From Halomicroarcula saliterrae (GTDB lineage Archaea > Halobacteriota > Halobacteria > Halobacteriales > Haloarculaceae), in contig NZ_JAMQON010000001.1 of the NCBI RefSeq assembly GCF_031624395.1, positions 1,054,001 through 1,118,000 on the forward strand: 64,000 bases of DNA. Reading direction: 5' to 3'. Numbering within the stretch: position 1 is the first letter of the stretch; each line of letters starts with the position of its first letter. The position numbers and the translations under genes are program-made. This document shows, one piece after another, positions 1-64,000 of the stretch. The notes below the pieces were generated by a model. The model was not told the DNA's origin, searched no databases, and worked only from the letters and a program-made list of their open reading frames with translations.

Positions 1-10
1 AGGTCGGGCA

Positions 11-517
11 GTGAGAGTCGCCGTCACGGGGACCCCGGGGACGGGCAAGACCACGGCGACCGACCTGCTGGAGACGGACCTCGACGTGATTCACCTCAAC
101 GACGTCATCAAGTCCGAGGGGCTCTCGACGGGGACCGACGAGGAACGCGGCAGCCTCGTCGCCGACATGGACGCCCTCGCCGAGTGGCTCGACGGCCACG
201 AGGACGCGATTGTGGAATCGCATCTCGCGCACAACTTCGAGGCCGACCGCGTGGTCGTCCTGCGAGCACACCCCGACACCGTCGTTTCCCGCCTCCGTGA
301 GCGCGGGGACTCTGACTCGAAGGGCTACGAAAATGCTGAGTCTGAGGCGCTGGACGTGATCCTCTCGGAGGCCGTCCACCACCACGGCACCGAGAACGTC
401 TACGAGATAGACACGACCGACCGCGACCCCGACGAGGTGGCCGCCGCCATCCGCGCCGTCGTCGACGGGGAGCGCGAACCGAGCGCCGGCACCGTCAGCT
501 ACGTCGACTGGCTATGA
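11..517 (+). CDS. AK6/Fap7-like nucleoside kinase
   Basis: A 168-residue P-loop kinase. The Walker A motif GTPGTGKTT lies at about residues 7-15, right after the first strand, and the protein has the short form typical of the archaeal and eukaryotic AK6 (Fap7) family. Members phosphorylate (d)AMP or CMP with ATP, and in eukaryotes Fap7 also acts in small-subunit rRNA maturation; either role here is by family. Translation starts with GTG at position 11, so the upstream context is cut off by the window edge. The stop overlaps the ATG of the next gene (ATGA), so the two are probably translated together. Confidence 0.85.
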   Translation: MRVAVTGTPGTGKTTATDLLETDLDVIHLNDVIKSEGLSTGTDEERGSLVADMDALAEWLDGHEDAIVESHLAHNFEADRVVVLRAHPDTVVSRLRERGDSDSKGYENAESEALDVILSEAVHHHGTENVYEIDTTDRDPDEVAAAIRAVVDGEREPSAGTVSYVDWL

Positions 518-1122
518 CTCTCGATAGATTCCGCTGGGTGGCCGACCGCGCGCTCGACCCGTTCGTCGGGCTGGCCCGGACGGTCGGCCTCTCGCCCGAC
601 GGCGTCAGCGTCATCGCCTTCCTGCTGGCCGCGGCGGCCGGTGGGGTCTACGCCGTCGCGACCGGCCAGCCGCTGCTGTATCTCGCCGGCGCAGTGCTCG
701 TCTTCCTGAACGGCTGGCTCGACCTCGTCGACGGCGCGCTGGCCCGCGAACTGAACGTCGCGTCCTCGGCCGGCGACCTGCTCGACCACGTCCTCGACAG
801 ATACGCCGACATCATCATCATCGTCGGGCTGGCAGCGGGCGTCGGCCGGTGGGCGCTCGGCATCGCCGCCGTCACCGGGGTCCTGATGACCTCGTATCTC
901 GGCACGCAGGCTCAGGCCGTCGGACTGGACCGCGTCTACGGCGGCGCGCTCGGCCGCGCCGACCGACTGGCGCTGGTGGGCGTCGTCACCGGCGTCGCGG
1001 CGTTCGTCCAGCCGACCCTCTACGGACTGACGCTGGTCGGCTTGCTGCTCGTCGTCTTCGCCGTCGTCGGCCACGTCACCGCGCTCCAGCGGTTCTACCA
1101 CGCGATGCGGGCGCTGGATTGA
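514..1122 (+). CDS. CDP-alcohol phosphatidyltransferase (probable archaetidylinositol-phosphate synthase type)
   Basis: A 202-residue integral membrane enzyme with the full CDP-alcohol transferase signature: D70, D73-G74, A77-R78, G87, D91 and D95, followed by several hydrophobic helices. This family moves a phospho-alcohol onto CDP-archaeol at the membrane. Placement after an AK6-like gene with a 4-nt ATGA overlap suggests an operon. The substrate cannot be read from the motif. Archaetidylinositol phosphate synthase is my best guess, because a separate PssA-like enzyme is encoded at 24205-24891. Confidence 0.8.
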   Translation: MTLDRFRWVADRALDPFVGLARTVGLSPDGVSVIAFLLAAAAGGVYAVATGQPLLYLAGAVLVFLNGWLDLVDGALARELNVASSAGDLLDHVLDRYADIIIIVGLAAGVGRWALGIAAVTGVLMTSYLGTQAQAVGLDRVYGGALGRADRLALVGVVTGVAAFVQPTLYGLTLVGLLLVVFAVVGHVTALQRFYHAMRALD

Positions 1123-1192
1123 ACTGGGCTGTTCGTGAGGACACGTCACCGACCGACACAAGACATTTATTTTAGCTGCGATACCGACGCTC

Positions 1193-1801
1193 ATGAAGCC
1201 GTTTCCGGCTGGGCGTGTCTCTTTCCGACTGGCTCTTGTAGCGGTCGTCTTCCCAGTGGCGGGCGCTGTCGCTATCGTCGCTGTCGTCGAGAACGTCATC
1301 GACTGGGGTTTCGCCGTCAGTCTCGTGTTCACCGGCGGGATGGCACTGGCGTTTGCGCTCGGCGCCGCACGGAACCACCGCCAGCAGTTGGCCGTCATCG
1401 GCGCCCTGCTGGTACTCGTGGTGCTGTTCGTGGTTGCGGGAGTCGAGGAGGCGACTACCAGTCAGTTGGGGGAAGGAATCCCGATGCTGCTCGCCATCGG
1501 GTTCGTTCCACTGGCGATGCTGTCCGCGATTCCGCTGTATCGGGCCGGTGAGTTGTACCGGGGAGCGCCCGCCGACGGCAGCCACAGGCTCCTCCTGACA
1601 GCCGCGGCTATCCCCTGGATTGGCGGTGCCTTCGGGTACTTCTTCCTCCAGCAGTTCCTGAGAGCGACCCAGTCGCTGTACGGCCCGAAAGAGCTGTTGA
1701 TAAAGTCCCTGTTCGATATCTGGCCCCCCGTCGTCGTCATGCTCGTTGGCGCGGGGTTCGTCTACGGTGTCCACCGCGCGACGCGGCCCGACCCGAGGTA
1801 G
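1193..1801 (+). CDS. Haloarchaeal multi-pass membrane protein, function unknown
   Basis: A 202-residue protein with about six hydrophobic helices separated by short loops and a short basic N-terminus. No catalytic motif was recognised. A TATA-like stretch (acatttatttta, about 1163-1174) sits about 25 nt before the ATG, so the transcript is probably leaderless and independent of the upstream pair. Codon use looks like the rest of the core. Confidence 0.65.
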   Translation: MKPFPAGRVSFRLALVAVVFPVAGAVAIVAVVENVIDWGFAVSLVFTGGMALAFALGAARNHRQQLAVIGALLVLVVLFVVAGVEEATTSQLGEGIPMLLAIGFVPLAMLSAIPLYRAGELYRGAPADGSHRLLLTAAAIPWIGGAFGYFFLQQFLRATQSLYGPKELLIKSLFDIWPPVVVMLVGAGFVYGVHRATRPDPR

Positions 1802-1987
1802 CAGTCTCGCTGTCGCATAGCTGAGTCGCTCTGGTTGGGAGAGGGGGACGGCCGGACCGCGGCTTCGCCGACCGACCTTCAGCAAATACGAATCGATGGG
1901 AAATATCCGCCGGGTCGAGCTGTGAACGGCCTTGTTTCGCCCGTGGTTCCTCGTTCGCGTTGCTCACTGCAGGAACCGCGTCGAGCG

Positions 1988-2848
1988 TCACTCCAGCAGT
2001 TCTGGGAACTGCCGTTCGACGTACGGGCCGAGAGGGTCCGAGTCCGCCCAGAGCGCCTCGAAGAGGTCGCGTCCCCACCGGACCGCTGACTCGGTCTCGG
2101 AGACGAACAGCGCGGTCGTGCCAGCGACCGAACCGCGTTCGAACGGGTGAGTTCTCCCAGTCCCGTCGTGTCGGTCCGTCCCACCCCCGCTCACTGTGGG
2201 CAGCTCGAACTTCAGTTTCTCGTCGGTGACGACCGACGCGAACTGGCAGTCGGTCAGTCGGAGGGCAGCCGGCTCCATGTTGTTCAGCTCTTCGCGGCGG
2301 CCGTCCCGGTACCGCCGTAAGCTGACGTCGAGTGCCTCCCGGGTCACCAGCAAGCGCGTCTCCGGGTGTCTCGGGATTGCCTCCTGGTGACGCCGCGAAT
2401 AATACGGCGTCGTAACCTCACAGTGGTCGGCCGATTCGAGCATGCCGACGGCGACATCCTCACACCTGTTGGGTTCCTGAGGGACGTCGCGGACGACCTC
2501 GTACTCCCCGACCTCCGGCAGTCGGCGCCGGAACGCAGGCGGGATAACGTCGATCTGGTGGTTCTTCCAGAACGCCGGGTCCGTCGCGCGAAACTCCTCC
2601 GAAGAGAGCCACTCGGAGACGCTGTCGGCGACGAGATGTCCGTGCGCAGTGAGTTCCCATCCCCCGTCGTCTTCGGTGAGCAGACCGCGGCTCCTGAGCG
2701 TCGAGAGCGCGTCGTAGACCGCGGAGTCGCTCGCGTCGATCCCGGCCAGCAGGGCGTCGGTCGGCGTCGTGCGCTCGGACACCCGAAGCACGATTTCCGT
2801 CCGCACCGAAGACGTGAGGACGAACTCGTTTTGCGACTGGGACGGCAT
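1988..2848 (-). CDS. Winged-helix transcriptional regulator (FilR1/DUF1724-like)
   Basis: A 286-residue protein. Residues about 10-80 form a winged helix-turn-helix (a SERTTPTDALL segment, then VYDALSTLRSRGLLTE and the wing). The rest resembles the effector-type middle domain found next to HTH domains in archaeal FilR1/DUF1724 regulators. It is transcribed away from the GMC oxidoreductase gene at 2999, with 150 bp of shared intergenic DNA. An AT-rich TATA-like element (about 2874-2882) lies about 26-30 nt before the ATG, so the mRNA is probably leaderless. The divergent layout suggests it controls the oxidoreductase, itself, or both. Confidence 0.75.
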   Translation of the reverse strand: MPSQSQNEFVLTSSVRTEIVLRVSERTTPTDALLAGIDASDSAVYDALSTLRSRGLLTEDDGGWELTAHGHLVADSVSEWLSSEEFRATDPAFWKNHQIDVIPPAFRRRLPEVGEYEVVRDVPQEPNRCEDVAVGMLESADHCEVTTPYYSRRHQEAIPRHPETRLLVTREALDVSLRRYRDGRREELNNMEPAALRLTDCQFASVVTDEKLKFELPTVSGGGTDRHDGTGRTHPFERGSVAGTTALFVSETESAVRWGRDLFEALWADSDPLGPYVERQFPELLE

Positions 2849-2998
2849 TCGTTTCTATCGCCGTTGTCTTCACACTTAAATTATCAGATTACACACCCGA
2901 CGGACCAGACACCCATCGGCTCACCGCTCACCCACCAGTTCATCGTTCTTTTCGGAGATACTTCGGGATTTAAGGGACCAGTCGAGGCATGAGGTACC

Positions 2999-4588
2999 AT
3001 GTCGAACCGGGGAGACGGAACCTACGACTACGTTATCGTCGGTGCGGGGTCGGCGGGCTGTGTGCTAGCGAATCGACTCTCGGCCGACGGCGAGAGAGTA
3101 CTGTTACTGGAGGCGGGGACACCGGACGAGAAGCGGGAGATTGGAATCCCGGCGGCGTTCATGGAGCTGTTCAACTCCGACGTGGACTGGGAGTACGACA
3201 CCGAGCCCCAGACGGAACTGAACGAGCGGGAACTCTACTGGCCCCGCGGGAAGACCTACGGGGGGTCGAGTTCGATAAACGCGATGATCTACGCCCGCGG
3301 TCAGCCTGCGGACTACGATCACTGGGCCGAACTCGGGAACGACGGCTGGGCCTACGAGGACGTGTTGGACTACTTCAAACGGGCCGAACACAACGAACGC
3401 GGCCCCTCGGAGTATCACGGGACCCACGGCCCGCGGAACGTGGCCGACCAGCAGTCGCCAAACGAACTCAGCGAGGCGTTCGTCGAGGCGGGACAGGCAG
3501 TCGGACTGTCACACAACGAGGATTTCAACGCGGGCGACCAGTCGGGCGTGGGACTCTACCAGGTGACCCAGAAAGATGGCGAGCGCCACAGCGCCGCCGA
3601 CGGCTACCTGAAGCCGGTGCTGGACCGCTCGAATCTGACCGCCGTGACCGGAGCGCAGGTGACGCGTGTCCGGTTCGACGGCCGGGAGGCAGTCAGCGTG
3701 GAGTACGTTCGCGACGGGAGCGGGCCGCCCGAAACGGTCGACGCGACCGAGGAGGTGATTCTCTCGGCGGGCGCTATCAACTCACCGCAACTGCTCATGC
3801 TGTCGGGTGTCGGGCCAGCGGCGCATCTCGCTGACCACGACGTGTCGGTCGTCCACGACCTCCCAGGTGTCGGCCGGAACCTCCAGGACCATCTCAACGT
3901 CAAAGTCAACTGCGCCTGCGAGAAATCTGTCACGCTCGACGAGGCGGACTCGCTGTGGAACCTCCTCAAGTATCTGGTGTTGAAAGGGGGGCCGCTCACC
4001 TCGAACCTCGCAGAGGCCGGCGGCTTCGCGTCGGTCTCCGGGGAGGGTGAGCGCCCCGATATCCAGCTTCACTTCGGTCCGTCGTACTCCGTCGACCACG
4101 GGTTCGACAACCCCGACGGCCACGGCTTCTGGCTCGGTGCGCTCCGACTGCGCCCGGACAGCCGCGGTCGGATTTCGCTCCGGTCGACAGACCCGTTCGA
4201 CGACCCGGTCATCGACCCACAGTACCTGAGCGAGGGGGATGACCTGGAGATACTGCTCGAAGGGGTCAAGCTGGTCCGTGAGATTCTGCAGGCCGAACCG
4301 TTCGACGAGTACCGTGACAGAGAGGTGTTACCGGGGCCAGACGTGCAGTCCGACGAGGAACTCATCGAGCATATCCGTGAGCGGGCGGCGTCACTCTACC
4401 ACCCCGTCGGCACCTGCAAGATGGGTGACGGCGAGATGGCGGTGGTCGACGACCGCCTCGCTGTCCACGGGCTCGATGACCTGCGCGTCGTCGACGCCTC
4501 GGTCATGCCGACGATTACCAGCGGGAACACGGACGCCCCGACGACCATGATCGCCGAGAAGGCCGCCGACGATATTCTGAACGCATAG
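2999..4588 (+). CDS. GMC-family FAD oxidoreductase (choline dehydrogenase-like)
   Basis: A 529-residue GMC oxidoreductase. The FAD-binding GxGxxG loop (VGAGSAGC) is at about residues 14-21 and the acidic strand end LLLEAG at about 35-40. The GMC signature GGSSSINAMIYARG follows at about 91-104. The C-terminal active-site segment YHPVGTCKMG and the closing block GNTDAPTTMIAEKA are present. Such enzymes oxidise alcohols or choline-like substrates, passing electrons to FAD and then to an acceptor; the actual substrate is unknown. A TATA-like gatttaagg at about 2968-2976 precedes a near-leaderless start. Its neighbour is a divergent HTH regulator. Confidence 0.9.
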   Translation: MSNRGDGTYDYVIVGAGSAGCVLANRLSADGERVLLLEAGTPDEKREIGIPAAFMELFNSDVDWEYDTEPQTELNERELYWPRGKTYGGSSSINAMIYARGQPADYDHWAELGNDGWAYEDVLDYFKRAEHNERGPSEYHGTHGPRNVADQQSPNELSEAFVEAGQAVGLSHNEDFNAGDQSGVGLYQVTQKDGERHSAADGYLKPVLDRSNLTAVTGAQVTRVRFDGREAVSVEYVRDGSGPPETVDATEEVILSAGAINSPQLLMLSGVGPAAHLADHDVSVVHDLPGVGRNLQDHLNVKVNCACEKSVTLDEADSLWNLLKYLVLKGGPLTSNLAEAGGFASVSGEGERPDIQLHFGPSYSVDHGFDNPDGHGFWLGALRLRPDSRGRISLRSTDPFDDPVIDPQYLSEGDDLEILLEGVKLVREILQAEPFDEYRDREVLPGPDVQSDEELIEHIRERAASLYHPVGTCKMGDGEMAVVDDRLAVHGLDDLRVVDASVMPTITSGNTDAPTTMIAEKAADDILNA

Positions 4589-4801
4589 ATGCCCGCGATT
4601 CGCTCGCTCGATTGCGCCCGTCACTCGACTGTCGACGTCGGCCGCTGAAACACGACGACTTACGCGAGCAGCGGGTCGCTGGGTCCGATACTATCGGAGC
4701 ATCCGGCGGTCATCCGTCCGAAGCTGGCAATCGCTACTGGCGGCTGACAGAAATCCCGGGCCAGCGCACCATTTATACGGGACCCTCTCCAACTCCGCCG
4801 T

Positions 4802-5326
4802 ATGGTTCAGTGCGAGATGTGCGGCAAGGAGGTCTCCTCTCCGAGCCGCGTCAAAATCGAGGGGGCCGAACTCGACGTCTGTGACGAGTGTACCGACTTC
4901 GGTACCGAGCTCAAGACGAACGACTCCTCGTCGACCTCGACGAAGTACTCCACTTCGTCGAGCGGGTCGAGCTCCTCGTCGTCGTCCAGCTCGTCCTCGT
5001 CGAGTTCGTCCGGTGGCGGCCGTCGCCGCGACATGTTCGACGAGATGGACGAGATCGCACAGGACTTCGACGACCAGATCCGGTCGGCCCGGGAGTCCAA
5101 GGGGCTGAGCCAGGCGGAACTGGCCCAGCAGCTAAACGAGAAAGCGAGCCTCATCCGGAAGCTCGAACAGGGGAACTCGCTGCCCAGCGACGACGTGCGA
5201 AAGAAGCTCGAAGGGGCGCTCGACCTCGACCTGAGCGCCGGCGGGAGCTCCGACGACACGGAGTGGTCCAGCGGGGAGAGCGAGGGGAGTTACACGCTGG
5301 GAGACGTCGTCCAGCGGAAAGACTAG
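4802..5326 (+). CDS. Archaeal multiprotein bridging factor aMBF1 (zinc ribbon + Ser linker + HTH)
   Basis: A 174-residue protein. The N-terminal zinc ribbon has CEMCGK and CDEC pairs (about residues 4-30). A serine-rich linker of about 30 residues follows (about 43-72). The C-terminal half is a Cro/XRE-type HTH (about 93-150; SKGLSQAELAQQLNEKASLI). This is the domain order of archaeal MBF1, proposed to bridge activators and the basal transcription machinery or to act at the ribosome. A TATA element (catttatacg, about 4769-4778) lies about 28 nt before the ATG, giving a leaderless mRNA. The 3' end overlaps the convergent response-regulator gene by 4 bp. Confidence 0.92.
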   Translation: MVQCEMCGKEVSSPSRVKIEGAELDVCDECTDFGTELKTNDSSSTSTKYSTSSSGSSSSSSSSSSSSSSSGGGRRRDMFDEMDEIAQDFDDQIRSARESKGLSQAELAQQLNEKASLIRKLEQGNSLPSDDVRKKLEGALDLDLSAGGSSDDTEWSSGESEGSYTLGDVVQRKD

Positions 5327-5880
5327 AGTCGCAGGTCCTCTTTCTCGACGTCGAGGTCGGCCGCCAGCTCGTCGACGCGTTCGGATATCTCGGCGATTTC
5401 GGACTGGAGCTGTCGGTAGCGCGCGCTCCCCTCCAGTTCGGTCCGGCTCTTCTCGACCTGCAGGACGTTTCGCTTTAGCTTGCGTGTCGTCAGCGCCTGC
5501 AGCTGCTCGTTGTAGGCCGCAATTTTCTGGAGGCGCTCGACGACCTCGGTGAGCTCCTCGCGGGTCACCGGCTTGACGAGGTAGTCGTCGACCCCCATCT
5601 CGATGATGTCGAAGTCGGGGTTGACGGCCGTCACCATCGCCACGCGACACTGGAGCCCGAGCTCCTCGATCTCGGCGAGCACCTCGTTGCCCGAGACGAT
5701 GGGCATCCGGCGGTCCAGCAGGACGACATCGATATCCTCCGAGAGGCGTTCGAGCCCCTCTTCCCCGCTGTAGGCCGTCGCCACGTCGTAGCTGTCGGCG
5801 AGATAGTCGGTGTAGAGGTCCGCCAGGTGCTGTTCGTCCTCGACGATGAGTACGGTCGGGGTCGCGTCGCCTGTGCGCAC
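5323..5880 (-). CDS. HalX-type response regulator
   Basis: A receiver domain comes first (VLIVEDE acidic pair; phospho-acceptor Asp in VVLLDRRMP; conserved Lys in YLVKPV). A C-terminal coiled-coil HalX domain of about 70 residues follows. This architecture is almost exclusive to haloarchaea, and the output mechanism is unknown. I place the start at the GTG at 5880, because a TATA-like cattaagac sits about 30 nt upstream. An in-frame GTG at 5925 would add 15 residues. No cognate histidine kinase is visible nearby. The gene converges on aMBF1. Confidence 0.88.
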
Positions 5881-5992
5881 GGGTTGTCTTCCGGAACGTA
5901 CAGCGTCCAGCGTCTTAATGCTCACTGGTACGAGCGGGCCATGCGAGGCCGAACACGCAATCTATTTCCCGGCGGCGTTCGCGCTTTCACCC

Positions 5993-6640
5993 ATGTTCGT
6001 CCTTGTCAATCTCAAGGCGTATCCGTGTGACCCGATCGAGGTAGCCACCGCCGCGGCCGACGTCGCCGACGACTCCGGCGTCCGCGTCGCCGTCGCGCCC
6101 CAGGCCGCCCACATCGACGCCGTCTCCGAGACGGGCGTCGAGACCTGGGCCCAGCACGTCAGCCCGAACCCACACGGCAGCTACACCGGCTCCACGCTCG
6201 CCGAAGCGGCCGCCGACGCCGGCGCCGAGGGAACGCTCCTGAACCACTCCGAGAACCGGCTCAAGCTCGCCGACATCGACGGCTCGCTGGAGGCCGCCGA
6301 GCGCGCGGACCTCGAGACCATCGTCTGTGCGAACAACCCCGCTCAGATCGGCGCCGCAGCGGCGCTGGGTCCTGACGCCGTCGCCGTCGAGCCGCCGGAG
6401 CTCATCGGTACCGGGACGCCGGTCAGCAAGGCCGACCCCGACATCGTCACGGGCGCCGTGGACGCCGCGGCCCGCGTCGACGGCGACGTCGACGTGCTCT
6501 GTGGCGCCGGCATCTCGACCGGCGAGGACCTCGTCTCGGCCAGCGACCTCGGGGCGACCGGCGTCCTGCTGGCGAGCGGCGTCGCGAAGGCCGACGACCC
6601 GCGCGCGGCCCTCGAAGACCTCGTCGAACCGCTGAACTGA
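5993..6640 (+). CDS. tpiA: Triosephosphate isomerase
   Basis: A 215-residue short archaeal-type TIM. It carries the N-terminal substrate Asn/Lys in NLKAY, the electrophilic His in LLNHSENRL, the catalytic Glu in [12 protein letters not shown], and phosphate-binding loops VLCGAGIS and [11 protein letters not shown]. It interconverts dihydroxyacetone phosphate and glyceraldehyde 3-phosphate in glycolysis and gluconeogenesis. The ATG at 5993 is chosen over upstream in-frame starts because the conserved fold begins at [10 protein letters not shown] and an AT-rich element (ctattt, about 5961-5966) lies about 28 nt before it. Confidence 0.95.
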
Positions 6641-6713
6641 CCCCCGTCTTTCTTTCAGACGCCACCGTGCAGAGAGCTGCGTATACGCCGTCGGAACGCC
6701 AGCGACAGACGCC

Positions 6714-8555
6714 TCAGTCGGCCCGCCGGAGGACGGCCCGCTCTATCTGTGTGGCGTACCGCCGGGCCGTCTCGTCGTCGAGGGTCTCGTCGCTCTCCTC
6801 GTGAACGAGTTCCGCCAGTCGGTAGTCGTACTTCCCGCGGCCGACGTGTTCGACCGCGCCGCGGAGCCGCAGGGTCCGGTTGCGGGCGTAGGCCGCGGTC
6901 CGGTCGCCGGAGCCGCCGGCGGAGAAGTGGGCGTTCAGCGGCGTTCCCGGTCCGTGGTCCCTGTAGTAGGTGAGCATCCGCCGGGTCTTGTCCTCCAGGT
7001 CGGCGATGTCGGCCTCGATATCCCGGACGGCTTCGGGGCGGTACGCCGTCGCCTCGCCGTCCTCCGTCTCGGCTCCCCCCTCCCCGGCTTCCTCCTCTTC
7101 GGCCACCGCGGCGAGGGCCGCTTCGAGGGCCGCGTCGGAGCTCCCCTGAACGGGCTGGGAGTCGTCGTCGGAGGTGGACTCGTTCGCGACGGCACCGTCG
7201 GCCGTCGCGCCGTCACCGTTCTTCGAGGCACCGTCGGCCGTCGCGCCCGTCGCGCTCGCTCCGTTTGCGGCCTCGCTACCCCCGTTCATCGCGACGCCGT
7301 CGTCGGCAAAGGCGCTGAAGGCGTCGCCGAAGCCGCCGCCGGAGGTGGTGTCCGGTGCCGGGTCGTCGTCTGCGCTGTCCGGTGCCGGGTCCTCCGCTGC
7401 GCTGTCCGCGGCCGTCGTGTCCGCGTCTGCCGGCTGTACCTGTCCGGCTCGACGGCGCTCGCGCTTCCGGCGCATCTCGTCTTTGGCCGTCCGGCCCGGG
7501 TTGGTCCCCTCGACGTGGCCCACGAGGGCGTCGGTGAACTGCTCGGCCATCCGCTGGAGGTCGCGGGCGTCCTGCAGTTCGGTCTCCAGCTCCGCGATGC
7601 GGGAGTTCTTCTTGTCGAGTTCCTCGCGGAGCTCCTTGATACGGCTCTCCGTGGCCTGTTTCTCCTCGCTTATCGTTTCGAGCTCGGAGACGAGGTCCTC
7701 GCTGACCGATTTCAGCTCGGGCCGCTCGAAGTCGTCGAGCCCGGGCGTCGCGCCGGCGTCGAAGGTCTGCTTGCGGTGGAACTGCACCCGGCGGACCTGC
7801 TCGGCCCAGTCGGTCATCATGAACGCCTCGCCGTCGTTCAGGTCCTCGACGGCGTCGGCGTACTGGCTGTCGAGGATACGCCCGACCACCTTCGTGTCGT
7901 TGTTCCAGGTCAGCCGGTGCCAGACGAGCCAGTCACACTGGGTGATGTAGTCTTTCTTCACGTCGGCCGGGCGCTGGCTGATGCCGACGATGCCCAGCCC
8001 GTGTTTCCGGCCCCGCTTCCCGATCTTGATGAGCATCTTTCCGACCTCGCCCATCCCGCCCTTCTCCGGGATCCACTCGTGGCACTCCTCTACGAGGAGC
8101 AAAAACGGCTGTTTCTGCTTTTTGGCCTTGGCGAACAGCTGCTTTGCGACCTCCGTCAGCAGCGTCTCGGCCTCCGCCTCGTCGAGAAACGACGAGACGT
8201 CGAGGATGATAGGGACGTTCTGTTCGAGCGCCAGCGAGGCGATTTTGCCCGCGTGTTCGTGCGTGACCTGGATGTCACACTCCTCGTCGCCGCCGACGTG
8301 GAGTATCTCGTACTCCTCTTTGAGGCCGTAGTACTCGCCGTCGATGTCGACGATGAGCAGGCCAAAGCCGTTGTCGAGCAGCTTCTCGGCGACGACGCTC
8401 GCGGTGTTGGACTTGCCCGACCCGGACTTGCCCGTGATGAACCCGCGGCCGGTGAGCAGTTCCACCACCGGGATGTCGACGGACTGGCCCGGCTCTTCCA
8501 TCCCGCCGGGGCCCGAACTCGTGTCGGCCACGGTGATGTGTTCAGTCTCTGCCAT
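6714..8555 (-). CDS. HerA/DUF87-type ATPase with long acidic linker
   Basis: A 613-residue protein. Residues about 25-270 form a HerA-like P-loop domain with Walker A GKSGSGKSN and Walker B-like FLLLVEECHEW. A Glu-rich coiled coil follows (about 285-345). A long low-complexity Ala/Asp/Gly/Glu linker (about 370-510) has repeated ATADGA-like words. The C-terminus (about 520-613) looks like a small winged-helix-like module. HerA-type ATPases are hexameric DNA pumps working with NurA in end resection. No NurA gene is adjacent, so this is probably one of the extra haloarchaeal DUF87 ATPases rather than the herA-nurA operon member. Confidence 0.82.
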   Translation of the reverse strand: MAETEHITVADTSSGPGGMEEPGQSVDIPVVELLTGRGFITGKSGSGKSNTASVVAEKLLDNGFGLLIVDIDGEYYGLKEEYEILHVGGDEECDIQVTHEHAGKIASLALEQNVPIILDVSSFLDEAEAETLLTEVAKQLFAKAKKQKQPFLLLVEECHEWIPEKGGMGEVGKMLIKIGKRGRKHGLGIVGISQRPADVKKDYITQCDWLVWHRLTWNNDTKVVGRILDSQYADAVEDLNDGEAFMMTDWAEQVRRVQFHRKQTFDAGATPGLDDFERPELKSVSEDLVSELETISEEKQATESRIKELREELDKKNSRIAELETELQDARDLQRMAEQFTDALVGHVEGTNPGRTAKDEMRRKRERRRAGQVQPADADTTAADSAAEDPAPDSADDDPAPDTTSGGGFGDAFSAFADDGVAMNGGSEAANGASATGATADGASKNGDGATADGAVANESTSDDDSQPVQGSSDAALEAALAAVAEEEEAGEGGAETEDGEATAYRPEAVRDIEADIADLEDKTRRMLTYYRDHGPGTPLNAHFSAGGSGDRTAAYARNRTLRLRGAVEHVGRGKYDYRLAELVHEESDETLDDETARRYATQIERAVLRRAD

Positions 8556-8685
8556 ACGTGCTTGTCCACAGAGAGCGCCCCAGGCCCCATAACTCTCCGT
8601 CAGACGAGCGTCAGCAGGCCGACGGGTCCGTGAGCAAGGGCTATGGTCGTGGCGACTCTCCTTCGGAGCGCTGGGGCTGGGACCT

Positions 8686-9033
8686 ATGGCACGCTACGAC
8701 ACCTTCGTCGAGGGAGACACTGTCTACGTCGGCAGTACGGACGGTCCGCTGCCCGTCGGGCCGCTCGACGATATCGTCACGGCCGTCGGCGGGCCGGCGT
8801 GGACGATATCGTACGCCGAGCGCCAGAAGGAACGCTACCCCAATATGGACACATCCGACGAGGGACTGGTCGTCGACGTGGTGGACATGCTCTCGGCGAT
8901 GACCCACAGCGAGCAGTTCGTCGAGACGCTCGCGGCCCACCCGACGACGGTGCCCGCGGAGGACACGATTTCACCGAGAACGGGGCTGTTCGTCGGAAAG
9001 CTCCTGGAGAATCTGGAGAACGGCGTCGCCTGA
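8686..9033 (+). CDS. Conserved-looking small haloarchaeal protein, function unknown
   Basis: A 115-residue soluble acidic protein with no signal peptide or membrane helix. It has a mixed alpha/beta pattern with a central segment (VVDVVDMLSAMTHSEQFVE). It begins at an ATG (MARYDTFVEGDTVY) and its stop lies just before the convergent dinB gene. No family recognised. Confidence 0.6.
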   Translation: MARYDTFVEGDTVYVGSTDGPLPVGPLDDIVTAVGGPAWTISYAERQKERYPNMDTSDEGLVVDVVDMLSAMTHSEQFVETLAAHPTTVPAEDTISPRTGLFVGKLLENLENGVA

Positions 9034-9034
9034 G

Positions 9035-10372
9035 CTACCCGAAGTCACCGAGGGAGGCCTGTCCGTCGGTCTCACTGTGTTCCGGCCGGCCGCCGTCGTC
9101 CGACGACGGTGTCCCGTCCTCGTCGAAGGCAGTCAGGCTCGTCTGGCCCGCCTGTTCGGGCTCGCCGGACTCAGTCGTCACCGCGTCCGACCCGTCGCTT
9201 TCGGTCGTCCCGGCGGCCTCGAAACCGCCCAGACTGGCCTGTTCGCCGGCCGAGAAGTCCAGATTCGAGACGCGGACGCCCAGTTTCCTGACCGCGCTGT
9301 CCTCGAACTCCCCGAGCAGGTCGAGCGCGATCGACTCCACGAGGTCGGCGTCCGCCACCGGGCCGGGGAGCGACCGGGCGCGCGTGTTGATATCGAACGG
9401 CGGTTCAACGACCTTGATACCGATAGTCTGGTAGCGCGCCTCCTTGCGGTGGGCGCGGTCAGCGACGGCCCGGGCCAGCGTGGTGACCTTCCGGCGTTTC
9501 TCCTCGCCGTCCTCGACGGCGTCGGTGAAGGCGGACTCCCGCGAGAGGCTCTTCGGGTCACCTCTCGGGGTCACGGTCCGCGTGTCCTCGCCGCGGGCGT
9601 AGCGCCAGATTTCGCGGCCCCGTTCGCCAAAGCGGCCTTCGAGGGTCTCCGGGTCGGCGTCGGCGAGGTCGCCGGCGCTCTCGATGCCGAGCTCGGCCAG
9701 TTCGCGCGCGGTCACCGGGCCGACGCCGTGGACGTCCTCGACGGGGAGGTCCGCGAAGAACTGCCGGACTTCCCCTGGTCTGACGACGACTTGGCCGTCC
9801 GGTTTCTCCCGGTCGCTGGCCACCTTCGCCGCGCTCATCGTCGGGGCGACGCCGACGCTGGCGACGACGCCGACTTCGGACTCGATGCTGTCCCGGAGTT
9901 CGCTCGCCCAGCGCTCGACGCCGTCCCAGCCGACGGTGTCGGTGATATCCAGATAGGCCTCGTCGATGCTCACCTCCCGGACGGTCTCGCTCTGCTCGTG
10001 GAGGAGCGCCCTGACTTCCTCGGCGACCGATTCGTAGTAGTCCATATCGACCGGCCGGTAGATGCCGGTCTCGGGGTGGTCGGAACCGGGCGTTTCGGCG
10101 TCGGCCCGTCTGGGCAGCCGTTCCAGCGCCTCGGAGATGGCCATCGCCGACTCCACGCCGTGCTCGCGGGCCTCGTAGCTCGCCGTCGCGACCGCGCCGT
10201 GGGTCTCCCCGCCCTCGTAGCCCATGCCGACGACGAGGGGCTCACCGACCAGTTCTGGCTCCCGGCGGCGTTCACACGCGGCGTAGAAACAGTCCATATC
10301 CACGTGGGCGACTACCTGTTCGGGGCGGGCGGTTCCGGGCAGTCGCGCGGCGTCCATAGCGGTGTGATACAC
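9035..10372 (-). CDS. dinB: DNA polymerase IV (Y-family), with three PIP-like motifs at the C-terminus
   Basis: A 445-residue Y-family translesion polymerase. Palm residues are visible in AHVDMDCFYAACERR (first catalytic Asp) and VSIDEAYLDIT (Asp-Glu pair). An HhH thumb segment GVGPVTARELAELGI and the little-finger domain follow. The last 70 residues are a disordered acidic tail with three PCNA-interacting-like motifs: QASLGGF (378-384), QTSLTAF (410-416) and QASLGDF (438-444). The enzyme copies across damaged bases and is tethered by the sliding clamp. An ATG five codons downstream (10357) is an alternative start. Confidence 0.93.
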   Translation of the reverse strand: MYHTAMDAARLPGTARPEQVVAHVDMDCFYAACERRREPELVGEPLVVGMGYEGGETHGAVATASYEAREHGVESAMAISEALERLPRRADAETPGSDHPETGIYRPVDMDYYESVAEEVRALLHEQSETVREVSIDEAYLDITDTVGWDGVERWASELRDSIESEVGVVASVGVAPTMSAAKVASDREKPDGQVVVRPGEVRQFFADLPVEDVHGVGPVTARELAELGIESAGDLADADPETLEGRFGERGREIWRYARGEDTRTVTPRGDPKSLSRESAFTDAVEDGEEKRRKVTTLARAVADRAHRKEARYQTIGIKVVEPPFDINTRARSLPGPVADADLVESIALDLLGEFEDSAVRKLGVRVSNLDFSAGEQASLGGFEAAGTTESDGSDAVTTESGEPEQAGQTSLTAFDEDGTPSSDDGGRPEHSETDGQASLGDFG

Positions 10373-10528
10373 GCGGTGGGTGAAAACCTCTCCGTCCGGC
10401 AGTGGCTACGCGATGATAGGAACGGGGAACTGGGGGTGCACTATACCACAACCAGGTCCCCACGACGGAACTTACGTGGTCGTGTAATGAACTTTCTGTT
10501 CGAGTCAGGGACTGCCGTCACCGACTGG

Positions 10529-10840
10529 TCAGGAGTCCCCGTCCACGTGGTCGCGCTCCCGCAGGACGACCGGGCGGTCGTTCTCGACAGGTCCCTCGTC
10601 GGGCCGGTACAGCGCCACCAGATCCTTCTCGGTGAACTCCTCGCGGAACTGCTCCCACGAGAGCTCCTTGAGGTCCTCCTCGCGGCCGCGGAAGCCGACC
10701 CGGAGCAGCCCGCTGTCGCCCTCGCCCTCCGACGCCCGGACGTGTGCGGGATAGCCGTCGCGCTCCTCGATGATAGTCCGCGCGAGCGTCGGTTCCTCCG
10801 CGTGGGCTATCTCCGGGTCGTCGTTCTGGTCGGGGGTCAT
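10529..10840 (-). CDS. Small haloarchaeal protein, function unknown
   Basis: A 103-residue acidic soluble protein with the core DGYPAHVRASEG, GLLRVGFRGREEDLKELSWEQF and EKDLVALYR. That pattern looks like a compact beta-sheet domain with a helix. A TATA element (gcataaatg on the minus strand, about 10866-10874) sits about 28 nt before the ATG, so the mRNA is leaderless. It lies just downstream of the Mqo-like gene on the same strand but has its own promoter. No catalytic motif recognised. Confidence 0.65.
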   Translation of the reverse strand: MTPDQNDDPEIAHAEEPTLARTIIEERDGYPAHVRASEGEGDSGLLRVGFRGREEDLKELSWEQFREEFTEKDLVALYRPDEGPVENDRPVVLRERDHVDGDS

Positions 10841-10927
10841 AACACGTCACATATTGGGACGGAGACATTTATGCGGTCGGTCAGCCGCGTGTGCCGCCGT
10901 CCAAAACCCGCAAGCGCGTCGGTGGTC

Positions 10928-12325
10928 TCAGTCGTCCGTCGCGGCCACTTCGCCGACCGTGTCCGCGCCGGTCGCGCTCGGGGCCTCGTCGGCGTACGGG
11001 AAGTTCTCGATGGTCGCCTCGCGGAAGGCCGCCTCGTCGAACTCGTACTCGTCGTCGAGGAACTCCAGCAGCGTGTGGGTGTCACGCATGGCGTTTTTCA
11101 GGCACGTGGAGGCCCCGGGCGACGGCGTGATGTTGAAAATCACGTCGTCGCCGACGATCTTCGCCTCGCCCATGTCCAGGGACTTTGCCTTCGTGTCGAC
11201 GATCTGAGGCCGGACGCCGCCGTATCCCTTCGCGCGCTCGATGTCGTCCAGTTCGACGCTGGGGACGACTTTCTGGACGTGCGGGAGGAACTGTCGCGGG
11301 CCGACCTCGGGGAGGTCATAGAGGAGGTTCCGGAGCACGTACGGCAGGAGCACCCTGTCCGAGAGGATGTTGGCGTAGCTGAGGAACGAAGCGGCGTTCA
11401 GGCCGAACACGTCGAGGAAGTCCGAGACGGTCGAGACGTTGCCCCGCTCCAGCGCCGGGACGAGTTTCGCCGTCGGACCGAAGCGCGTAACGGACGAGTC
11501 GTGCACGTCGGCGTCACCGTGGACCGCTGCGAACGGCAGCTTCTTCATCTGCAGCGTGTACACCTTCCCGTTCAGGAGGTCGTCCGCGAGGAAGAAACTG
11601 CCCGCGACGGGGAGCAGAACTTTGTCCTCGCCGTATCCCAGCTCCTTGGCCATCTGCAGGCTGTGCGAGCCGGCGGCGACGACGGTGGCGTCGCAGTCAA
11701 AGCGGCCGTCGTCGGTCTCGATGGTGTAGCCGGAGAGTGTCGGCGTGATTTCCGTGACCTCTGTGCCGGTAAAGACGTCGACGTTGGTCTCCTCGCTCGC
11801 TTCCTCGACGAAAGACTTCGTCGTCCGGCCGTAGTCGACGACGTAGCCGTCGGGCGTCTGGAGCGCGAGCACGTCGACGTCGGGCTCTCGCCCCTCCAGA
11901 ACCTTGGGCTCGATATCCGCGATTTCGTCGCGCCCGATCGGCCGGAGCTTCGGGAAGAGCTCGCCAAAGCCCTCCTCGTGGTAGCGCTGTTCGAGCTGTG
12001 GGACCTCGTCCTCGCCGACCGCGAGCACCATCTTCGAGCGCTTGGCGTGCATCTCGCGGTCGGGGTCGTGGTTCTCCAGATAGCCCGCGAGCAACTCGGC
12101 GCCCTCTTTGACCTCTTCGGCCTTTTCGAGCGTGTAGTTCGTCTCGATGTCGCCGAAGTGCAGCGTCTGCGAGTTGTTCGTGTGATGGGAGTTGACGGCC
12201 GCGACCTCGTCTTCCTTCTCGATGAGCGCGATGGAGTCGATGTCGGTGAACTTCGCGGTCGTGTACAGCAGCGATGCCCCGCTGATACCCCCGCCGACGA
12301 TTATCAGATCGTATTTCCCTGACAT
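10928..12325 (-). CDS. Malate:quinone oxidoreductase-like FAD enzyme
   Basis: A 465-residue flavoprotein. The N-terminal FAD-binding loop is IIVGGGISGASL (about residues 8-19). The block NNSQTLHFGDIETNYT matches the conserved NN-x-GT/QT-H region of malate:quinone oxidoreductases. A C-terminal FAD contact (GGVRPQIVD, then SPGASTCLKNA) is present. Mqo oxidises malate at the inner membrane face and reduces quinone; lactate or 2-hydroxyglutarate oxidase activity is an alternative for the wider fold. The leader holds a perfect 7-bp inverted repeat at 12341-12363, and a TATA-like aaaatatga lies at about 12370-12379. Confidence 0.8.
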   Translation of the reverse strand: MSGKYDLIIVGGGISGASLLYTTAKFTDIDSIALIEKEDEVAAVNSHHTNNSQTLHFGDIETNYTLEKAEEVKEGAELLAGYLENHDPDREMHAKRSKMVLAVGEDEVPQLEQRYHEEGFGELFPKLRPIGRDEIADIEPKVLEGREPDVDVLALQTPDGYVVDYGRTTKSFVEEASEETNVDVFTGTEVTEITPTLSGYTIETDDGRFDCDATVVAAGSHSLQMAKELGYGEDKVLLPVAGSFFLADDLLNGKVYTLQMKKLPFAAVHGDADVHDSSVTRFGPTAKLVPALERGNVSTVSDFLDVFGLNAASFLSYANILSDRVLLPYVLRNLLYDLPEVGPRQFLPHVQKVVPSVELDDIERAKGYGGVRPQIVDTKAKSLDMGEAKIVGDDVIFNITPSPGASTCLKNAMRDTHTLLEFLDDEYEFDEAAFREATIENFPYADEAPSATGADTVGEVAATDD

Positions 12326-12340
12326 GCTTGTGGTCTCGCT

Positions 12341-12363
12341 GTCTGGACGACTGCGCTCCAGAC
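12341..12363. promoter_or_regulatory. Inverted repeat between the Mqo-like promoter and start codon
   Basis: GTCTGGA and TCCAGAC are perfect 7-bp arms around a 9-nt spacer. The repeat lies between a minus-strand TATA-like element (about 12370-12379) and the ATG at 12325, so it spans the expected transcription start. It could be an operator or a leader hairpin. No DNA-binding protein can be assigned from the sequence. Confidence 0.35.
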
Positions 12364-12483
12364 GGATAACTCATATTTTCTCGGCTCGCGTTACTACAAT
12401 CATCGAAACTCCCATCGACTGTATGCGTATTCGTCCCGCGTTCGCTCGGACAGCCGAAAATTCCGGCAGAAAGACGACCGATT

Positions 12484-12954
12484 TCAGGCCGTTCGGGCTT
12501 CGACTACGAGCTCGATTTCCGCGGCGTCGTCGTCGAGGTTGGTCGGCGGCGCGATATCGCCGGCGTTCGTGTTATCCAGCACGAACCGGTAGTCGCCGCT
12601 CTCGACGGTGAACGTCGTCTCGTCCGAGGTACCGGCCGCCGACTCGACGGCGTAGAAGCGGTTCCCGGCCTGGAACTCGTCGAACTCGGTCGACTCCATC
12701 ACGAACAGCTCGGCCTCCGGTCCGTTGCGGACGGTGAACTCCCAGCGGATCTCCGTGGACTGGTCCGCACTCCAGTTCCATGCCTGATACTCGTCTTCCT
12801 GAACCGTCTCGCGCGTGTTCAGTATCTCCTGCCAGGAGTCGGTATCGCCACCGGACGACCCCGACGGGTCGCTGTCCGAGGAACAGCCCGCCAGGCCAAG
12901 CGTCACAGCGGCGCTACTGAGGAGGACGGCTCGCCGCGGAAGTTGACTATTCAT
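12484..12954 (-). CDS. Lipoprotein of unknown function
   Basis: A protein of about 156 residues. The N-terminus has a twin-arginine-like start (LPRRAVLL) and lipobox LAGC (about residues 20-23). A Ser/Asp/Gly-rich tether follows, then a beta-rich domain (WEFTVRNGPEAELFVMES, GDYRFVLDNTN) that resembles small extracellular beta-sandwich domains. It should be exported and lipid-anchored on the outer membrane face. The ATG at 12954 is preferred because a TATA-like aattaagtt lies about 27 nt upstream. The in-frame start at 12960 would be TTG. Confidence 0.7.
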   Translation of the reverse strand: MNSQLPRRAVLLSSAAVTLGLAGCSSDSDPSGSSGGDTDSWQEILNTRETVQEDEYQAWNWSADQSTEIRWEFTVRNGPEAELFVMESTEFDEFQAGNRFYAVESAAGTSDETTFTVESGDYRFVLDNTNAGDIAPPTNLDDDAAEIELVVEARTA

Positions 12955-13170
12955 GGCCAATACTTCCCGGAGCCGAACTTAATTCTACTGTACTGGGGTC
13001 GTCGAGGGCTGTGACCGTTATACCGGAGGCGGTCAGTCCGTGCCGGGCAGACCGATTCGATATCGCGGGGCGACTCCGCACAGGCCAGCGGACCCGGAGC
13101 GGTCCAGTCGCCGATATCGGACGCCGAGACACCATGCACATACAAGTTCCCCGTGGCGAACAATCACCCG

Positions 13171-13719
13171 ATGGGAACCGTCTCTGAAACGGAACGTGAC
13201 CTCCTCGAACCGCATGTCCCCTCCGGCGAGCAGTTGCTCGAAGCCTACTCCGGTGACGTACGGACCGTCGCCGTTACCGACCGCCGAGTCCTCGATCTCA
13301 GGCACCGCAGTGGGAACCGGAGGGAAGACACTAAACTCGAAAGCGTCCTCCTCAACACCGACTACGTGGTCGGCGCGGACTACAACCGCAACCAGAGCGC
13401 CGACTATCCGGTTCTCGAATGGATTCTCGGCGCCGGGTTGGTACTCGGCGGTGTCATCGGTATGGTACTGGGCATGGGAGATGCGTACTCCCAGAGCCCG
13501 CTCCTGCAGGTAGTAATCGCAAGTGCGGGGGCGCTCTTGATACTCCTCGGCGTCGCCGTGTTCGCCATCGCCGGCTTCGGCGGGACGAGTGGCGGGGTAG
13601 CGGTCACCGTCTACCGAGCCGGTGGGCTCGACGACAGGACATGGCAGTTTCCGAAGGGTGAGACCGCCGTCGCACGGGCCATCTCCGAACAGGTGGCGGC
13701 GCTGAACGCGCCTTTGTAG
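13171..13719 (+). CDS. PH-like-domain membrane protein, function unknown
   Basis: About 182 residues. The N-terminal part (SGEQLLEAYSGDVRTVAVTD, then RRVLDL) resembles bacterial PH-like/YokE-type domains, in which a short strand pair is followed by a T-D-R-R turn. Two hydrophobic helices follow (about residues 87-110 and 118-140), with a short cytoplasmic tail. A TATA-like catacaag at about 13139-13146 precedes the ATG by about 28 nt. A GTG at 13153 is an alternative start. Function unknown. Confidence 0.6.
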   Translation: MGTVSETERDLLEPHVPSGEQLLEAYSGDVRTVAVTDRRVLDLRHRSGNRREDTKLESVLLNTDYVVGADYNRNQSADYPVLEWILGAGLVLGGVIGMVLGMGDAYSQSPLLQVVIASAGALLILLGVAVFAIAGFGGTSGGVAVTVYRAGGLDDRTWQFPKGETAVARAISEQVAALNAPL

Positions 13720-13726
13720 CCCTACC

Positions 13727-13938
13727 GCGTTTCTCACCGGCAACCGTCTCCGATAACTCGACGTTGCACTTACAGGGAACCTGAAGTGTCTCGACGGTCT
13801 CGACCTCTACTGGACAGTCAAGCCGACCCAAAACCTTCCATATCCGTTCACCGATTCGTCGGGGACGATGGTCGTCCAACCTTTCGGGCTCGTGTGTAGT
13901 TCGTTGTGGACTTCCCTGTCGTCGTAGGTTGCACCCAT
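13727..13938 (-). pseudogene. Possible truncated, frameshifted gene fragment
   Basis: Two minus-strand reading frames each give protein-like sequence. The upstream frame starts at ATG 13938 (MGATYDDREVHNELHTSP) and runs to about 13825. The other frame continues from about 13830 with CPVEVETVETLQVPCKCNVE down to about 13727. Together they look like one small protein broken by a frameshift near 13830 and cut at its 3' end against the convergent PH-like gene. I do not recognise the family, and chance open frames in GC-rich DNA remain possible. The rest of 13720-14094 holds only the AT-richer promoter of the next gene. Confidence 0.3.
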
Positions 13939-14094
13939 GCGAGGGACTGTGGCCTGTTTGCTAGAGGGGATGAGCCATGGGGGGTAGAGTGGAAGAGAAA
14001 GTAGAACAGCGTAGATTGCCACTCTCAATTTCACGGCTCAAATCGCGAGCCAGCACGTATATTCAAGTCACTCCGAACTTAACCCGAGGTGTCG

Positions 14095-15498
14095 ATGAAC
14101 AGACGAAATCTACTCGCCGCCCTCTCCTCCAGCTCCGCGGTAGGACTGGCGGGTTGTACTGGATTGGTCTCTTCAGGCAGTGATTCCGAAGCTCCGTCGG
14201 GAGATTCGGCAGGTCCTTCAAATGACACGCCGACACCTAACCCAAAAATCTCGTCTTGGTCCGAAGACCTCCTTGATGGCTTGAACTACCGAGTAAGCGT
14301 TACTGTCCAGCTCAACGGGGCACGGAGACTACTGGTTACAAAGGGCACGCCCAGTAGTGAAGCAATTGCGACAATCAACTCAAGCGGTCAACACACTGTA
14401 GTCGGTCCGGACACGAATCATGGCCCGATTGAGAGCGGCCGGACTCTTTGGTTAGTTCGGCCCAGAGAGTCAAGCAATATCAATGAGTCTGTCGGCAGTT
14501 TCTTCGTCGGGACTCAGGAACAGGCGACTTTCCCACTTCATTTGAGGGGTCTTAGCGGAAGTACAGACCCAGAACTCAGAGGGGGTGAAACACTCTCACG
14601 GAATTTCGATCAGGGTTCAGGGAGCGATAGAAGGCTACTGACATTGGACGTTCCAGTGAGACTGGATCAGTACTACCGGAAGCGACTGAGGACACCGAAT
14701 TACGGTGCTTACGTCTCTGATACTTACGACGACCAGTATATCCAGAACATAGTAGGAGCGTTCGAGGATTTTGGAGACCGGCAAAACCTGAACGATGTCG
14801 GCATCATCAACGAGATGATGGAATTCGTGCAGAATCTCCAGTACACCACAGATGAGGTTTCAGCGGGATACAACGAGTACCCGAAATATCCTATCGAAAC
14901 TCTCGTCGATAAAGAGGGAGACTGTGAAGACAGCTCGATTTTGCTATCATCAATGCTTGATCAGTTCGGTTACGGGTCGGTGCTGTTGATATTCAAAAAC
15001 CAGCAACACGCAGCGGTTGGGGTCGCTGGTGACCCTGATCTCGAAGGAACGTATTACGAACAGGGCGGACAGCGCTACTACTATACCGAAACAACGGCTC
15101 CCGGCTATCGTATCGGTCAACTTCCGCCAGATATGGAGGTGGGGAATCCGGAAATCACTCCGGTAAACGACAGCGGTGTTCTCGTATTCTCGTATGCCGT
15201 CGACACTCCATCTGAGGGAGGGGCTTCGGTTGAAATTACTATGCGAAACGTCGGAGATGGAACTGGAAGCGCGAAGGCTCAAGCCGCTTTCAAGAACAGA
15301 AGTCAACAGAGGGTTGTCTCCGCAGTTTCGGATGCTACGCAATTGAGCCCAAACGAAGAACACACTGTGACACTGGACCTAGAACCGCCCGATGACCAGG
15401 ACCTACGTGCAGAGGTTGGTGTCGTGATGGACGGGATTCTACAAGATAGACTGCGGAGTGAGTTCCGAGAACCAGTTGATTCGGGCAATATGGGCTAA
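14095..15498 (+). CDS. Lipoprotein with transglutaminase-like protease fold
   Basis: About 467 residues. A lipobox (GLAGC, about residues 17-21) predicts export and lipid anchoring. The middle holds a transglutaminase-like core: Cys at about 277 in KEGDCEDSS, His at about 305 in NQQHAAVGV, and a downstream YYYTETTAPGYRIG segment that should supply the acidic residue. The C-terminus (about 365-460) looks like a CARDB/Ig-like beta domain. Such proteins are usually peptidases or cross-linking enzymes at the cell surface. Base composition is clearly less GC-rich than the core, which suggests horizontal transfer. A GTG at 14089 is an alternative start; the TATA-like gtatattc is at about 14056-14063. 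Confidence 0.75.
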   Translation: MNRRNLLAALSSSSAVGLAGCTGLVSSGSDSEAPSGDSAGPSNDTPTPNPKISSWSEDLLDGLNYRVSVTVQLNGARRLLVTKGTPSSEAIATINSSGQHTVVGPDTNHGPIESGRTLWLVRPRESSNINESVGSFFVGTQEQATFPLHLRGLSGSTDPELRGGETLSRNFDQGSGSDRRLLTLDVPVRLDQYYRKRLRTPNYGAYVSDTYDDQYIQNIVGAFEDFGDRQNLNDVGIINEMMEFVQNLQYTTDEVSAGYNEYPKYPIETLVDKEGDCEDSSILLSSMLDQFGYGSVLLIFKNQQHAAVGVAGDPDLEGTYYEQGGQRYYYTETTAPGYRIGQLPPDMEVGNPEITPVNDSGVLVFSYAVDTPSEGGASVEITMRNVGDGTGSAKAQAAFKNRSQQRVVSAVSDATQLSPNEEHTVTLDLEPPDDQDLRAEVGVVMDGILQDRLRSEFREPVDSGNMG

Positions 15499-15795
15499 AC
15501 TAACACGCTGAAAACCAAGACTGGTCTTCACTCTGACTACTGATTCAGTTATTTGAATCTCGTAGGTGCTAGGCACTCGGAGCGTCTCGGCAACCTTCTG
15601 TTTCTGCTGAACGGTGGGGTCGTCCCGCTCCAGCACCTTTCGGATTTGCTCGTTGATTCGCCAGAAGAACTCGGTGGACCGCAGTACCGCTGTCGTCTTG
15701 TTGCAGTTCCATAATTCGGCGGCCTGCTCGATGGTATCGGTTCGGTGGGCGTGTTTTCCGTCCTTTACGACTGGCCCACAACCACCCTCTCATCA
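15445..15795 (-). pseudogene. Start-less remnant of a small accessory-region protein
   Basis: On the minus strand an open frame runs from a TGA at about 15797 to a stop near 15442. It encodes DGKHAHRTDTIEQAAELW, then STEFFWRINEQIRKVLERDD and KQKVAETLRVPSTYE. This reads like the small helical proteins common in haloarchaeal plasmids and islands (DUF7692-like, from memory). No ATG, GTG or TTG is available at the 5' end; the first usable start is the GTG at 15636, inside the conserved part. It is therefore probably a decayed gene. It converges on the transglutaminase lipoprotein gene in an AT-richer region. Confidence 0.4.
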
Positions 15796-15881
15796 CACTG
15801 TGACCGAGAGGGAACCGATGGGCTATCGTTTTGTTGCGATAGCTACCTCTAAGAAATGATAGGATAGAATTAGAATATTGA

Positions 15882-15950
15882 TGGGGTCGGAGGGAGTATT
15901 CACCCGACTGCGAGACTCACTGCGTTCGTCTCGCGTGGTTCAAATCCTCC
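15882..15950. repeat. Degenerate copy of the tRNA-Trp 3' end with a palindromic core
   Basis: 15882-15907 matches the complement of the tRNA-Trp 3' end at 15994-16020 (tggggtcggaggga then a decayed T arm). It is followed by a perfect 7-bp stem (GCGAGAC 15910-15916, GTCTCGC 15928-15934) and then the T-arm sequence in the opposite sense (GGTTCAAATCC, 15937-15947). The rest of 15499-15993 holds only the gene remnant and AT-rich DNA. Confidence 0.6.
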
Positions 15951-15993
15951 GCGAGACATTTCTGTCGCTCACGGATTTGTTCGCGACAAGAAA

Positions 15994-16174
15994 TGGGGTC
16001 GGAGGGATTTGAACCCCCGATCGGCTGATATCTCCGTCCAGCGCCTCGGAACTCCAGAGGGTCATCGTCGCGGAACCGATGATCAGTCGGCCGCTCAGTA
16101 TATCAGCCCTCGGATGTCGTCCCTGGCGCGTGGCCTCTGGAGTCAGCCGCCTTCCCGGACTAGGCCACGACCCC
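15994..16174 (-). tRNA. tRNA-Trp (CCA) with 107-nt intron
   Basis: The minus strand gives a 74-nt mature tRNA from exon 1 (16137-16174) and exon 2 (15994-16029). The acceptor stem GGGGTCG pairs with CGACCCC, followed by discriminator A. The anticodon loop C-T-C-C-A-G-A reads tryptophan codon UGG (anticodon at 16138-16140). The intron sits between positions 37 and 38, the standard archaeal site cut by the bulge-helix-bulge endonuclease. CCA is not encoded. A TATA-like tttactatc lies about 20-30 nt upstream (about 16193-16203). Confidence 0.95.
16030..16136 (-). ncRNA. tRNA-Trp intron carrying two 2'-O-methylation guides
   Basis: The intron holds two antisense guides to its own pre-tRNA. CTCTGGAGTT (16050-16059) is followed by the box-D-like CCGA (16046-16049), and its fifth nucleotide before that box pairs with C34 of the anticodon. 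GGCTGATATA (16099-16108) is followed by CTGA (16095-16098), and its fifth nucleotide pairs with U39. A box-C-like ATGA is at 16062-16065. This matches the known haloarchaeal box C/D intron that directs Cm34 and Um39. Confidence 0.85.
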
Positions 16175-16217
16175 GCACTCCGTCGTATGGCGATTGATAG
16201 TAAAGGGATTTCGATTG

Positions 16218-16445
16218 CTACTCGCGGTCGGTCTCCGACCAGTCGCACTCCTGGCACTTGTAGCCCGTGACGAACTCCAGCGCCGAGGGCATGTAGCCCA
16301 CGGAGAGGACGTTTTCGCCGCAGTCCGGGCACGCTCGGTCGGCGTCTTCGATCGGTTCTGCGTCCATCACGCTCTCGCCTTCGATGAGTTCGGCGAGGCT
16401 CTCCGGGGTCTGCATGCGCCCCTGAACTACGCGGTTGTCGGCCAT
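16218..16445 (-). CDS. Small zinc-ribbon protein (DUF5795-like)
   Basis: A 75-residue protein with a conserved acidic N-terminus (MADNRVVQGRM, then LAELIEGESVMDAEP) and a C-terminal zinc ribbon formed by CPDC (about 39-42) and CQEC (about 65-68). It matches my memory of the haloarchaeal DUF5795 family; role unknown. The start at 16445 is chosen because conserved sequence begins there; the longer frame upstream has no matching promoter. It lies just 5' of tRNA-Trp on the same strand. Confidence 0.75.
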   Translation of the reverse strand: MADNRVVQGRMQTPESLAELIEGESVMDAEPIEDADRACPDCGENVLSVGYMPSALEFVTGYKCQECDWSETDRE

Positions 16446-16568
16446 ATCGGAGAGCGGAGCGTCGGGCGCGTAAAGCTTCCCCTCTGTACTAGTTTTGACG
16501 TGAACGGACGTTGGGAGTGGTTTCGGACGGACTGGCTCTCTAAGAACTGCGGTCTCTACCACGACTCA

Positions 16569-16732
16569 CCGCCAGAAAGTCCCGCCCGTAGCCGGCTGGT
16601 CATACAGCGCTGGGTGGGACTGAAAGGGGCGGCTGGCTCCGGGAAGGCGGCTGACGCAAGCACTGCAACGAACGCAGTGAGCGAAGCGCGCAGCGAAGCC
16701 CCCGACTGGAGCCAGCCGGGGCTTTCTGGCGG
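16569..16732. repeat. Large palindromic intergenic element
   Basis: Outer arms ccgccagaaag (16569-16579) and ctttctggcgg (16722-16732) are perfect complements. Inside, ggctggctcc (16631-16640) pairs perfectly with ggagccagcc (16707-16716), while the overlapping ccagccgg (16712-16719) can pair with ccggctgg (16592-16599). A small hairpin CACTGC/GCAGTG is at 16661-16679. It fills most of 16446-16817, where no gene is convincing. The derived open frame (VGLKGAAGSGKAADAS...) looks like the false ORF such elements often give in haloarchaea. Confidence 0.6.
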
Positions 16733-16817
16733 GACACGCTGTTATACTCGAAAGTGGATCGAATAGATTTTTAGCGGCCACCAGCCCCGCTCTCGCTACA
16801 AAAACCGGTTTTTATTC

Positions 16818-17705
16818 CTAGAGCCACGGCGCGCGTTCCTGGTCGGGGTCGTACTCCACGGCGGCGCCCTCGTCGGTGCGCTCGTCGGCGGCCACTCCCT
16901 GTGAAGCGCCGCCGTCCGAGAACGCGGCGGTCAGGTCCACGCTGTCGGGGTGGTAGTCCTGGTGGCGTTCGCGGGCGTTCTCCGGGTCGAACGAGAGCAG
17001 GGCCGTGACGCCGAGCACCGCCAGAGCGACCGGGGCCTGGGTCGGCATCAGGCCGAGCACGGAGAGCGCGAGCACGCCCAGAGCGACGGCGCTCCCGAAG
17101 CGGAAGCGGTCGATGTCGACGGCGTTGCGCAGCCACGGGCTGGCGAGTGCGACGAGGAGCGCGAAGCCGACGCCGATGCCGGCCGTCGCAGCGGCGCGGG
17201 CCAGCATCTCGGGGTCGGCGTCGACCACCAGCGTCGCGCCGGAGGGGTCGACGCTGGCAAGCAGGCCAAGCCCGACGATGATAGCGGGCCGGGGAAGCAG
17301 TTCGCCAACGCGGGCGCTCGCGGTCTGGGCCGCGATGGCCATGATGACGATGCCGGCGAAGCGCTCGAACGTCGCGAGGTGGACCACGCCGGCGATAGTC
17401 GGCGCGATAGCTGCTTCGAGCACGGCTATGGGTATCAGCACGGCGCCGATGAGCAGGACCGCCGTGGCCTGCTGTCGGGGGCTGCCGTCCATCTCCGCGA
17501 GGACGACGGCGACCATCGCGGAGCCGCCGAAGACGAGCAGGCCCACTTCGAGCATGCCGGCCCAGGTGGTGAGCGCCCCGGCGAGGACGAGCACTGGAAA
17601 GATACCGTCGACGAGGGGCAGGCCCATCACCGTCGCGAGCAGTCGGCCGCCCCGACCGACCTGCCGCTCGATGTCCAGCGCGACCGGGTGTCTGGAGCTA
17701 CTCAT
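16818..17705 (-). CDS. Multi-pass membrane protein (DUF5794-like)
   Basis: A 295-residue protein with a short cytosolic N-terminus, about seven hydrophobic segments between residues 20 and 240, and a hydrophilic acidic tail of about 55 residues ending in DQERAPWL. I associate it with the haloarchaeal DUF5794 family from memory; function unknown. Its ATG is followed upstream by about 170 nt before a TATA-like element (aattatag, about 17877-17884), so it may have an unusually long leader. Confidence 0.7.
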   Translation of the reverse strand: MSSSRHPVALDIERQVGRGGRLLATVMGLPLVDGIFPVLVLAGALTTWAGMLEVGLLVFGGSAMVAVVLAEMDGSPRQQATAVLLIGAVLIPIAVLEAAIAPTIAGVVHLATFERFAGIVIMAIAAQTASARVGELLPRPAIIVGLGLLASVDPSGATLVVDADPEMLARAAATAGIGVGFALLVALASPWLRNAVDIDRFRFGSAVALGVLALSVLGLMPTQAPVALAVLGVTALLSFDPENARERHQDYHPDSVDLTAAFSDGGASQGVAADERTDEGAAVEYDPDQERAPWL

Positions 17706-18070
17706 CGACTGTCAGGGATGGGGATACCCCGATTCCCCGAGGGTGGCTGCTGCATCGTCGGAGCTGGCGACCCGCCAGTTCCGCTTCCCAGTACCCACCG
17801 AAAATGTATTCGTCGCCGTGGGGCACGTCGCTTGCCGGCCGGTGACTTCGGTGGTGGGTTGGGTGCAGCGCATGTCTATAATTACCTTTCATGAAGATAT
17901 AAGCGTTGTGTGAGAACCGGGACCACGCTCCGCGAAACGTGGGAATTTACCACATGCAACTGGACGTGTGTAGCGCGCAACGGCCTGTCATCGGACACCA
18001 CGGTATGAGTGTACAACACAGTCCATACGAGTCTCGCAACGTTTTTGGCCGGCCGTCTTGGACGACTTAC
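17706..18070. other. Divergent intergenic region with distant promoter-like elements
   Basis: No convincing gene. Near its middle, a minus-strand TATA-like aattatag (about 17877-17884) and a plus-strand gatataag (about 17895-17902) sit back to back around a short tcatga palindrome. Both lie about 170 nt from the genes they face (DUF5794-like and guaB). A weaker T-rich element (about 18039-18047) lies 25-30 nt before guaB and may drive a leaderless transcript instead. Confidence 0.4.
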
Positions 18071-19555
18071 ATGGCGAACGATTCCGAGCCTTTCTCCGAG
18101 AAACTCCGCGTTCCGGAGGCGTTGACCTTCGACGACGTACTGCTGCGACCCAAAGAGTCCCGGGTCGAACCAGACGAGGCCGACACCGCGACGCGCGTCT
18201 CCAAGAGCGTCGAGCTGAACGTCCCCGTCCTGACGGCCGCGATGGACACCGTCACCGAGAGCGACATGGCCATCGCGATGGCCCGCCAGGGCGGCCTGGG
18301 CGTGCTCCACCGCAACATGGACGACGAAGAGATGGCCGCCGAGATCGAGCGCGTCAAGCGCTACGACGAGCTCATCATCCGCGACGTGGTCACGGCCCAC
18401 CCCGAACAGACCGTCCGAGAGGTCGACAGGATGATGGACCGCCGCGGCGTCTCCGGTGCCCCTGTCGTCGACGACGAGACCGAGGAAGTGCTGGGTATCA
18501 TCTCCGGCACTGACATCCGGCCCTATCTCGAAGTCGGCGAGTCCGACGCCGTCACCGAGGCCATGACCGACGAGGTCATCACGGCCGCAGAGGACGTGAC
18601 ACCGCGGGAAGCGCTGGAGCTGATGTACGACCACAAGATCGAGCGCGTCCCTATCGTCGACGACGAGAACCGCCTCGTCGGCCTCATCACGATGCGTGGC
18701 GTCCTCAAGCGCCGCGAGTACGACGACGCGGCACGCGACCACGAGGGCCAGCTCCGCGTCGGCGCCGCCGTCGGTCCCTTCGAGGTCGACCGCGCCGAGA
18801 CTGCCGACGACGCCGGGGCGGACGTGCTGTTCATCGACTGCGCCCACGCGCACAACGCGAACGTCATCGACAGCGCCCGGGAGATCGAGGAAACCGTCGA
18901 GGCCGACGTCGTCGTCGGCAACATCGGCACCAGCGAGGCCGCCGAGGCCGTCGTCGACTTCGCCGACGGCGTGAAAGTCGGTATCGGCCCGGGCTCTATC
19001 TGTACCACCCGCGTCGTCACCGGCGCCGGGATGCCCCAGATAACGGCCGTCTCGCAGGTCGCCGACGTGGCGAGCCAGCACGACGTGCCCGTCATCGCCG
19101 ACGGCGGCATCCGCTACTCCGGCGACGCTATCAAGGCCATCGCCGCCGGCGCGGACGCGGTGATGCTCGGTTCCTACTTCGCCGGCACGGACGAGGCCCC
19201 CGGCCGAGTCATCCAGATGAACGGCAAGAAGTACAAGCAGTACCGCGGCATGGGTAGCGTCGGCGCGATGAACGAGGGCGGCGGCGAGCGCTATCTCAAG
19301 GAGGACGACGAGGACGAGGACTACGTCCCCGAAGGCGTCGAAGCCGCGACGCCGTACAAGGGGTCGCTGGCCTCAGAGCTCCACCAGCTCGTCGGCGGGA
19401 TGCAGTCCGGTATGGGCTACGTGGGCGCCGAGACCATCCCCGAGTTCAAGGAACGGTCGGAGTTCGTCCGCGTCTCCTCGGCCGGCCACCAGGAGAGCCA
19501 CCCCCACGACGTGATGATTACGGACGAAGCGCCCAACTACAGCCCCGACAGCTAG
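18071..19555 (+). CDS. guaB: IMP dehydrogenase
   Basis: A 494-residue enzyme with the N-terminal [10 protein letters not shown] signature, two CBS domains inserted at about residues 100-215, and the catalytic loop [15 protein letters not shown] carrying the nucleophilic Cys. The flap segment [10 protein letters not shown] follows. It oxidises IMP to XMP with NAD+, the committed step to GMP. The ATG at 18071 is chosen because the conserved sequence starts a few residues later; the long in-frame extension upstream to 17906 is not protein-like. Confidence 0.97.
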
Positions 19556-19592
19556 ACACAACGCTCTCTTTCTCGGCCGTCCCAGTGACAGT

Positions 19593-20030
19593 ATGACCCG
19601 CTACACCCATCACGTCGGTGGCGACGCGCGCCTCGTCGCGATGGCCCACACTGTCCGCCGAGCGGTGTTCATCGACGAGCAGGGTGTCACCGAAGCCGAG
19701 GAGATGGACGGGAAGGACGGGGTTGCGACCCACATCGTCGTCACCGACGACAGCGAGCCGGTCGCTACGGCGCGGTTCCGGTTCGTCGAGGAGACGACCG
19801 CCCGAATCGAACGCGTCGCCGTTCTCTCCGCGTATCGCGGCGAGGGGCTGGGTGCGAGCGTAATGGAAACCGCCGAGTCGATGATTCGCGAACGGGGCGC
19901 GACGTCGGCGTTCCTACACGGCCAACTGCGTGTCGCGGAGTTCTACGAGCGACTCGGCTACGAAGCGGTCGGCGAGCAGTTCGAGGAAGCGGGTATCCCG
20001 CACGTCGAGATGGTCAAGCCGCTCGACTGA
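19593..20030 (+). CDS. GNAT-family N-acetyltransferase
   Basis: A 145-residue single-domain acetyltransferase. The acetyl-CoA loop is in RIERVAVLSAYRGEGLGASV (about residues 70-89), and the C-terminal FYERLGYEAVGEQFEEAGIPH block is typical of the ElaA/YjcF-like branch. The substrate cannot be predicted. It follows guaB by 37 bp on the same strand and may be cotranscribed. Confidence 0.88.
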   Translation: MTRYTHHVGGDARLVAMAHTVRRAVFIDEQGVTEAEEMDGKDGVATHIVVTDDSEPVATARFRFVEETTARIERVAVLSAYRGEGLGASVMETAESMIRERGATSAFLHGQLRVAEFYERLGYEAVGEQFEEAGIPHVEMVKPLD

Positions 20031-20031
20031 A

Positions 20032-20277
20032 CTACTCGCGGCCGGCGACGAAGTAGGCGGCCACGACCAGCAGCCCCGGGACCAGGCCGACGAAGAACCC
20101 GAGCAGAGTCAACACACCCCAGACGGCGGCGTTGTCGTTGCCGCGGTTCTTCGCGTCGGTGTACACCCAGTAGGTCGCCGCGAGACCCGCGACGAACAGC
20201 ACGAGCCCGATGACCAAGATCAGGCCGACGATGATGAGTTCGGGACCGCCCGGTACCTGCAAAAGTGGGAGGGACAT
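20032..20277 (-). CDS. Small two-helix membrane protein
   Basis: An 81-residue protein with two transmembrane segments (about residues 14-35 and 50-74) joined by a short polar hairpin (YTDAKNRGNDNA). It resembles the small haloarchaeal phospholipase_D-nuclease-N/PLDc_N-like hairpins, but I cannot confirm the family. The ATG at 20277 is preferred to the GTG at 20286. It converges on the acetyltransferase gene with one base between stops. Confidence 0.6.
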   Translation of the reverse strand: MSLPLLQVPGGPELIIVGLILVIGLVLFVAGLAATYWVYTDAKNRGNDNAAVWGVLTLLGFFVGLVPGLLVVAAYFVAGRE

Positions 20278-20376
20278 ATTCGGCACTCATCAGTCACCAT
20301 GAAATATTTTCTGGTCGCTGACGACCGCTGTCGCCGAGGTGAACGCCGTGGCTAACACGCTACGGACGCAGGAAAG

Positions 20377-20579
20377 CGGGCCGGAAGGGATTTGAACCAC
20401 GGTCGGAGCAAGCTCCTCCCTGATTCAAACCCTACTGTTGTTTCCACTGCTCACTGTCGTTCACAGGGAAACGGGCCGGAAGGGATTTGAACCACCTGCA
20501 CTTCGCTCGCTACCGCTCGCTCGTGCCATCGTTCAAATCCTACTGTTGTTTTCACTGCTCACTGTCGTTCGCAGGAAAG
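20377..20579. repeat. Two tandem degenerate tRNA-Lys 3'-end units
   Basis: Units at 20377-20471 and 20472-20579 each start with the complement of the tRNA-Lys acceptor and T arm (cgggccggaagggatttgaa, as at 20580). A self-complementary core follows, then an opposite-sense T-arm-like ttcaaa, then a copy of the tRNA 3' flank (tactgttgttt...gaaa, 38-39 nt). They fill the gap between the small membrane protein and the tRNA, which holds no gene. Confidence 0.75.
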
Positions 20580-20653
20580 CGGGCCGGAAGGGATTTGAAC
20601 CCTCGACCGACGGCTTAAGAGGCCGTCGCTCTGCCAGACTGAGCTACCGGCCC
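20580..20653 (-). tRNA. tRNA-Lys (CTT)
   Basis: A 74-nt cloverleaf on the minus strand. Acceptor GGGCCGG pairs with CCGGCCC with discriminator G. The D stem is GCTC/GAGC, and the anticodon stem ACGGC/GCCGT encloses loop C-T-C-T-T-A-A (anticodon CTT). The T arm contains GGTTCAAATCC. There is no intron and no encoded CCA. A TATA element (gtatata on the minus strand) sits at 20680-20688. Confidence 0.96.
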
Positions 20654-20679
20654 TGCACTCATTGGTTGCGGAGGGGTTT

Positions 20680-20688
20680 GTATATACG
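20680..20688 (-). promoter_or_regulatory. TATA element of tRNA-Lys
   Basis: The stretch gtatatacg (plus-strand reading) lies 27-35 nt upstream of the tRNA 5' end at 20653, in an otherwise GC-rich flank. This is the expected spacing for archaeal TBP. Confidence 0.7.
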
Positions 20689-21115
20689 TTTCCTTTCGAC
20701 GGCGGAATCACCGCTCCGTACGTCGTCTTGTGGCGAAAAATAGCCGCCATGCCGACACGATCGGACCAGCGCCCGTCGGCTGTTGCTCCGAGTCGGTAGT
20801 TGGGCCCGCACTCGGACGTATCGAGTTTCCCGGCCACCATCGCAGCGGTCCCCGCTCGCGGTATCGTCCGTCGTGTAATCTGATCTTCCACTATATTCTT
20901 GCCATCGTGCGTATCTAGATACCACTCACCGAATTCCAGATACTCTCAGTTGCTGGTCGATAACATACGGATTCGGGGCGTACAGAGCGTAGAATAGTAC
21001 ACCCCCATCAGATCACGGTCGGACAGTTCCGGTCGGGTCAGCCACACTCCGGACGTCGTACGGCCCTACGGCGGGAACGCCGGATACCGAGCCTATCCCG
21101 GCGGAGACGGTGTGA
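20689..21115. other. Intergenic stretch without recognisable genes
   Basis: Short frames on both strands have no protein-like composition. A 12-bp perfect palindrome (gtatctagatac, about 20911-20922) sits in an AT-richer patch; nothing else stands out up to the promoter of the RCK-DHH gene. Confidence 0.4.
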
Positions 21116-21121
21116 TATAAG
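21116..21121 (+). promoter_or_regulatory. TATA element of the RCK-DHH gene
   Basis: The stretch atataa within gtgatataagtg lies about 27 nt before the ATG at 21147, which supports a leaderless transcript beginning at that ATG rather than at the in-frame ATGs at 21171 or 21180. Confidence 0.6.
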
Positions 21122-21146
21122 TGTGTGCCGACCACACTGATTCCCA

Positions 21147-22601
21147 ATGAGTGCTGCCAGTGGCATTACGATGGCCTCGATGTCTACCTACGCCATCCTC
21201 GGGTGCGGGAGCGTGGGCCACGCCGTGGCGGAGGAACTCGTCGACGAGGGCAAGGACGTGTTAATCCTCGACGCCGACGAAGGGCGCGTCGAGGCGTTGC
21301 GCGACCAGGACCTCAACGCACAGCAGGCGGATATCGCCGACGAACACGTCGCCGAGACGGTCAACGACAGGGACGTCATCCTCATCATGTCCCCCGACGT
21401 GACCGCCAACGCGGCGGCGGTCAAGAACATCCGCGCGGCGGACGACGACCAGTTCATCGTCGCTCGCGCGGACGACCCGGTGTCGGCCGACGAGCTGACC
21501 GAACTGGGCGCCGACGTCGTCATCAACCCTTCGGCCGTCATCGCGGACTCCGCGCTGCGGGCCCTCGAGACCGGCGAACTGGAGTACAAGGCCTCCCAGC
21601 TGGGCGACGTCATCGACGCGACAGAGGAGCGAATGGCCATCCTCATCCATCGGTCGCCCGACCCCGACTCTATCGCCTCCGCGGCGGCGCTGCGCGCCAT
21701 CGCGGAGAGCCGTGACGTCGAAGCCGACATCATCTACGAGGGGGAGATCGGCCACCAGGAGAACCGGGCGTTCGTGAACCTGCTCGGTATCGAACTGGCC
21801 TCCCGCGAGGAGGTCGACCTGACCGAGTTCGACACGTTCGCGCTGGTCGACGTCGCGAAGGGCGGCGAGCTGACCGTCGACGACATCGACATCATCATCG
21901 ACCACTACGAACACGAAGACGAGTACGACGCCACCTTCTCCGATATCCGACCGAACGTCTCGGCCACCTCGACTATCCTGACGAAGTACATTCAGGAGCT
22001 CGACCTCACGCTCGACCAGACCGTCGCGACGGCGCTTCTCTACGGTATCCGCGCCGAGACGCTGGATTTCAAACGGGACACGACGCCGGCGGACCTGACC
22101 GCCGCGGCGTATCTCTACCCCTTCGCCGACCACGACACGCTCGAACAGGTCGAGTCGCCGTCGATGAGCCCGGAGACGCTCGACGTGCTCGCCGAGGCTA
22201 TCAGAAATCGGGAGGTCCAAGGGAGCCACCTCGTCTCGAACGCAGGGTTCATTCGCGACCGGGACGCGCTCTCACAGGCGGCCCAGCACCTCCTCAATCT
22301 GGAGGGGATCACCACGACGGCGGTGTTCGCTATCGCCGACGACACCATCTACCTCGCCGCGCGCTCGAAGGACATCCGCATGAACATCGGGAAGGTACTC
22401 GCCGACGCCTTCGGCGGGATGGGCGAGACGGCCGGTCACTCGACGGACGCGAGCGTCGAGATACCGCTGGGCATTTTCACCGGGCTGGACACGAGCGACG
22501 ACAACCGCGATACGCTGCTAGAACTGACAGAGGAAGCCGTCAAACGAAAGCTGTTCGAGGCGATGGGCGTCGATAGCGGCGAAGGCTCGAACGGGAACTA
22601 G
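21147..22601 (+). CDS. RCK (TrkA-N) + DHH phosphoesterase protein
   Basis: A 484-residue two-module protein. An N-terminal Rossmann TrkA-N/RCK domain comes first (YAILGCGSVGHAVAEEL, with DAD at the end of beta2). A DHH/DHHA1-type phosphoesterase follows (ILIHRSPDPDSIASAAAL motif I; IIIDHYEHED, the DHH-like motif). DHH members cleave cyclic dinucleotides or short oligonucleotides. RCK domains bind NAD(H) or nucleotides, so the fusion may couple nucleotide sensing to hydrolysis. Its DHH triad reads D-H-Y. The start is fixed by a TATA element 27 nt upstream. Confidence 0.85.
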   Translation: MSAASGITMASMSTYAILGCGSVGHAVAEELVDEGKDVLILDADEGRVEALRDQDLNAQQADIADEHVAETVNDRDVILIMSPDVTANAAAVKNIRAADDDQFIVARADDPVSADELTELGADVVINPSAVIADSALRALETGELEYKASQLGDVIDATEERMAILIHRSPDPDSIASAAALRAIAESRDVEADIIYEGEIGHQENRAFVNLLGIELASREEVDLTEFDTFALVDVAKGGELTVDDIDIIIDHYEHEDEYDATFSDIRPNVSATSTILTKYIQELDLTLDQTVATALLYGIRAETLDFKRDTTPADLTAAAYLYPFADHDTLEQVESPSMSPETLDVLAEAIRNREVQGSHLVSNAGFIRDRDALSQAAQHLLNLEGITTTAVFAIADDTIYLAARSKDIRMNIGKVLADAFGGMGETAGHSTDASVEIPLGIFTGLDTSDDNRDTLLELTEEAVKRKLFEAMGVDSGEGSNGN

Positions 22602-22903
22602 GCCGGGACTTCTTCCTCGTCGGCCTCCTCGTCGGGCTGGTGGAGGCGTTCGACGATGTCGTTGACGATTACCACGTCGCCGACGGCCTGAACCCACCGG
22701 TACGGGATGATGACGCCGCGGGCGCTCTTGGTCTCGGCGTCGAACAGCTCGTTGTTCAGCTGGTGTAGCGCTAGCCCGGTGACTGTCTGGCGGTCGAGGT
22801 CGAGTCGGATGTCCTCGACTTCGCCGACAAAGACCCCGCTCTTCGAGTACACTTCCCGCCCCACCAGCGTCGTAATCTCCTGGGGAATCTTCTCAGTTTC
22901 CAT
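22598..22903 (-). CDS. PRC-barrel domain protein
   Basis: A 101-residue protein made of one PRC-barrel (LVGREVYSKSGVFVGEVEDI, then LDLDRQTVTGLAL and ARGVIIPYRWVQAVGDVVIV) with an acidic C-terminal tail. Archaeal stand-alone PRC barrels are linked to rRNA processing or, in haloarchaea, to CdpB-type cell-division proteins that bridge SepF. Either is possible and the sequence alone does not decide. It converges on the RCK-DHH gene with a 4-bp overlap. Confidence 0.85.
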   Translation of the reverse strand: METEKIPQEITTLVGREVYSKSGVFVGEVEDIRLDLDRQTVTGLALHQLNNELFDAETKSARGVIIPYRWVQAVGDVVIVNDIVERLHQPDEEADEEEVPA

Positions 22904-23034
22904 ACCCCTCCTCAGAACCGGGCGGGTATTAAATGTTCATTGCGCGTCAGACAGGCGTATGCAGTCCGACAGAACGAGCCCGTGACGGGCGGGCCGGGCG
23001 AGCGCTTTTGACTGCCGGCGCCCAACTGGACCTG

Positions 23035-23481
23035 ATGACCGAGGTCAGCGTGGCTATCGACGTGCCGGCGCCGCCGGAACTCATCTGGCGGGTGCTGACC
23101 GACACCGACGCGTACCCCAGGTGGAACACCCTGCTCTCGGTGCGCGGGGATCTGGCCGTGGGCGAACGGCCCGCCGTCAGGCTCTCGATTCCCGGCCTGC
23201 CGACCGTCCCCATCTCGCCGGAGATAACAGCCGTCGACCCCGAGCGCGCGCTCCGGTGGCGCTCTCGGCTGTTCGGAATCGAAGCCGACCACGCCTTCCT
23301 GCTGGAGCCGCTCGACGACGGCGGGACCCGGTTCGTTCAGACCGAGCAGTTCAGCGGTGTCGTCGCGGGGCCGGTCGTGGACCGGCTGGAACGCCACATC
23401 CGTCGGGGGTTCGAGCAGATGAACGTCGGACTGCGGCGTCGAGCGGTCGAACTACGGGACCGCGAGTCGCGGACGGAGTAG
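23035..23481 (+). CDS. SRPBCC (polyketide cyclase/START-like) protein
   Basis: A 148-residue helix-grip protein. The N-terminal strand VSVAIDVPAPPELIWRVLTD and the WNTLLS turn are typical, and the C-terminal long helix (VDRLERHIRRGFEQMNVGLR) closes the cavity. Members bind hydrophobic ligands; no catalytic residues are evident. The ATG at 23035 is chosen since conserved sequence starts there; the in-frame extension upstream to 22933 lacks conserved-looking residues. Confidence 0.82.
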   Translation: MTEVSVAIDVPAPPELIWRVLTDTDAYPRWNTLLSVRGDLAVGERPAVRLSIPGLPTVPISPEITAVDPERALRWRSRLFGIEADHAFLLEPLDDGGTRFVQTEQFSGVVAGPVVDRLERHIRRGFEQMNVGLRRRAVELRDRESRTE

Positions 23482-23482
23482 G

Positions 23483-24016
23483 TCACCGTCGGTCGATGTC
23501 GGCGTCGACGCTCAGTCGGATGCGGTCGCACGTCCCGTCGTCGACGGCGTCCCCGACCAGCGAGTAGATGCCGGTGATACCGTGGTCAGCGGCCAGCTCG
23601 GTCAGATGGTCGAGAAACCGAACGACGCGGCTCTCTGACGCGTACAGCAAGAAGACGTTGAGGTTCTCGACGAGCAGGTAGCCGTCGCCGTCGAGCGCCT
23701 CGAAGGCCCGGGAGAGGCGCATACTCAGCCCGGTCAGGTCGTCGGGAACCAGCGGGTCACAGGTCCACATCGGCCCGTCGTAGTCGGTGTCGGCCCCGGA
23801 GACGGGGATATGGGCCACGGCGTCGAGGTCGGCCCCGACCGACCGGAACTGGTCGGCGACGTTCGACGGCGACTCCGAGGAGACGACGATGAGGTTCCGG
23901 TACGCGCGCGCAGGGAGCTGTTCGATCGGCGACGCCATCGACGAGAGCGACAGCAGTACCTGTGTTCCGGGTTCCAGTGTGAGCTCGGTCGTCAGCGTGT
24001 CGTCGCTAGAGCTCAC
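23483..24016 (-). CDS. Haloarchaeal KaiC/RecA-like fold protein lacking a P-loop
   Basis: A 177-residue acidic protein. Its layout (VLLSLSSMASPIEQLPARAY, LIVVSSESP, GYLLVENLNVFLLYAS, then TGIYSLVGD) resembles the shortened RecA/KaiC-like proteins common in haloarchaea (DUF7504-type, from memory). The Walker A position reads SLSSMASPI, so ATP binding is not expected. These proteins are often found near signalling genes; function unknown. Convergent with the SRPBCC gene, one base apart. Confidence 0.6.
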   Translation of the reverse strand: MSSSDDTLTTELTLEPGTQVLLSLSSMASPIEQLPARAYRNLIVVSSESPSNVADQFRSVGADLDAVAHIPVSGADTDYDGPMWTCDPLVPDDLTGLSMRLSRAFEALDGDGYLLVENLNVFLLYASESRVVRFLDHLTELAADHGITGIYSLVGDAVDDGTCDRIRLSVDADIDRR

Positions 24017-24204
24017 GGTGTCCTCCGCCGGTCCGGTCGCTCACTCCGATAGACTGCATCTCCATCCCACCTTTTCGGTCCCCACCATGGGGAGTCATGC
24101 CAGTTTTAACGTAAATAATTTATGGAGCGAAGTAAGGCAATCCAGCGAACACGTTCCCGGTCCGTTTTCGACTCTTTCATGTAGGCGGTGGGCGACCGGC
24201 AACC

Positions 24205-24891
24205 ATGGGATTCGAGGTGCATCGGCGACTGAGCCGGGCCGACGCCATCACGCTGTGTAACGCGGTCGTCGGCTTCGCCGCCGGGGTCGTCGCCTTCACC
24301 GACCTCCACCTCGCTGCGAGGCTCCTCTTGCTTTCGGTCATCATCGACGCGCTCGACGGCATCACCGCCCGCAACGGGAACAGCTCCGAGGTCGGTCCGC
24401 TGCTCGACTCCATCACCGACGTGCTCTCTTTCGGCGTCACGCCGAGCCTGTTCGTCTACGTGGTGTTGCAGAGCGGATACGACGTCACACCGGCGACCGA
24501 CCCGGGGCTGTTCGTCGCGACCGCCGTCGTCGCCTCGCTGTACGCCGTCTTCTCCGTTCTCCGGACGGCGTTCTACACGACGTACTTCGACGGGGCCGAG
24601 GAACGGCCCGGGATGCCGAACTCGCTGGGCGCGATACTGCTGGCGACGGCGTATCTCGCCGGTGTCACGAACCCCCTCGCCATCGCCGTCGGCGCGGCCG
24701 TGCTGGCGGTCGCGCAGGTGTCGCCCTTCGATTACCCCAAACCCGGTGTGAAGACGGTCGGCCCCATGGGCGCCGTCCTGTTCGTCGCCGTCGTGGCCCC
24801 GAGGGCGTTCGGGCGGGCGGGACCACGCGCCATGCTCGTCATCGCCGCGCTGTTTTTCGCGCTCGGCCCGCGGTACTACTGGGCCGATTGA
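24205..24891 (+). CDS. pssA: Archaetidylserine synthase-like CDP-alcohol transferase
   Basis: A 228-residue membrane enzyme. The CDP-alcohol transferase motif is present (DALDGITARNGNSS, then EVGPLLDSITD, about residues 49-73) with the NGNSSEVG spacing typical of PssA. Several helices follow. It should join serine to CDP-archaeol. In Haloferax, PssA acts with the decarboxylase PssD and supports archaeosortase-dependent lipid anchoring; that link here is by homology. An AT-rich tract (taacgtaaataatttatgg, about 24106-24124) precedes the gene with a leader of about 60-70 nt. Confidence 0.85.
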   Translation: MGFEVHRRLSRADAITLCNAVVGFAAGVVAFTDLHLAARLLLLSVIIDALDGITARNGNSSEVGPLLDSITDVLSFGVTPSLFVYVVLQSGYDVTPATDPGLFVATAVVASLYAVFSVLRTAFYTTYFDGAEERPGMPNSLGAILLATAYLAGVTNPLAIAVGAAVLAVAQVSPFDYPKPGVKTVGPMGAVLFVAVVAPRAFGRAGPRAMLVIAALFFALGPRYYWAD

Positions 24892-24893
24892 CG

Positions 24894-25676
24894 CTACGTC
24901 CGCAGGCGCGAGCGAAGGAACCCGGCGACGGCGTCGTTGAACGCCACCGGTCGTTCGACCATCGAGAGGTGGGCTGCATCGGGGACGAGAGCGAACTCAC
25001 CGGCCGGCAGCTCGGCGGCCAGCTCCTCGTGGACGGTTCTGGGCGTGAGTTTGTCGTGTTCGCCACAGAGCGACAGCGTCGGCACGTCGATGTCGGTCAC
25101 CCGGTCGCGCACGTCGAACCGGTCACAGGTCAGGAAATCCCGGCGCGTCACGCGCTGGCCGACCGCTGTCATCCGGTCCCGTGACCGGGAACGCAGCGCT
25201 TCGTCGGTCGCGTGGAAGAGTCGGTCGCGCCCGTGCAGGAACTCGACGGCCCGCTCGAAGTCGTCGTCGAGCCACGAGCAGAGTCCATCGAAGACCGGCA
25301 GTGTCGGGCCGGTCCCGGCGAGGACGAGGGCCTCGGGACGCCACGACGACTCCAGGGCGACCCACTGGGCGAGCGCTCCGCCCAGCGAACTGCCGACGAG
25401 GACGTCGGCGTCGACAGCCTCGGCGACGGCGACCACGTCCTCGGTGTAGGCGTCGACCGTCGCTGTCCCCGGAGCGGTGTCGATATCCTCGGACTCCCCG
25501 TGGCCGCTCAGGTCGAGCGCGACTGCCGGGTGGGCGGGACCCGAGGCCGCGTACTGCTGCCCCCAGAGTCGGTGTGTCGTCCCGCTCCCGTGGACGTACA
25601 GTGTCACCGGTCCCGTTCCGTCGCCGGCGACGCTCCGGTACGCCGTGGTCCGTCCGTGATGGGCGATAGTATCCAT
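24894..25676 (-). CDS. Alpha/beta-hydrolase
   Basis: A 260-residue alpha/beta-hydrolase. The oxyanion region is VTLYVHGSGTTHRLW, the nucleophile elbow GSSLGG, the acid CGEHDKLTP and the His AAHLSMVE. The substrate is unknown; the fold covers esterases, C-C hydrolases and haloperoxidase-like enzymes. The start MDTIAHHGRT at 25676 is chosen because residues upstream in the longer frame (to 25742) do not fit the family. Confidence 0.85.
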   Translation of the reverse strand: MDTIAHHGRTTAYRSVAGDGTGPVTLYVHGSGTTHRLWGQQYAASGPAHPAVALDLSGHGESEDIDTAPGTATVDAYTEDVVAVAEAVDADVLVGSSLGGALAQWVALESSWRPEALVLAGTGPTLPVFDGLCSWLDDDFERAVEFLHGRDRLFHATDEALRSRSRDRMTAVGQRVTRRDFLTCDRFDVRDRVTDIDVPTLSLCGEHDKLTPRTVHEELAAELPAGEFALVPDAAHLSMVERPVAFNDAVAGFLRSRLRT

Positions 25677-25792
25677 GTCCATGCGCACGCGGGGACAGCC
25701 GATAAAAGGACCCGCGGCGTACGGGTAGAGTGTGAACCGCATTCAAGCAACTAACGCAGATTCCCCGTTGTATAGCGGTTTTTACCGATAGC

Positions 25793-25801
25793 TTTATATA
25801 G
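25793..25801 (+). promoter_or_regulatory. TATA element of the DUF7127-like/cdc48 operon
   Basis: The stretch tttatatag in AT-rich DNA, about 28 nt before the ATG at 25826. The spacing supports that start over the ATG at 25817. Confidence 0.6.
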
Positions 25802-25825
25802 TTATCGCACTTACTAATGGTTAGG

Positions 25826-26071
25826 ATGAACACAGACCAACAGTTGTTCGACGAGCTGTCCGTCCGCCGATTCGAGTACGACGACGGCGTCGTGCTCGCC
25901 GCGGACGTGGGCGTCTCCGACGACACCAGCGTGGATGTCGTCGACGACACGGTGATTCTCGTCGCCGGTGACGAGCAGTACGAACAGCCCCTGCCTGATG
26001 ACGGGGACGCACGTGCGTTTATCAACAACGGCGTTCTCACTATCGAACTGTCAGAGGAGGAGGAGCACTAG
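25826..26071 (+). CDS. Small Hsp20/CS-like protein (DUF7127-like)
   Basis: An 81-residue acidic protein whose second half ([35 protein letters not shown]) matches the beta-sandwich end of Hsp20/CS domains, where a G-V-L motif closes the fold. The family (DUF7127, from memory) is typically encoded just before cdc48 in haloarchaea. The stop is 1 nt before the cdc48 ATG, so a functional link such as substrate handing is plausible but unproven. A TATA element (tttatatag, about 25793-25801) precedes it by about 28 nt. Confidence 0.75.
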
Positions 26072-26072
26072 A

Positions 26073-28334
26073 ATGAAACTCTCAGTCAAACCACTCAAAC
26101 AGAAAGACGCAGGGCGCGGCCTCGCGGCCATCGACCGGGCCGCGATGGACGAGATGGACCTCGAGAACGGCGACTACATCGTCCTCGAAGGCAAGAACCG
26201 AGCGGTAGCGCGGGTATGGCCGGGCTACCCCGAAGACGACGGCAACGGCATCGTCCGCATCGACGGCCAGCTCCGACAGGAGGCCGGCGTCGGTATCGAC
26301 GACAGCGTGACCGTCGAGAAGGCCGACGTCAAGCCCGCAAGCAGCGTGACGGTCGCCTTGCCCCAGAACCTCCGTGTCCGGGGCAACGTCGGCCCGATGA
26401 TTCGGAACAATCTCAGCGGTCAGGCCGTCACGCAGGGCCAGACCGTCCCCGTGAGCTTCGGCCTCGGCCCGCTCTCGTCGATGTCGGGCCAGAAGATCCC
26501 GCTCCGCATCGCCGAGACGGCTCCCTCCGGGACCGTCGTCATCACGGACTCGACCGAGATACAGGTCAGCGAGAAGCCGGCTGAACAGATACGCGAAGGC
26601 GAGGGCGCGGCCAGCCCCGAATCGCCCGACGTGACCTACGAGGACATCGGCGGGCTCGACGACGAGCTCGAACAGGTCCGCGAGATGATAGAGCTGCCCA
26701 TGCGCCACCCCGAGCTGTTCCAGCAGCTCGGCATCGAACCGCCGAAAGGCGTCCTGCTCCACGGCCCGCCGGGCACCGGTAAAACGCTGATGGCGAAGGC
26801 CGTCGCCAACGAGATAGACGCGTACTTCACGACCATCTCCGGCCCGGAGATCATGTCGAAGTACTACGGCGAGAGCGAGGAACAGCTCCGTGAGGTCTTC
26901 GAGGAGGCCGAGGAGAACGCCCCCGCCATCGTCTTCATCGACGAGATAGACTCCATCGCCCCCAAACGAGGCGAGACGCAGGGTGACGTCGAACGGCGCG
27001 TCGTCGCCCAGCTGCTCTCCCTGATGGACGGGCTCGAAGAGCGCGGCCAGGTCATCGTCATCGGCGCGACCAACCGCGTCGACGCCATCGACCCCGCACT
27101 CCGCCGCGGTGGCCGCTTCGACCGCGAGATCGAGATCGGCGTCCCGGACAAGGAGGGCCGCAAGGAGATCCTGCAGGTCCACACCCGCGGGATGCCCCTC
27201 TCGGAGGCGATCGACCTCGACAGCTACGCCGAGAACACCCACGGCTTCGTCGGCGCCGACCTGTCGTCGCTGACGAAGGAGTCGGCGATGAACGCGCTCC
27301 GGCGCATCCGCCCCGAGCTCGACCTCGAATCCGAGGAGATCGACGCCGAGGTCCTGGAGAAGCTGGAGATCAGCGACGACGACATGAAGGACGCGATGAA
27401 GGGCATCGAGCCCTCCGCACTCCGCGAGGTCTTCGTCGAAGTCCCCGAGGTCACGTGGGACTCCGTCGGCGGTCTCGAAGACACCAAGGAGCGGCTCCGC
27501 GAGACCATCCAGTGGCCTCTGGAGTACGGCTCCGTCTTCGAGGCGATGGACCTCAACGCCGCGAAAGGCGTCCTGCTGTACGGTCCGCCGGGCACGGGGA
27601 AGACCCTGCTCGCGAAGGCCGTCGCCAACGAGGCCCAGTCGAACTTCATCTCCGTGAAGGGGCCCGAGCTGCTGAACAAGTTCGTGGGCGAGTCCGAGAA
27701 GGGCGTCCGCGAAGTGTTCGCCAAGGCCCGGGAGAACGCCCCGACGGTGGTGTTCTTCGACGAGATAGACTCCATCGCCACCGAACGCGGTGGCGGCACC
27801 ACCGACTCCGGTGTCGGCGAGCGGGTCGTCTCCCAGCTGCTGACCGAACTCGACGGCATCGAGGAGATGGAGGACGTGGTCGTCGTCGCGACGACGAACC
27901 GGCCCGACCTCATCGACAGCGCCTTGCTGCGCCCGGGCCGGCTGGACCGCCACGTCCACGTCCCGGTGCCCGACGAAGAGGCCCGACGGGCCATCTTCTC
28001 GGTCCACACGCGCGATAAGCCACTGGCCGACGGCGTCGACCTCAACAGTCTGGCCCGCCGGACCGACGGCTACGTCGGCGCCGACATCGAGGCCGTCTGC
28101 CGCGAGGCGTCGATGGCCGCGACCCGGGAGTTCATCAACAGCGTCGACCCCGAGGACATCGGTGACTCGGTGAGCAACGTCCGGGTGACGATGGACCACT
28201 TCGAGCACGCGCTCGACGAGGTCGGCCCCAGCGTCACGGACGAGACCAAGGAGCGCTACGACGAGATCGAACAGCGCTTCGACACCGCCGAACCAGAACT
28301 GGAAGAGGACAAGGTCGGCCGGACCTTCCAGTAG
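26073..28334 (+). CDS. Cdc48/VAT AAA+ ATPase
   Basis: A 753-residue double-ring AAA+ unfoldase. The N-domain has the double-psi-barrel part [21 protein letters not shown]1 has GPPGTGKT and [15 protein letters not shown]2 has GPPGTGKT and [14 protein letters not shown]. Both have arginine fingers in the [13 protein letters not shown] blocks. It unfolds proteins for the proteasome. The ATG at 26073 follows a strong purine-rich RBS (gaggaggagg) inside the preceding gene's end. The C-terminus ends in KVGRTFQ rather than the eukaryotic tail. Its last 186 bp are the source of the copy at 32281-32374. Confidence 0.97.
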
Positions 28335-28457
28335 GACCGGCCGCCGCGGTGCAGACACGTCCCGACCGTCGCCGAGAGCCCCACAGGCACCGAAGTCACT
28401 GTGACGCAACTTCGGCCTGTGCGGTGTCAGTAGGGGGGAATCGGCCCGGAATCCCCG

Positions 28458-29438
28458 TCAGTCGGCTATCGGACCACCCATCCATTTCGTGACGCGAGCC
28501 GCCAGCGTCTTGCCGACGAGGTCGGGACAGGCGGATTCGTCGACGCGGCTGGACCAGCCGGACCGGACCTGTTTTGCACATGATACTATGTCGTCGATCA
28601 CAGCCTCGTCGCGCTCTCGTTTTCGACGGGCAGTCACCTCGTTATAGAACCCCTCCCGGCGGTCCTCGTGGATGTCCGCAGCGTCGTCCATGAACCAGAG
28701 GAGGCGCCCGAACTCCTCCAGCCAGTCCAGATGGACCCGATAGCGGCCCGCGCTGAACGTCGGCGTCGCGAGCCAGGCGGGCAGCCCGATGACGACGAAC
28801 GGGTACGACGAGGTGATACGGTTCGTCTCCGCCGTATCGACGCCGGTGACGGAGGCGCGCTCGGCCCGGTACATCTTCTCGACCATCTCGTCGTGTTTCC
28901 GTCGGACCTCGGGTCGGTCACCCGCGTGAGGGAGGGCCGTGAGTTCGTGGTAGTAGTCCGCGAGGATTCGCGTGAAACATCGGTCCAACCCGCTCGCGAG
29001 GTAGTCGTACAGCGACGTGAGCGGTCTGATTCCGGTCATCGCCACCAGTTGCCCCGGTTTCGACAGCACCCGCCGGTGGTCGTAGCCGTCGTCGACCAGC
29101 CAGTCGAAGTGGGCGACGTGGTAGATCATGTTGGCCCCGAGTCGGCCCACCCGCTCCCTGTTCTCCGGCGAGATATCCAGGGGTGCCGCGAGATACTGCC
29201 CGGTGATGAACCCGGAGCCAGTCTGTAGGTGGTGGTCCTCTTCACGGCGGACCTCTCGGAGCTGGGACGTGACGTCCTCCCAGTCGCTGCCCAGTGAATC
29301 ACGCATGCGCTCGTACTCCCGGGCGCCGACGTCCTTGACGCCGGAGAACCACTCTTCCCACTCGGCAGTGGAGAGGATCAGGCCCGCCGCGTCCAGTTCC
29401 GCCTTGAGGCGCTGCTGGAACTCGGACTGCTGGCTCAC
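28458..29438 (-). CDS. Class-I isoprenoid synthase-like enzyme
   Basis: A 326-residue all-helical protein. The segment LLWFMDDAADIHEDRREGFY (about residues 250-269) resembles the Asp-rich helix of class-I isoprenoid synthases. A second acidic patch (DWLVDDGYD, about 112-120) and a KMYRAERASVTG helix (about 188-199) fit the fold seen in the loosely defined 'class 1 isoprenoid biosynthesis enzyme' family, which in bacteria often sits in natural-product clusters. Substrate unknown. It is the leftmost gene of the island between the two cdc48 tails and faces away from the 29717 gene across 278 bp that includes an AT-rich tract. Confidence 0.55.
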   Translation of the reverse strand: MSQQSEFQQRLKAELDAAGLILSTAEWEEWFSGVKDVGAREYERMRDSLGSDWEDVTSQLREVRREEDHHLQTGSGFITGQYLAAPLDISPENRERVGRLGANMIYHVAHFDWLVDDGYDHRRVLSKPGQLVAMTGIRPLTSLYDYLASGLDRCFTRILADYYHELTALPHAGDRPEVRRKHDEMVEKMYRAERASVTGVDTAETNRITSSYPFVVIGLPAWLATPTFSAGRYRVHLDWLEEFGRLLWFMDDAADIHEDRREGFYNEVTARRKRERDEAVIDDIVSCAKQVRSGWSSRVDESACPDLVGKTLAARVTKWMGGPIAD

Positions 29439-29716
29439 GACCGCCCACCTCCGTTCCCGCAGGCGGTCAGTGCCAGACCGAGTGGTTGCAGGGTTCTTGA
29501 CTGTCCGTCAGCGTCGTGATGGAGCCGTACGCAGTGAGCCATTGTGTCTGCTTCTGTCTACGCACTGACACCCACGAAAATCTAAAGTATTTTTATTGAA
29601 AATCCAACTATCAGTTCCGGATTTCGTGGCGGTGGGCAGGGACGCCGAAATAGATATGTTTGCCGATTTTCATATACAAAATTATTATTACTGCTGGGGC
29701 ACGGGAATAAACTGCC
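29439..29716. promoter_or_regulatory. AT-rich divergent control region of the island
   Basis: The left half is GC-rich. From about 29570 to 29690 the sequence is far more AT-rich than the core (for example taaagtatttttattg at about 29583-29598 and acaaaattattattac at about 29676-29691). The second tract lies about 25-40 nt before the ATG at 29717 and is its likely promoter. The first may drive the isoprenoid-like gene with a long leader. Confidence 0.5.
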
Positions 29717-30583
29717 ATGGGACTGATAGACCAACTCCAGAACGATGCGTACACCGGGGAGAACAGATGTTCGGCCTGTACGGCGGTCAACACCGTCCTC
29801 GCGCTCGTCGGTGCGGTTCTCGTCGACCGTACCAGTCGGCCACTCATCGGGCGGCGCCGGGCACGGGGTCTGGCGCTTGCCACCCTCGCGATTTCCGGCC
29901 TGTCGATCTGGATTCGGGGGTACCTGGTGCCGAAGACACCGGAACTCACAAAGGAGTACATGCCCCCCTGGATGCTCGCGTGGTTCGACAAGGAGCCGTT
30001 CGAGCCCGACGCCGAGCTAGCCGACGAGGAACGGGAGGCGTTGGGCGACCCCATCGACACTGAGGAGTATCTACTGGACCACGGCGTCGTCACCGCCGAG
30101 GCAGACGGGCAAGACTACGTGATGACCGAGGAGTTCCAGTCGGCCTGGGAGGCCAAACTCGAGGCGCTCGAGGACTGGCCGGACGCCGAATCGGATCCGG
30201 ACGTCGAGCCGGTCCTCGACCTATTTCAGGGGGACTGGTCGAACGACGACGTGGAGTCCCCACGGCTGGACGTCGACGACCACCGGGTCGCGATCATGTA
30301 TCCCGACGGCACCCAGAGCCTCTACTGGCCCTCGTTGACAGCTGTCGAGGCCGACCTGGTGACTGGCGCGGTCCTCCAGGCGTGGGACGAGGAGTGGGAC
30401 GACCTCGACACGTACCAGCGTGCCAAGGTCTTCCAGTCGGTGCGAATCTTCATCGAGACGTGTCCGGACGGCGACGAAACCGTCGTCGGTGAAGACACCG
30501 TGGAGTCCTGCTGCTCGGAACACGAGGTCGCGACAGTGGAGTGTACCGACAGCGGCGACCGACTGGCCGAACTGCCGGCCTAG
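29717..30583 (+). CDS. Two-helix membrane protein with CxxC and CC motifs, function unknown
   Basis: A 288-residue protein. The N-terminus MGLIDQLQNDAYTGENRC carries a CSAC pair at about 18-21. Two transmembrane helices follow (about 22-40 and 49-70), then a short PELTKEYMPPWMLAWFDKEP segment and a large acidic cytosolic domain. The C-terminus has further cysteines (FIETC, ESCCSEH, VECTD). The Cys/His arrangement suggests a redox or metal-binding role. I recall similar haloarchaeal proteins with the same N-terminus but no assigned function. It stands between the isoprenoid-like enzyme and the Tat-exported peptides. Confidence 0.65.
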   Translation: MGLIDQLQNDAYTGENRCSACTAVNTVLALVGAVLVDRTSRPLIGRRRARGLALATLAISGLSIWIRGYLVPKTPELTKEYMPPWMLAWFDKEPFEPDAELADEEREALGDPIDTEEYLLDHGVVTAEADGQDYVMTEEFQSAWEAKLEALEDWPDAESDPDVEPVLDLFQGDWSNDDVESPRLDVDDHRVAIMYPDGTQSLYWPSLTAVEADLVTGAVLQAWDEEWDDLDTYQRAKVFQSVRIFIETCPDGDETVVGEDTVESCCSEHEVATVECTDSGDRLAELPA

Positions 30584-30914
30584 GTGCCCTCGCTGGCCGT
30601 CGGGCCGGTTCGGCCACGCCAGTTTTCCTCCGTGTGGCAGTCCCCGACGGGCCCGTCTCAGCGCCCACGGCCCTGTCCCTCGCCAGCTTCTGTCGTGTCG
30701 CTGCGATGGACTCGCTTCCTTGTGCCACGTGGGCCTTCGGAGCAGTGCCGTCAGGATAGTAAACCGGGGTGGTGGCCCCTCTGCAATTCTTCGCGGGGGG
30801 CGTCCGTCCGCCCCTTGCGGGCCGCCGTGTCCGTGAGTCACCTACCGACGCAGCCGGCCACCGACGGATTCGTGGTCTGCCGAATCAACCGTTCGCCGAG
30901 GGACCGTGGCGGTG
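30584..30914. other. GC-rich intergenic element, no gene supported
   Basis: Open frames here lack acidic halophilic composition. A hairpin-forming stretch (GGGGGGCG around 30797, CGCCCC around 30810) and a GCCAC...GTGGC pair (about 30614-30640) suggest structured DNA or RNA. It looks like a haloarchaeal intergenic repeat, but no second copy lies in the window. Confidence 0.3.
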
Positions 30915-30927
30915 TTCTCAGTAGTGG

Positions 30928-31218
30928 TCAGTAGAACCCGTTTCCTCCTAGATCTGCGGGCACACACTCGCAAACAAGTTCAGGGGGTTCACCATATGGA
31001 TTGCTAATATACCCCTCCTTCTCACACTCGTCGCCATCACAGTCGTCTGGTGAACAATCAGGGCACAAATCATCCGTGTTGCTAGCGCTAGCGGTGCCCG
31101 TCGCGGCAGTGCCGACAACACCCATCGCGGTTGTCGCAGCGGCCGTCCGTTTGAGCATATCGCGACGACTTGTTTGACCTGCCTGTTCGTCCGAACCGTC
31201 TTTCGGTTTCGCTGTCAT
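30928..31218 (-). CDS. Tat-exported small Cys-rich protein, copy 1
   Basis: A 96-residue precursor. Twin-arginine signal SRRDMLKRTAAATTAMGVVG with probable cleavage after TASA (about residue 45). The mature part of about 50 residues has six cysteines in the order C-x2-C-x4-C-x4-C...C-x-C, many acidic residues, and ends GNGFY. A secreted peptide such as a microhalocin, a metal-binding peptide or a modified natural-product precursor is possible; none is proven. The start is set at the ATG at 31218, since the upstream in-frame part lies in the promoter. A TATA-like gatattaaata lies at about 31244-31254. Confidence 0.7.
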   Translation of the reverse strand: MTAKPKDGSDEQAGQTSRRDMLKRTAAATTAMGVVGTAATGTASASNTDDLCPDCSPDDCDGDECEKEGYISNPYGEPPELVCECVPADLGGNGFY

Positions 31219-31243
31219 GATACATATACACCAATTCAATAAT

Positions 31244-31254
31244 GATATTAAATA
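31244..31254 (-). promoter_or_regulatory. TATA-rich promoter of Cys-rich peptide copy 1
   Basis: The stretch gatattaaata lies about 26-36 nt before the start codon and is identical at 31717-31727 upstream of copy 2. Confidence 0.55.
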
Positions 31255-31351
31255 ATATTCCATTGACGATAATGCGATTTATATCGGTGGCTATGTCGTA
31301 CGCTCGAACGCGCCACCTGTCTCGCCGCGACGAGTAGCTACGAGACCGGAT

Positions 31352-31383
31352 GAGAATCAGGCGCTGAAAGCGCCCCGGTTCTC
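31352..31383. terminator. Hairpin 3' of Cys-rich peptide copy 2
   Basis: Inner stem GGCGCT/AGCGCC with a GAA loop, extended by GAGAA/TTCTC, placed 9 nt beyond the stop of copy 2 on the minus strand. A second identical hairpin is at 31825-31856. It could be a terminator or a processing element; there is no long T run after it. Confidence 0.4.
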
Positions 31384-31391
31384 AGGAGTGG

Positions 31392-31691
31392 TCAGTAGAA
31401 TCCGTCGTCTTCATACTTTTCGGGGGGTTCACAAAAGCACCCTCCCATCCCGGGCCAAAGTATAGGGTCATAATACTTACTCACACACTCGTCGGCATCA
31501 CAGTCTTCTGGTCCACACTCAGGGCAATCACGATCTCTGTCAGGGATATTATGGACCGCGCTAGCGTTGCCCGTCGCGGCAGTGCCGACAACACCCATCG
31601 CGGTTGTCGCAGTGGCCGTCCGTTTGAGCATCTCTCGACGACTTGTCTGACCTGCCTGTTCGTCCGAGTCGTCCTTCAGTTTCGCCGTCAT
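31392..31691 (-). CDS. Tat-exported small Cys-rich protein, copy 2
   Basis: A 99-residue paralogue of the gene at 30928-31218. The Tat signal is almost identical (SRREMLKRTATATTAMGVVG, cleavage probably after ASA). The mature part keeps the six cysteines (DCPECGPEDCDADEC, then GCFC) and the closing DGFY, but the spacer between the Cys blocks differs in sequence. Conservation of cysteines and ends with a diverging middle suggests selection on a folded secreted peptide. Start at the ATG at 31691, with the same promoter as copy 1. Confidence 0.7.
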   Translation of the reverse strand: MTAKLKDDSDEQAGQTSRREMLKRTATATTAMGVVGTAATGNASAVHNIPDRDRDCPECGPEDCDADECVSKYYDPILWPGMGGCFCEPPEKYEDDGFY

Positions 31692-31824
31692 GATGCATAT
31701 ACACCAATTCGTTAATGATATTAAATAACATTCCATTGACGATAATGCGATTTATATCGATGGCTAAATATTACTCTCGAAAGCGCCACCTGTCCCGCCG
31801 CGACGAGTAGCTACGAGACCAAAT

Positions 31825-31856
31825 GAGAATCAGGCGCTGAAAGCGCCCCGGTTCTC
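31825..31856. terminator. Second copy of the unit hairpin
   Basis: The same GGCGCT/AGCGCC hairpin as at 31352-31383, now with no peptide gene to its right. It marks the remnant boundary of a lost third unit. Confidence 0.35.
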
Positions 31857-32070
31857 GGGAGTGGCTCGCGGGCAACGGGACCGGACGTACGGTGGGGGAG
31901 TTTCAGTCCTTCGGACCATGCGAACGGCCCGCCGTTCCGTGAGCGGGGTCGGCACTGAGTCAGTCCGGCGACGGCGCTGCACGACACCGACGCGTACCGC
32001 CCTGTGAGTCCCGTGGCCGAGAGGGCCACACAGCCCCGACGCTCCGGCCAGGGAGGCCTGTCACACCATC

Positions 32071-32274
32071 GGTCGGAGAGTCCGGCAAGCCACCTATTTA
32101 ACGACTCCGTCCCCACTGTCCGGTTGGCTGAACACCGCAGGCGGTCACGCCGAGGAAGACCACGACGGAGAGCATCACGAACACCGGAGTCGGTGGCCCC
32201 GCATCGCGGCCGTCAGAGCCAGTACGCTGTATCTGGGGCCGAGTTCTACTTCGTGGGACTCGACCTCGTGCCGC
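32071..32274 (+). pseudogene. Decayed 5' fragment of a coxC-like gene with its promoter
   Basis: It aligns with 34870-35077, the promoter and first about 50 codons of the intact coxC gene. The matching blocks are a tatttaac TATA region, the gt(c/t)(a/c)ggttggctgaac start region without the ATG, cacgccgaggaagaccacgac, and the FVGLDLVP segment at 32251-32274. The reading frame is broken early, but the last 20 codons read in frame (EFYFVGLDLVPLF) into the following cdc48 tail. Divergence from coxC is much greater than that of the adjoining cdc48 piece. Confidence 0.75.
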
Positions 32275-32280
32275 TTTTCA

Positions 32281-32374
32281 AGGACATCGGTGACTCGGTG
32301 AGCAACGTCCGGGTGACGATGGACCAGTTCGAGCACGCGCTCGACGAGATCGGCCGGACCTTCCAGTAGGACCG
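32281..32374 (+). pseudogene. Copy of the cdc48 3' end with 93-bp in-frame deletion
   Basis: 32281-32355 matches 28153-28227 at 73 of 75 positions, and 32356-32374 is identical to 28321-28339, including the stop and following bases. The missing 93 bp lie between two direct repeats GTCGGCC in cdc48. The encoded tail is [20 protein letters not shown], then LDEIGRTFQ. It cannot work alone and marks the right edge of the island. Confidence 0.85.
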
Positions 32375-32494
32375 CTCGGAACCGCGAAATCTCGCGTTTT
32401 CTCGTTTCCGGGACCCCGATAGCTCCCGCCTGACCGCGTTTCGTTCACCGCTCGATGCGTTAATTATAATTGGTTCCGAACGGTTGGCTGACAT

Positions 32495-33289
32495 ATGAGT
32501 GCCCTCCCAGGAGTAGCACTGGCCGGAAGCATGTTCGACGCCGTCTTCCGGCCCGAACGGTTCGTCTCGGTCCGCCGGGAAACGGCGTTCCGAACGAGGC
32601 TCGGCCTCGCGAGACAGGTGGTCGGCCTCGTCGCGTTCTACGTCTGGAACGTGTTCCTGTACGCGCTCCCGCTGACGCTGGCCGGCATCGGATTCACGTC
32701 GACCGCGTCGGCCCCGGAGTGGTTCGCCGCCCTCGCGCCCGCGACTGTGGGTGACCCCGCCGGCCTCTGGCGGCTGCTCGTCGGCCTGTTCCAGAACTCG
32801 GCGTTTCTGACTATCGCGACGGCGGTCGTGCTCGTCTCGTATCACGGGGCAGTGCTCGTGAGCAGGGGTTCTGGCGGCCTACTGGAGAGCGTCCATACGG
32901 TCGTCTACACCACGGGCGCGTATCTGGCGGCCATGTTCACCGGGGTCATGTTCCTGAGCACGACGCCGGGGCTGGAGACCGCTGAGACGCTCGTGTTGAA
33001 CGTCCAGAAGGCCGGTTTCTACGCGGTCATCGACTGGCTCGGTGCCGATGTCGCCCTCCCCGGCGGCCGTCCGGGCCAGCTGGTCGTGGGCGGCCTCACG
33101 ACGACCGGCGAGCTGATTCTGGCGCTGCTCGTCGTCGCCAGCCTCTACTTCGTGTACTCGCTGTACCTCGGTGCCCGTATCAACCACGGGATGGACCGCC
33201 TGCAAAGCACCGCTGTGCTGGTCGCCATCTCCGCGGCCCCGGTCATCTACATCGCCGGCTCCGTGGTGTACTCCACCGTATTCCTCTAA
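32495..33289 (+). CDS. YIP1-like multi-pass membrane protein
   Basis: A 264-residue protein with about five transmembrane helices. An N-terminal FRPERFVSVRRETAFR amphipathic stretch is common in prokaryotic YIP1-family proteins. The intramembrane residues carry no obvious catalytic group. It lies 4 bp before the PH-domain gene and is probably cotranscribed with it. An AT-rich promoter (ttaattataattgg, about 32460-32473) lies 22-35 nt before the start. Function unknown. Confidence 0.65.
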   Translation: MSALPGVALAGSMFDAVFRPERFVSVRRETAFRTRLGLARQVVGLVAFYVWNVFLYALPLTLAGIGFTSTASAPEWFAALAPATVGDPAGLWRLLVGLFQNSAFLTIATAVVLVSYHGAVLVSRGSGGLLESVHTVVYTTGAYLAAMFTGVMFLSTTPGLETAETLVLNVQKAGFYAVIDWLGADVALPGGRPGQLVVGGLTTTGELILALLVVASLYFVYSLYLGARINHGMDRLQSTAVLVAISAAPVIYIAGSVVYSTVFL

Positions 33290-33293
33290 CAGC

Positions 33294-33812
33294 ATGACGA
33301 CACAAGTTCATCGACTGACGGACGCATCGGAGGACGAGGAGCCAGCCGACGCGAGCGGCGACGAGCTGCTGCGAGTGACACCGAGCACGAAGCCAGTCCT
33401 CGTCAGACTCGTGGTGATTGTCGTCGCCGGCCTCGCGGCCATCGGGGTCTTCTTGCGGAGGCCGGAGCTTCTGGGCGACCGAGAGGTGACCAACATCGCG
33501 CTGCTTGCCACTCAGCTGCTCGTGGGTATCGGTGTCGTCAGACAGCTGTCCCAGTACGTCGTCCTCCGGCACACGGAGTACGTCGTCACGCCCACCGTGG
33601 TGACCACGACCTACGAACTGCTGGGGCGGTCGAAGGCCCGACAGGTGCCCTTCGAGCGCGTCCGGAGTCACGAACTGAACCAGAGTCGCGTGGAGAACGC
33701 GCTGGACCACGGCACGATAATGCTCAATCAGGGACTGGGTGACCTCCGGCTCCGGAACGTCCGGGAGCCCTTCGACGTCTACGACGTCATCAAGGAACAG
33801 GCCCAGACGTAG
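33294..33812 (+). CDS. PH-domain membrane protein (YdbS-like)
   Basis: A 172-residue protein. A disordered N-terminus is followed by two helices (about residues 36-54 and 65-82) and then a bacterial PH domain (YVVTPTVVTTTYELLGRSKA, VPFERVRSHELNQSRVENAL, GTIMLNQGLG). The RV-x-H/QSR strand-turn motif is typical of bPH2. The start at 33294 follows the YIP1-like stop by 4 bp; the longer in-frame extension lies inside that gene. Function unknown. Confidence 0.75.
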   Translation: MTTQVHRLTDASEDEEPADASGDELLRVTPSTKPVLVRLVVIVVAGLAAIGVFLRRPELLGDREVTNIALLATQLLVGIGVVRQLSQYVVLRHTEYVVTPTVVTTTYELLGRSKARQVPFERVRSHELNQSRVENALDHGTIMLNQGLGDLRLRNVREPFDVYDVIKEQAQT

Positions 33813-33882
33813 GGAGCGTCGCTCCGGGCCGAGATAATTTCAGTTGCAGAAAACTTATTCCAACGGGATTTGCCTTTCCGGT

Positions 33883-34809
33883 ATGGACCGGAGGGACTAC
33901 ATCGCCGCGACTGCGGGATTCCTTGCGGCCGGGTCCGCTGGCTGTCTCCGACTCTCCGCCGACGAGGCCGAGACACCCACGGGGACCGACGTCGCGCCGG
34001 GAAGCGAGCGCGAGACGCCGACGGACGCGGCGGCAGACTCTACCGAAACCCCGGCACAGGAGGGGGCTGGCGGTCAGACGGACACGGGACCCGATATCAC
34101 CCTGTCGGGGAACGTCCCCGGCTGGGCCGGCTGGATTCCGGCCGACGTAGTCGGTGACGGCCGAGTCTCGTCGACGAACTACGAGCGCGCCAGGGAAACG
34201 TGGCCCGAGGGGGCGCTCGAACAGCCAAACGCCGGCGTCGCAGAGCGGTACGGGACTGTGACGCGGTTGACGGAGGTGACGGGCGACGACGCCCATCTGT
34301 CGGTGTATCGGGGCTCTTTCGACACCGAGGCTATCTTCGGGGCCTACGGCGAGACGCCCGAGCAGACGGACTCCTACAGGGGATTGAACGTGATCGACAA
34401 GTCCGAGTTCGTCGCGTTCGACGGGAGCACGCTGGTGTACACTCGCCCCTACGAGTCGCTCGACACGAGATACGGGGAGCGCGCGTCGCTGGGGACGACC
34501 GACGACTGGGAGGCAGTACTGTCTGTGACTGCCGACAGCCCGTGGCTGACCGCGTCTACGGGTGCGCCCGAACCGCTCGACGAGGGGGAGCTGGCGGCGG
34601 ACGTCCGCGCGAACGCGACGGCGCGCAGCTACGGGCAGGGGACCCGGCAGTCGGTGACCTATCTCCTCTTTGACTCCGCCGCGAACGCACGGGCCGTCGA
34701 GGAGAACAACCTCGCGACACTGGTCTCGGAGCTCGTCCCGAACGCCGCGGAGCTGGACACGCTCGAACAGACCGACGAGGTCGTCCTCGTGCGGTTCAGT
34801 CGGACATAG
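33883..34809 (+). CDS. Lipoprotein of unknown function
   Basis: A 308-residue protein starting MDRRDYIAATAGFLAAGSAG with lipobox GSAGC. A Thr/Glu-rich tether of about 50 residues is followed by a folded domain with motifs GWAGWIPADVVGD, LSVYRGSFDTEAIFG and SYGQGTRQSVTYLLFDSA. No catalytic residues recognised. It should be anchored on the outer membrane face. The ATG at 33883 is chosen because the signal peptide begins there; 33844 would add a non-signal stretch. A T-rich tract (aacttattccaac, about 33853) lies upstream. Confidence 0.68.
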   Translation: MDRRDYIAATAGFLAAGSAGCLRLSADEAETPTGTDVAPGSERETPTDAAADSTETPAQEGAGGQTDTGPDITLSGNVPGWAGWIPADVVGDGRVSSTNYERARETWPEGALEQPNAGVAERYGTVTRLTEVTGDDAHLSVYRGSFDTEAIFGAYGETPEQTDSYRGLNVIDKSEFVAFDGSTLVYTRPYESLDTRYGERASLGTTDDWEAVLSVTADSPWLTASTGAPEPLDEGELAADVRANATARSYGQGTRQSVTYLLFDSAANARAVEENNLATLVSELVPNAAELDTLEQTDEVVLVRFSRT

Positions 34810-34924
34810 GGGCGGTGGTGACCGTCGGCGCCTGTCGCTACCCACGGCCGGGCGAGAGCAAACCGGGTGGGCCGGAGACCCGAGCAAGCCAGTTATTTAA
34901 CCACCGCGTCCCCACCCTAGTCCA

Positions 34925-35743
34925 ATGTCAGGTTGGTTGAGCACAGGTGGCGGCCACGCCGAGGACGGCGGAGAGGAACACGACCACAGCAGTTACTGGC
35001 CGCTGATAGCAGCCGTCGGGGCGGGAATGCTGTATCTCGGTGCCGGCTTCTTCTTCGTCGGCCTCGACCTCGTCCCGGCGGTACTACCTATCGGCCTCGC
35101 CGGGGCCGGCGTCGTCGGGCTGCTGACCGGCCTGTTCGGGTGGGCCTACGAGGCCTTTATGGCGCCCGCCAGCGGCCACGGCGGGAGCGCGGACGTCTAC
35201 ACAACGACGATGATTCTGTTTCTCGTCTCCGACGTGGCGACGTTCTCGGCGGGGTTCATCTACTTCGCGTTCATCCGGTCGGCGGCGTTCTGGCCGCCCG
35301 ACCACCTGCCGCCCCTGCTGGGGTCGCTGGTCGCCATCAACACCACGCTGCTGGTCGCGAGTAGCGTCACCATCCACTACAGCCACGAGGCCCTCGTGGA
35401 GGGCGACCAGCGGAAGTTCCTGGGGCTGCTGGGCGCGACGCTGGGGCTCGGGGTCCTCTTTCTCGGCGGCCAGATCTTCGAGTACTACGAGCTGCTCGTC
35501 GTCGACGGCTTCTCGCTGTCGACTGGCGTCCTCGGGAGCGCGTTCTACGGGCTGACGGGGCTCCACGGCCTCCACGTCGCGCTGGGCGTGCTCCTCATCG
35601 CCATCGCCTTCGGCCGCTCGCTGCGGGGCGAGTACGGTCCACAACACGACACGGCCATCCGGACCACGTCGCTGTACTGGCACTTCGTCGACGCCGTCTG
35701 GCTGTTCCTCGTGGTCGTGCTCTACGTCGGCGCGACGATATAG
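34925..35743 (+). CDS. coxC: Haem-copper oxidase subunit III
   Basis: A 272-residue seven-helix protein. Conserved subunit III motifs include TFSAGFIYFAFIRSAAFWPP, HYSHEALVEGDQRKFLG and GLHGLHVALG, with the final EYGPQHDTAIRTTSLYWHFV and DAVWLFLVV. It stabilises proton pumping in the terminal oxidase. It is the left end of the oxidase locus (coxA 36792-39059, coxB 39223-40050). A TATA element (ttatttaac, about 34894-34902) lies about 27 nt before the ATG. Its 5' part is the source or relative of the decayed copy at 32071-32274. Confidence 0.93.
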   Translation: MSGWLSTGGGHAEDGGEEHDHSSYWPLIAAVGAGMLYLGAGFFFVGLDLVPAVLPIGLAGAGVVGLLTGLFGWAYEAFMAPASGHGGSADVYTTTMILFLVSDVATFSAGFIYFAFIRSAAFWPPDHLPPLLGSLVAINTTLLVASSVTIHYSHEALVEGDQRKFLGLLGATLGLGVLFLGGQIFEYYELLVVDGFSLSTGVLGSAFYGLTGLHGLHVALGVLLIAIAFGRSLRGEYGPQHDTAIRTTSLYWHFVDAVWLFLVVVLYVGATI

Positions 35744-35780
35744 GTCGGGGTCGGACTCACCGACTCGGCGACGCGGCGTA

Positions 35781-36215
35781 TCACTGCGTCTTTTCGGCGA
35801 CGTGACCGTAGACGAACAGCGAGAAGACGAGCAGGAGGGCGTACCCCCAGACTGCGCCGCGGAGCGCGAGCGGCACGTCGACGACGCCGGTCACCGCAAA
35901 CAGCAGGTCCGCCGGGACGGCCAACACCGTGACGCCGGTTAGTGCGAGGACCACGAGCTGGCAGGCCCGCTGCTCTATCTGTGCCTCCCGTTCGTCGAGG
36001 AGCCGGACGCCAGTGCGCTGCCAGATGACCAGATACCCCAGTAGGCCGACGTAGTAGACCCCGACACCGACGGACAGCAGGAGGTCGCTGACGCTGTCCG
36101 GGGCGAACACCGCCGCGGCAGTCGCGGCGAACAGGCCGGCGACACCGACACCGATGGAACTGCTCATTAGCTCGCGGTAGCGCCGTCGGGTCGGGAGGGA
36201 CGAACTGGGGGACAT
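35781..36215 (-). CDS. DUF2178-like membrane protein
   Basis: A 144-residue protein with four hydrophobic helices and the DUF2178 signature LLDEREAQIEQRA between helices 2 and 3. Such proteins are often paired with a small XRE-type regulator, which is not adjacent here. A perfect 10-bp inverted repeat covers the first 26 nt upstream of the ATG (36215-36240), so expression is probably repressor-controlled. It lies between coxC and the 36281 gene. Function unknown. Confidence 0.72.
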   Translation of the reverse strand: MSPSSSLPTRRRYRELMSSSIGVGVAGLFAATAAAVFAPDSVSDLLLSVGVGVYYVGLLGYLVIWQRTGVRLLDEREAQIEQRACQLVVLALTGVTVLAVPADLLFAVTGVVDVPLALRGAVWGYALLLVFSLFVYGHVAEKTQ

Positions 36216-36240
36216 GGGTGTAAAGTTCAGTTTACACCCA
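36215..36240. promoter_or_regulatory. Perfect palindromic operator at the DUF2178-like gene start
   Basis: TGGGTGTAAA (36215-36224) and TTTACACCCA (36231-36240) are exact complements around the 6-nt spacer GTTCAG. The left arm begins at the A of the ATG of the minus-strand gene, so the repeat covers the expected TATA/BRE and transcription start of a leaderless gene. This geometry fits a dimeric repressor. Confidence 0.6.
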
Positions 36241-36280
36241 GACCGACCGAACCCAGCGGGAAAAAACTATCGTCCGACTG

Positions 36281-36790
36281 TCATTCCACGTTCGCCCTCT
36301 CCTCCAGCTCTATCAGCTTCCGGTAGATGGGCGGACTGAGAATGCCGATGAGGCCGAAGATGATAGCGAACACACCGAGCGGGAACTGCAGTTCCGGAGC
36401 GACGAAACAGGGGTTCTCCGCGACGACGGTCACGTAGTGCTGTTCGCCCTCGTAGGTGACGATGGAGCCGTTTCGGAAGGCGTTGCCGTTGGGGAACTCG
36501 CCCGTGACGCGGGCCTCCCCGACGGGGTCCTCGGTCGCGTTCACGAAGGCCTGTTGTTCCGACCGGGACAGCTCCTCGAACTGGAAGGTGGCCAGCTCCG
36601 GGTTCGTGGTGTTGAACCGCTGGGCGGTCTCCTCGGGCCCTTCGACGGCGATTGTCGGCTGGTTACAGGTCGTTATCTCGTCCTGAATGATGGCGTACCC
36701 GCCGGGCACCGCCCCGCCGATGCCGACAGCGACGAGGAGGACGCCGACGAACGGTGCGATGTAGGTGAACAGAATCGACTCGTCGCTCAT
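36281..36790 (-). CDS. Two-helix exported-domain protein linked to oxidase genes
   Basis: A 169-residue protein with one helix near the N-terminus (about 10-32) and one near the C-terminus (about 135-155) enclosing a loop of about 100 residues. The loop has three Cys (ITTCNQPTIAVEGPEE, NPCF) and repeated N-x-T/S sites, so it probably faces outside. The start overlaps or abuts the coxA stop, suggesting cotranscription. Role unknown; an oxidase accessory is plausible from position. Confidence 0.65.
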   Translation of the reverse strand: MSDESILFTYIAPFVGVLLVAVGIGGAVPGGYAIIQDEITTCNQPTIAVEGPEETAQRFNTTNPELATFQFEELSRSEQQAFVNATEDPVGEARVTGEFPNGNAFRNGSIVTYEGEQHYVTVVAENPCFVAPELQFPLGVFAIIFGLIGILSPPIYRKLIELEERANVE

Positions 36791-36791
36791 C

Positions 36792-39059
36792 TCAGACCCC
36801 CACGTCGGTTCGTCGGGACCGCAGATACTGGAACGTCACAGTCAGCCCGAGCCCGTATGCCCAGTGGGCGACGAACACGAACGTGAGATAACCGACGAAG
36901 GCCAGTCCGGTCTGGTCGGTGTAGAAGGCCACCGAGAACCCGGTCGCGATGAGCGTCGCGAACACGAGTCCGGTCTCGAACATCCGCCGACCGGGCAGAT
37001 ACTCCTGGAAGGAGAGGAACAGCAGCGGCCAGATGATGGTCCCGCCGGCGAGGAACAGCGCGGCGCCGATGAGCTGGCTCGTCCCCAGTCCGACCAGCTC
37101 CGATATCTCGGCGAACGAGCTCGGGTCGAGCACGCCGATGACGATGGCCGTCCCGATGCCGCCGGTCATCAGGAAGGTGCCGACGAACCCGGCGATAGCG
37201 GCCATCGAGGCGTTCCGGTAGACGTTCTGGGCGACGCTGCCGACGCCGCCGAGCAGCCCCATGGGCTCCAGCTCCGGGGCGTAGGACCGTCTGGTGGTCT
37301 CGGGCCGCGCCGGTTCCATATCGTACTTCTCGACCATCCGCTCTTCGAACCACTGCCACTCGCGGGTGAACTGGTTCGTCGCCTTCAGGTTCCACGGGTC
37401 GGTGGTCTTGACCACGTCGCCGCGCCAGTACGACACCAGCATGTTGTAGAGCCACAGCAGCGCACTGAGGCCGATGACGTACGCGCCGACGGTGGCGATT
37501 TGCTGGGCGAACTGGTACTCCGGCGGGTAGATGGCCTGCCGTCGCGGGAGGCCGAGGCCGCCGATGACCAGCAGCACCATGAACGTGACGAACGCGCCGA
37601 CGATGAGCAGCCCCGACTGGAACTTCGCCAGCCGTTTGTCGTACCACCGACCGGTGAGGATGGGGTACCAGTAGTAACTGGAGGCTATCATCAGCATCGG
37701 GATGATGCCGACGACGATGAGATGGAAGTGGCCGACCACGTAGTACGTGCCGTGATAGAGGATGTCGATGGGGATGACCGCCAGAAACACCCCGGTGACG
37801 CCGCCGATGATGAAGGTCCCGATACCGCCGGCACAGAGGATGAAGGGCGCGCTCAGACGTATGTTCCCGTCCCACATCGTCGTGATCCAGTTGAACACCT
37901 TGATGGCACTGGGGACGGCGATAGCGATGGAGATGGCCATGAACGAGGCCTTGAGTCGCGGGTCGACGCCCGAGGTGAACATGTGGTGGGCCCAGACGCC
38001 GAAGGAGAGCACGGCCAGTCCGAGCGTCGAGTAGACGATGAACTGGTATCCGAACAGCTTTCGACCGACGAACTTGGGTAGGATGAGACTCATCAGACCC
38101 GTCGCCGGCAGGAAGAGGATGTACACCTCCGGGTGGCCCCAGAACCAGAACAGGTGTTGCCAGAGGACGGGGCCGCCACCCTCCGTCGTGAAGAACGTCG
38201 TCCCGAGGTTGCGGTCGAGCAGGAGCATCACGAGCGCGCTCCCGAGCAGCGGGAACGCAAAGAGCGCGATGCTGCTCGTGACCATCATGTTCCACGAGAA
38301 GATGTCCAGATTACCCCACGTCACGTCGTCGGCGCGCTCGTAGATGACCGTCGCGATGAAGTTGATGGCGCCCACCGTCGTCGCGATACCGCTCAGGTGG
38401 AGGCCGAGCAACAGGAGGTCTATCTGTGGGTTCGGTTGCTGGATGGAGAGAGGCGCATACAGCGTCCAGCCGACGCTGACCTCACGGATGGTGAGGAAAA
38501 ATCGGATACTGTCCTCCGGCAGGAACAGACTGAGTACCTGGCCGCCCACCTGCACGATGAGCCCGAACCGGGCCATCAGCAGTGCTGGGGGGAGGAGCCA
38601 GAACCCGATGGCGTTGACCCGCGGGAACGCCATGTCGTCGGCGCCGATAAGCAGCGGCAGGAAGTAGTTCCCGATGCCGAAGAAGACGGGGAGGACGAAG
38701 AATATCAGCATCGTCAGCCCGTGGGTGGTAAACAGCGCGTTGTACGTCTCGGGCGTCCAGATGTCCGCCGGCGGGGTCAGAAGCTCCGTCCGCAGCATCA
38801 TCGCGTCCATCCCGCCCCAGAGGGCGGCGATGGTCCCGAAGGCGATGTACAGCAGGCCGATTTCGCGGTGGTTCGTCGTCGTCAGCCACCGGAGTGCTTC
38901 GGACTGGAGGCGCCCGATCTCGAACTGCAACTCCTCGCGCGTGAAGTAGCCACCGTCGCTCGTCGGGCGGGCCTTGTACCGGGCCCGCAGCCAGAGGGTG
39001 AGGATACCGAGAGCGAGGATAGCCAACGCCGACCCTTCGATGACGGCTCGATTCATCAT
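36792..39059 (-). CDS. coxA: Haem-copper oxidase subunit I
   Basis: A 755-residue oxidase core. Haem-ligand His is in TTHGLTMLIFFVLP and GHFHLIVVG. The CuB site and cross-linked Tyr are in FWGHPEVYILFLP. The second pair is VWAHHMFTSG. The Glu of the HPEV motif indicates an A1-type D channel; FGYQFIVYSTLG lies in the K-channel helix. It reduces O2 to water and pumps protons. It is longer than classic subunit I because of an extended C-terminus (about 590-755) with further hydrophobic helices, as often seen in haloarchaea. The second Met of MMNRAV is an equally good start. Confidence 0.95.
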   Translation of the reverse strand: MMNRAVIEGSALAILALGILTLWLRARYKARPTSDGGYFTREELQFEIGRLQSEALRWLTTTNHREIGLLYIAFGTIAALWGGMDAMMLRTELLTPPADIWTPETYNALFTTHGLTMLIFFVLPVFFGIGNYFLPLLIGADDMAFPRVNAIGFWLLPPALLMARFGLIVQVGGQVLSLFLPEDSIRFFLTIREVSVGWTLYAPLSIQQPNPQIDLLLLGLHLSGIATTVGAINFIATVIYERADDVTWGNLDIFSWNMMVTSSIALFAFPLLGSALVMLLLDRNLGTTFFTTEGGGPVLWQHLFWFWGHPEVYILFLPATGLMSLILPKFVGRKLFGYQFIVYSTLGLAVLSFGVWAHHMFTSGVDPRLKASFMAISIAIAVPSAIKVFNWITTMWDGNIRLSAPFILCAGGIGTFIIGGVTGVFLAVIPIDILYHGTYYVVGHFHLIVVGIIPMLMIASSYYWYPILTGRWYDKRLAKFQSGLLIVGAFVTFMVLLVIGGLGLPRRQAIYPPEYQFAQQIATVGAYVIGLSALLWLYNMLVSYWRGDVVKTTDPWNLKATNQFTREWQWFEERMVEKYDMEPARPETTRRSYAPELEPMGLLGGVGSVAQNVYRNASMAAIAGFVGTFLMTGGIGTAIVIGVLDPSSFAEISELVGLGTSQLIGAALFLAGGTIIWPLLFLSFQEYLPGRRMFETGLVFATLIATGFSVAFYTDQTGLAFVGYLTFVFVAHWAYGLGLTVTFQYLRSRRTDVGV

Positions 39060-39222
39060 CGGTGAACCGTCGAGAGAGGGTCAGTTGGCAGCGTTACGTT
39101 CGGTGAAAGCATTACCCGAATCTGATGGAGCCATCGACATAAAACTACGCGACGACGGTCGGTGTGTGGGAGTGGCGCAGGGCCGTTCGACTGGCCAAGC
39201 TATATGACATCCCCGCCGTAAG

Positions 39223-40050
39223 ATGAGGCCAATGCGACTCACTCGCGCCCTGTCCTGGCTCTGCGTTCTCACACTCGGAGCGGTGGTGTTCAGTACCCCC
39301 GCGGCCGCGCAGTCGGTCAACCGGGCGGCCATCGACGAGCTGAACGAACAGCTGCTGTACGTCGCGCTCCCGCTGACGCTGTTCGTCGAGCTGACGCTCG
39401 TCTACGCCATCTACCGGTTCCACAACAACGACAGCCCACGGCCGACCATCGACGACCCGGCGCTCGAAGTGACGTGGACCGCTGCGACCGGTGCGATACT
39501 GGTGTTCGTCGGCGTCTCCGGCTTCTTCGTCCTGGCCAACCCGTACATCTCGCCGGCCGCGGCCGACGCCACGGGCGATGATATCTCGGACGATATGGAG
39601 GTCGAGGTCCTGACCTACCAGTGGGGGTACGAGTTCAGCTATCCCGACTCCGACGTCACGACCAGCGAGCGCCTCTACCTCCCGAACGACACGGATATCA
39701 GGTTCACGATGACATCGAGCGACGTCATCCACTCGTTTTACATACCCGAGTTCGGCGTCAAACAGGACATCTTCCCCGGTCAGGAGACAGTCGCACGGAC
39801 CCACCCGACCGAGACGGGGACCTACCGGCTCTACTGTGCCGAACTGTGTGGCTCGGGTCACGCGCGGATGCAGGTCCCCGTCGTCGTGATGAATCAGTCG
39901 TCGTACGACGACTGGCTGGCCAACGAGAGTAGCGCGGCGACGGGCGTCAGTGCCACGAACGAGACGACCGCCGCCAACGAGACGGCGAGCGCCGGCGCCG
40001 CCAACGGGACGGCCGCGACCGACGCCGCCCGCGTCGCCCCGCCCGCCTGA
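39223..40050 (+). CDS. coxB: Haem-copper oxidase subunit II
   Basis: A 275-residue protein. A signal-like N-terminus ends in AAAQ, two helices anchor the protein, and the cupredoxin domain carries the CuA motif CAELCGSGHARM together with VIHSFYIPEFGVKQD (first His). It accepts electrons from the donor and passes them to subunit I. The C-terminus is an Ala/Thr/Asn-rich disordered tail. It is divergent from coxA with a shared 163-bp promoter region. The TATA-like ctatatg is at about 39199-39205. An ATG at 39232 is an equally good start. Confidence 0.95.
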   Translation: MRPMRLTRALSWLCVLTLGAVVFSTPAAAQSVNRAAIDELNEQLLYVALPLTLFVELTLVYAIYRFHNNDSPRPTIDDPALEVTWTAATGAILVFVGVSGFFVLANPYISPAAADATGDDISDDMEVEVLTYQWGYEFSYPDSDVTTSERLYLPNDTDIRFTMTSSDVIHSFYIPEFGVKQDIFPGQETVARTHPTETGTYRLYCAELCGSGHARMQVPVVVMNQSSYDDWLANESSAATGVSATNETTAANETASAGAANGTAATDAARVAPPA

Positions 40051-40117
40051 GCCGTCGACCCGGTGTGGGTTCGGATACCACACAATTGATTTTACCGAGC
40101 CGAGCGTAGTATTTTAC

Positions 40118-40675
40118 ATGCGTCAGGTGCGCCACCGCGTTCCCGAGTTCGCCGGGTTGCTGACGGCGGTCTCGTTCGCTATCGTCCTCGTGGTGATAGC
40201 CGGGGCCGTGCCGCCGGCGCTGTTCCCGCGAGCGCCGCCGGCGGTGATGAACGCGATTCCACACGCCATCGCCGGGGTCAGCGCGCTGGCCATCGGGACG
40301 ATACTCGCCGGTCTCCGGGCGATACGCGCGGGGAACGTCGAGCGCCATCGGAACCTGATGGTGGCCAGTTTCGCCCTGTTCGGGCTCTTCTTGACCGTCG
40401 ATTTCTACCGGCTCGCGGTCGTCGGCCCGACGGCGTTTGCGGGTCCGGCAGTGGTCGAGACGTACGTCTACCTCCCCCTGCTCGTCGGCCACGCGGTGCT
40501 CGCCCTCTCGACCTTCCCGGCGGTGTACTACGCGTTCCTGCTGGGACTTGCCAACCCCGTCGCGGCGCTGCCCGCGACCGACCACGCCCGCGCCGGGCGA
40601 GTGGCGGCGACGCTCTGGCTCCTGACCTTCGGCACCGGGCTCGTCATCTACGTGATGTTGCATCTGCTGTGGTAG
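40118..40675 (+). CDS. DUF420 membrane protein (oxidase assembly type), copy 1
   Basis: A 185-residue protein with five or six helices and the DUF420 features GTILAGLRAIRAGNVERHRN and FLTVDFYRLAVVGPT. Bacterial relatives (CtaM) are needed for haem-copper oxidase assembly, which fits its place next to coxB. The ATG at 40118 is chosen because a TATA-like gattttacc lies about 27 nt upstream and homology starts here; the open frame extends upstream inside coxB. Confidence 0.85.
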   Translation: MRQVRHRVPEFAGLLTAVSFAIVLVVIAGAVPPALFPRAPPAVMNAIPHAIAGVSALAIGTILAGLRAIRAGNVERHRNLMVASFALFGLFLTVDFYRLAVVGPTAFAGPAVVETYVYLPLLVGHAVLALSTFPAVYYAFLLGLANPVAALPATDHARAGRVAATLWLLTFGTGLVIYVMLHLLW

Positions 40676-40838
40676 GCACGGCTCGCTCCCGATGGTCGCG
40701 AGAGCCGCGTCAGGGCGAACGGGGGACGCCTCCTCCGGAACGGCGAGCGATAGCGAGCCGTGAGCAGCGCGTGCTGACAACCGGCGACCGTCTCTCGGGT
40801 TCACAACCCACTTTATCGGGCACCGCTAACCGGCAGCT

Positions 40839-41396
40839 ATGCTCGAAGTTCGCGACCGGGTCCCCGCGCTGACAGCGGTGTTGACAGTGGTCTCGCTGGC
40901 GCTCGTCTTCGGAGCGGTCGGCGGTGTGATTCCGGCCGAGCTGTTGCCACGCGCCCCCGAGACGGTGCTGTCGGCGATTCCAACCGTCAACGCGCTCGTC
41001 AGTGCCGCTGCAATCGTGACTATCGTCGCCGGCATCCGGGCGATTCGCCGGGGGAACGTCGACCAGCACCGCCGGCTGATGGTCGCGGCCTTCGGTCTGT
41101 TCACGCTCTTTCTCGTCCTGTATCTGTACCGAGTCAGCCTGATCGGGCCGACGGAGTTCACCGGCCCGGCGGCCGTCGAGACGTACGTCTACTTCCCGAT
41201 TCTGGCCATCCACATCCTGTTGGCCATCGTCGCCATCCCCGCCGTCTACTACACGCTCCTCCTGGCCGCGAGCTATCCGGTCTCGGAGCTCGCGCGGACG
41301 AACCACCCCCGTGCGGGGAAGGTGGCCGCGACGCTGTGGCTGATATCGTTCTCGCTCGGTATCGTCGTCTATCTCATGTTGTACGTGGTCTGGTGA
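40839..41396 (+). CDS. DUF420 membrane protein, copy 2
   Basis: A 185-residue paralogue of the gene at 40118-40675, same length and topology (AGIRAIRRGNVDQHRRLM, VSLIGPTEFTGPAAVETYVY). It has its own TATA-like element (actttatcg, about 40809-40817) about 26 nt before the ATG. The two may serve different oxidase complexes or work together; the sequence does not say. Confidence 0.85.
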   Translation: MLEVRDRVPALTAVLTVVSLALVFGAVGGVIPAELLPRAPETVLSAIPTVNALVSAAAIVTIVAGIRAIRRGNVDQHRRLMVAAFGLFTLFLVLYLYRVSLIGPTEFTGPAAVETYVYFPILAIHILLAIVAIPAVYYTLLLAASYPVSELARTNHPRAGKVAATLWLISFSLGIVVYLMLYVVW

Positions 41397-41459
41397 GCGG
41401 CGTTGTGGTGACGCACTGCAGACCAGCGGAAACCGAGACCGACGCCGTGGCGAGCGGCG

Positions 41460-42167
41460 TCACCGCTTCCAGTCGCCCGAGTCCTCGCCGTGGAACTCCC
41501 CGCGGGCGTGACGCTCCCGGGGCCAGTACGTGAACACGGTGACGACGAGGAAGAACGCGGCGACGGCGGCGGCGACGAGCTCGCCGGCGATGCCGGGGAC
41601 CGACGCCGTCTCGATCCAGGACTGCCCGGGCGTGTAGATGGAGATGCGAAAGGCCCACGCGAGACCCAGCAGGGCGTACAGCGGGTAGTACACTTTCTTG
41701 AGCCGTCGGGCGAGGGCCTCCCAGTAGTTCACTTTGAAGGTCGGCGTCCGGAGGTCGGCGGCGAGTTCCCTGCGCCACTCGGCCATCGGAACCTCCTCGG
41801 GGTCGAGCGAGTTCGCAAAGAGGTTCTCCTCCAGCACGCGGACGCGGGCCCGGCTCGCGTCGAAGGCCCGGTACCGGCGGACGTCGAACAGGGCGAACAG
41901 CGAGACGCCCACCATCCCGATGAGCAGCAGGTACGCGGTCACGTCCCCGCCCTGGAACGCGAGCGCCAGGACCGCCGTGACGAGGACGATGGCCCAGTCG
42001 ATGGTGAGGTCGAGCCGCGAGAGCAGGTTCCCGCTCTGTGAGACCTCGCCCCGATAGTAGTGTGGCATCAGCGAGAGGAACTCCTCGCTGTCCTCGGCAG
42101 CGGTCGCGCCGACCTCGCTCGCCTCGCGGTCGGTCGCATCGAAGTCGGACTGCTCGTCCGTGCTCAT
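41460..42167 (-). CDS. DUF2270 membrane protein
   Basis: A 235-residue protein. An acidic N-terminus is followed by LSLMPHYYRGEVSQ, two helices, a conserved cytosolic block (DVRRYRAFDASRARVRVLEE) and two more helices. The family is DUF2270, of unknown function. The start MSTDEQSDFD at 42167 is preferred over the earlier Met at 42188. Confidence 0.75.
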   Translation of the reverse strand: MSTDEQSDFDATDREASEVGATAAEDSEEFLSLMPHYYRGEVSQSGNLLSRLDLTIDWAIVLVTAVLALAFQGGDVTAYLLLIGMVGVSLFALFDVRRYRAFDASRARVRVLEENLFANSLDPEEVPMAEWRRELAADLRTPTFKVNYWEALARRLKKVYYPLYALLGLAWAFRISIYTPGQSWIETASVPGIAGELVAAAVAAFFLVVTVFTYWPRERHARGEFHGEDSGDWKR

Positions 42168-42382
42168 CCGTTTGCCTCCCGGTGACATTGCCGAGTACCG
42201 TCTGTTCGCTGTGGAACTGTCACAGGTGACATTGGGCTGACAACACTATGATGCTGTCGGCGCGCGGGCCTGATGACCTCACGGCTGAGGAGTGGGCTGT
42301 ACGTTCATGGTCGGTATCTTCGGCCAGCTGGGCCATAGCCCGACAGTATCCATTTTCGCCTCGCGTGCCAACTCACGTCCCT

Positions 42383-43648
42383 ATGTCCCTCAGCGGGGTG
42401 GAAGCGGCGCTGGTCGACCTTGTACTCGTGTTCGCGCTCGCCGGGACCATCGCCGCTTTCGCGGCCACGTCCGGCCACGTTCCCTACACCATCGCGCTCG
42501 TGCTGGTAGGTCTCGCAGCTTCGCTGCTCGGATTCGGGCTCCGGAGCGAACTCACCCCCGAACTGCTCAGCGACCTCATCCTGTTCGTGCTGGTCCCGGC
42601 GTTGCTGTTTCAGGGCGCCTCGCGGGTCGACGCGGACCGGTTCGTCGAGAACGTCGGCCTGATACTCGGCTTCGCAGTCGTGGGGCTACCCATCTCCGTC
42701 GCGCTTCTCGGACTGGCCAGCCACCTCGTCCTCGGGTTCCCCCTGCTCGGTGGGCTCCTCTTTGCGGCTATCGTTCTCCCGACGGACCCGGTCGCCGTCC
42801 TGCCGCTGTTCGAGGAGCTCGGGGTCCCTGCACGCCTCTCTGTGCTCGTCGACGGGGAGAGTATGCTCAACGACGGGGTCGGGGTCGTGCTGTACACCGC
42901 GTTCCTCGAACTGGCTTTGGAGTCGCCCCGGTCAGGGCCGGCCGACCTCGTCGGGCTCGGTCTCGGTGAAATCGTCGTGGACCTGGCTCTGGGTGTCTTC
43001 GTCTCGATGGTCGGCGGGGTGCTCGTCGGCGCGGCGGTCGGCATCGTCGTCTACCGCGTCTTCGTGTTCTTCGACGACGAACTGACGACGATCATCCTCT
43101 CAGTGGTCCTCGCCTACGGGTCCTTCCTCGCGGGAGAACTACTCGGTGTCAGCGGCGTGGTCGCGGTCGTCAGCGCCGGTGTATTCGTCGCCGAACGGCG
43201 TGAGACAACCCCTCTCGGCGCGGATACGAGACTGACGTTCAGCATCACCTGGCGGTCGGTGGGCTTCGTCGCGAACACGTTCCTCTTTCTCACCATCGGA
43301 CTGATGACGCCGTTCGACGCCCTCCTCGCGACTGCGGTCCCGATGGCACTGACTATCGGCCTCGTCTTCCTCGCCAGAGCCGTCGTCGTGTATCCGCTCG
43401 CAGCGCTCGTAGACCGCAGTGGCCTCACGTCGGTCCCGCGGAGCTATCGGCCCGTACTCGTCTGGAGCGGTATCCACGTCTCGATTCCGCTCGCGCTGGC
43501 GCTCGGGTTACCCGCCGCCTTCCCGGCGGAACTGGCGACGCAGTTCCAGGTGCTGACCTTCGGCGTCGCGATGTTCACACTGGTCGTGCAGGGGCTGACG
43601 ATGGAGCCGCTGCTCCATCGGTTAGGGGTCACGACAGCGACGGAGTAA
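42383..43648 (+). CDS. Na+/H+ antiporter (CPA1, NhaP-like)
   Basis: A 421-residue protein with about 12 transmembrane helices. The CPA1 ion-binding region is VLPTDPVAVLPLFEELG and the next helix carries VDGESMLNDGVGVVLYTAF, both typical of NhaP/NhaK. It should exchange cytoplasmic Na+ for H+ and help ion and pH balance in brine. The ATG at 42383 fits the membrane topology; the in-frame upstream part to 42248 is unlikely coding. Confidence 0.93.
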   Translation: MSLSGVEAALVDLVLVFALAGTIAAFAATSGHVPYTIALVLVGLAASLLGFGLRSELTPELLSDLILFVLVPALLFQGASRVDADRFVENVGLILGFAVVGLPISVALLGLASHLVLGFPLLGGLLFAAIVLPTDPVAVLPLFEELGVPARLSVLVDGESMLNDGVGVVLYTAFLELALESPRSGPADLVGLGLGEIVVDLALGVFVSMVGGVLVGAAVGIVVYRVFVFFDDELTTIILSVVLAYGSFLAGELLGVSGVVAVVSAGVFVAERRETTPLGADTRLTFSITWRSVGFVANTFLFLTIGLMTPFDALLATAVPMALTIGLVFLARAVVVYPLAALVDRSGLTSVPRSYRPVLVWSGIHVSIPLALALGLPAAFPAELATQFQVLTFGVAMFTLVVQGLTMEPLLHRLGVTTATE

Positions 43649-43698
43649 GGTGCCGTCTCGTGCGGTTCGAGGTCCGGTCAGCGGGGGGCGACCCCCGC

Positions 43699-45141
43699 TC
43701 AGTCGTCGGCGGGCTTGGGCTGTCCGCTAATCTCCGGACGGGCGACGTCGCGGTCGGTCTCCTCCCCCTCGATGTCGTAGGGGTACTCGCCGGTGACACA
43801 GCCGAGACAGAGGTCCGCCTTGCTGGTCTCCAGGGTCTCGGCGATAGCGTCGATGGAGAGATACGACAGCGTGTCCGCCTCGATTTCCTCGCGAATCCCC
43901 TCGACGGACTGATCGCCCGCGATGAGCTCGTCGCGGGAGGCCATGTCGATGCCCATGTAACAGGGCGCGATGATGGGCGGGGCGCCGATGCGGACGTTCA
44001 CTTCCTCGGCGCCGGCGTCCTTGAGTAACTGGACGAGCTGGTTCGAGGTGGTCCCACGGACGATGGAGTCGTCGATGATGGTGACCTTCTTGCCCTCGAT
44101 GGTGGACTTGATGGGGTTGAGCTTGAGCCGAACGGCGCGTTCGCGCTCGTCCTGCGTCGGCATGATGAACGTGCGGCCGACGTAGCGGTTCTTCATCAGC
44201 CCCTCGGCGAACTCGATGTCCGAGCCGTCGTCCTGTGCGGCCTCGGCGTAGCCCGAGGCGAAGGCGCGCCCTGAGTCGGGCACGGGGAGGACGACGTCGG
44301 ACTCGACGCCCGACTCCGCCCAGAGTTTGCGGCCCAGTTCGCGCCGGACCTCGTAGACCAGACTCCCGTCGATGGTGGAGTCCGGTCGGGCGAAGTAGAC
44401 GTGCTCGAAGAAGCAGTGTGCCGTGTTCTCCTGCTCGATGAGCTGGTAAGTGTCGTAGCCGGTGCCGTCGTCGTGGAGCACGACGAGTTCGCCGGGTCGA
44501 ACGTCCCGGATGAGCTCACCGTCGAGCGTGTCGATGGCGGCGGACTCCGACGTGAGGACGTAGCCGTCCTCCAGTTCGCCGATGACGAGCGGGCGGTTGC
44601 CCTGCGGGTCGCGAACGCCGAGCACCGTCTCGTCGTGCATGATGGTTAGCGAGTACGAGCCGTGGATGCGCTCCATCGTGCGCTTGACCGCGCGGACGAG
44701 GTCCTCTTCCAGCAGATTGCGGGCGAGGTCGTGTGCGATGACCTCGGTGTCGCCGTCGGAGGTGAAGGCGTGGCCGAGGTCGGCCAGTTCGTCGCCGATC
44801 TCGTCCGCGTTGACGAGGTTCCCGTTGTGGGACAGCCCCAGCGAACCCGACTTGAACGACACGGAAAACGGCTGTGCACAGCAGGCGTTGACGCTACCGG
44901 CCGTCGGATAGCGGACGTGGCCGATACCGTTCGACCCGTTCAGCGACTCGAGGTCTTCGGGGTCGAAGGCGTCGCCGACCAGTCCCATCTCCACGTGGCT
45001 GTGTTGCTGGAAGCCGTCGTGGGTGACGATGCCGGCGGACTCCTGACCGCGGTGCTGGAGAGCGTAGAGGGAGTAGTAGAGAGGGCGGGCGGCGTCACGG
45101 TCCTCGAGAGCGATGCCAACAACGCCGCACTTCTCGTGCAT
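43699..45141 (-). CDS. purF: Amidophosphoribosyltransferase
   Basis: A 480-residue class-II glutamine amidotransferase. The nucleophile Cys follows a 4-residue propeptide (MHEK then CGVVGIAL). The PRPP loop is VTIIDDSIVRGTTSNQL. The four iron-sulfur Cys positions of the Bacillus-type enzyme are visible (AHCFFEHVYF, APCYMG, CLGC). It makes phosphoribosylamine from PRPP and glutamine, the first purine step. It lies 9 nt after the L37e stop, so it is the last gene of the Lsm-L37e-purF transcript. Confidence 0.96.
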   Translation of the reverse strand: MHEKCGVVGIALEDRDAARPLYYSLYALQHRGQESAGIVTHDGFQQHSHVEMGLVGDAFDPEDLESLNGSNGIGHVRYPTAGSVNACCAQPFSVSFKSGSLGLSHNGNLVNADEIGDELADLGHAFTSDGDTEVIAHDLARNLLEEDLVRAVKRTMERIHGSYSLTIMHDETVLGVRDPQGNRPLVIGELEDGYVLTSESAAIDTLDGELIRDVRPGELVVLHDDGTGYDTYQLIEQENTAHCFFEHVYFARPDSTIDGSLVYEVRRELGRKLWAESGVESDVVLPVPDSGRAFASGYAEAAQDDGSDIEFAEGLMKNRYVGRTFIMPTQDERERAVRLKLNPIKSTIEGKKVTIIDDSIVRGTTSNQLVQLLKDAGAEEVNVRIGAPPIIAPCYMGIDMASRDELIAGDQSVEGIREEIEADTLSYLSIDAIAETLETSKADLCLGCVTGEYPYDIEGEETDRDVARPEISGQPKPADD

Positions 45142-45150
45142 GATAGGAGG

Positions 45151-45324
45151 TTATTCGCCGGCTTTCGACTGCCACTCGTAGTCACGTCGCTTCGCCGACT
45201 TGCCGAAGCCACAGGACGAACAGACCTTCTTTTTCGTGTGATACGACTTGTTCCCACACCGCCGACACTTCGTGTGTGTCGTGGTGTTTTTCTTTCCCTG
45301 ACTCGGGGTTCCTGCGCCAGTCAT
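45151..45324 (-). CDS. rpl37e: Ribosomal protein L37e
   Basis: A 57-residue protein with two zinc-binding pairs, CRRCG and CSSCG, and the basic tail [12 protein letters not shown]. It is too short for automatic detection but complete. The ATG overlaps the stop of lsm (ATGA), showing translational coupling. Large-subunit protein, bound to 23S rRNA. Confidence 0.96.
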
Positions 45325-45503
45325 GGATTAATGGATACGACGTTATCGCCGCGTATAATCGTTGTGTCTTCGTCTTCGATCACGAGATTCATGTGCTGGT
45401 CGTAGCCGGTGAGTTCGCCCTCGTATATCTCCCCACCTTTTAACTGTACAGTGACGGCCTCGCCCAGTGACGCTTCGAGCACGTCCAGCGGTCGTCCACT
45501 CAT
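45321..45503 (-). CDS. Lsm (Sm-like) RNA-binding protein
   Basis: A 60-residue Sm fold, shorter than most. Sm1 is [20 protein letters not shown] and Sm2 is [12 protein letters not shown]. Archaeal Lsm rings bind small RNAs and U-rich tails. The ATG at 45503 is used because the Sm fold starts directly after it; upstream in-frame residues to 45563 are unlikely coding. Cotranscribed with L37e as in other haloarchaea. Confidence 0.94.
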
Positions 45504-45581
45504 GTTCGGTTGGGATAGTGACTGGCGCTTAAACGTACCGCTTGTCGACCGGGAACTGGTCAACCGCCCAACACCCGGAGG

Positions 45582-46721
45582 TTACGCCGGGTCGCCGTCT
45601 ACGGCGTCGTCGGTCTCCCCGGGGTCGGCGCTGTCGCCGGTCTCGACGGCGTCTTCGGTCACTGGCATCGCTTCGACGCCGTCGCCGTCGATGAGAACGG
45701 GGAGGACCAGCCGGGCGAAGTGATAGACGACCACGAGCAAGAGCGGCCCCAGAAAGAGCCCGTACCAGCCAAACAGGAGCGGCCCGATGATGTACGCGAT
45801 CATCACGAGGCCGACGTGGAGGTTCCGGCCGGAGACGTACGGTCGGAGCACGAGGTCCGGAATGAAATCGACGAAGACGACTGTGGCGACGACGAAGACG
45901 GTCGGGAACCACAGCGGCTCCCCGGTCAGGGCCGCTCGTGCGAACAGTCCGAGACTCAGCGGGACGTAGACGAGTTTCATCCCGACGACCGGTATCAGAC
46001 TCGCGGCGCCGGCAAGCACCGCCACCAGAGCGGGGTAGGGTATCCCCTCGGCCGGCGCGAAGACGTTCAACACCGTGTAGACGAACGCGGCGACGACGAC
46101 GATGGCGAAGGCGTTGAGGATGTTGCCGAAGTAGACGCTTCCGAGGTCCTCGTCGACAGCGTCGAGATAGACCCCCATGAACTCCTCCTGGTCGTCGAAC
46201 GTCTCTCTGACCCACCGGCCGAGTCGCGGCCCGTCGCGCAGGAGATAGAACGCCACGGCCAGCGCCAGAAAGACGTTGATGAGCGCGGTGCCGACGAGCG
46301 GGATGTAACCGAGCGCGCCCTCGGCGACCAGCTGGCCGGCGTTGACGATGTCGGGGTTTTGCAGCAACATCTCCGGGTCCTGGACGACCTGGGAGACGTC
46401 CAGATAGGGCTCGATCTGGTCGGACAGCGGCCCCAGGTCGACGGTCCGCTGGAGGCGGGCCAGCTCCTGTGCCGCGACGGCGAGCGTGTACCCCACGAGC
46501 AGGACCACTGGCACGGCGAGCGCGAGCAACGCGGTGGCGGCGGCGATGCTCCGGCGGAACTGGGTCCGAAAGCGGCTGTAGGCCGGCCGCGCGACGTAGT
46601 AGAGAAACAGGCCGAGGACGAAGGTCCCGACGTACGTGAGGACGACCCAGGCGGTGATCGCGCCGAAGACGAAGGCCACGGCCCACCACGCGACGCGGCT
46701 CCGCGAGTCGAGCCACGCCAT
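45582..46721 (-). CDS. AI-2E family transporter
   Basis: A 379-residue protein with about eight helices and the family's conserved C-terminal segment (LHVGLVMIAYIIGPLLFG, YGLFLGPLLLVVVYHF). The middle loop VDEDLGSVYFGNILNAF is also typical. Members (PerM/AI-2E) move small solutes or, in some cases, Na+/H+; the substrate here is unknown. The Met at 46721 (MAWLDSRSRVAWW) fits the start of helix 1. Confidence 0.88.
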   Translation of the reverse strand: MAWLDSRSRVAWWAVAFVFGAITAWVVLTYVGTFVLGLFLYYVARPAYSRFRTQFRRSIAAATALLALAVPVVLLVGYTLAVAAQELARLQRTVDLGPLSDQIEPYLDVSQVVQDPEMLLQNPDIVNAGQLVAEGALGYIPLVGTALINVFLALAVAFYLLRDGPRLGRWVRETFDDQEEFMGVYLDAVDEDLGSVYFGNILNAFAIVVVAAFVYTVLNVFAPAEGIPYPALVAVLAGAASLIPVVGMKLVYVPLSLGLFARAALTGEPLWFPTVFVVATVVFVDFIPDLVLRPYVSGRNLHVGLVMIAYIIGPLLFGWYGLFLGPLLLVVVYHFARLVLPVLIDGDGVEAMPVTEDAVETGDSADPGETDDAVDGDPA

Positions 46722-46855
46722 GTTACCGGACAGTGCCCCGCCGTCGCTCCCGACGTTCGACCGACTGATACCCACCAGCAGGCATGGCTGGCTAGTGGCG
46801 CTGAACTCGATTGGTTATACGTAGATTACCGACGGTTTCGAGCGGTAAGCCCGGC

Positions 46856-47914
46856 TTACACGTCGACGGTGAACGGGGCGTGCTGGTCGGCGCGGACGGC
46901 GAAGCCAGCGAGCAGGTCCGCGAGCGCGTCGAGGTCATCGGGGTCGATGACCTCGACCGGCGTGTGCATATACCGGTTCGGGAGGCCGACGTTGACCGAA
47001 GGGGTACCGCCGCGCGACGTGTAGAAGGCGTCGGCGTCGGTGCCGGTTCGGATACCGGTCGCCTGCAACTGGACGTCGATGTCTTCGTCCTCGCCCGTCG
47101 CGCGCAGGGCCTCGACGACGGCCGGGTGGTTGGCGCTCCCCCGGGAGACGACCGGCCCCGCGCCCAGCTCGACGCCGGTCGAGCGCTTGCCGGGCGAGTC
47201 CGGCGAGTCCGTCGCGTGGGTGACGTCAGCGGCGATAGCCACGTCGGGGTCGAGATCGAAACCGACCATCTTCGCGCCCTGCAGGCCGACCTCCTCCTGG
47301 ACAGTCGAGACGGCGTGGACGGTGGCCTCGACGTCCCGCTCGGCCGCCCGGCGCAGCCCCTCGGCGGCCGCCCAGATGCCGATACGGTTGTCCATCCCGC
47401 GGGCCGAGAGCCGGCCGTTTTCGAGTTCGGTGACGGTCTGCTGGAACGTGATCGGGTCGCCGCGGTCGACGAGCGCGTCCAGCTCGTCGCCGTCGGTGGC
47501 CCCCACGTCGACGTGCTGTTCGGCCACGTCCGGGACGCCGTCGTCGTCTTTCTCCCGCAGGTGGATAGCGGTCTGGCCAACGACGCCCGAGACCGGCCCG
47601 TCAGCGGTGTGGACGGTGACGTGTTGGCCACGCGAGACCGTCTTGTCGGAGCCGCCGATACGGCCCAGTCGAACGAACCCGTCGTCGGTCAGGTCCCGCA
47701 CGATGAAGCCGATCTCGTCCCCGTGACCCGCCAGCGCTACCTCGGTGTCGTCGCCCGAGAGGGTCGCGACGGCGTTGCCGTACTCGTCGGTGCGGACCTC
47801 GTCGGCGAACTCGCTCACGTACTCGACCCAGACGGCCTGACTATCGGCCTCGTAACCGGACGGCCCGGGCGTCGAGAGCAGTTCCTCCAGCAGCTGTCGT
47901 CGTCGCTCGTCCAT
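46856..47914 (-). CDS. M42-family aminopeptidase (TET-like)
   Basis: A 352-residue co-catalytic metallopeptidase. Metal ligands are in LAGHGDEIGFIV, SARGMDNRIGIWAA, TVQEEVGLQGA (catalytic Glu and ligand), VTHATDSPD and the final NRYMHTPVEVIDPDD. These assemble as dodecameric tetrahedra that trim peptides from the proteasome. The first helix (MDERRRQLLEELLSTPGPSG) is typical. Confidence 0.94.
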   Translation of the reverse strand: MDERRRQLLEELLSTPGPSGYEADSQAVWVEYVSEFADEVRTDEYGNAVATLSGDDTEVALAGHGDEIGFIVRDLTDDGFVRLGRIGGSDKTVSRGQHVTVHTADGPVSGVVGQTAIHLREKDDDGVPDVAEQHVDVGATDGDELDALVDRGDPITFQQTVTELENGRLSARGMDNRIGIWAAAEGLRRAAERDVEATVHAVSTVQEEVGLQGAKMVGFDLDPDVAIAADVTHATDSPDSPGKRSTGVELGAGPVVSRGSANHPAVVEALRATGEDEDIDVQLQATGIRTGTDADAFYTSRGGTPSVNVGLPNRYMHTPVEVIDPDDLDALADLLAGFAVRADQHAPFTVDV

Positions 47915-47991
47915 ACCCCGCCTTGACCGCCACCGGTCATGAATATCCGGGGTAGCGCAACCACTAAGAGTCGAGCGCGTGATGTGTCAGT

Positions 47992-48210
47992 ATGGTAGAC
48001 ATCACCCTGTTCGAAGTACACCTCGACGGCTCGGAGTTCACGGCTAACGCCCCCGGCGTCGGCGGCAGCGACGAGGAAGCGACGGACGAAAGCGACTCCG
48101 ACGGGGCTCCGCTGGGCCTGTTTGCGGTCTTGGCTCTAGTGGTCCTCGCGGTCGCGGCGGTGGCCGCCAAGAAGATGGGCGGGGGGAGCGACGACGAGCC
48201 GACAGTGTGA
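47992..48210 (+). CDS. Small single-helix membrane protein
   Basis: A 72-residue protein with an acidic Ser/Gly-rich N-terminal half and one transmembrane helix (LGLFAVLALVVLAVAAVAA, about residues 41-59) followed by KKMGGGSDDEP. The N-out or N-in orientation is not certain. No family recognised. It lies just before the DUF2342 gene on the same strand. Confidence 0.55.
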   Translation: MVDITLFEVHLDGSEFTANAPGVGGSDEEATDESDSDGAPLGLFAVLALVVLAVAAVAAKKMGGGSDDEPTV

Positions 48211-48247
48211 GGAGAAGGCATATCACGGCGCGCGCCCTTTTCCCCGC

Positions 48248-49198
48248 ATGGGACTGTATCATAGCGTCCGCGCCGTCGCCGGTGCGACGGGTGACGGACC
48301 GATAGACTGGCGGGCGGTGGCCGAGGCCGCCAAGGAGTCGACGGACGCCGGCGACCTGACGCTCTCGGCGGCCGAACAGGAGGGGTACACAACGGACGTC
48401 CGGGACGCCCGGGACCGGGTTCGGGAGGTCGGCGGGCTCGATTTCGACCTGCCCGCGACCGTGGAAATCCAGAACCGCCACCACTGGATAGACGCCAACG
48501 TCGCGACCTTCGAGCGGGTGATGGCCCCCATCGAACAGCAGGCCGAGTACATTCCGGGGGTCGCCCGCGTCGTCAACACCGGGTCGATGGCCTTCGCGCT
48601 CTCATTTCTGGGCAACAACGTACTGGGACAGTACGACCCGCTCTTGCTCGCGGACAACGACGACCACGCGCTGTATTTCGTCCGGCCGAACATCCGGCGC
48701 GTCGCCGGCCAGCTGGGTGTCGAGGGCGACCGGTTCCGCCGCTGGATAGCGTTCCACGAGGTGACCCACGCCGCGGAGTTCGGCGCGGCCCCGTGGCTCT
48801 CGGAGTACATGGAGGAGACGATGGAGGAGACCATCGAGAAACTTTCCAGCGGCGAGCTCGACCGCTCCTCGCTCGGGGAACTCGACACCACGATGACCGC
48901 CGTCGAGGGGTACGCAGAACTGCTGATGGACCGCGCGTTCGACGACGAGTACGACGACCTCCGCCGGAAGGTCGACGAGCGCCGGCAGGGTCGGGGGCCG
49001 GTCGCCCAGCTCGTCCGCCGGTTCCTCGGTCTGGGCATGAAACGCCAGCAGTACGAGCGCGGCAAGGCCTTCTTCGACGCGGTCGCGGACGCCCGGGGCG
49101 TCGCCGCCGCGGGCCGGGTCTGGGACTCGCCCGAGACGCTGCCCACGGCCGACGAGATAGAGACGCCGCGCCTGTGGATAGAGCGCGTCGACCCCTGA
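48248..49198 (+). CDS. Zinc metalloprotease-like protein (DUF2342)
   Basis: A 316-residue protein with HEVTHAAEF at about residue 170, a zincin HExxH helix, and NTGSMAFALSFLGNNVLGQY upstream as in DUF2342. Actinobacterial members are annotated near coenzyme F420 genes, but no such gene is here. Catalytic activity is plausible but unproven. A stand-alone gene in the window. Confidence 0.82.
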   Translation: MGLYHSVRAVAGATGDGPIDWRAVAEAAKESTDAGDLTLSAAEQEGYTTDVRDARDRVREVGGLDFDLPATVEIQNRHHWIDANVATFERVMAPIEQQAEYIPGVARVVNTGSMAFALSFLGNNVLGQYDPLLLADNDDHALYFVRPNIRRVAGQLGVEGDRFRRWIAFHEVTHAAEFGAAPWLSEYMEETMEETIEKLSSGELDRSSLGELDTTMTAVEGYAELLMDRAFDDEYDDLRRKVDERRQGRGPVAQLVRRFLGLGMKRQQYERGKAFFDAVADARGVAAAGRVWDSPETLPTADEIETPRLWIERVDP

Positions 49199-49202
49199 AC
49201 CG

Positions 49203-49568
49203 CTAACGGCGCCGCCCGTCGCCACTCGCCGCCTGTTCCCGTTCGTCCGACCCCTCCCGCCGCTCCTGCAGCCGCCGTCCGGGTTTCGGGCCGCGCTCGC
49301 GGTCGTCCTCGTAGGGCGTCTCGGCGATGCTGTCGGGGAACGTCAACTGGGCGAGCACGCCGCCGACGAGCGTCGCCCCGACCCCGACACCCAGTGTCAC
49401 CAGCAGTTCCCCGCTCCCCCACAGCGTCACCAGCGCCATCGAGAGTCCCACGAGCAGGGCGAAGCCGACCTTCAGCTGGACGAGAAACTTCTCGCGGTCG
49501 GCCTTCGTGACGGAGGGGCCGACCATCAGCTCGTCCCCGCGGACATCAGTAGAACCCCCGCTGGACAT
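49203..49568 (-). CDS. Two-helix membrane protein, function unknown
   Basis: A 121-residue protein with a cytosolic N-terminus (VTKADREKFLVQLKVGF) and two helices (about 29-48 and 54-75). A charged tail rich in Arg/Glu/Gln ends GDGRRR. It overlaps the 3' end of the next gene (49546-50091) by 23 bp on the same strand, so the two are translationally coupled. Confidence 0.6.
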   Translation of the reverse strand: MSSGGSTDVRGDELMVGPSVTKADREKFLVQLKVGFALLVGLSMALVTLWGSGELLVTLGVGVGATLVGGVLAQLTFPDSIAETPYEDDRERGPKPGRRLQERREGSDEREQAASGDGRRR

Positions 49569-50091
49569 CTTCCTCGATGACGTCCTCGAACTCCGCTTCG
49601 AGCAGGCCCTCGGCCTCTTCGAAGGTGTCCGTCAGGTCGTCCATCCGCTCGGGGCGGTCGTACTGGTCGTACTCCATCGGCCCGTAGGCCGGCGAGTCCA
49701 TGGCGTCGAGCATGTCCTCGACGAGCGCTCGCGGTGTCGTCGGCGCGTCGGCGTGGGTTTCGAGCACTGTTTCGAGGTTCTTCGCTTTCTCCTCTGCGTC
49801 GTCTTCGTCCTCGGGGCCCTGCTGGACGCCGAAGACGCCGGTGCCCTGCTCGGGGAAGAGCGGGTCGATGTCGTCGTCTATCTTCCGGGCGACCTGCGAG
49901 CCCACGCCCTGTACGGCCATCGGGTTCTTGGCGTAGGTCTTGAGCTGGTAGACCCCGGCGGACGGGTGGCCCAGATACATGTCCTCGCCGATGCCGCCCG
50001 CGCGGTCGCCCCCGACGGCCCGCCACCCGCCGGGGTCGGCGTTGCTGTCCATCACGTCCTCGATGATGTCCTGCCAGTCACGAACGCGCAT
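49546..50091 (-). CDS. Conserved-looking haloarchaeal soluble protein
   Basis: A 181-residue acidic protein. Motifs DMYLGHPSAGVYQLKTYAKN and GVGSQVARKIDDDIDPLFP are distinct but match no catalytic family I know (I recall it as a haloarchaeal DUF). The C-terminal half is Glu/Asp-rich and helical. It is followed on the same strand by the overlapping membrane protein gene. Confidence 0.65.
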   Translation of the reverse strand: MRVRDWQDIIEDVMDSNADPGGWRAVGGDRAGGIGEDMYLGHPSAGVYQLKTYAKNPMAVQGVGSQVARKIDDDIDPLFPEQGTGVFGVQQGPEDEDDAEEKAKNLETVLETHADAPTTPRALVEDMLDAMDSPAYGPMEYDQYDRPERMDDLTDTFEEAEGLLEAEFEDVIEEDVQRGFY

Positions 50092-50229
50092 GGTCCGCGG
50101 TTGGGTCCGCGCCAGAATGAAGCCATCGGTCCGGTGGATGGCGGGGATTGATTACCGTGCCGGTCGCAATCGAACGTATCTGCGAGACGATGCGGTAACC
50201 AACTACACTCGTCACGAGGGGGCCACAGC

Positions 50230-52311
50230 GTGGGAACAACAGGCGACGGCGGCGTCGAAGGTGTCGACAGTCGCCAGCTTCTTCTGGTCGGTGTCTGTCT
50301 GGTCGGTCTCGTCATGGCGGCGTTTCTCGCGCCGGTCACCGGGGCGAACGGACTGTTCGGGTCCGGCGACGGCACCGGGTTGCAGGGCGGTAACGGCGGC
50401 GACATCGGCGGTGACCCCCCCAGTGACGGCAGCTCCGGCGACGGCTCGGACGGCGAACGGTACGACCCCGGGGGCGACGGGGGCTTCGGCGACAGTGACG
50501 AACCGGTCGACGTCCGCGAGGCAGCGAGTGGCTGTCGGGTCGACGTGCGCAGCGACCCGAAACCGGGGACCACGACCACGGTAGCGGTCACCGTCGACGG
50601 CGAGCCGGCGAGCGACGTCCGGGTGTGGTTCAACGGCGAGTTCGTCGGCCACACGGACGGAAGAGGGCTCGTGACCGGCACGGTTCCCTACGTGACGGAG
50701 CTGAACGTCACGGTGGAGTCGCCGATAGACGAGCCGTGTACCTTCAGCGAGCCGGAGTCCGTCGGCCCGGGCCAGTTCCCGCTCGTCGGGGCGGGCGTGT
50801 CAGTCGCGGGTGCAGGAGGCGTAGCCACGGCTGCGAGTATCGACGCTGGGCGGGCCACCGGCCAGCGCCCCGCTTCGGTCGGCGTGAACAACTCCTCGGA
50901 CTACGATGTCGCATCGGCCGTCACGATACGCGTCACCGGCGACCCAGTCCCGAACTCGACGGTCGCGCTCTTTGCGACTGTCGAGGGCGTGCCGATGCCC
51001 AACGCCACGGTCGCTGTCGACGGCGAACGGGTCGGACAGACGGACGGAAGCGGGCGATACCGGCTGACCGTGCCCGAGAGCGACAGCATCGACGTGACCG
51101 TCAGCCGCGGCGAGATACGCGGGCAGCGGACCATCGACGTGTGGCAACTGAACGTCGGCTTCGTTCCGGGGCTGTTCGTCCCCGGCGAGCGCGCCGCGGT
51201 CACCGTCACCCGGAACGAGACGCCGGTCCCGAACGCCACGGTGACGCTGGCCGGGGAGACGCTGGGCACCACCGGCTCGGACGGTCGGCTCACGTTCCGG
51301 CTGCCGACGACGCTCTCGGGAACCGTTCGGGCCGCCACTGCCACACAGACCGACGCTGTCCCGCTGTGGCGCGCCTACTGGCTCACCGGCGGCCTGACGC
51401 TCGGGCTGAGCGTCTTCGCACTCGCGACGACGCTAGTGACGGCACGACTGCGTGGCCGGGGTGCCGCCAAGCGAGTCGCGCGCTGGTGGACCGCCGTCGG
51501 ACTGCTGTTCGGTGGCTACGTCCTCGGGGAGCGGCTCGGGCTGGCGGCCGCTGGAACCGTCGTACTGCTCGTGGGGCTGTACCGATACCGGCGGGCCGTC
51601 GCCTCCGGCGGTGCCACGGCCGCCGAGCAGATCGTCGGCTTCCTGGAGTGGTGCAAGCTGGCTGTCCTGCGGGTCGTCGCGGGGGTCGAATCGGGAGCCG
51701 ACTGGCTCCGACGGCAGGCCGTTCGGCTGGCGGCCTGGCTCCGCTCCCTGCCGACCTCGGTCTCGGCGCTGGCGGCGCGGTTCGGGGCGTGGCTGCGCAC
51801 ACTGCCGGGCCGGCTCGGTGCCCGCCTGCGCTCGCTGCCCCTCCGTGGCGTCGCCGCTGTCTGTCTCGCGCTCGGGGTCGTCGTCGGTGCCACCTACGCC
51901 TTCGGCGCGCCCGGGCTCCTCGTCTCGGCCGCGCTCGTCGGCCTCGCGGCGGTCGGCTGGTGGCTCAGGCGACGCGGCGACGAGGTCGAATCGACCGAGC
52001 GAGCGACGGAGAAGACGGGGGCGACCGACCCCGAAGCGGCGGCCGACGACGGCTCGGCGCCCGCGCTGCGACAGCTCTGGCGGCGCTTCGCCGAGTGGGT
52101 CACGCCGTCGACCTGGCGGACCCGGACGCCCGCGGAGGTCTCCCGGGCCGCTATCGACCGCGGCCTCCCCCGGCAGCCCGTCGAGGCGCTGACCGAGGCG
52201 TTCCGGGACGTGGAGTACGGCGGCGAGCCCGAGCAGAGCCGTCGCGATCAGGCCCGGACGGCGTACGAGGCGCTCGAAGCCACGCGACACCGCGAGGAGG
52301 ACGAGGAATGA
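50230..52311 (+). CDS. DUF4129-type protein with Ig/carboxypeptidase-regulatory-like domains
   Basis: A 693-residue protein. A GTG start is followed by an N-terminal helix (SRQLLLVGVCLVGLVMAAF), a Gly/Asp-rich linker, and three CarboxypepD_reg/Ig-like repeats, each with a V-x-F/V-D/N-G-E motif (about 95-375). A helix group (about 380-430 and 540-595) precedes the C-terminal DUF4129-like block (LRQLWRRFAEWVTP, RTRTPAEVSRAAID). It opens a five-gene operon with MoxR and DUF58, a set linked to cell-surface or membrane-complex assembly; molecular role unknown. Confidence 0.8.
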   Translation: MGTTGDGGVEGVDSRQLLLVGVCLVGLVMAAFLAPVTGANGLFGSGDGTGLQGGNGGDIGGDPPSDGSSGDGSDGERYDPGGDGGFGDSDEPVDVREAASGCRVDVRSDPKPGTTTTVAVTVDGEPASDVRVWFNGEFVGHTDGRGLVTGTVPYVTELNVTVESPIDEPCTFSEPESVGPGQFPLVGAGVSVAGAGGVATAASIDAGRATGQRPASVGVNNSSDYDVASAVTIRVTGDPVPNSTVALFATVEGVPMPNATVAVDGERVGQTDGSGRYRLTVPESDSIDVTVSRGEIRGQRTIDVWQLNVGFVPGLFVPGERAAVTVTRNETPVPNATVTLAGETLGTTGSDGRLTFRLPTTLSGTVRAATATQTDAVPLWRAYWLTGGLTLGLSVFALATTLVTARLRGRGAAKRVARWWTAVGLLFGGYVLGERLGLAAAGTVVLLVGLYRYRRAVASGGATAAEQIVGFLEWCKLAVLRVVAGVESGADWLRRQAVRLAAWLRSLPTSVSALAARFGAWLRTLPGRLGARLRSLPLRGVAAVCLALGVVVGATYAFGAPGLLVSAALVGLAAVGWWLRRRGDEVESTERATEKTGATDPEAAADDGSAPALRQLWRRFAEWVTPSTWRTRTPAEVSRAAIDRGLPRQPVEALTEAFRDVEYGGEPEQSRRDQARTAYEALEATRHREEDEE

Positions 52312-53216
52312 GAGGAAAGCTCGCGATGCTACTGGCCGCCGTCGGAACGTTGTTACTGGGTGTCAGCGTGGGGATTGGGCTGCTGTCCGGCCCGGTCACG
52401 GACACTGGCGCACCGCTCTGGCTCGGCGCCCCGCTCGGCCTGCTGGTGCTTGCGCTGTCGCTGTGGAAGCTCCTGTCGACCCCGAGCGGTGACGAGGTCT
52501 CCGCCTCGCCCTGGAGTGAGGGGGGCGCAATCGTGGCGGACCCGCCCGAATCGACGCCGAAGACGGACCCGATATCGGGGACGGAGATGGCCGATGTCAT
52601 CGGGACGGCCGCGGACGAGGCGCGGAACGCGGACACCGTCGACGCGGGACTGGACACCGTCAGAGCGCCGCTGCGGGAGGCGCTCGTCGACGCGCTGGGG
52701 CAGGGCGGCTGGGAGCGGGACCGCATCGAAGCGGCGCTGTCGGCTGGCTCGTGGACCGACGACCCGGTCGCCGCGTCAGTGCTCGACGAAGACGTGTTGC
52801 CCCCGGAGCGGTCGCTGCGTCGACGTGTCTGGGCGTGGCTCTTCCCCGCGAAAGCCGTGCGACACCGGACCGCTCGGGCCGTCGGGGCCGTCGCCGCTGC
52901 GGCCGAGGCGGCGCTCCCGCCGGTCGTCGGCCAGCACGCTCCGCGACCGGTGCCGGTCGTCGAACCGACGCTCGACGACCTCCGGCGGGCCAGCGACGGG
53001 AGCCTCCGCCGCGCCGTGGAGGGGCGCGCCTCGGTCGGTGCGGCCGAGTACGACAAGGACGGCCCCGACGCCGAGTCGCCCGTGACCGAAGGAGTCGGAG
53101 CCAACGGAGAGGCGGACGCGAGTGGGGCCGACCGGACCGCGGACGGGTCCGAGACGGCAGACCCGCCCGCAGCCTCCGCCGACTGGCCGACCCGAGACGC
53201 GGGGGGCGACAGCTGA
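52308..53216 (+). CDS. Membrane protein of the MoxR-DUF58 operon
   Basis: A 302-residue protein. Two helices near the N-terminus (about 5-25 and 40-57) precede a cytosolic region of Asp/Ala-rich helices (LDTVRAPLREALVDALGQGG) with a cluster of basic residues at RRRVWAWLFPAKAVRHRT. It resembles DUF7269-like proteins of this operon type, from memory. It is joined to both neighbours by 1-4 nt overlaps (ATGA at 52308, TGATG at 53214). Confidence 0.7.
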   Translation: MRGKLAMLLAAVGTLLLGVSVGIGLLSGPVTDTGAPLWLGAPLGLLVLALSLWKLLSTPSGDEVSASPWSEGGAIVADPPESTPKTDPISGTEMADVIGTAADEARNADTVDAGLDTVRAPLREALVDALGQGGWERDRIEAALSAGSWTDDPVAASVLDEDVLPPERSLRRRVWAWLFPAKAVRHRTARAVGAVAAAAEAALPPVVGQHAPRPVPVVEPTLDDLRRASDGSLRRAVEGRASVGAAEYDKDGPDAESPVTEGVGANGEADASGADRTADGSETADPPAASADWPTRDAGGDS

Positions 53217-54523
53217 TGGCGCGTCGCCTCCGGTGGCGCGGCGCGGTCGTCGCGGCCGCGATACTGGCCGGGTACGGCGCTGTCGTGGCCTCGGGGACGC
53301 TGCTGCTCGCCGCGACCATCCCGCTGGCCTATCTGGCCTACGGCGCCGTCTCGACGGCGACAGTGCCCGCGGAGCTCGCGGTCACGCGCCGCATCGAGCC
53401 CCGGGTCGCGCCGCCGGGACGGCCGGTGACTGTCACGCTGTCGGTGACGAACGACGGCGACCGGACGGTGTCGGACCTCCGGGTAGTCGACCCGGTTCCG
53501 CCGGCGCTGGCCGTCCTCGACGGGAGCCCCCGCGGCGGCCGAACGCTCGCGTCGGGGGAGACCCTGACGCTCACCTACACAGTCGTCGCCCGCCGGGGTG
53601 AGTTCGATTTCCCGCCGGCCCGCCTGCGGGTCCGGGGCGCGGGAGCGGGCGCCGTCGCGACGGCCGACCGACAGCCCGCGGGCGACGGCCGGCTCGTCTG
53701 CCGGCTGGACGCCGACGCCCCGCCGCTGTCCGACGCGGGCGACACCCGCGTCGGCCGGCTCACGACGGAGACGCCCGGCGACGGCCTCACCTTCCACTCG
53801 ACGCGGGAGTACCGCCACGGCGACCCCGCGGGGCGAATCGACTGGCGCGGCTACGCCAAGCAGTCGGAGCTCTCGACGGTCAACTACGACAGACAGGTGT
53901 CGGCCACCGTGGTGTTCGTTCTCGACGCCCGCTCGGTCTCGCGAGTCGCCGCGGGGCCGGGCCGACCGACCGCGGTCGAACTCGGGGCGTACGCGGCGAC
54001 GCGGGCCATGAACACGCTGCTGGCCACCGGACACGACATCGCTGTCGCCGTGGTCGGCGTCGACGGCGACGGGCCCGGCGGCCTCACGTGGCTCCCGCCC
54101 GGCGCCGGGAGCCAGCAGCGCTCGAAGGCGATTTCGGTGCTCGACGACGCCATCGACACACCACCGGCACCCGACAGCGCGGCCACGCGCCAGGCGCGGA
54201 AGCTCGGCGAACTGGCCGGTCGAGAGGCGCAGTTCGTCCTCGTCTCGCCGCTGCTGGACGACGCGCCGGTCGAGATGGTGGGCCTGTGGTCCGGCACCGG
54301 CCAGTCCCGGACCGTGCTCTCACCGGACATCGTAGCTTCGAACACGGTGAGCGGCCAGTACGAGCAGGTCCGGCGCCGCACGCGTCTGTCCCGCTGTCAG
54401 GCGGGCGGGGCCCGGGCGATAGACTGGCGACGCGGGACACCGCTGCCGACGATACTGGAAGCGGTGTTCGCCGTCGAGGCCCACCGGGCCGGCGCCGGCG
54501 TCCGCGCGGGGGGTGGCCACTGA
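53216..54523 (+). CDS. DUF58 (von Willebrand-like) protein
   Basis: A 435-residue protein. Two N-terminal helices (about 9-40), an Ig-like/COG1470-type domain (VTLSVTNDGDRTVSDLRVVD) and the DUF58 signature STREYRHGDPAGRIDWRGYA (about 201-220) are visible, followed by a vWA-like fold (VVFVLDARS). DUF58 proteins act with MoxR ATPases; the vWA-like domain may bind metal. Start overlaps the previous stop by one base. Confidence 0.88.
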   Translation: MARRLRWRGAVVAAAILAGYGAVVASGTLLLAATIPLAYLAYGAVSTATVPAELAVTRRIEPRVAPPGRPVTVTLSVTNDGDRTVSDLRVVDPVPPALAVLDGSPRGGRTLASGETLTLTYTVVARRGEFDFPPARLRVRGAGAGAVATADRQPAGDGRLVCRLDADAPPLSDAGDTRVGRLTTETPGDGLTFHSTREYRHGDPAGRIDWRGYAKQSELSTVNYDRQVSATVVFVLDARSVSRVAAGPGRPTAVELGAYAATRAMNTLLATGHDIAVAVVGVDGDGPGGLTWLPPGAGSQQRSKAISVLDDAIDTPPAPDSAATRQARKLGELAGREAQFVLVSPLLDDAPVEMVGLWSGTGQSRTVLSPDIVASNTVSGQYEQVRRRTRLSRCQAGGARAIDWRRGTPLPTILEAVFAVEAHRAGAGVRAGGGH

Positions 54524-55969
54524 ATGGCCATCGGTGGCACCCGGCTCGACAACCCCTCTGCCGTCGGTGACGAGGGGCGGCCACGCGGGGCGAGTCTGAC
54601 AGTCGTCGCGGTCATCGTCGTCGGCGTGCTGGCCGCGGCCGGCTTCCTCGTCGGCCAGCCGCTCCTGTTTAGCTCCTTCGGGCTGCTGGTCGGCCTCGCC
54701 TCGGCGGGTCTCGCGTTGCTGTGTCGCGACCGGCTCGGGCCGGTGGTGCTCGGTCACCTGCTCTTTCTCCCGTCGGCGGTCGTCCTGGCCGCGCTGGTGG
54801 CGGTCAGTGGGCTGGTGGCGTTCGCCCGGCCGGGACTCGTGTTCCTCGTCGTGGGGGGACTCGCCGCCATGTTCGGCGTGGCGGCCGGCTGGAACGACGC
54901 GTTCGACAGGGAGACTGTACAGACGGCACTCGGCAGTAGCGTTATCTCCTACGTGTTCTGGCTCGTCGCGGTGGTCGTCGTCGGCATCGCCGTGGCGCTT
55001 GGCATCGCCGGACGGCAAGTCGTGCTCTCGCTCACCCGCGGGACCGGTCCGGTCGCCGGTCTGTTCGGCCTGCTGGCCCTGCTCGGGGTGGCGGGGGGCT
55101 GTCTGTACCTGGCGGTGCGGGCGATTCCGGCCGTCCAGCTCACCCCCGTCCACCGGCGCCCGGCGGCGAGAGCGCGATACATGCGCCTGCGGTCCACGCT
55201 GGTCTACGTCACGGCGGGCGCGTGGGGCCTGGCCGCCGTCGCCGTGGCCGGGCTGGTGGCCGGGGTCCTCCAGACGGTGCTCGCCATCCCGCCGATATCG
55301 GGGCTCGTCGCGGTCGTCGCCGCGCTGACCGCGATTCCGCTGGCCTGTGTGGCGGTCCTCTCCGTCCTCATCGCCGCGGTCGCCTGGGTCGCCCGTCGGG
55401 CCACGTCGGGCTTCGACAGCCTCTCGACGGGGACCGTCGGGGCCGCCGTCGCGGCCCTCTGTTACGTCTTCGCCCTGCTCGTTCTGGTCCCGACGCTCGC
55501 GCGGTTCGGGGCCGTCGGCCTCACGTTTTTCTTCGCCATCCCGGTGCTTCCCGTGCTCGTCTACGCCATCCTCGTCATCGTTCTCGTGGGGTTCTACACC
55601 GGCGCGATTCCGGGGCGGGCGGGCTCGGTCGCGGTGGCCGCGGCGGGGCTGATAGCCGTCGGGCTGGGCGCCGCGCTGGTCGGGTTCCCGTCGCTGTTCG
55701 TCTTCGGCGCGGTGGCCGGCGGCCTCGTGGTGTGGGACGTGGGGACTTTCGGCCTCGGCGTGACGGCCGAGCTCGGTCACATCCCCGAGACGCGCCGGCT
55801 GGAGCTGTACCACGGCGTCATCGCCGTCGGTATCGCCCTGCTGGGAATCGCGGCGCTTTCGGCGCTCGATATCGCGCGCCGGTCCGTCGGGCCGGCGGTC
55901 GGCACCCCGGCGACGATGGGCGTCGCCGTCCTCGGCGTGGTCCTCGTGGCGCTGGCGCTGCGGGGCTGA
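54524..55969 (+). CDS. Multi-pass membrane protein of the MoxR-DUF58 operon
   Basis: A 481-residue protein with about twelve hydrophobic helices, short loops and no obvious soluble domain. It resembles DUF7519-like proteins found in the same operon in other haloarchaea (from memory). It starts directly after the DUF58 stop. Substrate or partner unknown. Confidence 0.75.
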   Translation: MAIGGTRLDNPSAVGDEGRPRGASLTVVAVIVVGVLAAAGFLVGQPLLFSSFGLLVGLASAGLALLCRDRLGPVVLGHLLFLPSAVVLAALVAVSGLVAFARPGLVFLVVGGLAAMFGVAAGWNDAFDRETVQTALGSSVISYVFWLVAVVVVGIAVALGIAGRQVVLSLTRGTGPVAGLFGLLALLGVAGGCLYLAVRAIPAVQLTPVHRRPAARARYMRLRSTLVYVTAGAWGLAAVAVAGLVAGVLQTVLAIPPISGLVAVVAALTAIPLACVAVLSVLIAAVAWVARRATSGFDSLSTGTVGAAVAALCYVFALLVLVPTLARFGAVGLTFFFAIPVLPVLVYAILVIVLVGFYTGAIPGRAGSVAVAAAGLIAVGLGAALVGFPSLFVFGAVAGGLVVWDVGTFGLGVTAELGHIPETRRLELYHGVIAVGIALLGIAALSALDIARRSVGPAVGTPATMGVAVLGVVLVALALRG

Positions 55970-56080
55970 CAGGGACTTTCTATCCGCCCTGCCCTCCGAG
56001 AAAAAACCGATAGCCGACGCGGAGACCGGCGACATCGTCCAATGGCACACTTTCATGACAGCGGAGGACAACCACCGAGT

Positions 56081-57349
56081 ATGAGCGAGCGAGCCCTGAC
56101 GCCCGCGGACGCGGCCCGGCGCTGTCAGGACATCGTCGACCGCGTCGAGGAGGCAGTCGTCGTCGACAGGCGGGTGCTGTACGAGACACTCGCGGCCGTC
56201 ATCGCGCGGGGCCACGTCCTCGTCGAGGACGTGCCGGGGACGGGAAAGACGGTGCTGGCCCGCGTGCTCGCGGAGTCGCTGGGGCTCCGGTTTACGCGCA
56301 TCCAGTTCACGCCCGACCTGTTGCCGGCGGACGTGACCGGCTCGAACATCTACGACGAGCACGAGGGCGCGTTCGAGTTCGCACAGGGGCCGGTGTTTAC
56401 GAACGTCGCGCTGGCCGACGAGATAAACCGCGCGCCGCCGAAGACGCAGGCCGCCCTGCTGGAGTCGATGGAGGAGCGCCAGGTGAGCGTCGACGGGACG
56501 ACCCACGACCTCCCGGAGCCGTTCGTCGTCATCGCCACCCAGAACCCGGTCGAACAGGAGGGGACGTTCCGGCTGCCGGAGGCCCAGCGGGACCGTTTCA
56601 GCGTCAAGACCTCGATGGGATACCCCGACGTGGACGGGGAGATGGGGCTGCTGGAGATGCGGGACAACAGACGGACCCTCGCCCCCAGCGTCGACCCGGT
56701 CGTCACGCCGGAGACGGTCCTCGAACTGCAGGAACTCGCGGAGGACATCCGGGTCGACGAGAAGATACGACGCTACATCATCGACCTCGCACGGGCGACG
56801 CGACAGGACGACCGCACCGATATCGGCGTCTCGCCCCGTGGCGTCCAGCGGGTGTTCGAGGCGGTCCGGGCCAGCGCCGTCATCGACGGCCGCGAGTACG
56901 CGACGCCCGAAGACGTAAAGCGGATGGCGCAGGCGACGATGAGCCACCGGCTCATCCTGACGACCGAGGCGACGGTCGAGGGCGTGGACTCGGACGACAT
57001 CGTCCGGACGGCGATGGACAGCGTCGACGTGCCCGCCGTCTCGCCGGCCGCGCCGTCCGTCTCGGGCACCGGCGACGCCAGTGTGAACGGCGGGCACGAA
57101 CAGCTCGACCCCGACCCGGCAGTCGAGGACGGTGACGAACCGCCGCGACGGGACGGCGAGCAGGGCACCAGCCCGCCGGAACCAGCGGCGTCCGGGAGCC
57201 GGCGGGGTAACGGTCACGACGACCATGCGTCGCCGGACCCCGAGGACACGTCGGACGGGCAGCCCGACGAGACCGCCGTCGACGAGTCCGAAGACGAAGA
57301 CGACGACGGGCTGGGCGACCTGTTCACGGACGGCGGCGAACAGTCCTAA
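56081..57349 (+). CDS. MoxR-family AAA+ ATPase
   Basis: A 422-residue ATPase. Walker A is EDVPGTGKTVLARVLAES, sensor and Walker B are VALADEINRAPPKTQAALLE, and the arginine finger region is RLPEAQRDRF. A C-terminal acidic disordered tail of about 110 residues (GEQGTSPPEP..., DEDDDGLGDLF) follows. MoxR proteins act as chaperones in metal or complex insertion with DUF58 partners, here in the same operon. An ATG at 56042 is an alternative start; the one used begins with a conserved-looking MSERALTP. Confidence 0.9.
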   Translation: MSERALTPADAARRCQDIVDRVEEAVVVDRRVLYETLAAVIARGHVLVEDVPGTGKTVLARVLAESLGLRFTRIQFTPDLLPADVTGSNIYDEHEGAFEFAQGPVFTNVALADEINRAPPKTQAALLESMEERQVSVDGTTHDLPEPFVVIATQNPVEQEGTFRLPEAQRDRFSVKTSMGYPDVDGEMGLLEMRDNRRTLAPSVDPVVTPETVLELQELAEDIRVDEKIRRYIIDLARATRQDDRTDIGVSPRGVQRVFEAVRASAVIDGREYATPEDVKRMAQATMSHRLILTTEATVEGVDSDDIVRTAMDSVDVPAVSPAAPSVSGTGDASVNGGHEQLDPDPAVEDGDEPPRRDGEQGTSPPEPAASGSRRGNGHDDHASPDPEDTSDGQPDETAVDESEDEDDDGLGDLFTDGGEQS

Positions 57350-57381
57350 ACGGTTTCCCGTCGCCGCCCGGGAGAGGACGT

Positions 57382-57756
57382 ATGGAAAGCGAGACCAACG
57401 TTCTGGGCGGGGAGCTGTCGGCCTGTTCGATGGGCCCGACGACGGGTTTTATGCGGGACGGCTACTGCTATCCGCTCCAACGCGACCCCGGCCGCCACGA
57501 GATCTGTGCGGTGATGACCGACGACTTCCTCCAGTACAGCAAGGCACAGGGCAACGACCTCGTGACACCTCGACCGGAGCTCGACTTTCCGGGACTGACC
57601 CCCGGCGACCACTGGTGTGTCTGTGTCCCGCGCTGGATAGAGGCTCACGAGGCCGGTCACGCGCCGCCGGTCGTCCTCGACGCGACGAGCGAGGACGTGC
57701 TGGACGACGTGTCGATGGAGACGCTTCGGGAGTACGCGCACGACAGCGGGGAGTGA
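57382..57756 (+). CDS. DUF2237 protein
   Basis: A 124-residue protein with the family's conserved blocks NVLGGELSACSMGPTTGFM, DGYCYPLQRDPGRHEICAVM and PGDHWCVCVPRWIEAHEAG. Several invariant Cys and His suggest metal or cofactor binding. Function unknown. It follows the MoxR gene by 32 bp on the same strand. Confidence 0.85.
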   Translation: MESETNVLGGELSACSMGPTTGFMRDGYCYPLQRDPGRHEICAVMTDDFLQYSKAQGNDLVTPRPELDFPGLTPGDHWCVCVPRWIEAHEAGHAPPVVLDATSEDVLDDVSMETLREYAHDSGE

Positions 57757-57925
57757 TCCCTCGAAAGGGCACTCCGCTGCGCTGGGGGTCTCGCGTCTGG
57801 CGCTTGTCGGCGGAGTTCTGGGGCTGTTCCTGTGTCCGTGCCTCGGGTTCGCGCTCGCGTTCAACCCCACGCCCAACGCGGCAGTGACGCTGACCGACAG
57901 CGTTTTTCCGGCCCCAGTCGTTGCT

Positions 57926-60655
57926 ATGCCCGTGCAATTACGCGGTGTCGTCGTGGAGGTCGAGGCGCCAAAGACCGTCAACACGCAGTACGGCGAGTCA
58001 GAACTCTGTGAGGTGACGCTGCGGCCCGACCGCGGGGCCGGCGAGCCGACGACCGTGACGCTGTGGGGCAAGTGGACCGAGACTGCGGAGTATCTCGAAC
58101 CGGGGATGGAGCTGGCCGTCTACGACCCGGACGAGCGCGAGTACCAGGGCGAGACCCAGTACTCCGTCGGCGGGGACTCGACTGTCGTCGTGGAGCCGTC
58201 CTTCCTCGTGGACGTGACCGACATCCGGGCGTGGGTGCAGTGTCCGCGGATGTACTACCTGCGGAAACTCGACGGGGCCGAACTGGCCTACCCGCTGGTG
58301 AAAGGGACAGTCGTCCACGAGGTGTTCGGTGACCTCCTCCGGGGCCGGGACGTGGAGACGGCCATCGACGACCAGGTTCACGAGGCCGGGCTCGACATCG
58401 GGCTCCTCGGTCGAACCGCCGAGGAGGTGGCCGGTGACGTCCGCGACCACGCGAAAGCCATCGAGGGGTGGCTCCAGCAGGGGACGCTCTCGGAGACGGA
58501 CCAGTGGCGCTCCGAGATGACGCTCATCTCCGAGCGCTACGGGATGAAAGGGCGGGCCGACGCCGTCCGCAGGGGGATGCCCGTCGAGCTGAAGACCGGG
58601 AAAAACACCAAGCGCGAGCCCCGCTTCCAGGACAAGATTCAGGCGACGGCGTACGCGCTGATGCTGGGCGAACGCGAGGCGGAGTCGCTTTCGGCCAGCG
58701 CGGTGATGGCCGGCGACGGCGGGGCCGCCCAGACTCCCATCGACGCGGCGCCCGACACCGGGACGCTCCTCTATACGAAGAACGCCGCCGTCGAGCGCAC
58801 CGAGGAGAGCGGCGACCTCTCGCCGGCCAAGGAGTTCTCCATCGGTGCGGGGCTTCTGAAGTACGTCGTCCGAACGCGCAACGCCATCGCCGCGATGGAA
58901 CACGACAGCGGGGTGCCGACGGGGTACGAGGCCAACGCCAAGTGCGAGTACTGCTTCGAGCAGGACACCTGCATGGCCGTCTCGGGCCGACTGGACCAGG
59001 AGTCCAAGGCCGGACAGGTGGGTGTGGCTATCCCCGACGAGGAACGGGCGTACTTCGAGCGGTTCTACCGCGCCATCGAGGCCGAACGCCGCGCGGTCCA
59101 CCGCGAGTACGCCAAGCTCTGGGAGCAGACGCCGGAGGAGCGGGCCGACGACGACCGGGCGCTCGTGAACCTAGAGCCCACGGGTCGCACCGAACTCGAC
59201 GGCGGCCGCTGGGAACTCCGGGCGAACGGGACAGGCGCCGTCTCGAAGATACGCGAGGGGGACTTCGTGATGGCCAGCGACGGCGACCCCGTCAACGGCG
59301 ACGCCGAGCTGGGGCGGGTTCGGAGACTCGCCGACGGCGAAATCGTCGTCACGACCGACGAGCCACTCGACCTGCGCCGGCTGGACGTCTACCCCTCCGA
59401 GATAACGACCGACCGTCTCCAGAACGCGCTCCACGACGCCCTGCTCACCCAGCCGCCCGAGCGAAAGGACGTGCTGTTCGGGCGGCGAGACCCCTCGTTC
59501 GAGGCCGTCGAGGAGACCTTTATCGACAACAACGCCGCCCAGAACGAGGCCTGCCAGCTGGCCGTCGGGGCCGATGACTTCGCGCTCGTCCACGGGCCGC
59601 CCGGGACGGGCAAGACGTACACGCTCGCCCGGATGGTCCGTGCGCTCGTGGAGCAGGGTGACCGGGTGCTCCTCTCCGCGTTCACGAACCGCGCCGTCGA
59701 CAACGCCATCGAGGCGCTCGAAGAACAGGGCTTTAGGGACATCGTCCGCGTCGGCACCGAGAGCGGCGTCCGCGAGGACATGCAGAGATACAGGCTGGAG
59801 CAGTCCGGCGACCCAGAGGAGTGCGCCGGGACGCTCCGGAACGCGCAGGTCGTGGCGGCGACGACCGCGACCTGTGGCGGGACCGCGATGCAGAGCCAGT
59901 CGTTCGACACCGCCGTCGTCGACGAGGCCGGCCAGCTCACGGAACCCGGGACGCTCGCGGCGACGACGCTCGCCGACCGGTTCGTCCTCGTCGGCGACCA
60001 CCAGCAGCTCCCGCCGGTCGTCCAGTCCGACGACGAGACGCTCTCGACGTCGCTGTTCCAGCGCCTCATCGAGGCGTTCCCCGAGGCCGGTGTGATGTTG
60101 GACCGCCAGTACCGGATGGCCCAGCGCATCCAGGCCTTCGCCTCGCGGGAGTTCTACGACGGCCAGTTGCGGCCGGCGACGGGCGCGGTGGCCGCCCAGC
60201 GCATCGACGACCTGGAGGGCGTCACGATGGACGCGCTGCCGGCGCACCTGCGCGACGGGGTGTCCTTCGTCGACCCCGACGGCGCACGGACCGGCAACAC
60301 CAATCCGGCGGAGGCCGACGCGGTGGCCCAGGTGGTCACCGCCTACCGCGAGGCCGGCGTCCCGGCGGGAGATATCGGCGTCATCGCCCCGTTTCGCGCG
60401 CAGGTCGCCGAACTGAACCGGCGCCTGCCCGAGGTCGCCGTCGACACGGTCGACCGGTTCCAGGGGTCGAGCAAGGAGGTCATCGTCGTCTCCTTCGTCG
60501 CGACCGGTGGGCTGGACGGCCCCATCTTCGAGGACTACCGGCGCATCAACGTCGCGTTGACCCGGGCGAAGAAGGCGCTGGTGCTCGTCGGGGACGCCGA
60601 GGCGCTCGGGACCGACGCGGTGTACGGGCGGATGGTCGAGTGGGCGTCGAGCTGA
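57926..60655 (+). CDS. Dna2-like nuclease-helicase
   Basis: A 909-residue fusion. An N-terminal beta-rich module (residues 1-100) is followed by a PD-(D/E)xK nuclease with an iron-sulfur cluster: VQCPRMYYL (first Cys), CEYCFEQDTC (other three), HEVFGDLL, GRADAVR and VELKTGKN. An SF1 helicase follows: [17 protein letters not shown] (Walker A), VVDEAGQLTEP (Walker B), GDHQQLPPVV and a final TVDRFQGSSKEV, RRINVALTRAKKALV. Dna2 enzymes remove flaps and resect ends in replication and repair. The ATG at 57926 is favoured over 57884 since conserved sequence starts there. Confidence 0.92.
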   Translation: MPVQLRGVVVEVEAPKTVNTQYGESELCEVTLRPDRGAGEPTTVTLWGKWTETAEYLEPGMELAVYDPDEREYQGETQYSVGGDSTVVVEPSFLVDVTDIRAWVQCPRMYYLRKLDGAELAYPLVKGTVVHEVFGDLLRGRDVETAIDDQVHEAGLDIGLLGRTAEEVAGDVRDHAKAIEGWLQQGTLSETDQWRSEMTLISERYGMKGRADAVRRGMPVELKTGKNTKREPRFQDKIQATAYALMLGEREAESLSASAVMAGDGGAAQTPIDAAPDTGTLLYTKNAAVERTEESGDLSPAKEFSIGAGLLKYVVRTRNAIAAMEHDSGVPTGYEANAKCEYCFEQDTCMAVSGRLDQESKAGQVGVAIPDEERAYFERFYRAIEAERRAVHREYAKLWEQTPEERADDDRALVNLEPTGRTELDGGRWELRANGTGAVSKIREGDFVMASDGDPVNGDAELGRVRRLADGEIVVTTDEPLDLRRLDVYPSEITTDRLQNALHDALLTQPPERKDVLFGRRDPSFEAVEETFIDNNAAQNEACQLAVGADDFALVHGPPGTGKTYTLARMVRALVEQGDRVLLSAFTNRAVDNAIEALEEQGFRDIVRVGTESGVREDMQRYRLEQSGDPEECAGTLRNAQVVAATTATCGGTAMQSQSFDTAVVDEAGQLTEPGTLAATTLADRFVLVGDHQQLPPVVQSDDETLSTSLFQRLIEAFPEAGVMLDRQYRMAQRIQAFASREFYDGQLRPATGAVAAQRIDDLEGVTMDALPAHLRDGVSFVDPDGARTGNTNPAEADAVAQVVTAYREAGVPAGDIGVIAPFRAQVAELNRRLPEVAVDTVDRFQGSSKEVIVVSFVATGGLDGPIFEDYRRINVALTRAKKALVLVGDAEALGTDAVYGRMVEWASS

Positions 60656-60668
60656 CGCCGGTCGGCGC

Positions 60669-61613
60669 TCACTCCTCCTGTGTCGGCGTCGTGAACGGGA
60701 TTATCGCGGCGGTCCGCTCGGCGACGGTCGCGGTCCGGACGATGAACGACGCGAGCACCGCGAGCGGAACGAGGCCGACGGTTATCACCACCGGGACGAC
60801 CAGACGAAGGAGCGACCGCGGGAGGGCCGCCCCGTCGGACGCGGTAAAGACGAGCAGCGCCACGGTCACGACGACGACGGACGGGAGCCCGGCGTAGAAC
60901 AGCAGCCGCGAGAGCTTCGCCAGCTCCTGCTGGAGGTAGACCGACTTGAGGTACTGCCGGGCGATGTCGATGTTCTGGAGGAGCTCGACGAGCCCGTCGA
61001 CGGCGTCGTCGATGTGGTCGGGCATCCGGTCGGCGTGGCGCGATTTGATCTGTCTGAGACGGTTGATATCGCGTGCGTAGTTGGTGTTCAGCGTCGTCGA
61101 GAGGACCTCGAAGGTCCCGACGTCACTCGTCTTGAGGAGGTCGTCGACACGGTCGGCCGACCGGGTTATCTCCGTGACGACGCGGTCGATGTCAGACGCC
61201 AGTTCCGCGTCGGCCTCGGTAGTCGAGAGCCCGCCCAACCGCTGGGCGCGCTGGCGCGTCGTCTCGAACAGCAGCCGGAGAAACCCCAGCGGTTCCACGG
61301 GCGCTATCTGCCCCGCCTCGTCCTCGATGGTCCGGCGGTAGTCGATCATGCCGTCTATCTCCGATTTCAGGTCGGGCGGCGTCCGTAGCTCCCGGGAGAG
61401 CAACAGCTGGTTGATGGAGACGACGACGGTGATGATGGTCAGGTTCCCCGTGATGAGGCCGCTGAACACGTACAACATGGCCTCGTAGCGCCGCAGCGGG
61501 ACGGCACCGGAGAGCGTCACCGCGACGACGACCGCGAAGATACCGACCGCGATCGCGGCGGCCACGGCGGTCCGTGAACCGGTCAGCAACAGCCACGATT
61601 CCGCCGTCGACAT
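60669..61613 (-). CDS. Multi-helix membrane protein with coiled coil, function unknown
   Basis: A 314-residue protein. Two N-terminal helices (about 15-34 and 45-72) flank the conserved-looking TVVVSINQLLLSRELRTP. A cytosolic helical domain (about 75-235) follows, then two C-terminal helices. It resembles a small family of haloarchaeal membrane proteins but no name can be given. An ATG at 61661 would add 16 residues. Confidence 0.65.
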   Translation of the reverse strand: MSTAESWLLLTGSRTAVAAAIAVGIFAVVVAVTLSGAVPLRRYEAMLYVFSGLITGNLTIITVVVSINQLLLSRELRTPPDLKSEIDGMIDYRRTIEDEAGQIAPVEPLGFLRLLFETTRQRAQRLGGLSTTEADAELASDIDRVVTEITRSADRVDDLLKTSDVGTFEVLSTTLNTNYARDINRLRQIKSRHADRMPDHIDDAVDGLVELLQNIDIARQYLKSVYLQQELAKLSRLLFYAGLPSVVVVTVALLVFTASDGAALPRSLLRLVVPVVITVGLVPLAVLASFIVRTATVAERTAAIIPFTTPTQEE

Positions 61614-61726
61614 GGAATCGTCCCCCGTGCGCTCGTCGCGTTGCCCCCGTGCAGGACACATACCCGAGCTAGCGGGCCGAGGCTGAAATGGATACCTCCG
61701 GACGCTGTCAGTTCCCCCGGTTCGCG

Positions 61727-63286
61727 CTACTGACCCGTCCCACGCCGTCGCTCCAGCAGGTCCGTGTAGAGCCGCTCCCGGAGCGTGTCGCGGAGCTGTG
61801 CGGCCCGCTCGTCGTCCACGTCGTAGGCCCGGGCGGCCCCGCCGAAGATACTGCTCGTAGACGCCGTATCGGCGGTCACCGTCGCGAGGTCCCGGCGGCG
61901 CTGGAACGGCGACCGACCGACGAACACGGTCTGGACACGGTAGTACGGGACGACGCGCGTCGTCTGTCGCCAGAACCCCGACCGGGTCGCCAGCACGTCG
62001 TCGTCGAGGGCGACGCCGCGGTGTCGCCAGCGGAGGTGTGCCGCGGGCGGGACGAGCGCGAACAGCCCGCCCAGGACCCACCAGTAGCCGCTGCCGAGCA
62101 GGAACGTATCCACCGCGTAGCCGACGGCGGTCACGACGCCGGCGACGATGGCGAAGCGCGCGGCGTAGCGGCGCCGTGCGCGAGTCGGCGCACGCTCGAA
62201 GTCGAAGTCGTCGAACGGCTCGATGTCGCGGGCCAGCGCGTACACGTCCGCCCGCGGTGCCATCGGGATGGCGACGCCCTGGGCGGACTCCTGACTGCCG
62301 CCGCTGTAGCCCGCGGTCTCGACCACCAGCGTGGCGAGCCCGAACCGGCGCATCGCCACGTTCTCGCGTATCGAGACGGTCTGGACCTTCGAGAGGGGAA
62401 TCGTCCCGCTGTACCGGCGCAGCAGGCCCCGTTCGTAGCGCAGGTCGTCGCCCTCGCGGACGAGCCGAAAGTCGTAGTACTCCACGAGCGTCAGGGCGAC
62501 GCTCAGGACCAGCGCCGCGACGAGGAACTGCGCGAGCGTGAGGAGCGCAAGCGCGACCAGCCGCGGCGGGCCGAACGCTTCGAGGACGGCCAGCGAGAGG
62601 CTGGGTGGGCCACCGACCACCCCCAGATTGTACCGGAGCACGGTGGTGAGGATGTCGATGCCCAGCGGGAGCCCGACCAGCAGCAAGACCGGCGCGGCCG
62701 GGCGCACGGAGACGACGGCGTAGGTCAGGAGGTCACGGAGGTCGAACGCGAACAGCTCCTCGGTGTCGGGGCCGGCGGCTGGCGCGGAAGCGTCCTCGCG
62801 GAGCGATTCACCGTCGGCCTCGGCGGGCGCTTCCCCGGACTCGGGCGACGTCTCGCCGTGGCGCTGGACCAGACGGCGCAGGCGGTCGGCCTCGGCCTCG
62901 TCGACGGCGTCGAGTGTCGCCTCGGTCGTGGCCCCGCCGGCGGTCTCGAAGGCCACGACGGCGAGCCCGAGCAGCCGGTTCACCACCCCCTGGGTGATGT
63001 CGACGTTCTGGATTCTCCCCAGGGGAATCTCTCTGGACTGCCGGGCGAACACGCCCGAATCCACGGCCAGCGTGTCGCCCTCGATCTCGTACGTAAAGCG
63101 GTAGTACCGCGCCAGTGCGAAGCCGCCGACGAGAAGCGCCAGCGCCAGCGGCACGAGTGGGATGGTCCAGGCGGGCAGCCCCAGCACACCGACCATCGTC
63201 GTCCCGGCGATGACGCCGAAGAAGGCGCCCTGAACCAGCCCGCGACCGACGCTCACCGCTCCGCTCAGGGGATGAAGCCGTCTCAT
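61727..63286 (-). CDS. Membrane protein with bPH2 domains (YdbT-like)
   Basis: A 519-residue protein built of helix pairs and three PH-like domains (RYYRFTYEIEGDTLAVDSGV, YYDFRLVREGDDLRYERG, RGVALDDDVLATRSGFWRQT). The middle has a 60-residue acidic insert (about 155-205). YdbT/YdbS pairs are widespread; function unknown. Its ATG overlaps the stop of the small PH gene at 63283-63286 (ATGA), so the two form an operon. Confidence 0.85.
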   Translation of the reverse strand: MRRLHPLSGAVSVGRGLVQGAFFGVIAGTTMVGVLGLPAWTIPLVPLALALLVGGFALARYYRFTYEIEGDTLAVDSGVFARQSREIPLGRIQNVDITQGVVNRLLGLAVVAFETAGGATTEATLDAVDEAEADRLRRLVQRHGETSPESGEAPAEADGESLREDASAPAAGPDTEELFAFDLRDLLTYAVVSVRPAAPVLLLVGLPLGIDILTTVLRYNLGVVGGPPSLSLAVLEAFGPPRLVALALLTLAQFLVAALVLSVALTLVEYYDFRLVREGDDLRYERGLLRRYSGTIPLSKVQTVSIRENVAMRRFGLATLVVETAGYSGGSQESAQGVAIPMAPRADVYALARDIEPFDDFDFERAPTRARRRYAARFAIVAGVVTAVGYAVDTFLLGSGYWWVLGGLFALVPPAAHLRWRHRGVALDDDVLATRSGFWRQTTRVVPYYRVQTVFVGRSPFQRRRDLATVTADTASTSSIFGGAARAYDVDDERAAQLRDTLRERLYTDLLERRRGTGQ

Positions 63287-63744
63287 ACTGCGTCCGTGGC
63301 CTCGCTCTCGCCGGCGAGCTCGCGGAGGCGCTCGCGCAGTTCGGTCGCCCGGTCGGGCCGCAGTCCCGGAATCGTGATGTCGGCGCCGCGGGAGCCAGCG
63401 GTGTAGACCACGACGCTCGCTAGCCCGGCGGTCCGTTCGACCGGGCCGCGGGTAGTGTCGACGTGCTGGACCCGGACGTACGGCACCGAGGTGTCGGTCC
63501 GGGTCACGACCCCGCGGACGAGAAAGAGCGAATCGTCTTCCAGCGCGAACCGCCAGATTCGATGGGCGAGGACGGCGTGGACGGCGCCGACGAGGACGAG
63601 CGCGACCCACCCGCCGACGGCCAGTTCGAGGGGCACAGCGACGAACAGTCGGTCGACGGCGACGAGAAGCCCGAGCAGGACGAGACCGGCTATCGCCGAC
63701 CGACCGGCCCAGAGGAACCTGACGCGGGGATGCAGCGACTCCAT
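63283..63744 (-). CDS. bPH2-domain membrane protein (YdbS-like)
   Basis: A 153-residue protein with two helices (about 10-48) and one PH domain (WRFALEDDSLFLVRGVVTRT, VPYVRVQHVDTTRGPVERT, VVVYTAGS). It is the YdbS partner to the larger gene downstream. An in-frame ATG at 63798 exists, but a TATA-like aaatacata (about 63803-63811) lies too close to it, so I use 63744. Confidence 0.8.
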   Translation of the reverse strand: MESLHPRVRFLWAGRSAIAGLVLLGLLVAVDRLFVAVPLELAVGGWVALVLVGAVHAVLAHRIWRFALEDDSLFLVRGVVTRTDTSVPYVRVQHVDTTRGPVERTAGLASVVVYTAGSRGADITIPGLRPDRATELRERLRELAGESEATDAV

Positions 63745-63965
63745 ATCGGCCAGTGGTCCGAGACGCGGATTAATCGTTTGCTCCCGCGCCGCGAACATCT
63801 AGAAATACATACACGACAGGCTGTCAGCGCCCGCCGTTCGGGCAAGTGTGAACAGCGGAAGAAAGTGTGCGGGCGTCAGACACCGATTGTGGGGGGAAAT
63901 TGGAACGGAATCGAAACGGATGTTGAAAAATCTATATTCAAACCCCTGTCGTCGTCCCCACTGTA

Positions 63966-64000
63966 ATGTCAGAGAACTCGACTCGACGGAAGTTCATCGC
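63966..64000 (+). CDS. Start of a Tat-signal protein, cut by the window edge
   Basis: The last 35 nt encode MSENSTRRKFIA, a twin-arginine signal-peptide start (TRRKF). A TATA-like tctatattc at about 63929-63937 lies about 30 nt before the ATG, typical of a leaderless exported-protein gene. The product cannot be named. The 220-bp region to the left is AT-richer than the core and holds no other gene. Confidence 0.6.
   Translation, partial: MSENSTRRKFI

Follow-up and report, generated by a model that had tools for sequence, protein, structure and literature searches.

Gene-free hairpin units behind tRNA genes of Halobacteriales as candidate mobile cassettes

Directly behind its tRNA-Lys(CTT) gene, Halomicroarcula saliterrae carries the end of that tRNA twice more, with hairpins in between, and the locus raises the question of what makes such copies. 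We examined it within a stretch of 64,000 nucleotides (contig NZ_JAMQON010000001.1, positions 1,054,001 to 1,118,000), here called the window, and across related genomes. At roughly even odds (about 0.5), we read the units as a Halobacteriales family of mobile cassettes, small and without genes, whose insertion at the 3' end of a tRNA would leave the gene intact, since the tRNA sequence running from T54 to the discriminator forms the end of, or is duplicated by, each cassette.

Units behind tRNA-Lys(CTT) and behind other tRNA genes

The original prediction for this locus, made from the letters alone, held that two units beside tRNA-Lys repeat the tRNA tail and that their edges are conserved while their cores differ. 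Both points are borne out, as a repeat search found a 70-nt direct repeat (93%) and a 32-nt stretch of T-arm, acceptor, and flank in three copies, and the edges of the larger hairpin, HP2, agree between units 1 and 2 while its cores differ. The reversed T-arm motif that had been described is also present, but it is the reverse complement of T54 to C62 and forms the 5' strand of HP2, and an extra hairpin, HP1, precedes it. The parts of the locus are as follows.

20580..20653, minus strand: tRNA-Lys(CTT) gene (ARAGORN, Rfam), discriminator base at 20580; the copied segment is T54 onward
20472..20579, minus strand: unit 1, 108 nt, consisting of HP1, linker, HP2, and tRNA-tail copy
20550..20578, minus strand: HP1 of unit 1, hairpin TTTCCTGC-GA-AC-GACA-GT-GA-GCAG-T-GAAA adjoining the discriminator, from sequence and fold
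20532..20540, minus strand: inverted arm (R'') of unit 1, GGATTTGAA, complement of the T-arm TTCAAATCC
20483..20540, minus strand: HP2 of unit 1, R'', then the core GCAC(GA)GC(GA)GC[GGTA]GC(GA)GC(GAA)GTGC, then GG TTCAAATCC
20472..20491, minus strand: tail copy 1, TTCAAATCCCTTCCGGCCCG, T54 to discriminator, identical to the tRNA
20377..20471, minus strand: unit 2, 95 nt, with the HP1 type of unit 1 and a different HP2 type (TCAGGGAGGAGCTTGCTCCGACCGTGG)
20388..20432, minus strand: HP2 of unit 2, with inverted arm GGGTTTGAA, one G.T wobble against TTCAAATCC
20377..20396, minus strand: tail copy 2, identical to the tRNA tail

Read along the tRNA strand, each unit begins with HP1 at the discriminator and continues through a short linker into HP2. 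The 5' strand of HP2 starts as the reverse complement of T-arm positions 54 to 62, and its 3' strand is supplied by the T-arm copy itself. What remains of the T-stem then follows with the acceptor 3' strand, so that the copied piece, T54 to the discriminator, measures about 20 nt. The search also returned an inverted repeat, 20388-20413 with 20515-20540, and besides the arm/tail pairing it gave no inverted repeat joining the unit ends at this locus, such as the transposon-related terminal repeats that mark a MITE. ARAGORN called a single tRNA in the window, Lys(ctt) at 20653-20579 on the minus strand, with the gene end placed at 20580 by Rfam. Only two tRNAs attain the gathering score in the Rfam scan of the window, in which the units have no match.

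The second of these tRNAs carries a unit as well:

15994..16174, minus strand: intron-containing tRNA, identified as tRNA-Trp by comparison with relatives (Rfam RF00005, 46.7 bits; missed by ARAGORN at default settings)
15882..15993, minus strand: single unit behind tRNA-Trp, with HP1, HP2 (GGATTTGAACCACGCGAGACGAACGCAGTGAGTCTCGCAGTCGGGTG..), an acceptor-end copy CTCCCTCCGACCCC, and a decayed T-loop, by sequence

The same tRNA-Trp gene lies beside tRNA-Lys in four loci of relatives (L119-L122), where ARAGORN run with introns calls Trp(cca), and a tRNA-Trp unit with the same arrangement was found in one relative.

When the genome was searched with the locus, the layout also appeared behind tRNA-Leu(TAG), tRNA-Leu(GAG) (two units), and tRNA-Lys(TTT) (damaged). 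For a survey of the whole genome we began with 58 listed tRNA matches and left out 14 in one tight cluster as well as three ARAGORN intron predictions judged spurious; the count rests on the 43 others that ARAGORN re-found in their loci. A gene was scored positive when one or more copies of its own 20-nt tail, each carrying no more than 3 changes, lay 600 nt or less away (two flanks being shorter than 300 nt), and by this rule own-tail copies lie behind 14 of these 43 nonclustered genes: Lys-CTT, Leu-TAG, Leu-GAG, Arg-TCT, Gly-CCC, Gly-GCC, Val-TAC, Arg-CCG, Tyr, Val-CAC, Arg-TCG, Leu-CAA, Gln-TTG, and Arg-GCG. Foreign tRNA tails, differing at more than 6 of 20 positions, were found in 86 of 4174 flank comparisons. 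The excluded cluster (C1:884102-887987) packs fourteen tRNA genes of unusual sequence into 4 kb, resembling a virus-borne tRNA cluster, and holds no tail unit, the sole match there being a neighboring tRNA. As a separate observation, the T-arm copy behind tRNA-Lys(TTT) (L002, ~1684-1739) is split by about 55 bp containing two more hairpins, as if hit by another insertion, and a similar stretch occurs behind tRNA-Gly(CCC).

Across genomes we searched for the pattern GGATTNGAA-N30-60-GGTTCNAATCC, using the same pattern read backwards as a control, and found it in 33 of 41 genomes, including that of the window. Restriction to one clade is evident in an even sample of the phylum (294 genomes), in which the pattern occurred in 47 of the 53 genomes belonging, like that of the window, to Halobacteriales versus 1 of 241 others, and the backward pattern gave 0; the sole positive outside the order (G203) has 2 matches. 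The units are likewise specific to tRNA genes. Once 33 backward palindrome readings had been set aside, 95 of 98 matches, in 84 loci, had a tRNA on the same strand within 700 nt upstream, and of the remaining three, two lie behind a tRNA-Gly whose 5' half is missing; the third (L044) does not represent this element. The inserts are gene-free, 180 of 182 being 260 bp or shorter and most 70 to 140 bp. These counts confirm that the layout is a general feature of Halobacteriales tRNA 3' flanks and not a one-off; the original prediction had named its absence from other tRNA flanks among the grounds for giving it up, and its presence at many of them clearly removes that objection. We located no earlier description of the units in the full-text literature searched, a body in which subscription journals are mostly outside coverage.

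Arm matching, covariation, and the type of fold

The inverted arm tracks the T-loop of its own tRNA. With the two units with inserts above 260 bp left out, the arm matched its own tRNA's nine bases with at most 2 mismatches in 160 of 180 units, versus 13 when the query was reversed and 16 when the inserts were shuffled. Because some loci had been fetched by pattern, we recounted units not chosen that way, which came from the survey of the window's genome and from orthologues of tRNA-Lys, and the arm matched in 41 of 45. The fourth T-loop base is informative in its own right, since the search pattern left it free on both sides: behind TTCAAATCC tails (n=115) the arm has T in 100 cases, C in 10, and a tie in 5, and behind TTCGAATCC tails (n=59) it has C in 53, T in 2, and a tie in 4. 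Pairing of the arm spans tail positions 1 to 9, fades at 10 and 11, and is at background level beyond. Departures in the arm lean toward changes that keep a wobble pair, with A-to-G at 29/482 versus G-to-A at 7/482 and T-to-C at 8/425.

The remainder of HP2 is paired and covaries, as judged by pair counting on typed alignments. In HP2 family C (14 sequences), 96.8% of cells are paired and 8 pairs have changed on both sides; the values for family A (12 sequences) are 99.0% and 5 pairs. For both families, 0 of 500 shuffles reach the observed pairing, and slid registers drop to 8 to 51% paired, figures that are inflated in that the sequences are related and the p-values overstate independence. 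Family labels A to E were assigned by rough regular expressions, which left 52 of 165 hairpins as "other." Compensatory changes of this type could also stem from template switching, to which we return below.

Whether the hairpins are built to fold as RNA or as DNA bears on what the units are. Folded as RNA, both window units were better than all 200 dinucleotide shuffles (z of -3.55 and -3.17). Folded as DNA on the tRNA-sense strand, they stood only modestly above shuffles (z of -2.33 and -1.80, with 4/200 and 8/200 shuffles as good). The original prediction expected a T-arm-like hairpin; HP2 is larger than a T-arm, with 9 to 11 outer pairs and a variable core. The stems have an unusual build, in which Watson-Crick steps and tandem GA/GA mismatches take turns up to a loop with a C-G closing pair. 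Loops, extent of pairing, and strand folding were compared over the 156 to 157 units whose arm had no more than 2 mismatches and whose spacing was plausible. Counting loops flanked by GA-RC and GY-GA, we found GNNA or GNAB in 38 of 39 loops of four bases, with GNRA in 1 of 39 and TTCG in none, and GNA in 73 of 108 loops of three bases. GNA loops are exceptionally stable in DNA, and Nakano and colleagues are said to have found in 2002 that cGNNAg and cGNABg loops are as well. This fit to DNA-stable motifs is the main reason why we think that selection has favored folding of the units in the form of single-stranded DNA and not of RNA.

The best-surviving rival explanation, which we nonetheless consider unlikely, is a resident RNA element, in which HP1 and HP2 are transcribed behind the tRNA and serve in termination, in 3'-end processing, or as stable trailer RNAs, while copies reach other tRNA loci through unequal crossing over and gene conversion. 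Such an element would fit units that always lie on the tRNA sense strand, their strong RNA folding (z of -3.2 to -3.6), covariation with G.U-type wobbles, and the T-run with which HP1 frequently opens at the tRNA end. It would also fit the better folding of the HP2 sense strand than the antisense strand, in 115 of 148 cases with RNA parameters and in 103 of 148 with DNA parameters. Against it stand the DNA-type loops, the 29 of 43 tRNA genes of the genome that are without a unit by the cutoff used, and the finding that close relatives carry 0, 1, 2, or 3 units at one tRNA, unlike a needed processing signal. The suggestion of a tRNA-tail-mimicking RNA element was the weaker half of the original prediction, given loops that match motifs stable in DNA and not in RNA. 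Should the units prove to be resident RNA elements after all, a structured trailer specific to tRNA genes throughout an order would still be a surprise.

Turnover of whole units and cores shared between tRNAs

To follow units at a single site, we compared the tRNA-Lys(CTT) loci of congeners, 30 of which were kept out of 32 genomes with a match. They contain 0 to 3 clear units each, with decayed units farther out, and the units combine a few recurring HP1 and HP2 types in various ways. Pairs of genomes differ by the presence or absence of whole units with exact junctions at the tail copies. The window genome exceeds G002 by 108 bp, exactly unit 1 (96/107 identical beyond); G146 exceeds G003 by 111 bp (192/202 identical beyond); and G018 exceeds G005 by 112 bp (187/200 identical beyond). 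All three steps begin at the tRNA end, which is where the step search looked for differences, and the shared flank resumes right behind the tail copy.

We infer from this that units are gained by insertion and not just lost, although the pattern of presence and absence could instead reflect loss via recombination between tail copies. Loss of that kind also occurs or is possible, since G011 and G018 differ by one internal unit, a difference that led us to drop the idea that insertion always adjoins the tRNA. In 38 arrays with at least 2 copies, the more diverged tail copy was distal in 18, proximal in 4, and equal in 16.

Cores are also shared between tRNAs of different isotypes. One HP2 core, matched as an exact 47-base pattern, was found in Haloarcula mannanilytica (tRNA-Leu), Haloprofundus marisrubri (tRNA-Gly), and Halobacteria archaeon HArc-gm2 (tRNA-Asp), each copy carrying the tail and the inverted arm of its own tRNA. 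The earlier proposal of repeated integration and excision gains from these common cores, from the clean-edged presence and absence of whole units, and from the restriction to tRNA 3' flanks. It fares less well in that the usual integrase-bearing virus or plasmid was not seen and the inserts are gene-free and mostly 70 to 140 bp.

The near-identical core families behind different tRNAs of different genera also bear on the view that replication template switching at quasi-palindromes near tRNA genes makes inverted copies and keeps correcting them, with no dedicated machinery. Template switching would account, without selection, for both arms that match the local T-arm and compensatory stem changes, but it leaves these core families unaccounted for, along with the GNA, GNNA, and GNAB loops and the restriction to one order, and we hold it to be improbable. 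The cassette reading has a gap of its own, as the match of the arm to a newly occupied tRNA is unexplained by it.

The cassette reading, candidate enzymes, and known systems

If the units are mobile cassettes, their movement might run as follows. The tRNA-sense strand of a unit, folded on itself, would be excised or copied, with HP2 serving as a hairpin attachment site that has an outer inverted arm and tail arm, an asymmetric unpaired internal loop, and a variable terminal stem. The tRNA gene would act as the receiving site, in a relationship like that of attC to attI, and would be cut at G53|T54, where all copies begin. Joining would place the unit between the tRNA body and the old tail, so that the tRNA would regain a full 3' end and the old tail would end the unit. 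A tyrosine recombinase acting in trans may carry out these steps; we propose it because, of three enzyme classes checked in 25 relatives, it is the sole one found in every relative.

The enzyme survey favors a tyrosine recombinase, or general recombination, only weakly, because the broad family by which it was scored, PF00589, is everywhere (25/25 relatives and also 14/14 control genomes). Cas1 (PF01867) is present in 8 of the 25 relatives, including the window's genome, and the Y1 transposase (PF01797) in 15 of 25. Six genomes with pattern matches (G001, G004, G005, G014, G027, and G028) have neither Y1 nor Cas1.

The closest working likeness for such a mechanism is with integron cassettes. 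Their attC sites are imperfect hairpins with complementary edges, extrahelical bases, a variable end, and one better-folding strand, with an R box consensus of GTTRRRY / RYYYAAC, and older cassettes sit distally. Here, too, the units are tandem, and an imperfect palindrome with complementary edges and a variable center, HP2, closes each of them as the putative site of recombination. The likeness extends to unpaired internal bases, a strand that folds better than the other, copies that start at a G|TT step, and a tendency of older units to sit farther from the receiving site. Unlike integron cassettes, the units have a tRNA gene as receiving site and are without genes (180/182 inserts of 260 bp or less), and the unit arm, G-TTCRAATCC, departs from the attC R box in having C as its fourth base.

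Casposons target tRNA 3' ends. Casposons and CRISPR adaptation resemble our units in that the target is duplicated with each insertion, beside a fixed leader, and single-stranded ends are substrates (PMC6614799). The units differ in that their inserts form one structured family and not arbitrary spacers, and Cas1 is missing from 17 of 25 relatives, among them G001, G002, G004, and G005, which have pattern matches.

The nearest haloarchaeal precedent for hairpin-ended, gene-free repeats is that of the PATEs of Haloquadratum walsbyi and IS605-type elements. As described in PMC3119063, these share with our units a haloarchaeal host, the lack of genes, near-terminal palindromes, and, in our reading, a single-strand route; PATEs are also without terminal inverted repeats. 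HP1 and HP2 likewise provide near-terminal palindromes with no transposase gene. A further explanation follows from this precedent, namely, IS200/IS605-type single-strand transposition by a Y1 enzyme of a tRNA-aimed relative of the PATEs, with the inverted arm as guide. The two subterminal hairpins, the lack of genes, and the single-strand asymmetry speak for it, as does the abundance of PATEs and IS605-type elements in haloarchaea (PMC3119063). We nevertheless rate it a long shot, since Y1, the mobilizing transposase, is missing from the window's genome and from 9 others of the 25, several of them with units, and the hairpin motif is rare around Y1 genes (5 in 96.7 kb). Moreover, PATEs are by definition without target duplication and are not tRNA bound in what we drew from their description (PMC3119063), whereas about 20 bp of tRNA stands at each unit end here.

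Archaeal integrases at tRNA genes are well described, and this layout is absent from the portion of the description that we consulted (PMC8371274). The elements covered there use the 3' part of a tRNA as attachment site and restore the tRNA, as the duplicated tRNA 3' segment does here, but they hold an integrase and kilobases of genes (PMC8371274), whereas our units are about 100 bp, too short for an integrase gene, contain two hairpins, and are often tandem. That the units are scars of ordinary viruses or plasmids of this type, each running from attL to attR with its interior deleted, fits the data poorly already and earns little credence from us: integration at tRNA genes usually leaves a duplicated tRNA 3' end as its mark (PMC8371274), and partial tRNA copies at haloarchaeal prophages have been published (PMC3119063), but the insert sizes cluster (most 70 to 140 bp), a common anatomy of two hairpins and an inverted arm is not expected of deletions, and no long version with the same ends turned up, the 4.5- to 5.6-kb candidates being tRNA-Trp genes.

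Those candidates were tail-like matches 4.5 to 5.6 kb downstream of tRNA-Lys in four relatives, and their identity as intron-containing tRNA-Trp genes led us to reject them as a gene-bearing version. No autonomous, gene-bearing unit was found, including in phage, plasmid, and viral collections. Matches in phages and plasmids cover tRNA bodies only, and of 46 stretches from the viral scan, none shows the haloarchaeal GA/GNA hairpin style by eye, so that carriage by any of the three was rejected. Some GC-rich viral contigs (L138, L145, L150, L152, L163, and L168) do contain near-perfect palindromes, GGGGCATGGATTTGAACC...GGTTCAAATCCATGCCCC; these consist of two inverted tRNA-like ends and are unlike the haloarchaeal units.

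Returning to mobile cassettes, the units would be a new variety of small, nonautonomous mobile DNA, with a real chance of a new kind of mechanism. Halobacteriales tRNA genes would then receive mobile DNA too small for genes, with hairpin loops apparently selected for single-stranded DNA folding, and recombination of folded strands, best known from integrons and IS200/IS605, would extend to a tRNA-based archaeal system. A simple genetic marker of recent insertion would follow, along with a testable recombinase substrate of about 110 bases in a genetically tractable group. More tentatively, the units may belong to an order-wide, gene-free, integron-like system, with single-stranded hairpin cassettes, tRNA genes as receiving sites, a tail regenerated per insertion, a built-in nine-base complement of the target, and a resident recombinase working in trans. 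Were that so, past insertions would be recorded in tRNA tails, which might also serve as decoys and so keep viral integration away from the tRNA genes.

The hairpin style itself is wider than the tRNA units. A mini-hairpin motif, GARCGNAGYGAG, occurs 122 times in the genome versus 47 for its reversed control; up to 400 nt behind tRNAs it is found 34 times in sense versus 5 in antisense orientation (25.8 kb), and 700 to 1500 nt behind them it is found 3 times in 49 kb. We had considered it exclusive to tRNA tails and rejected this, as other intergenic clusters exist. Clusters of hairpins with GA mismatches and GNA loops lie away from tRNAs at L263-L265 and L285-L288 (C1:48.9 kb and C1:574.1 kb of the same genome). 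In the window, at 16600-16745, an element of the form TGGGACTGAAAGGGG...AAGCACTGNAACGAACGCAGTGAGCGAAGCGCGCAGCGA...GGGGCTTTCTGG surrounds an GAACGCAGTGAG hairpin at 16669. It recurs with variation at least 4 more times in the genome (L262, L272, L279, and L280) and could represent either a small RNA or a repeat resembling IS605/PATE elements.

Follow-up and report, generated by a model that had tools for sequence, protein, structure and literature searches.

How did the beginning of coxC come to stand in front of the end of cdc48 in this window, the whole 64,000-nucleotide stretch of Halomicroarcula saliterrae DNA that was analysed, and does the fusion represent a working gene, a trace of repeated recombination or the scar of one join? 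The initial annotation placed a decayed copy of the coxC promoter and about 50 codons at 32071-32274. A search of the organism's own genome bears this out and carries the similarity to 32280, or about 52 codons: segment 32071-32280 matches 34870-35077, the promoter and start of the resident coxC, at 71% by local alignment (E 2.5e-25). The agreement is well above chance, since the alignment score of 97 was not reached in any of 1000 shuffles (mean 16.3, sd 2.9; z = 28), and the chance-level similarity that would have refuted the annotation can be set aside. The features concerned are collected in Table 1.

Table 1. Features of the cdc48-coxC region, with positions in the window.
Feature	Position	Strand	Remarks
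Intact cdc48 (AAA ATPase) from which the tail was copied	26073..28334	+	Pfam AAA (x2), CDC48_N, CDC48_2
Copied segment of the cdc48 tail	28153..28339	+	97% to 32281-32355; last 19 bases identical
Lineage-specific stretch, cdc48 to remnant	28340..32034	.	mostly without significant congener homologues
coxC remnant	32071..32280	+	promoter and ~52 codons; 71% to resident coxC, 81% to G022, 84% to G025
Copy of the cdc48 3' end	32281..32374	+	93-bp in-frame deletion; stop codon retained
Genes for a membrane protein, a bPH_2 protein and a putative lipoprotein, after the remnant and before resident coxC	32495..34809	+	homologues flank coxC in G022
Resident intact coxC, divergent allele	34925..35743	+	Pfam COX3, E 5.9e-33; divergence in excess of neighbouring genes

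The coxC-derived half retains a TATTTAA box in its promoter (32095-32101), and a 10-bp deletion has removed the A of the ATG, leaving CTG as codon 1 (32116-32118). A second deletion, of 1 bp at 32234/32235, is a frameshift that breaks the coxC frame upstream of the joint. The first membrane helix has changes at conserved residues, conserved glycines have been replaced, and about 80% of coxC is absent from the remnant. This lost 3' part was sought across the organism's own genome and is absent from it, the only matches being paralogues at 47% and 36%. The joint itself lies at 32280/32281, and no microhomology was seen there beyond about 1 nt. The continuous reading frame that had been described across the joint exists downstream of 32234/32235 but not upstream, where the coxC frame is interrupted and the ATG is gone. 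An open frame with a GTG start (32004-32369, 121 aa) does contain the final portion of the membrane helix that came from coxC, in frame with the C-terminal tail of Cdc48; its expression as a small peptide bearing this tail would be most surprising. Significant similarity to functional genes is thus combined with disabling lesions, and with its start codon lost, its frame shifted and its coxC part truncated the locus keeps its designation as a chimeric pseudogene. Judged from these letters, the coxC-cdc48 chimera appears to be a dead, decayed gene remnant and not a working gene.

The cdc48-derived half is as close to its source as the reported figure of about 97% implied: 32281-32355 agrees with 28153-28227 at 73/75 bases (97%), and 32356-32374 with 28321-28339 at 19/19. 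The gap of 93 bp between these blocks falls between two GGTCGGCC repeats of cdc48. The tail copy shares with this genome's cdc48 the private synonymous codons GTG AGC and CGG, and in a tree it clusters with that gene with support 97/99, a value obtained from an alignment that put the 93-bp deletion in the wrong place. Both observations point to a common lineage of the two tails, for which the private codons are firmer evidence than the tree support. The sequence that follows the two cdc48 stops gives weak and inconsistent hints on which tail is the original, the spacers being too variable. Between the flanks 3' of the two tails no similarity was found beyond GACCG, a comparison of little power given the variability of the relatives' spacers and the later inserts that may have replaced them. 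The spacer between the remnant and the next gene resembles the coxC spacer of G022 at chance level. Site-specific integration into the 3' end of cdc48 was a candidate, given the duplicated tail around 28340-32280, and was rejected: it leaves the coxC start at the joint unexplained, and no recombinase was identified, in the families searched, among the predicted genes within this segment.

The initial annotation also held that the partner genes lie over 6 kb apart. In the present window 6.6 kb of extra genes do separate cdc48 from coxC, but the relatives show that the two are old neighbours. In seven of 12 congeneric loci (G009, G016, G019, G002, G017, G013, G010) coxC follows cdc48 directly on the same strand, in the order DUF7127 gene, cdc48, coxC and further cytochrome oxidase genes. 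An insert parts them in two further loci (G022, G025), and in the other three (G005, G030, G007) coxC is not beside cdc48. The separation in the window is a derived state, produced by later or haplotype-specific inserts. At the joint the start of the downstream gene is connected to the end of the upstream gene, on the same strand, and the two genes are ancestral neighbours. Such a reversal of the ancestral order is what a unit of about 0.5 kb would leave on being duplicated head to tail or exchanged unequally; the distance between the equivalent breakpoints in cdc48 and coxC is about 490 bp in G009 and 570 bp in G017.

Of the genes in the lineage-specific stretch between cdc48 and the remnant, the one at 29717-30583 has only distant congener homologues, and the one at 28458-29438 and the two Cys-rich genes have none of significance in other congeners. 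The former of these, 28458-29438 (- strand), encodes a 326-aa protein without a Pfam match and is absent from 31/31 congeneric genomes. Region 30914-31857 is a tandem duplication with a unit of about 470 bp (92% over 300 bp) that holds two small paralogous genes, 30928-31263 and 31392-31736, both on the - strand. Their products carry a twin-arginine-type signal and Cys-rich ends and are possibly secreted peptides; the sole other match to this pair among 146 family genomes is marginal (E 8.6e-4). In G022 (L036 4833-12564, continuing in L128) coxC is surrounded by a number of paralogues of 33883-34809, the putative lipoprotein gene, and the 32495/33294 gene pair lies downstream of coxC, not upstream, so the cdc48-coxC interval has undergone repeated rearrangement. 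The corresponding interval of G025 (L037 4280-7080) contains a transposase-like ORF and small ORFs, which amounts to another independent insertion at this site. G015 has an additional, incomplete coxC copy interrupted by a TAG (G015:C1:3529489-3529866), which may be a contig-end duplication. The coxC-cdc48 joint itself is absent from the other 145 family genomes searched.

The unequal identity of the two halves to their resident counterparts had been read as a difference in age. However, identity to the resident genes is unsuitable for dating, because the resident coxC is itself divergent, and it is for this reason that the coxC half looks old. Over the BLAST-aligned part the remnant is closer to relatives (G025 84%, G022 81%, G017 78%, G009 75%) than to the resident gene, and its coding part is 80-85% identical to four relatives versus 75% to the resident. 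Of the sites that separate remnant from resident, 17 have the remnant's base in the majority of the relatives and 8 the resident's, and 11 of the 17 are ancestral states that the resident has lost. A tree of the short 5' region admits more than one position for the remnant, as a sister relation of remnant and resident is not rejected (p-AU 0.106). Decay was counted in the coxC half at positions conserved among the four relatives, as changes found in the remnant alone, and in the cdc48 half by direct comparison with the organism's own cdc48. The counts are 7/105 and 2/94 (Fisher p = 0.18), or an overall decay of about 4-5%. Nothing in these sequences requires a difference in age between the halves, though with so few changes a modest one is possible; the low identity of the coxC half, and with it the supposed age gap, mainly reflects the divergence of the resident coxC.

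Relative to the mutual divergence of the four relatives, the distance of the resident coxC from them exceeds that of cdc48, cox1, cox2 and the gene at 36281. Its position in the tree is as expected from the species tree, sister to the four-species clade, and it could be a fast-evolving native gene. Sliding identity along the gene hints that the 5' two thirds are more divergent, and the 5' tail of coxC varies within the genus. A homologous crossover within the resident gene was looked for, but both parts place alike in trees and the analysis pinned down no crossover point. The decay of the two halves is equal within error, yet the coding parts of remnant and resident coxC are only 75% identical. 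A decay of 4-5% is too small to explain a difference of 25-29%, and the two coxC copies were therefore non-identical when the joint formed, unless the resident has evolved several-fold faster. It follows that two diverged coxC alleles probably met in one cell.

In view of the above, we slightly favour the reading that the locus is the dead joint of a single illegitimate join between two haplotypes, of the duplication or unequal-exchange type, in a lineage whose ancestral order was cdc48 followed directly by coxC. Codon ~52 of coxC on one chromosome copy would have been joined to cdc48 on another, some 60 codons short of its stop, giving the junction that results when a unit of about 0.5 kb is duplicated head to tail or exchanged unequally. 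The chromosome copies would probably have come from different haplotypes that shared cdc48 and carried different coxC alleles. In one of them coxC would have followed cdc48 directly and resembled the coxC of the sister species; in the other, three genes would have stood between cdc48 and a divergent coxC. Respiration would have been kept working by the intact downstream coxC, and the truncated upstream copy would have been free to decay through loss of its start codon, a frameshift and a 93-bp slippage deletion. An exchange between two haplotypes through one join is proposed because the coxC alleles diverged while the cdc48 tails share a lineage. In the polyploid Haloferax volcanii, breaks are mended both through homologous recombination and through microhomology-mediated end joining (PMC7776575), and efficient intermolecular gene conversion equalises the chromosome copies (PMC8223754). 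By analogy, polyploidy, end joining and gene conversion would make such a join plausible in a haloarchaeon.

Homology-facilitated illegitimate recombination, known from competent bacteria and E. coli (PMC3240628), could have brought in DNA that was homologous at one end, in coxC or cdc48, and illegitimately joined at the other, leaving the start of the recipient coxC fused to a cdc48 tail. A single event would then account for two divergent coxC alleles in one genome, and the variable order of the neighbourhood among relatives fits as well. However, with both cdc48 tails of the same lineage, the donor would need a foreign coxC and yet a nearly identical cdc48, and the crossover point could not be fixed; we regard this as a possible but rather doubtful origin. 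A tandem duplication confined to one genome, with the 5' end of the resident coxC then changing unusually fast and genes later inserted into both spacer copies, is the simplest source of the joint, and both the variable 5' tail of coxC in the genus and the 11 of 17 remnant-supporting sites at which the resident has lost the ancestral state speak for it. It is nevertheless improbable, as a functional resident coxC would have to change by about 20% while the remnant decays by about 4-5%. That two separate events struck one place, a recent cdc48 patch overwriting an old coxC fragment from a distant gene, as the raw identities of 71% versus 97% had suggested, is very unlikely given that the age gap vanishes with relatives as the reference (p 0.18) and that the genes were neighbours. 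Instead of at least two recombination events, a single join is sufficient, though the difference between the coxC alleles must be assumed as a second process.

Compared with known systems, the single join between haplotypes proposed here agrees with junctions of tandem duplications or unequal exchanges in the reversed gene order, the unit of about 0.5 kb and the intact copies on both sides. It differs in that the coxC copies are diverged alleles and that other genes now lie between the copies. Like other haloarchaeal gene remnants, the chimera is truncated and frameshifted, has lost its start codon and has an intact functional copy elsewhere, but it is built from two genes. With homology-facilitated illegitimate recombination it has in common one illegitimate joint beside homology and a divergent allele brought in, whereas a homologous end is not demonstrable here and the experiments were done in bacteria.

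The coxC-cdc48 joint is a further example of a familiar genomic scar, essentially ordinary and of no wider consequence. It teaches that two halves can differ in their identity to resident genes without differing in age. For the organism and its relatives, the scar singles out the interval between cdc48 and coxC as a site of variation in Haloarcula, and it probably records the meeting of two diverged coxC alleles in one haloarchaeal genome.
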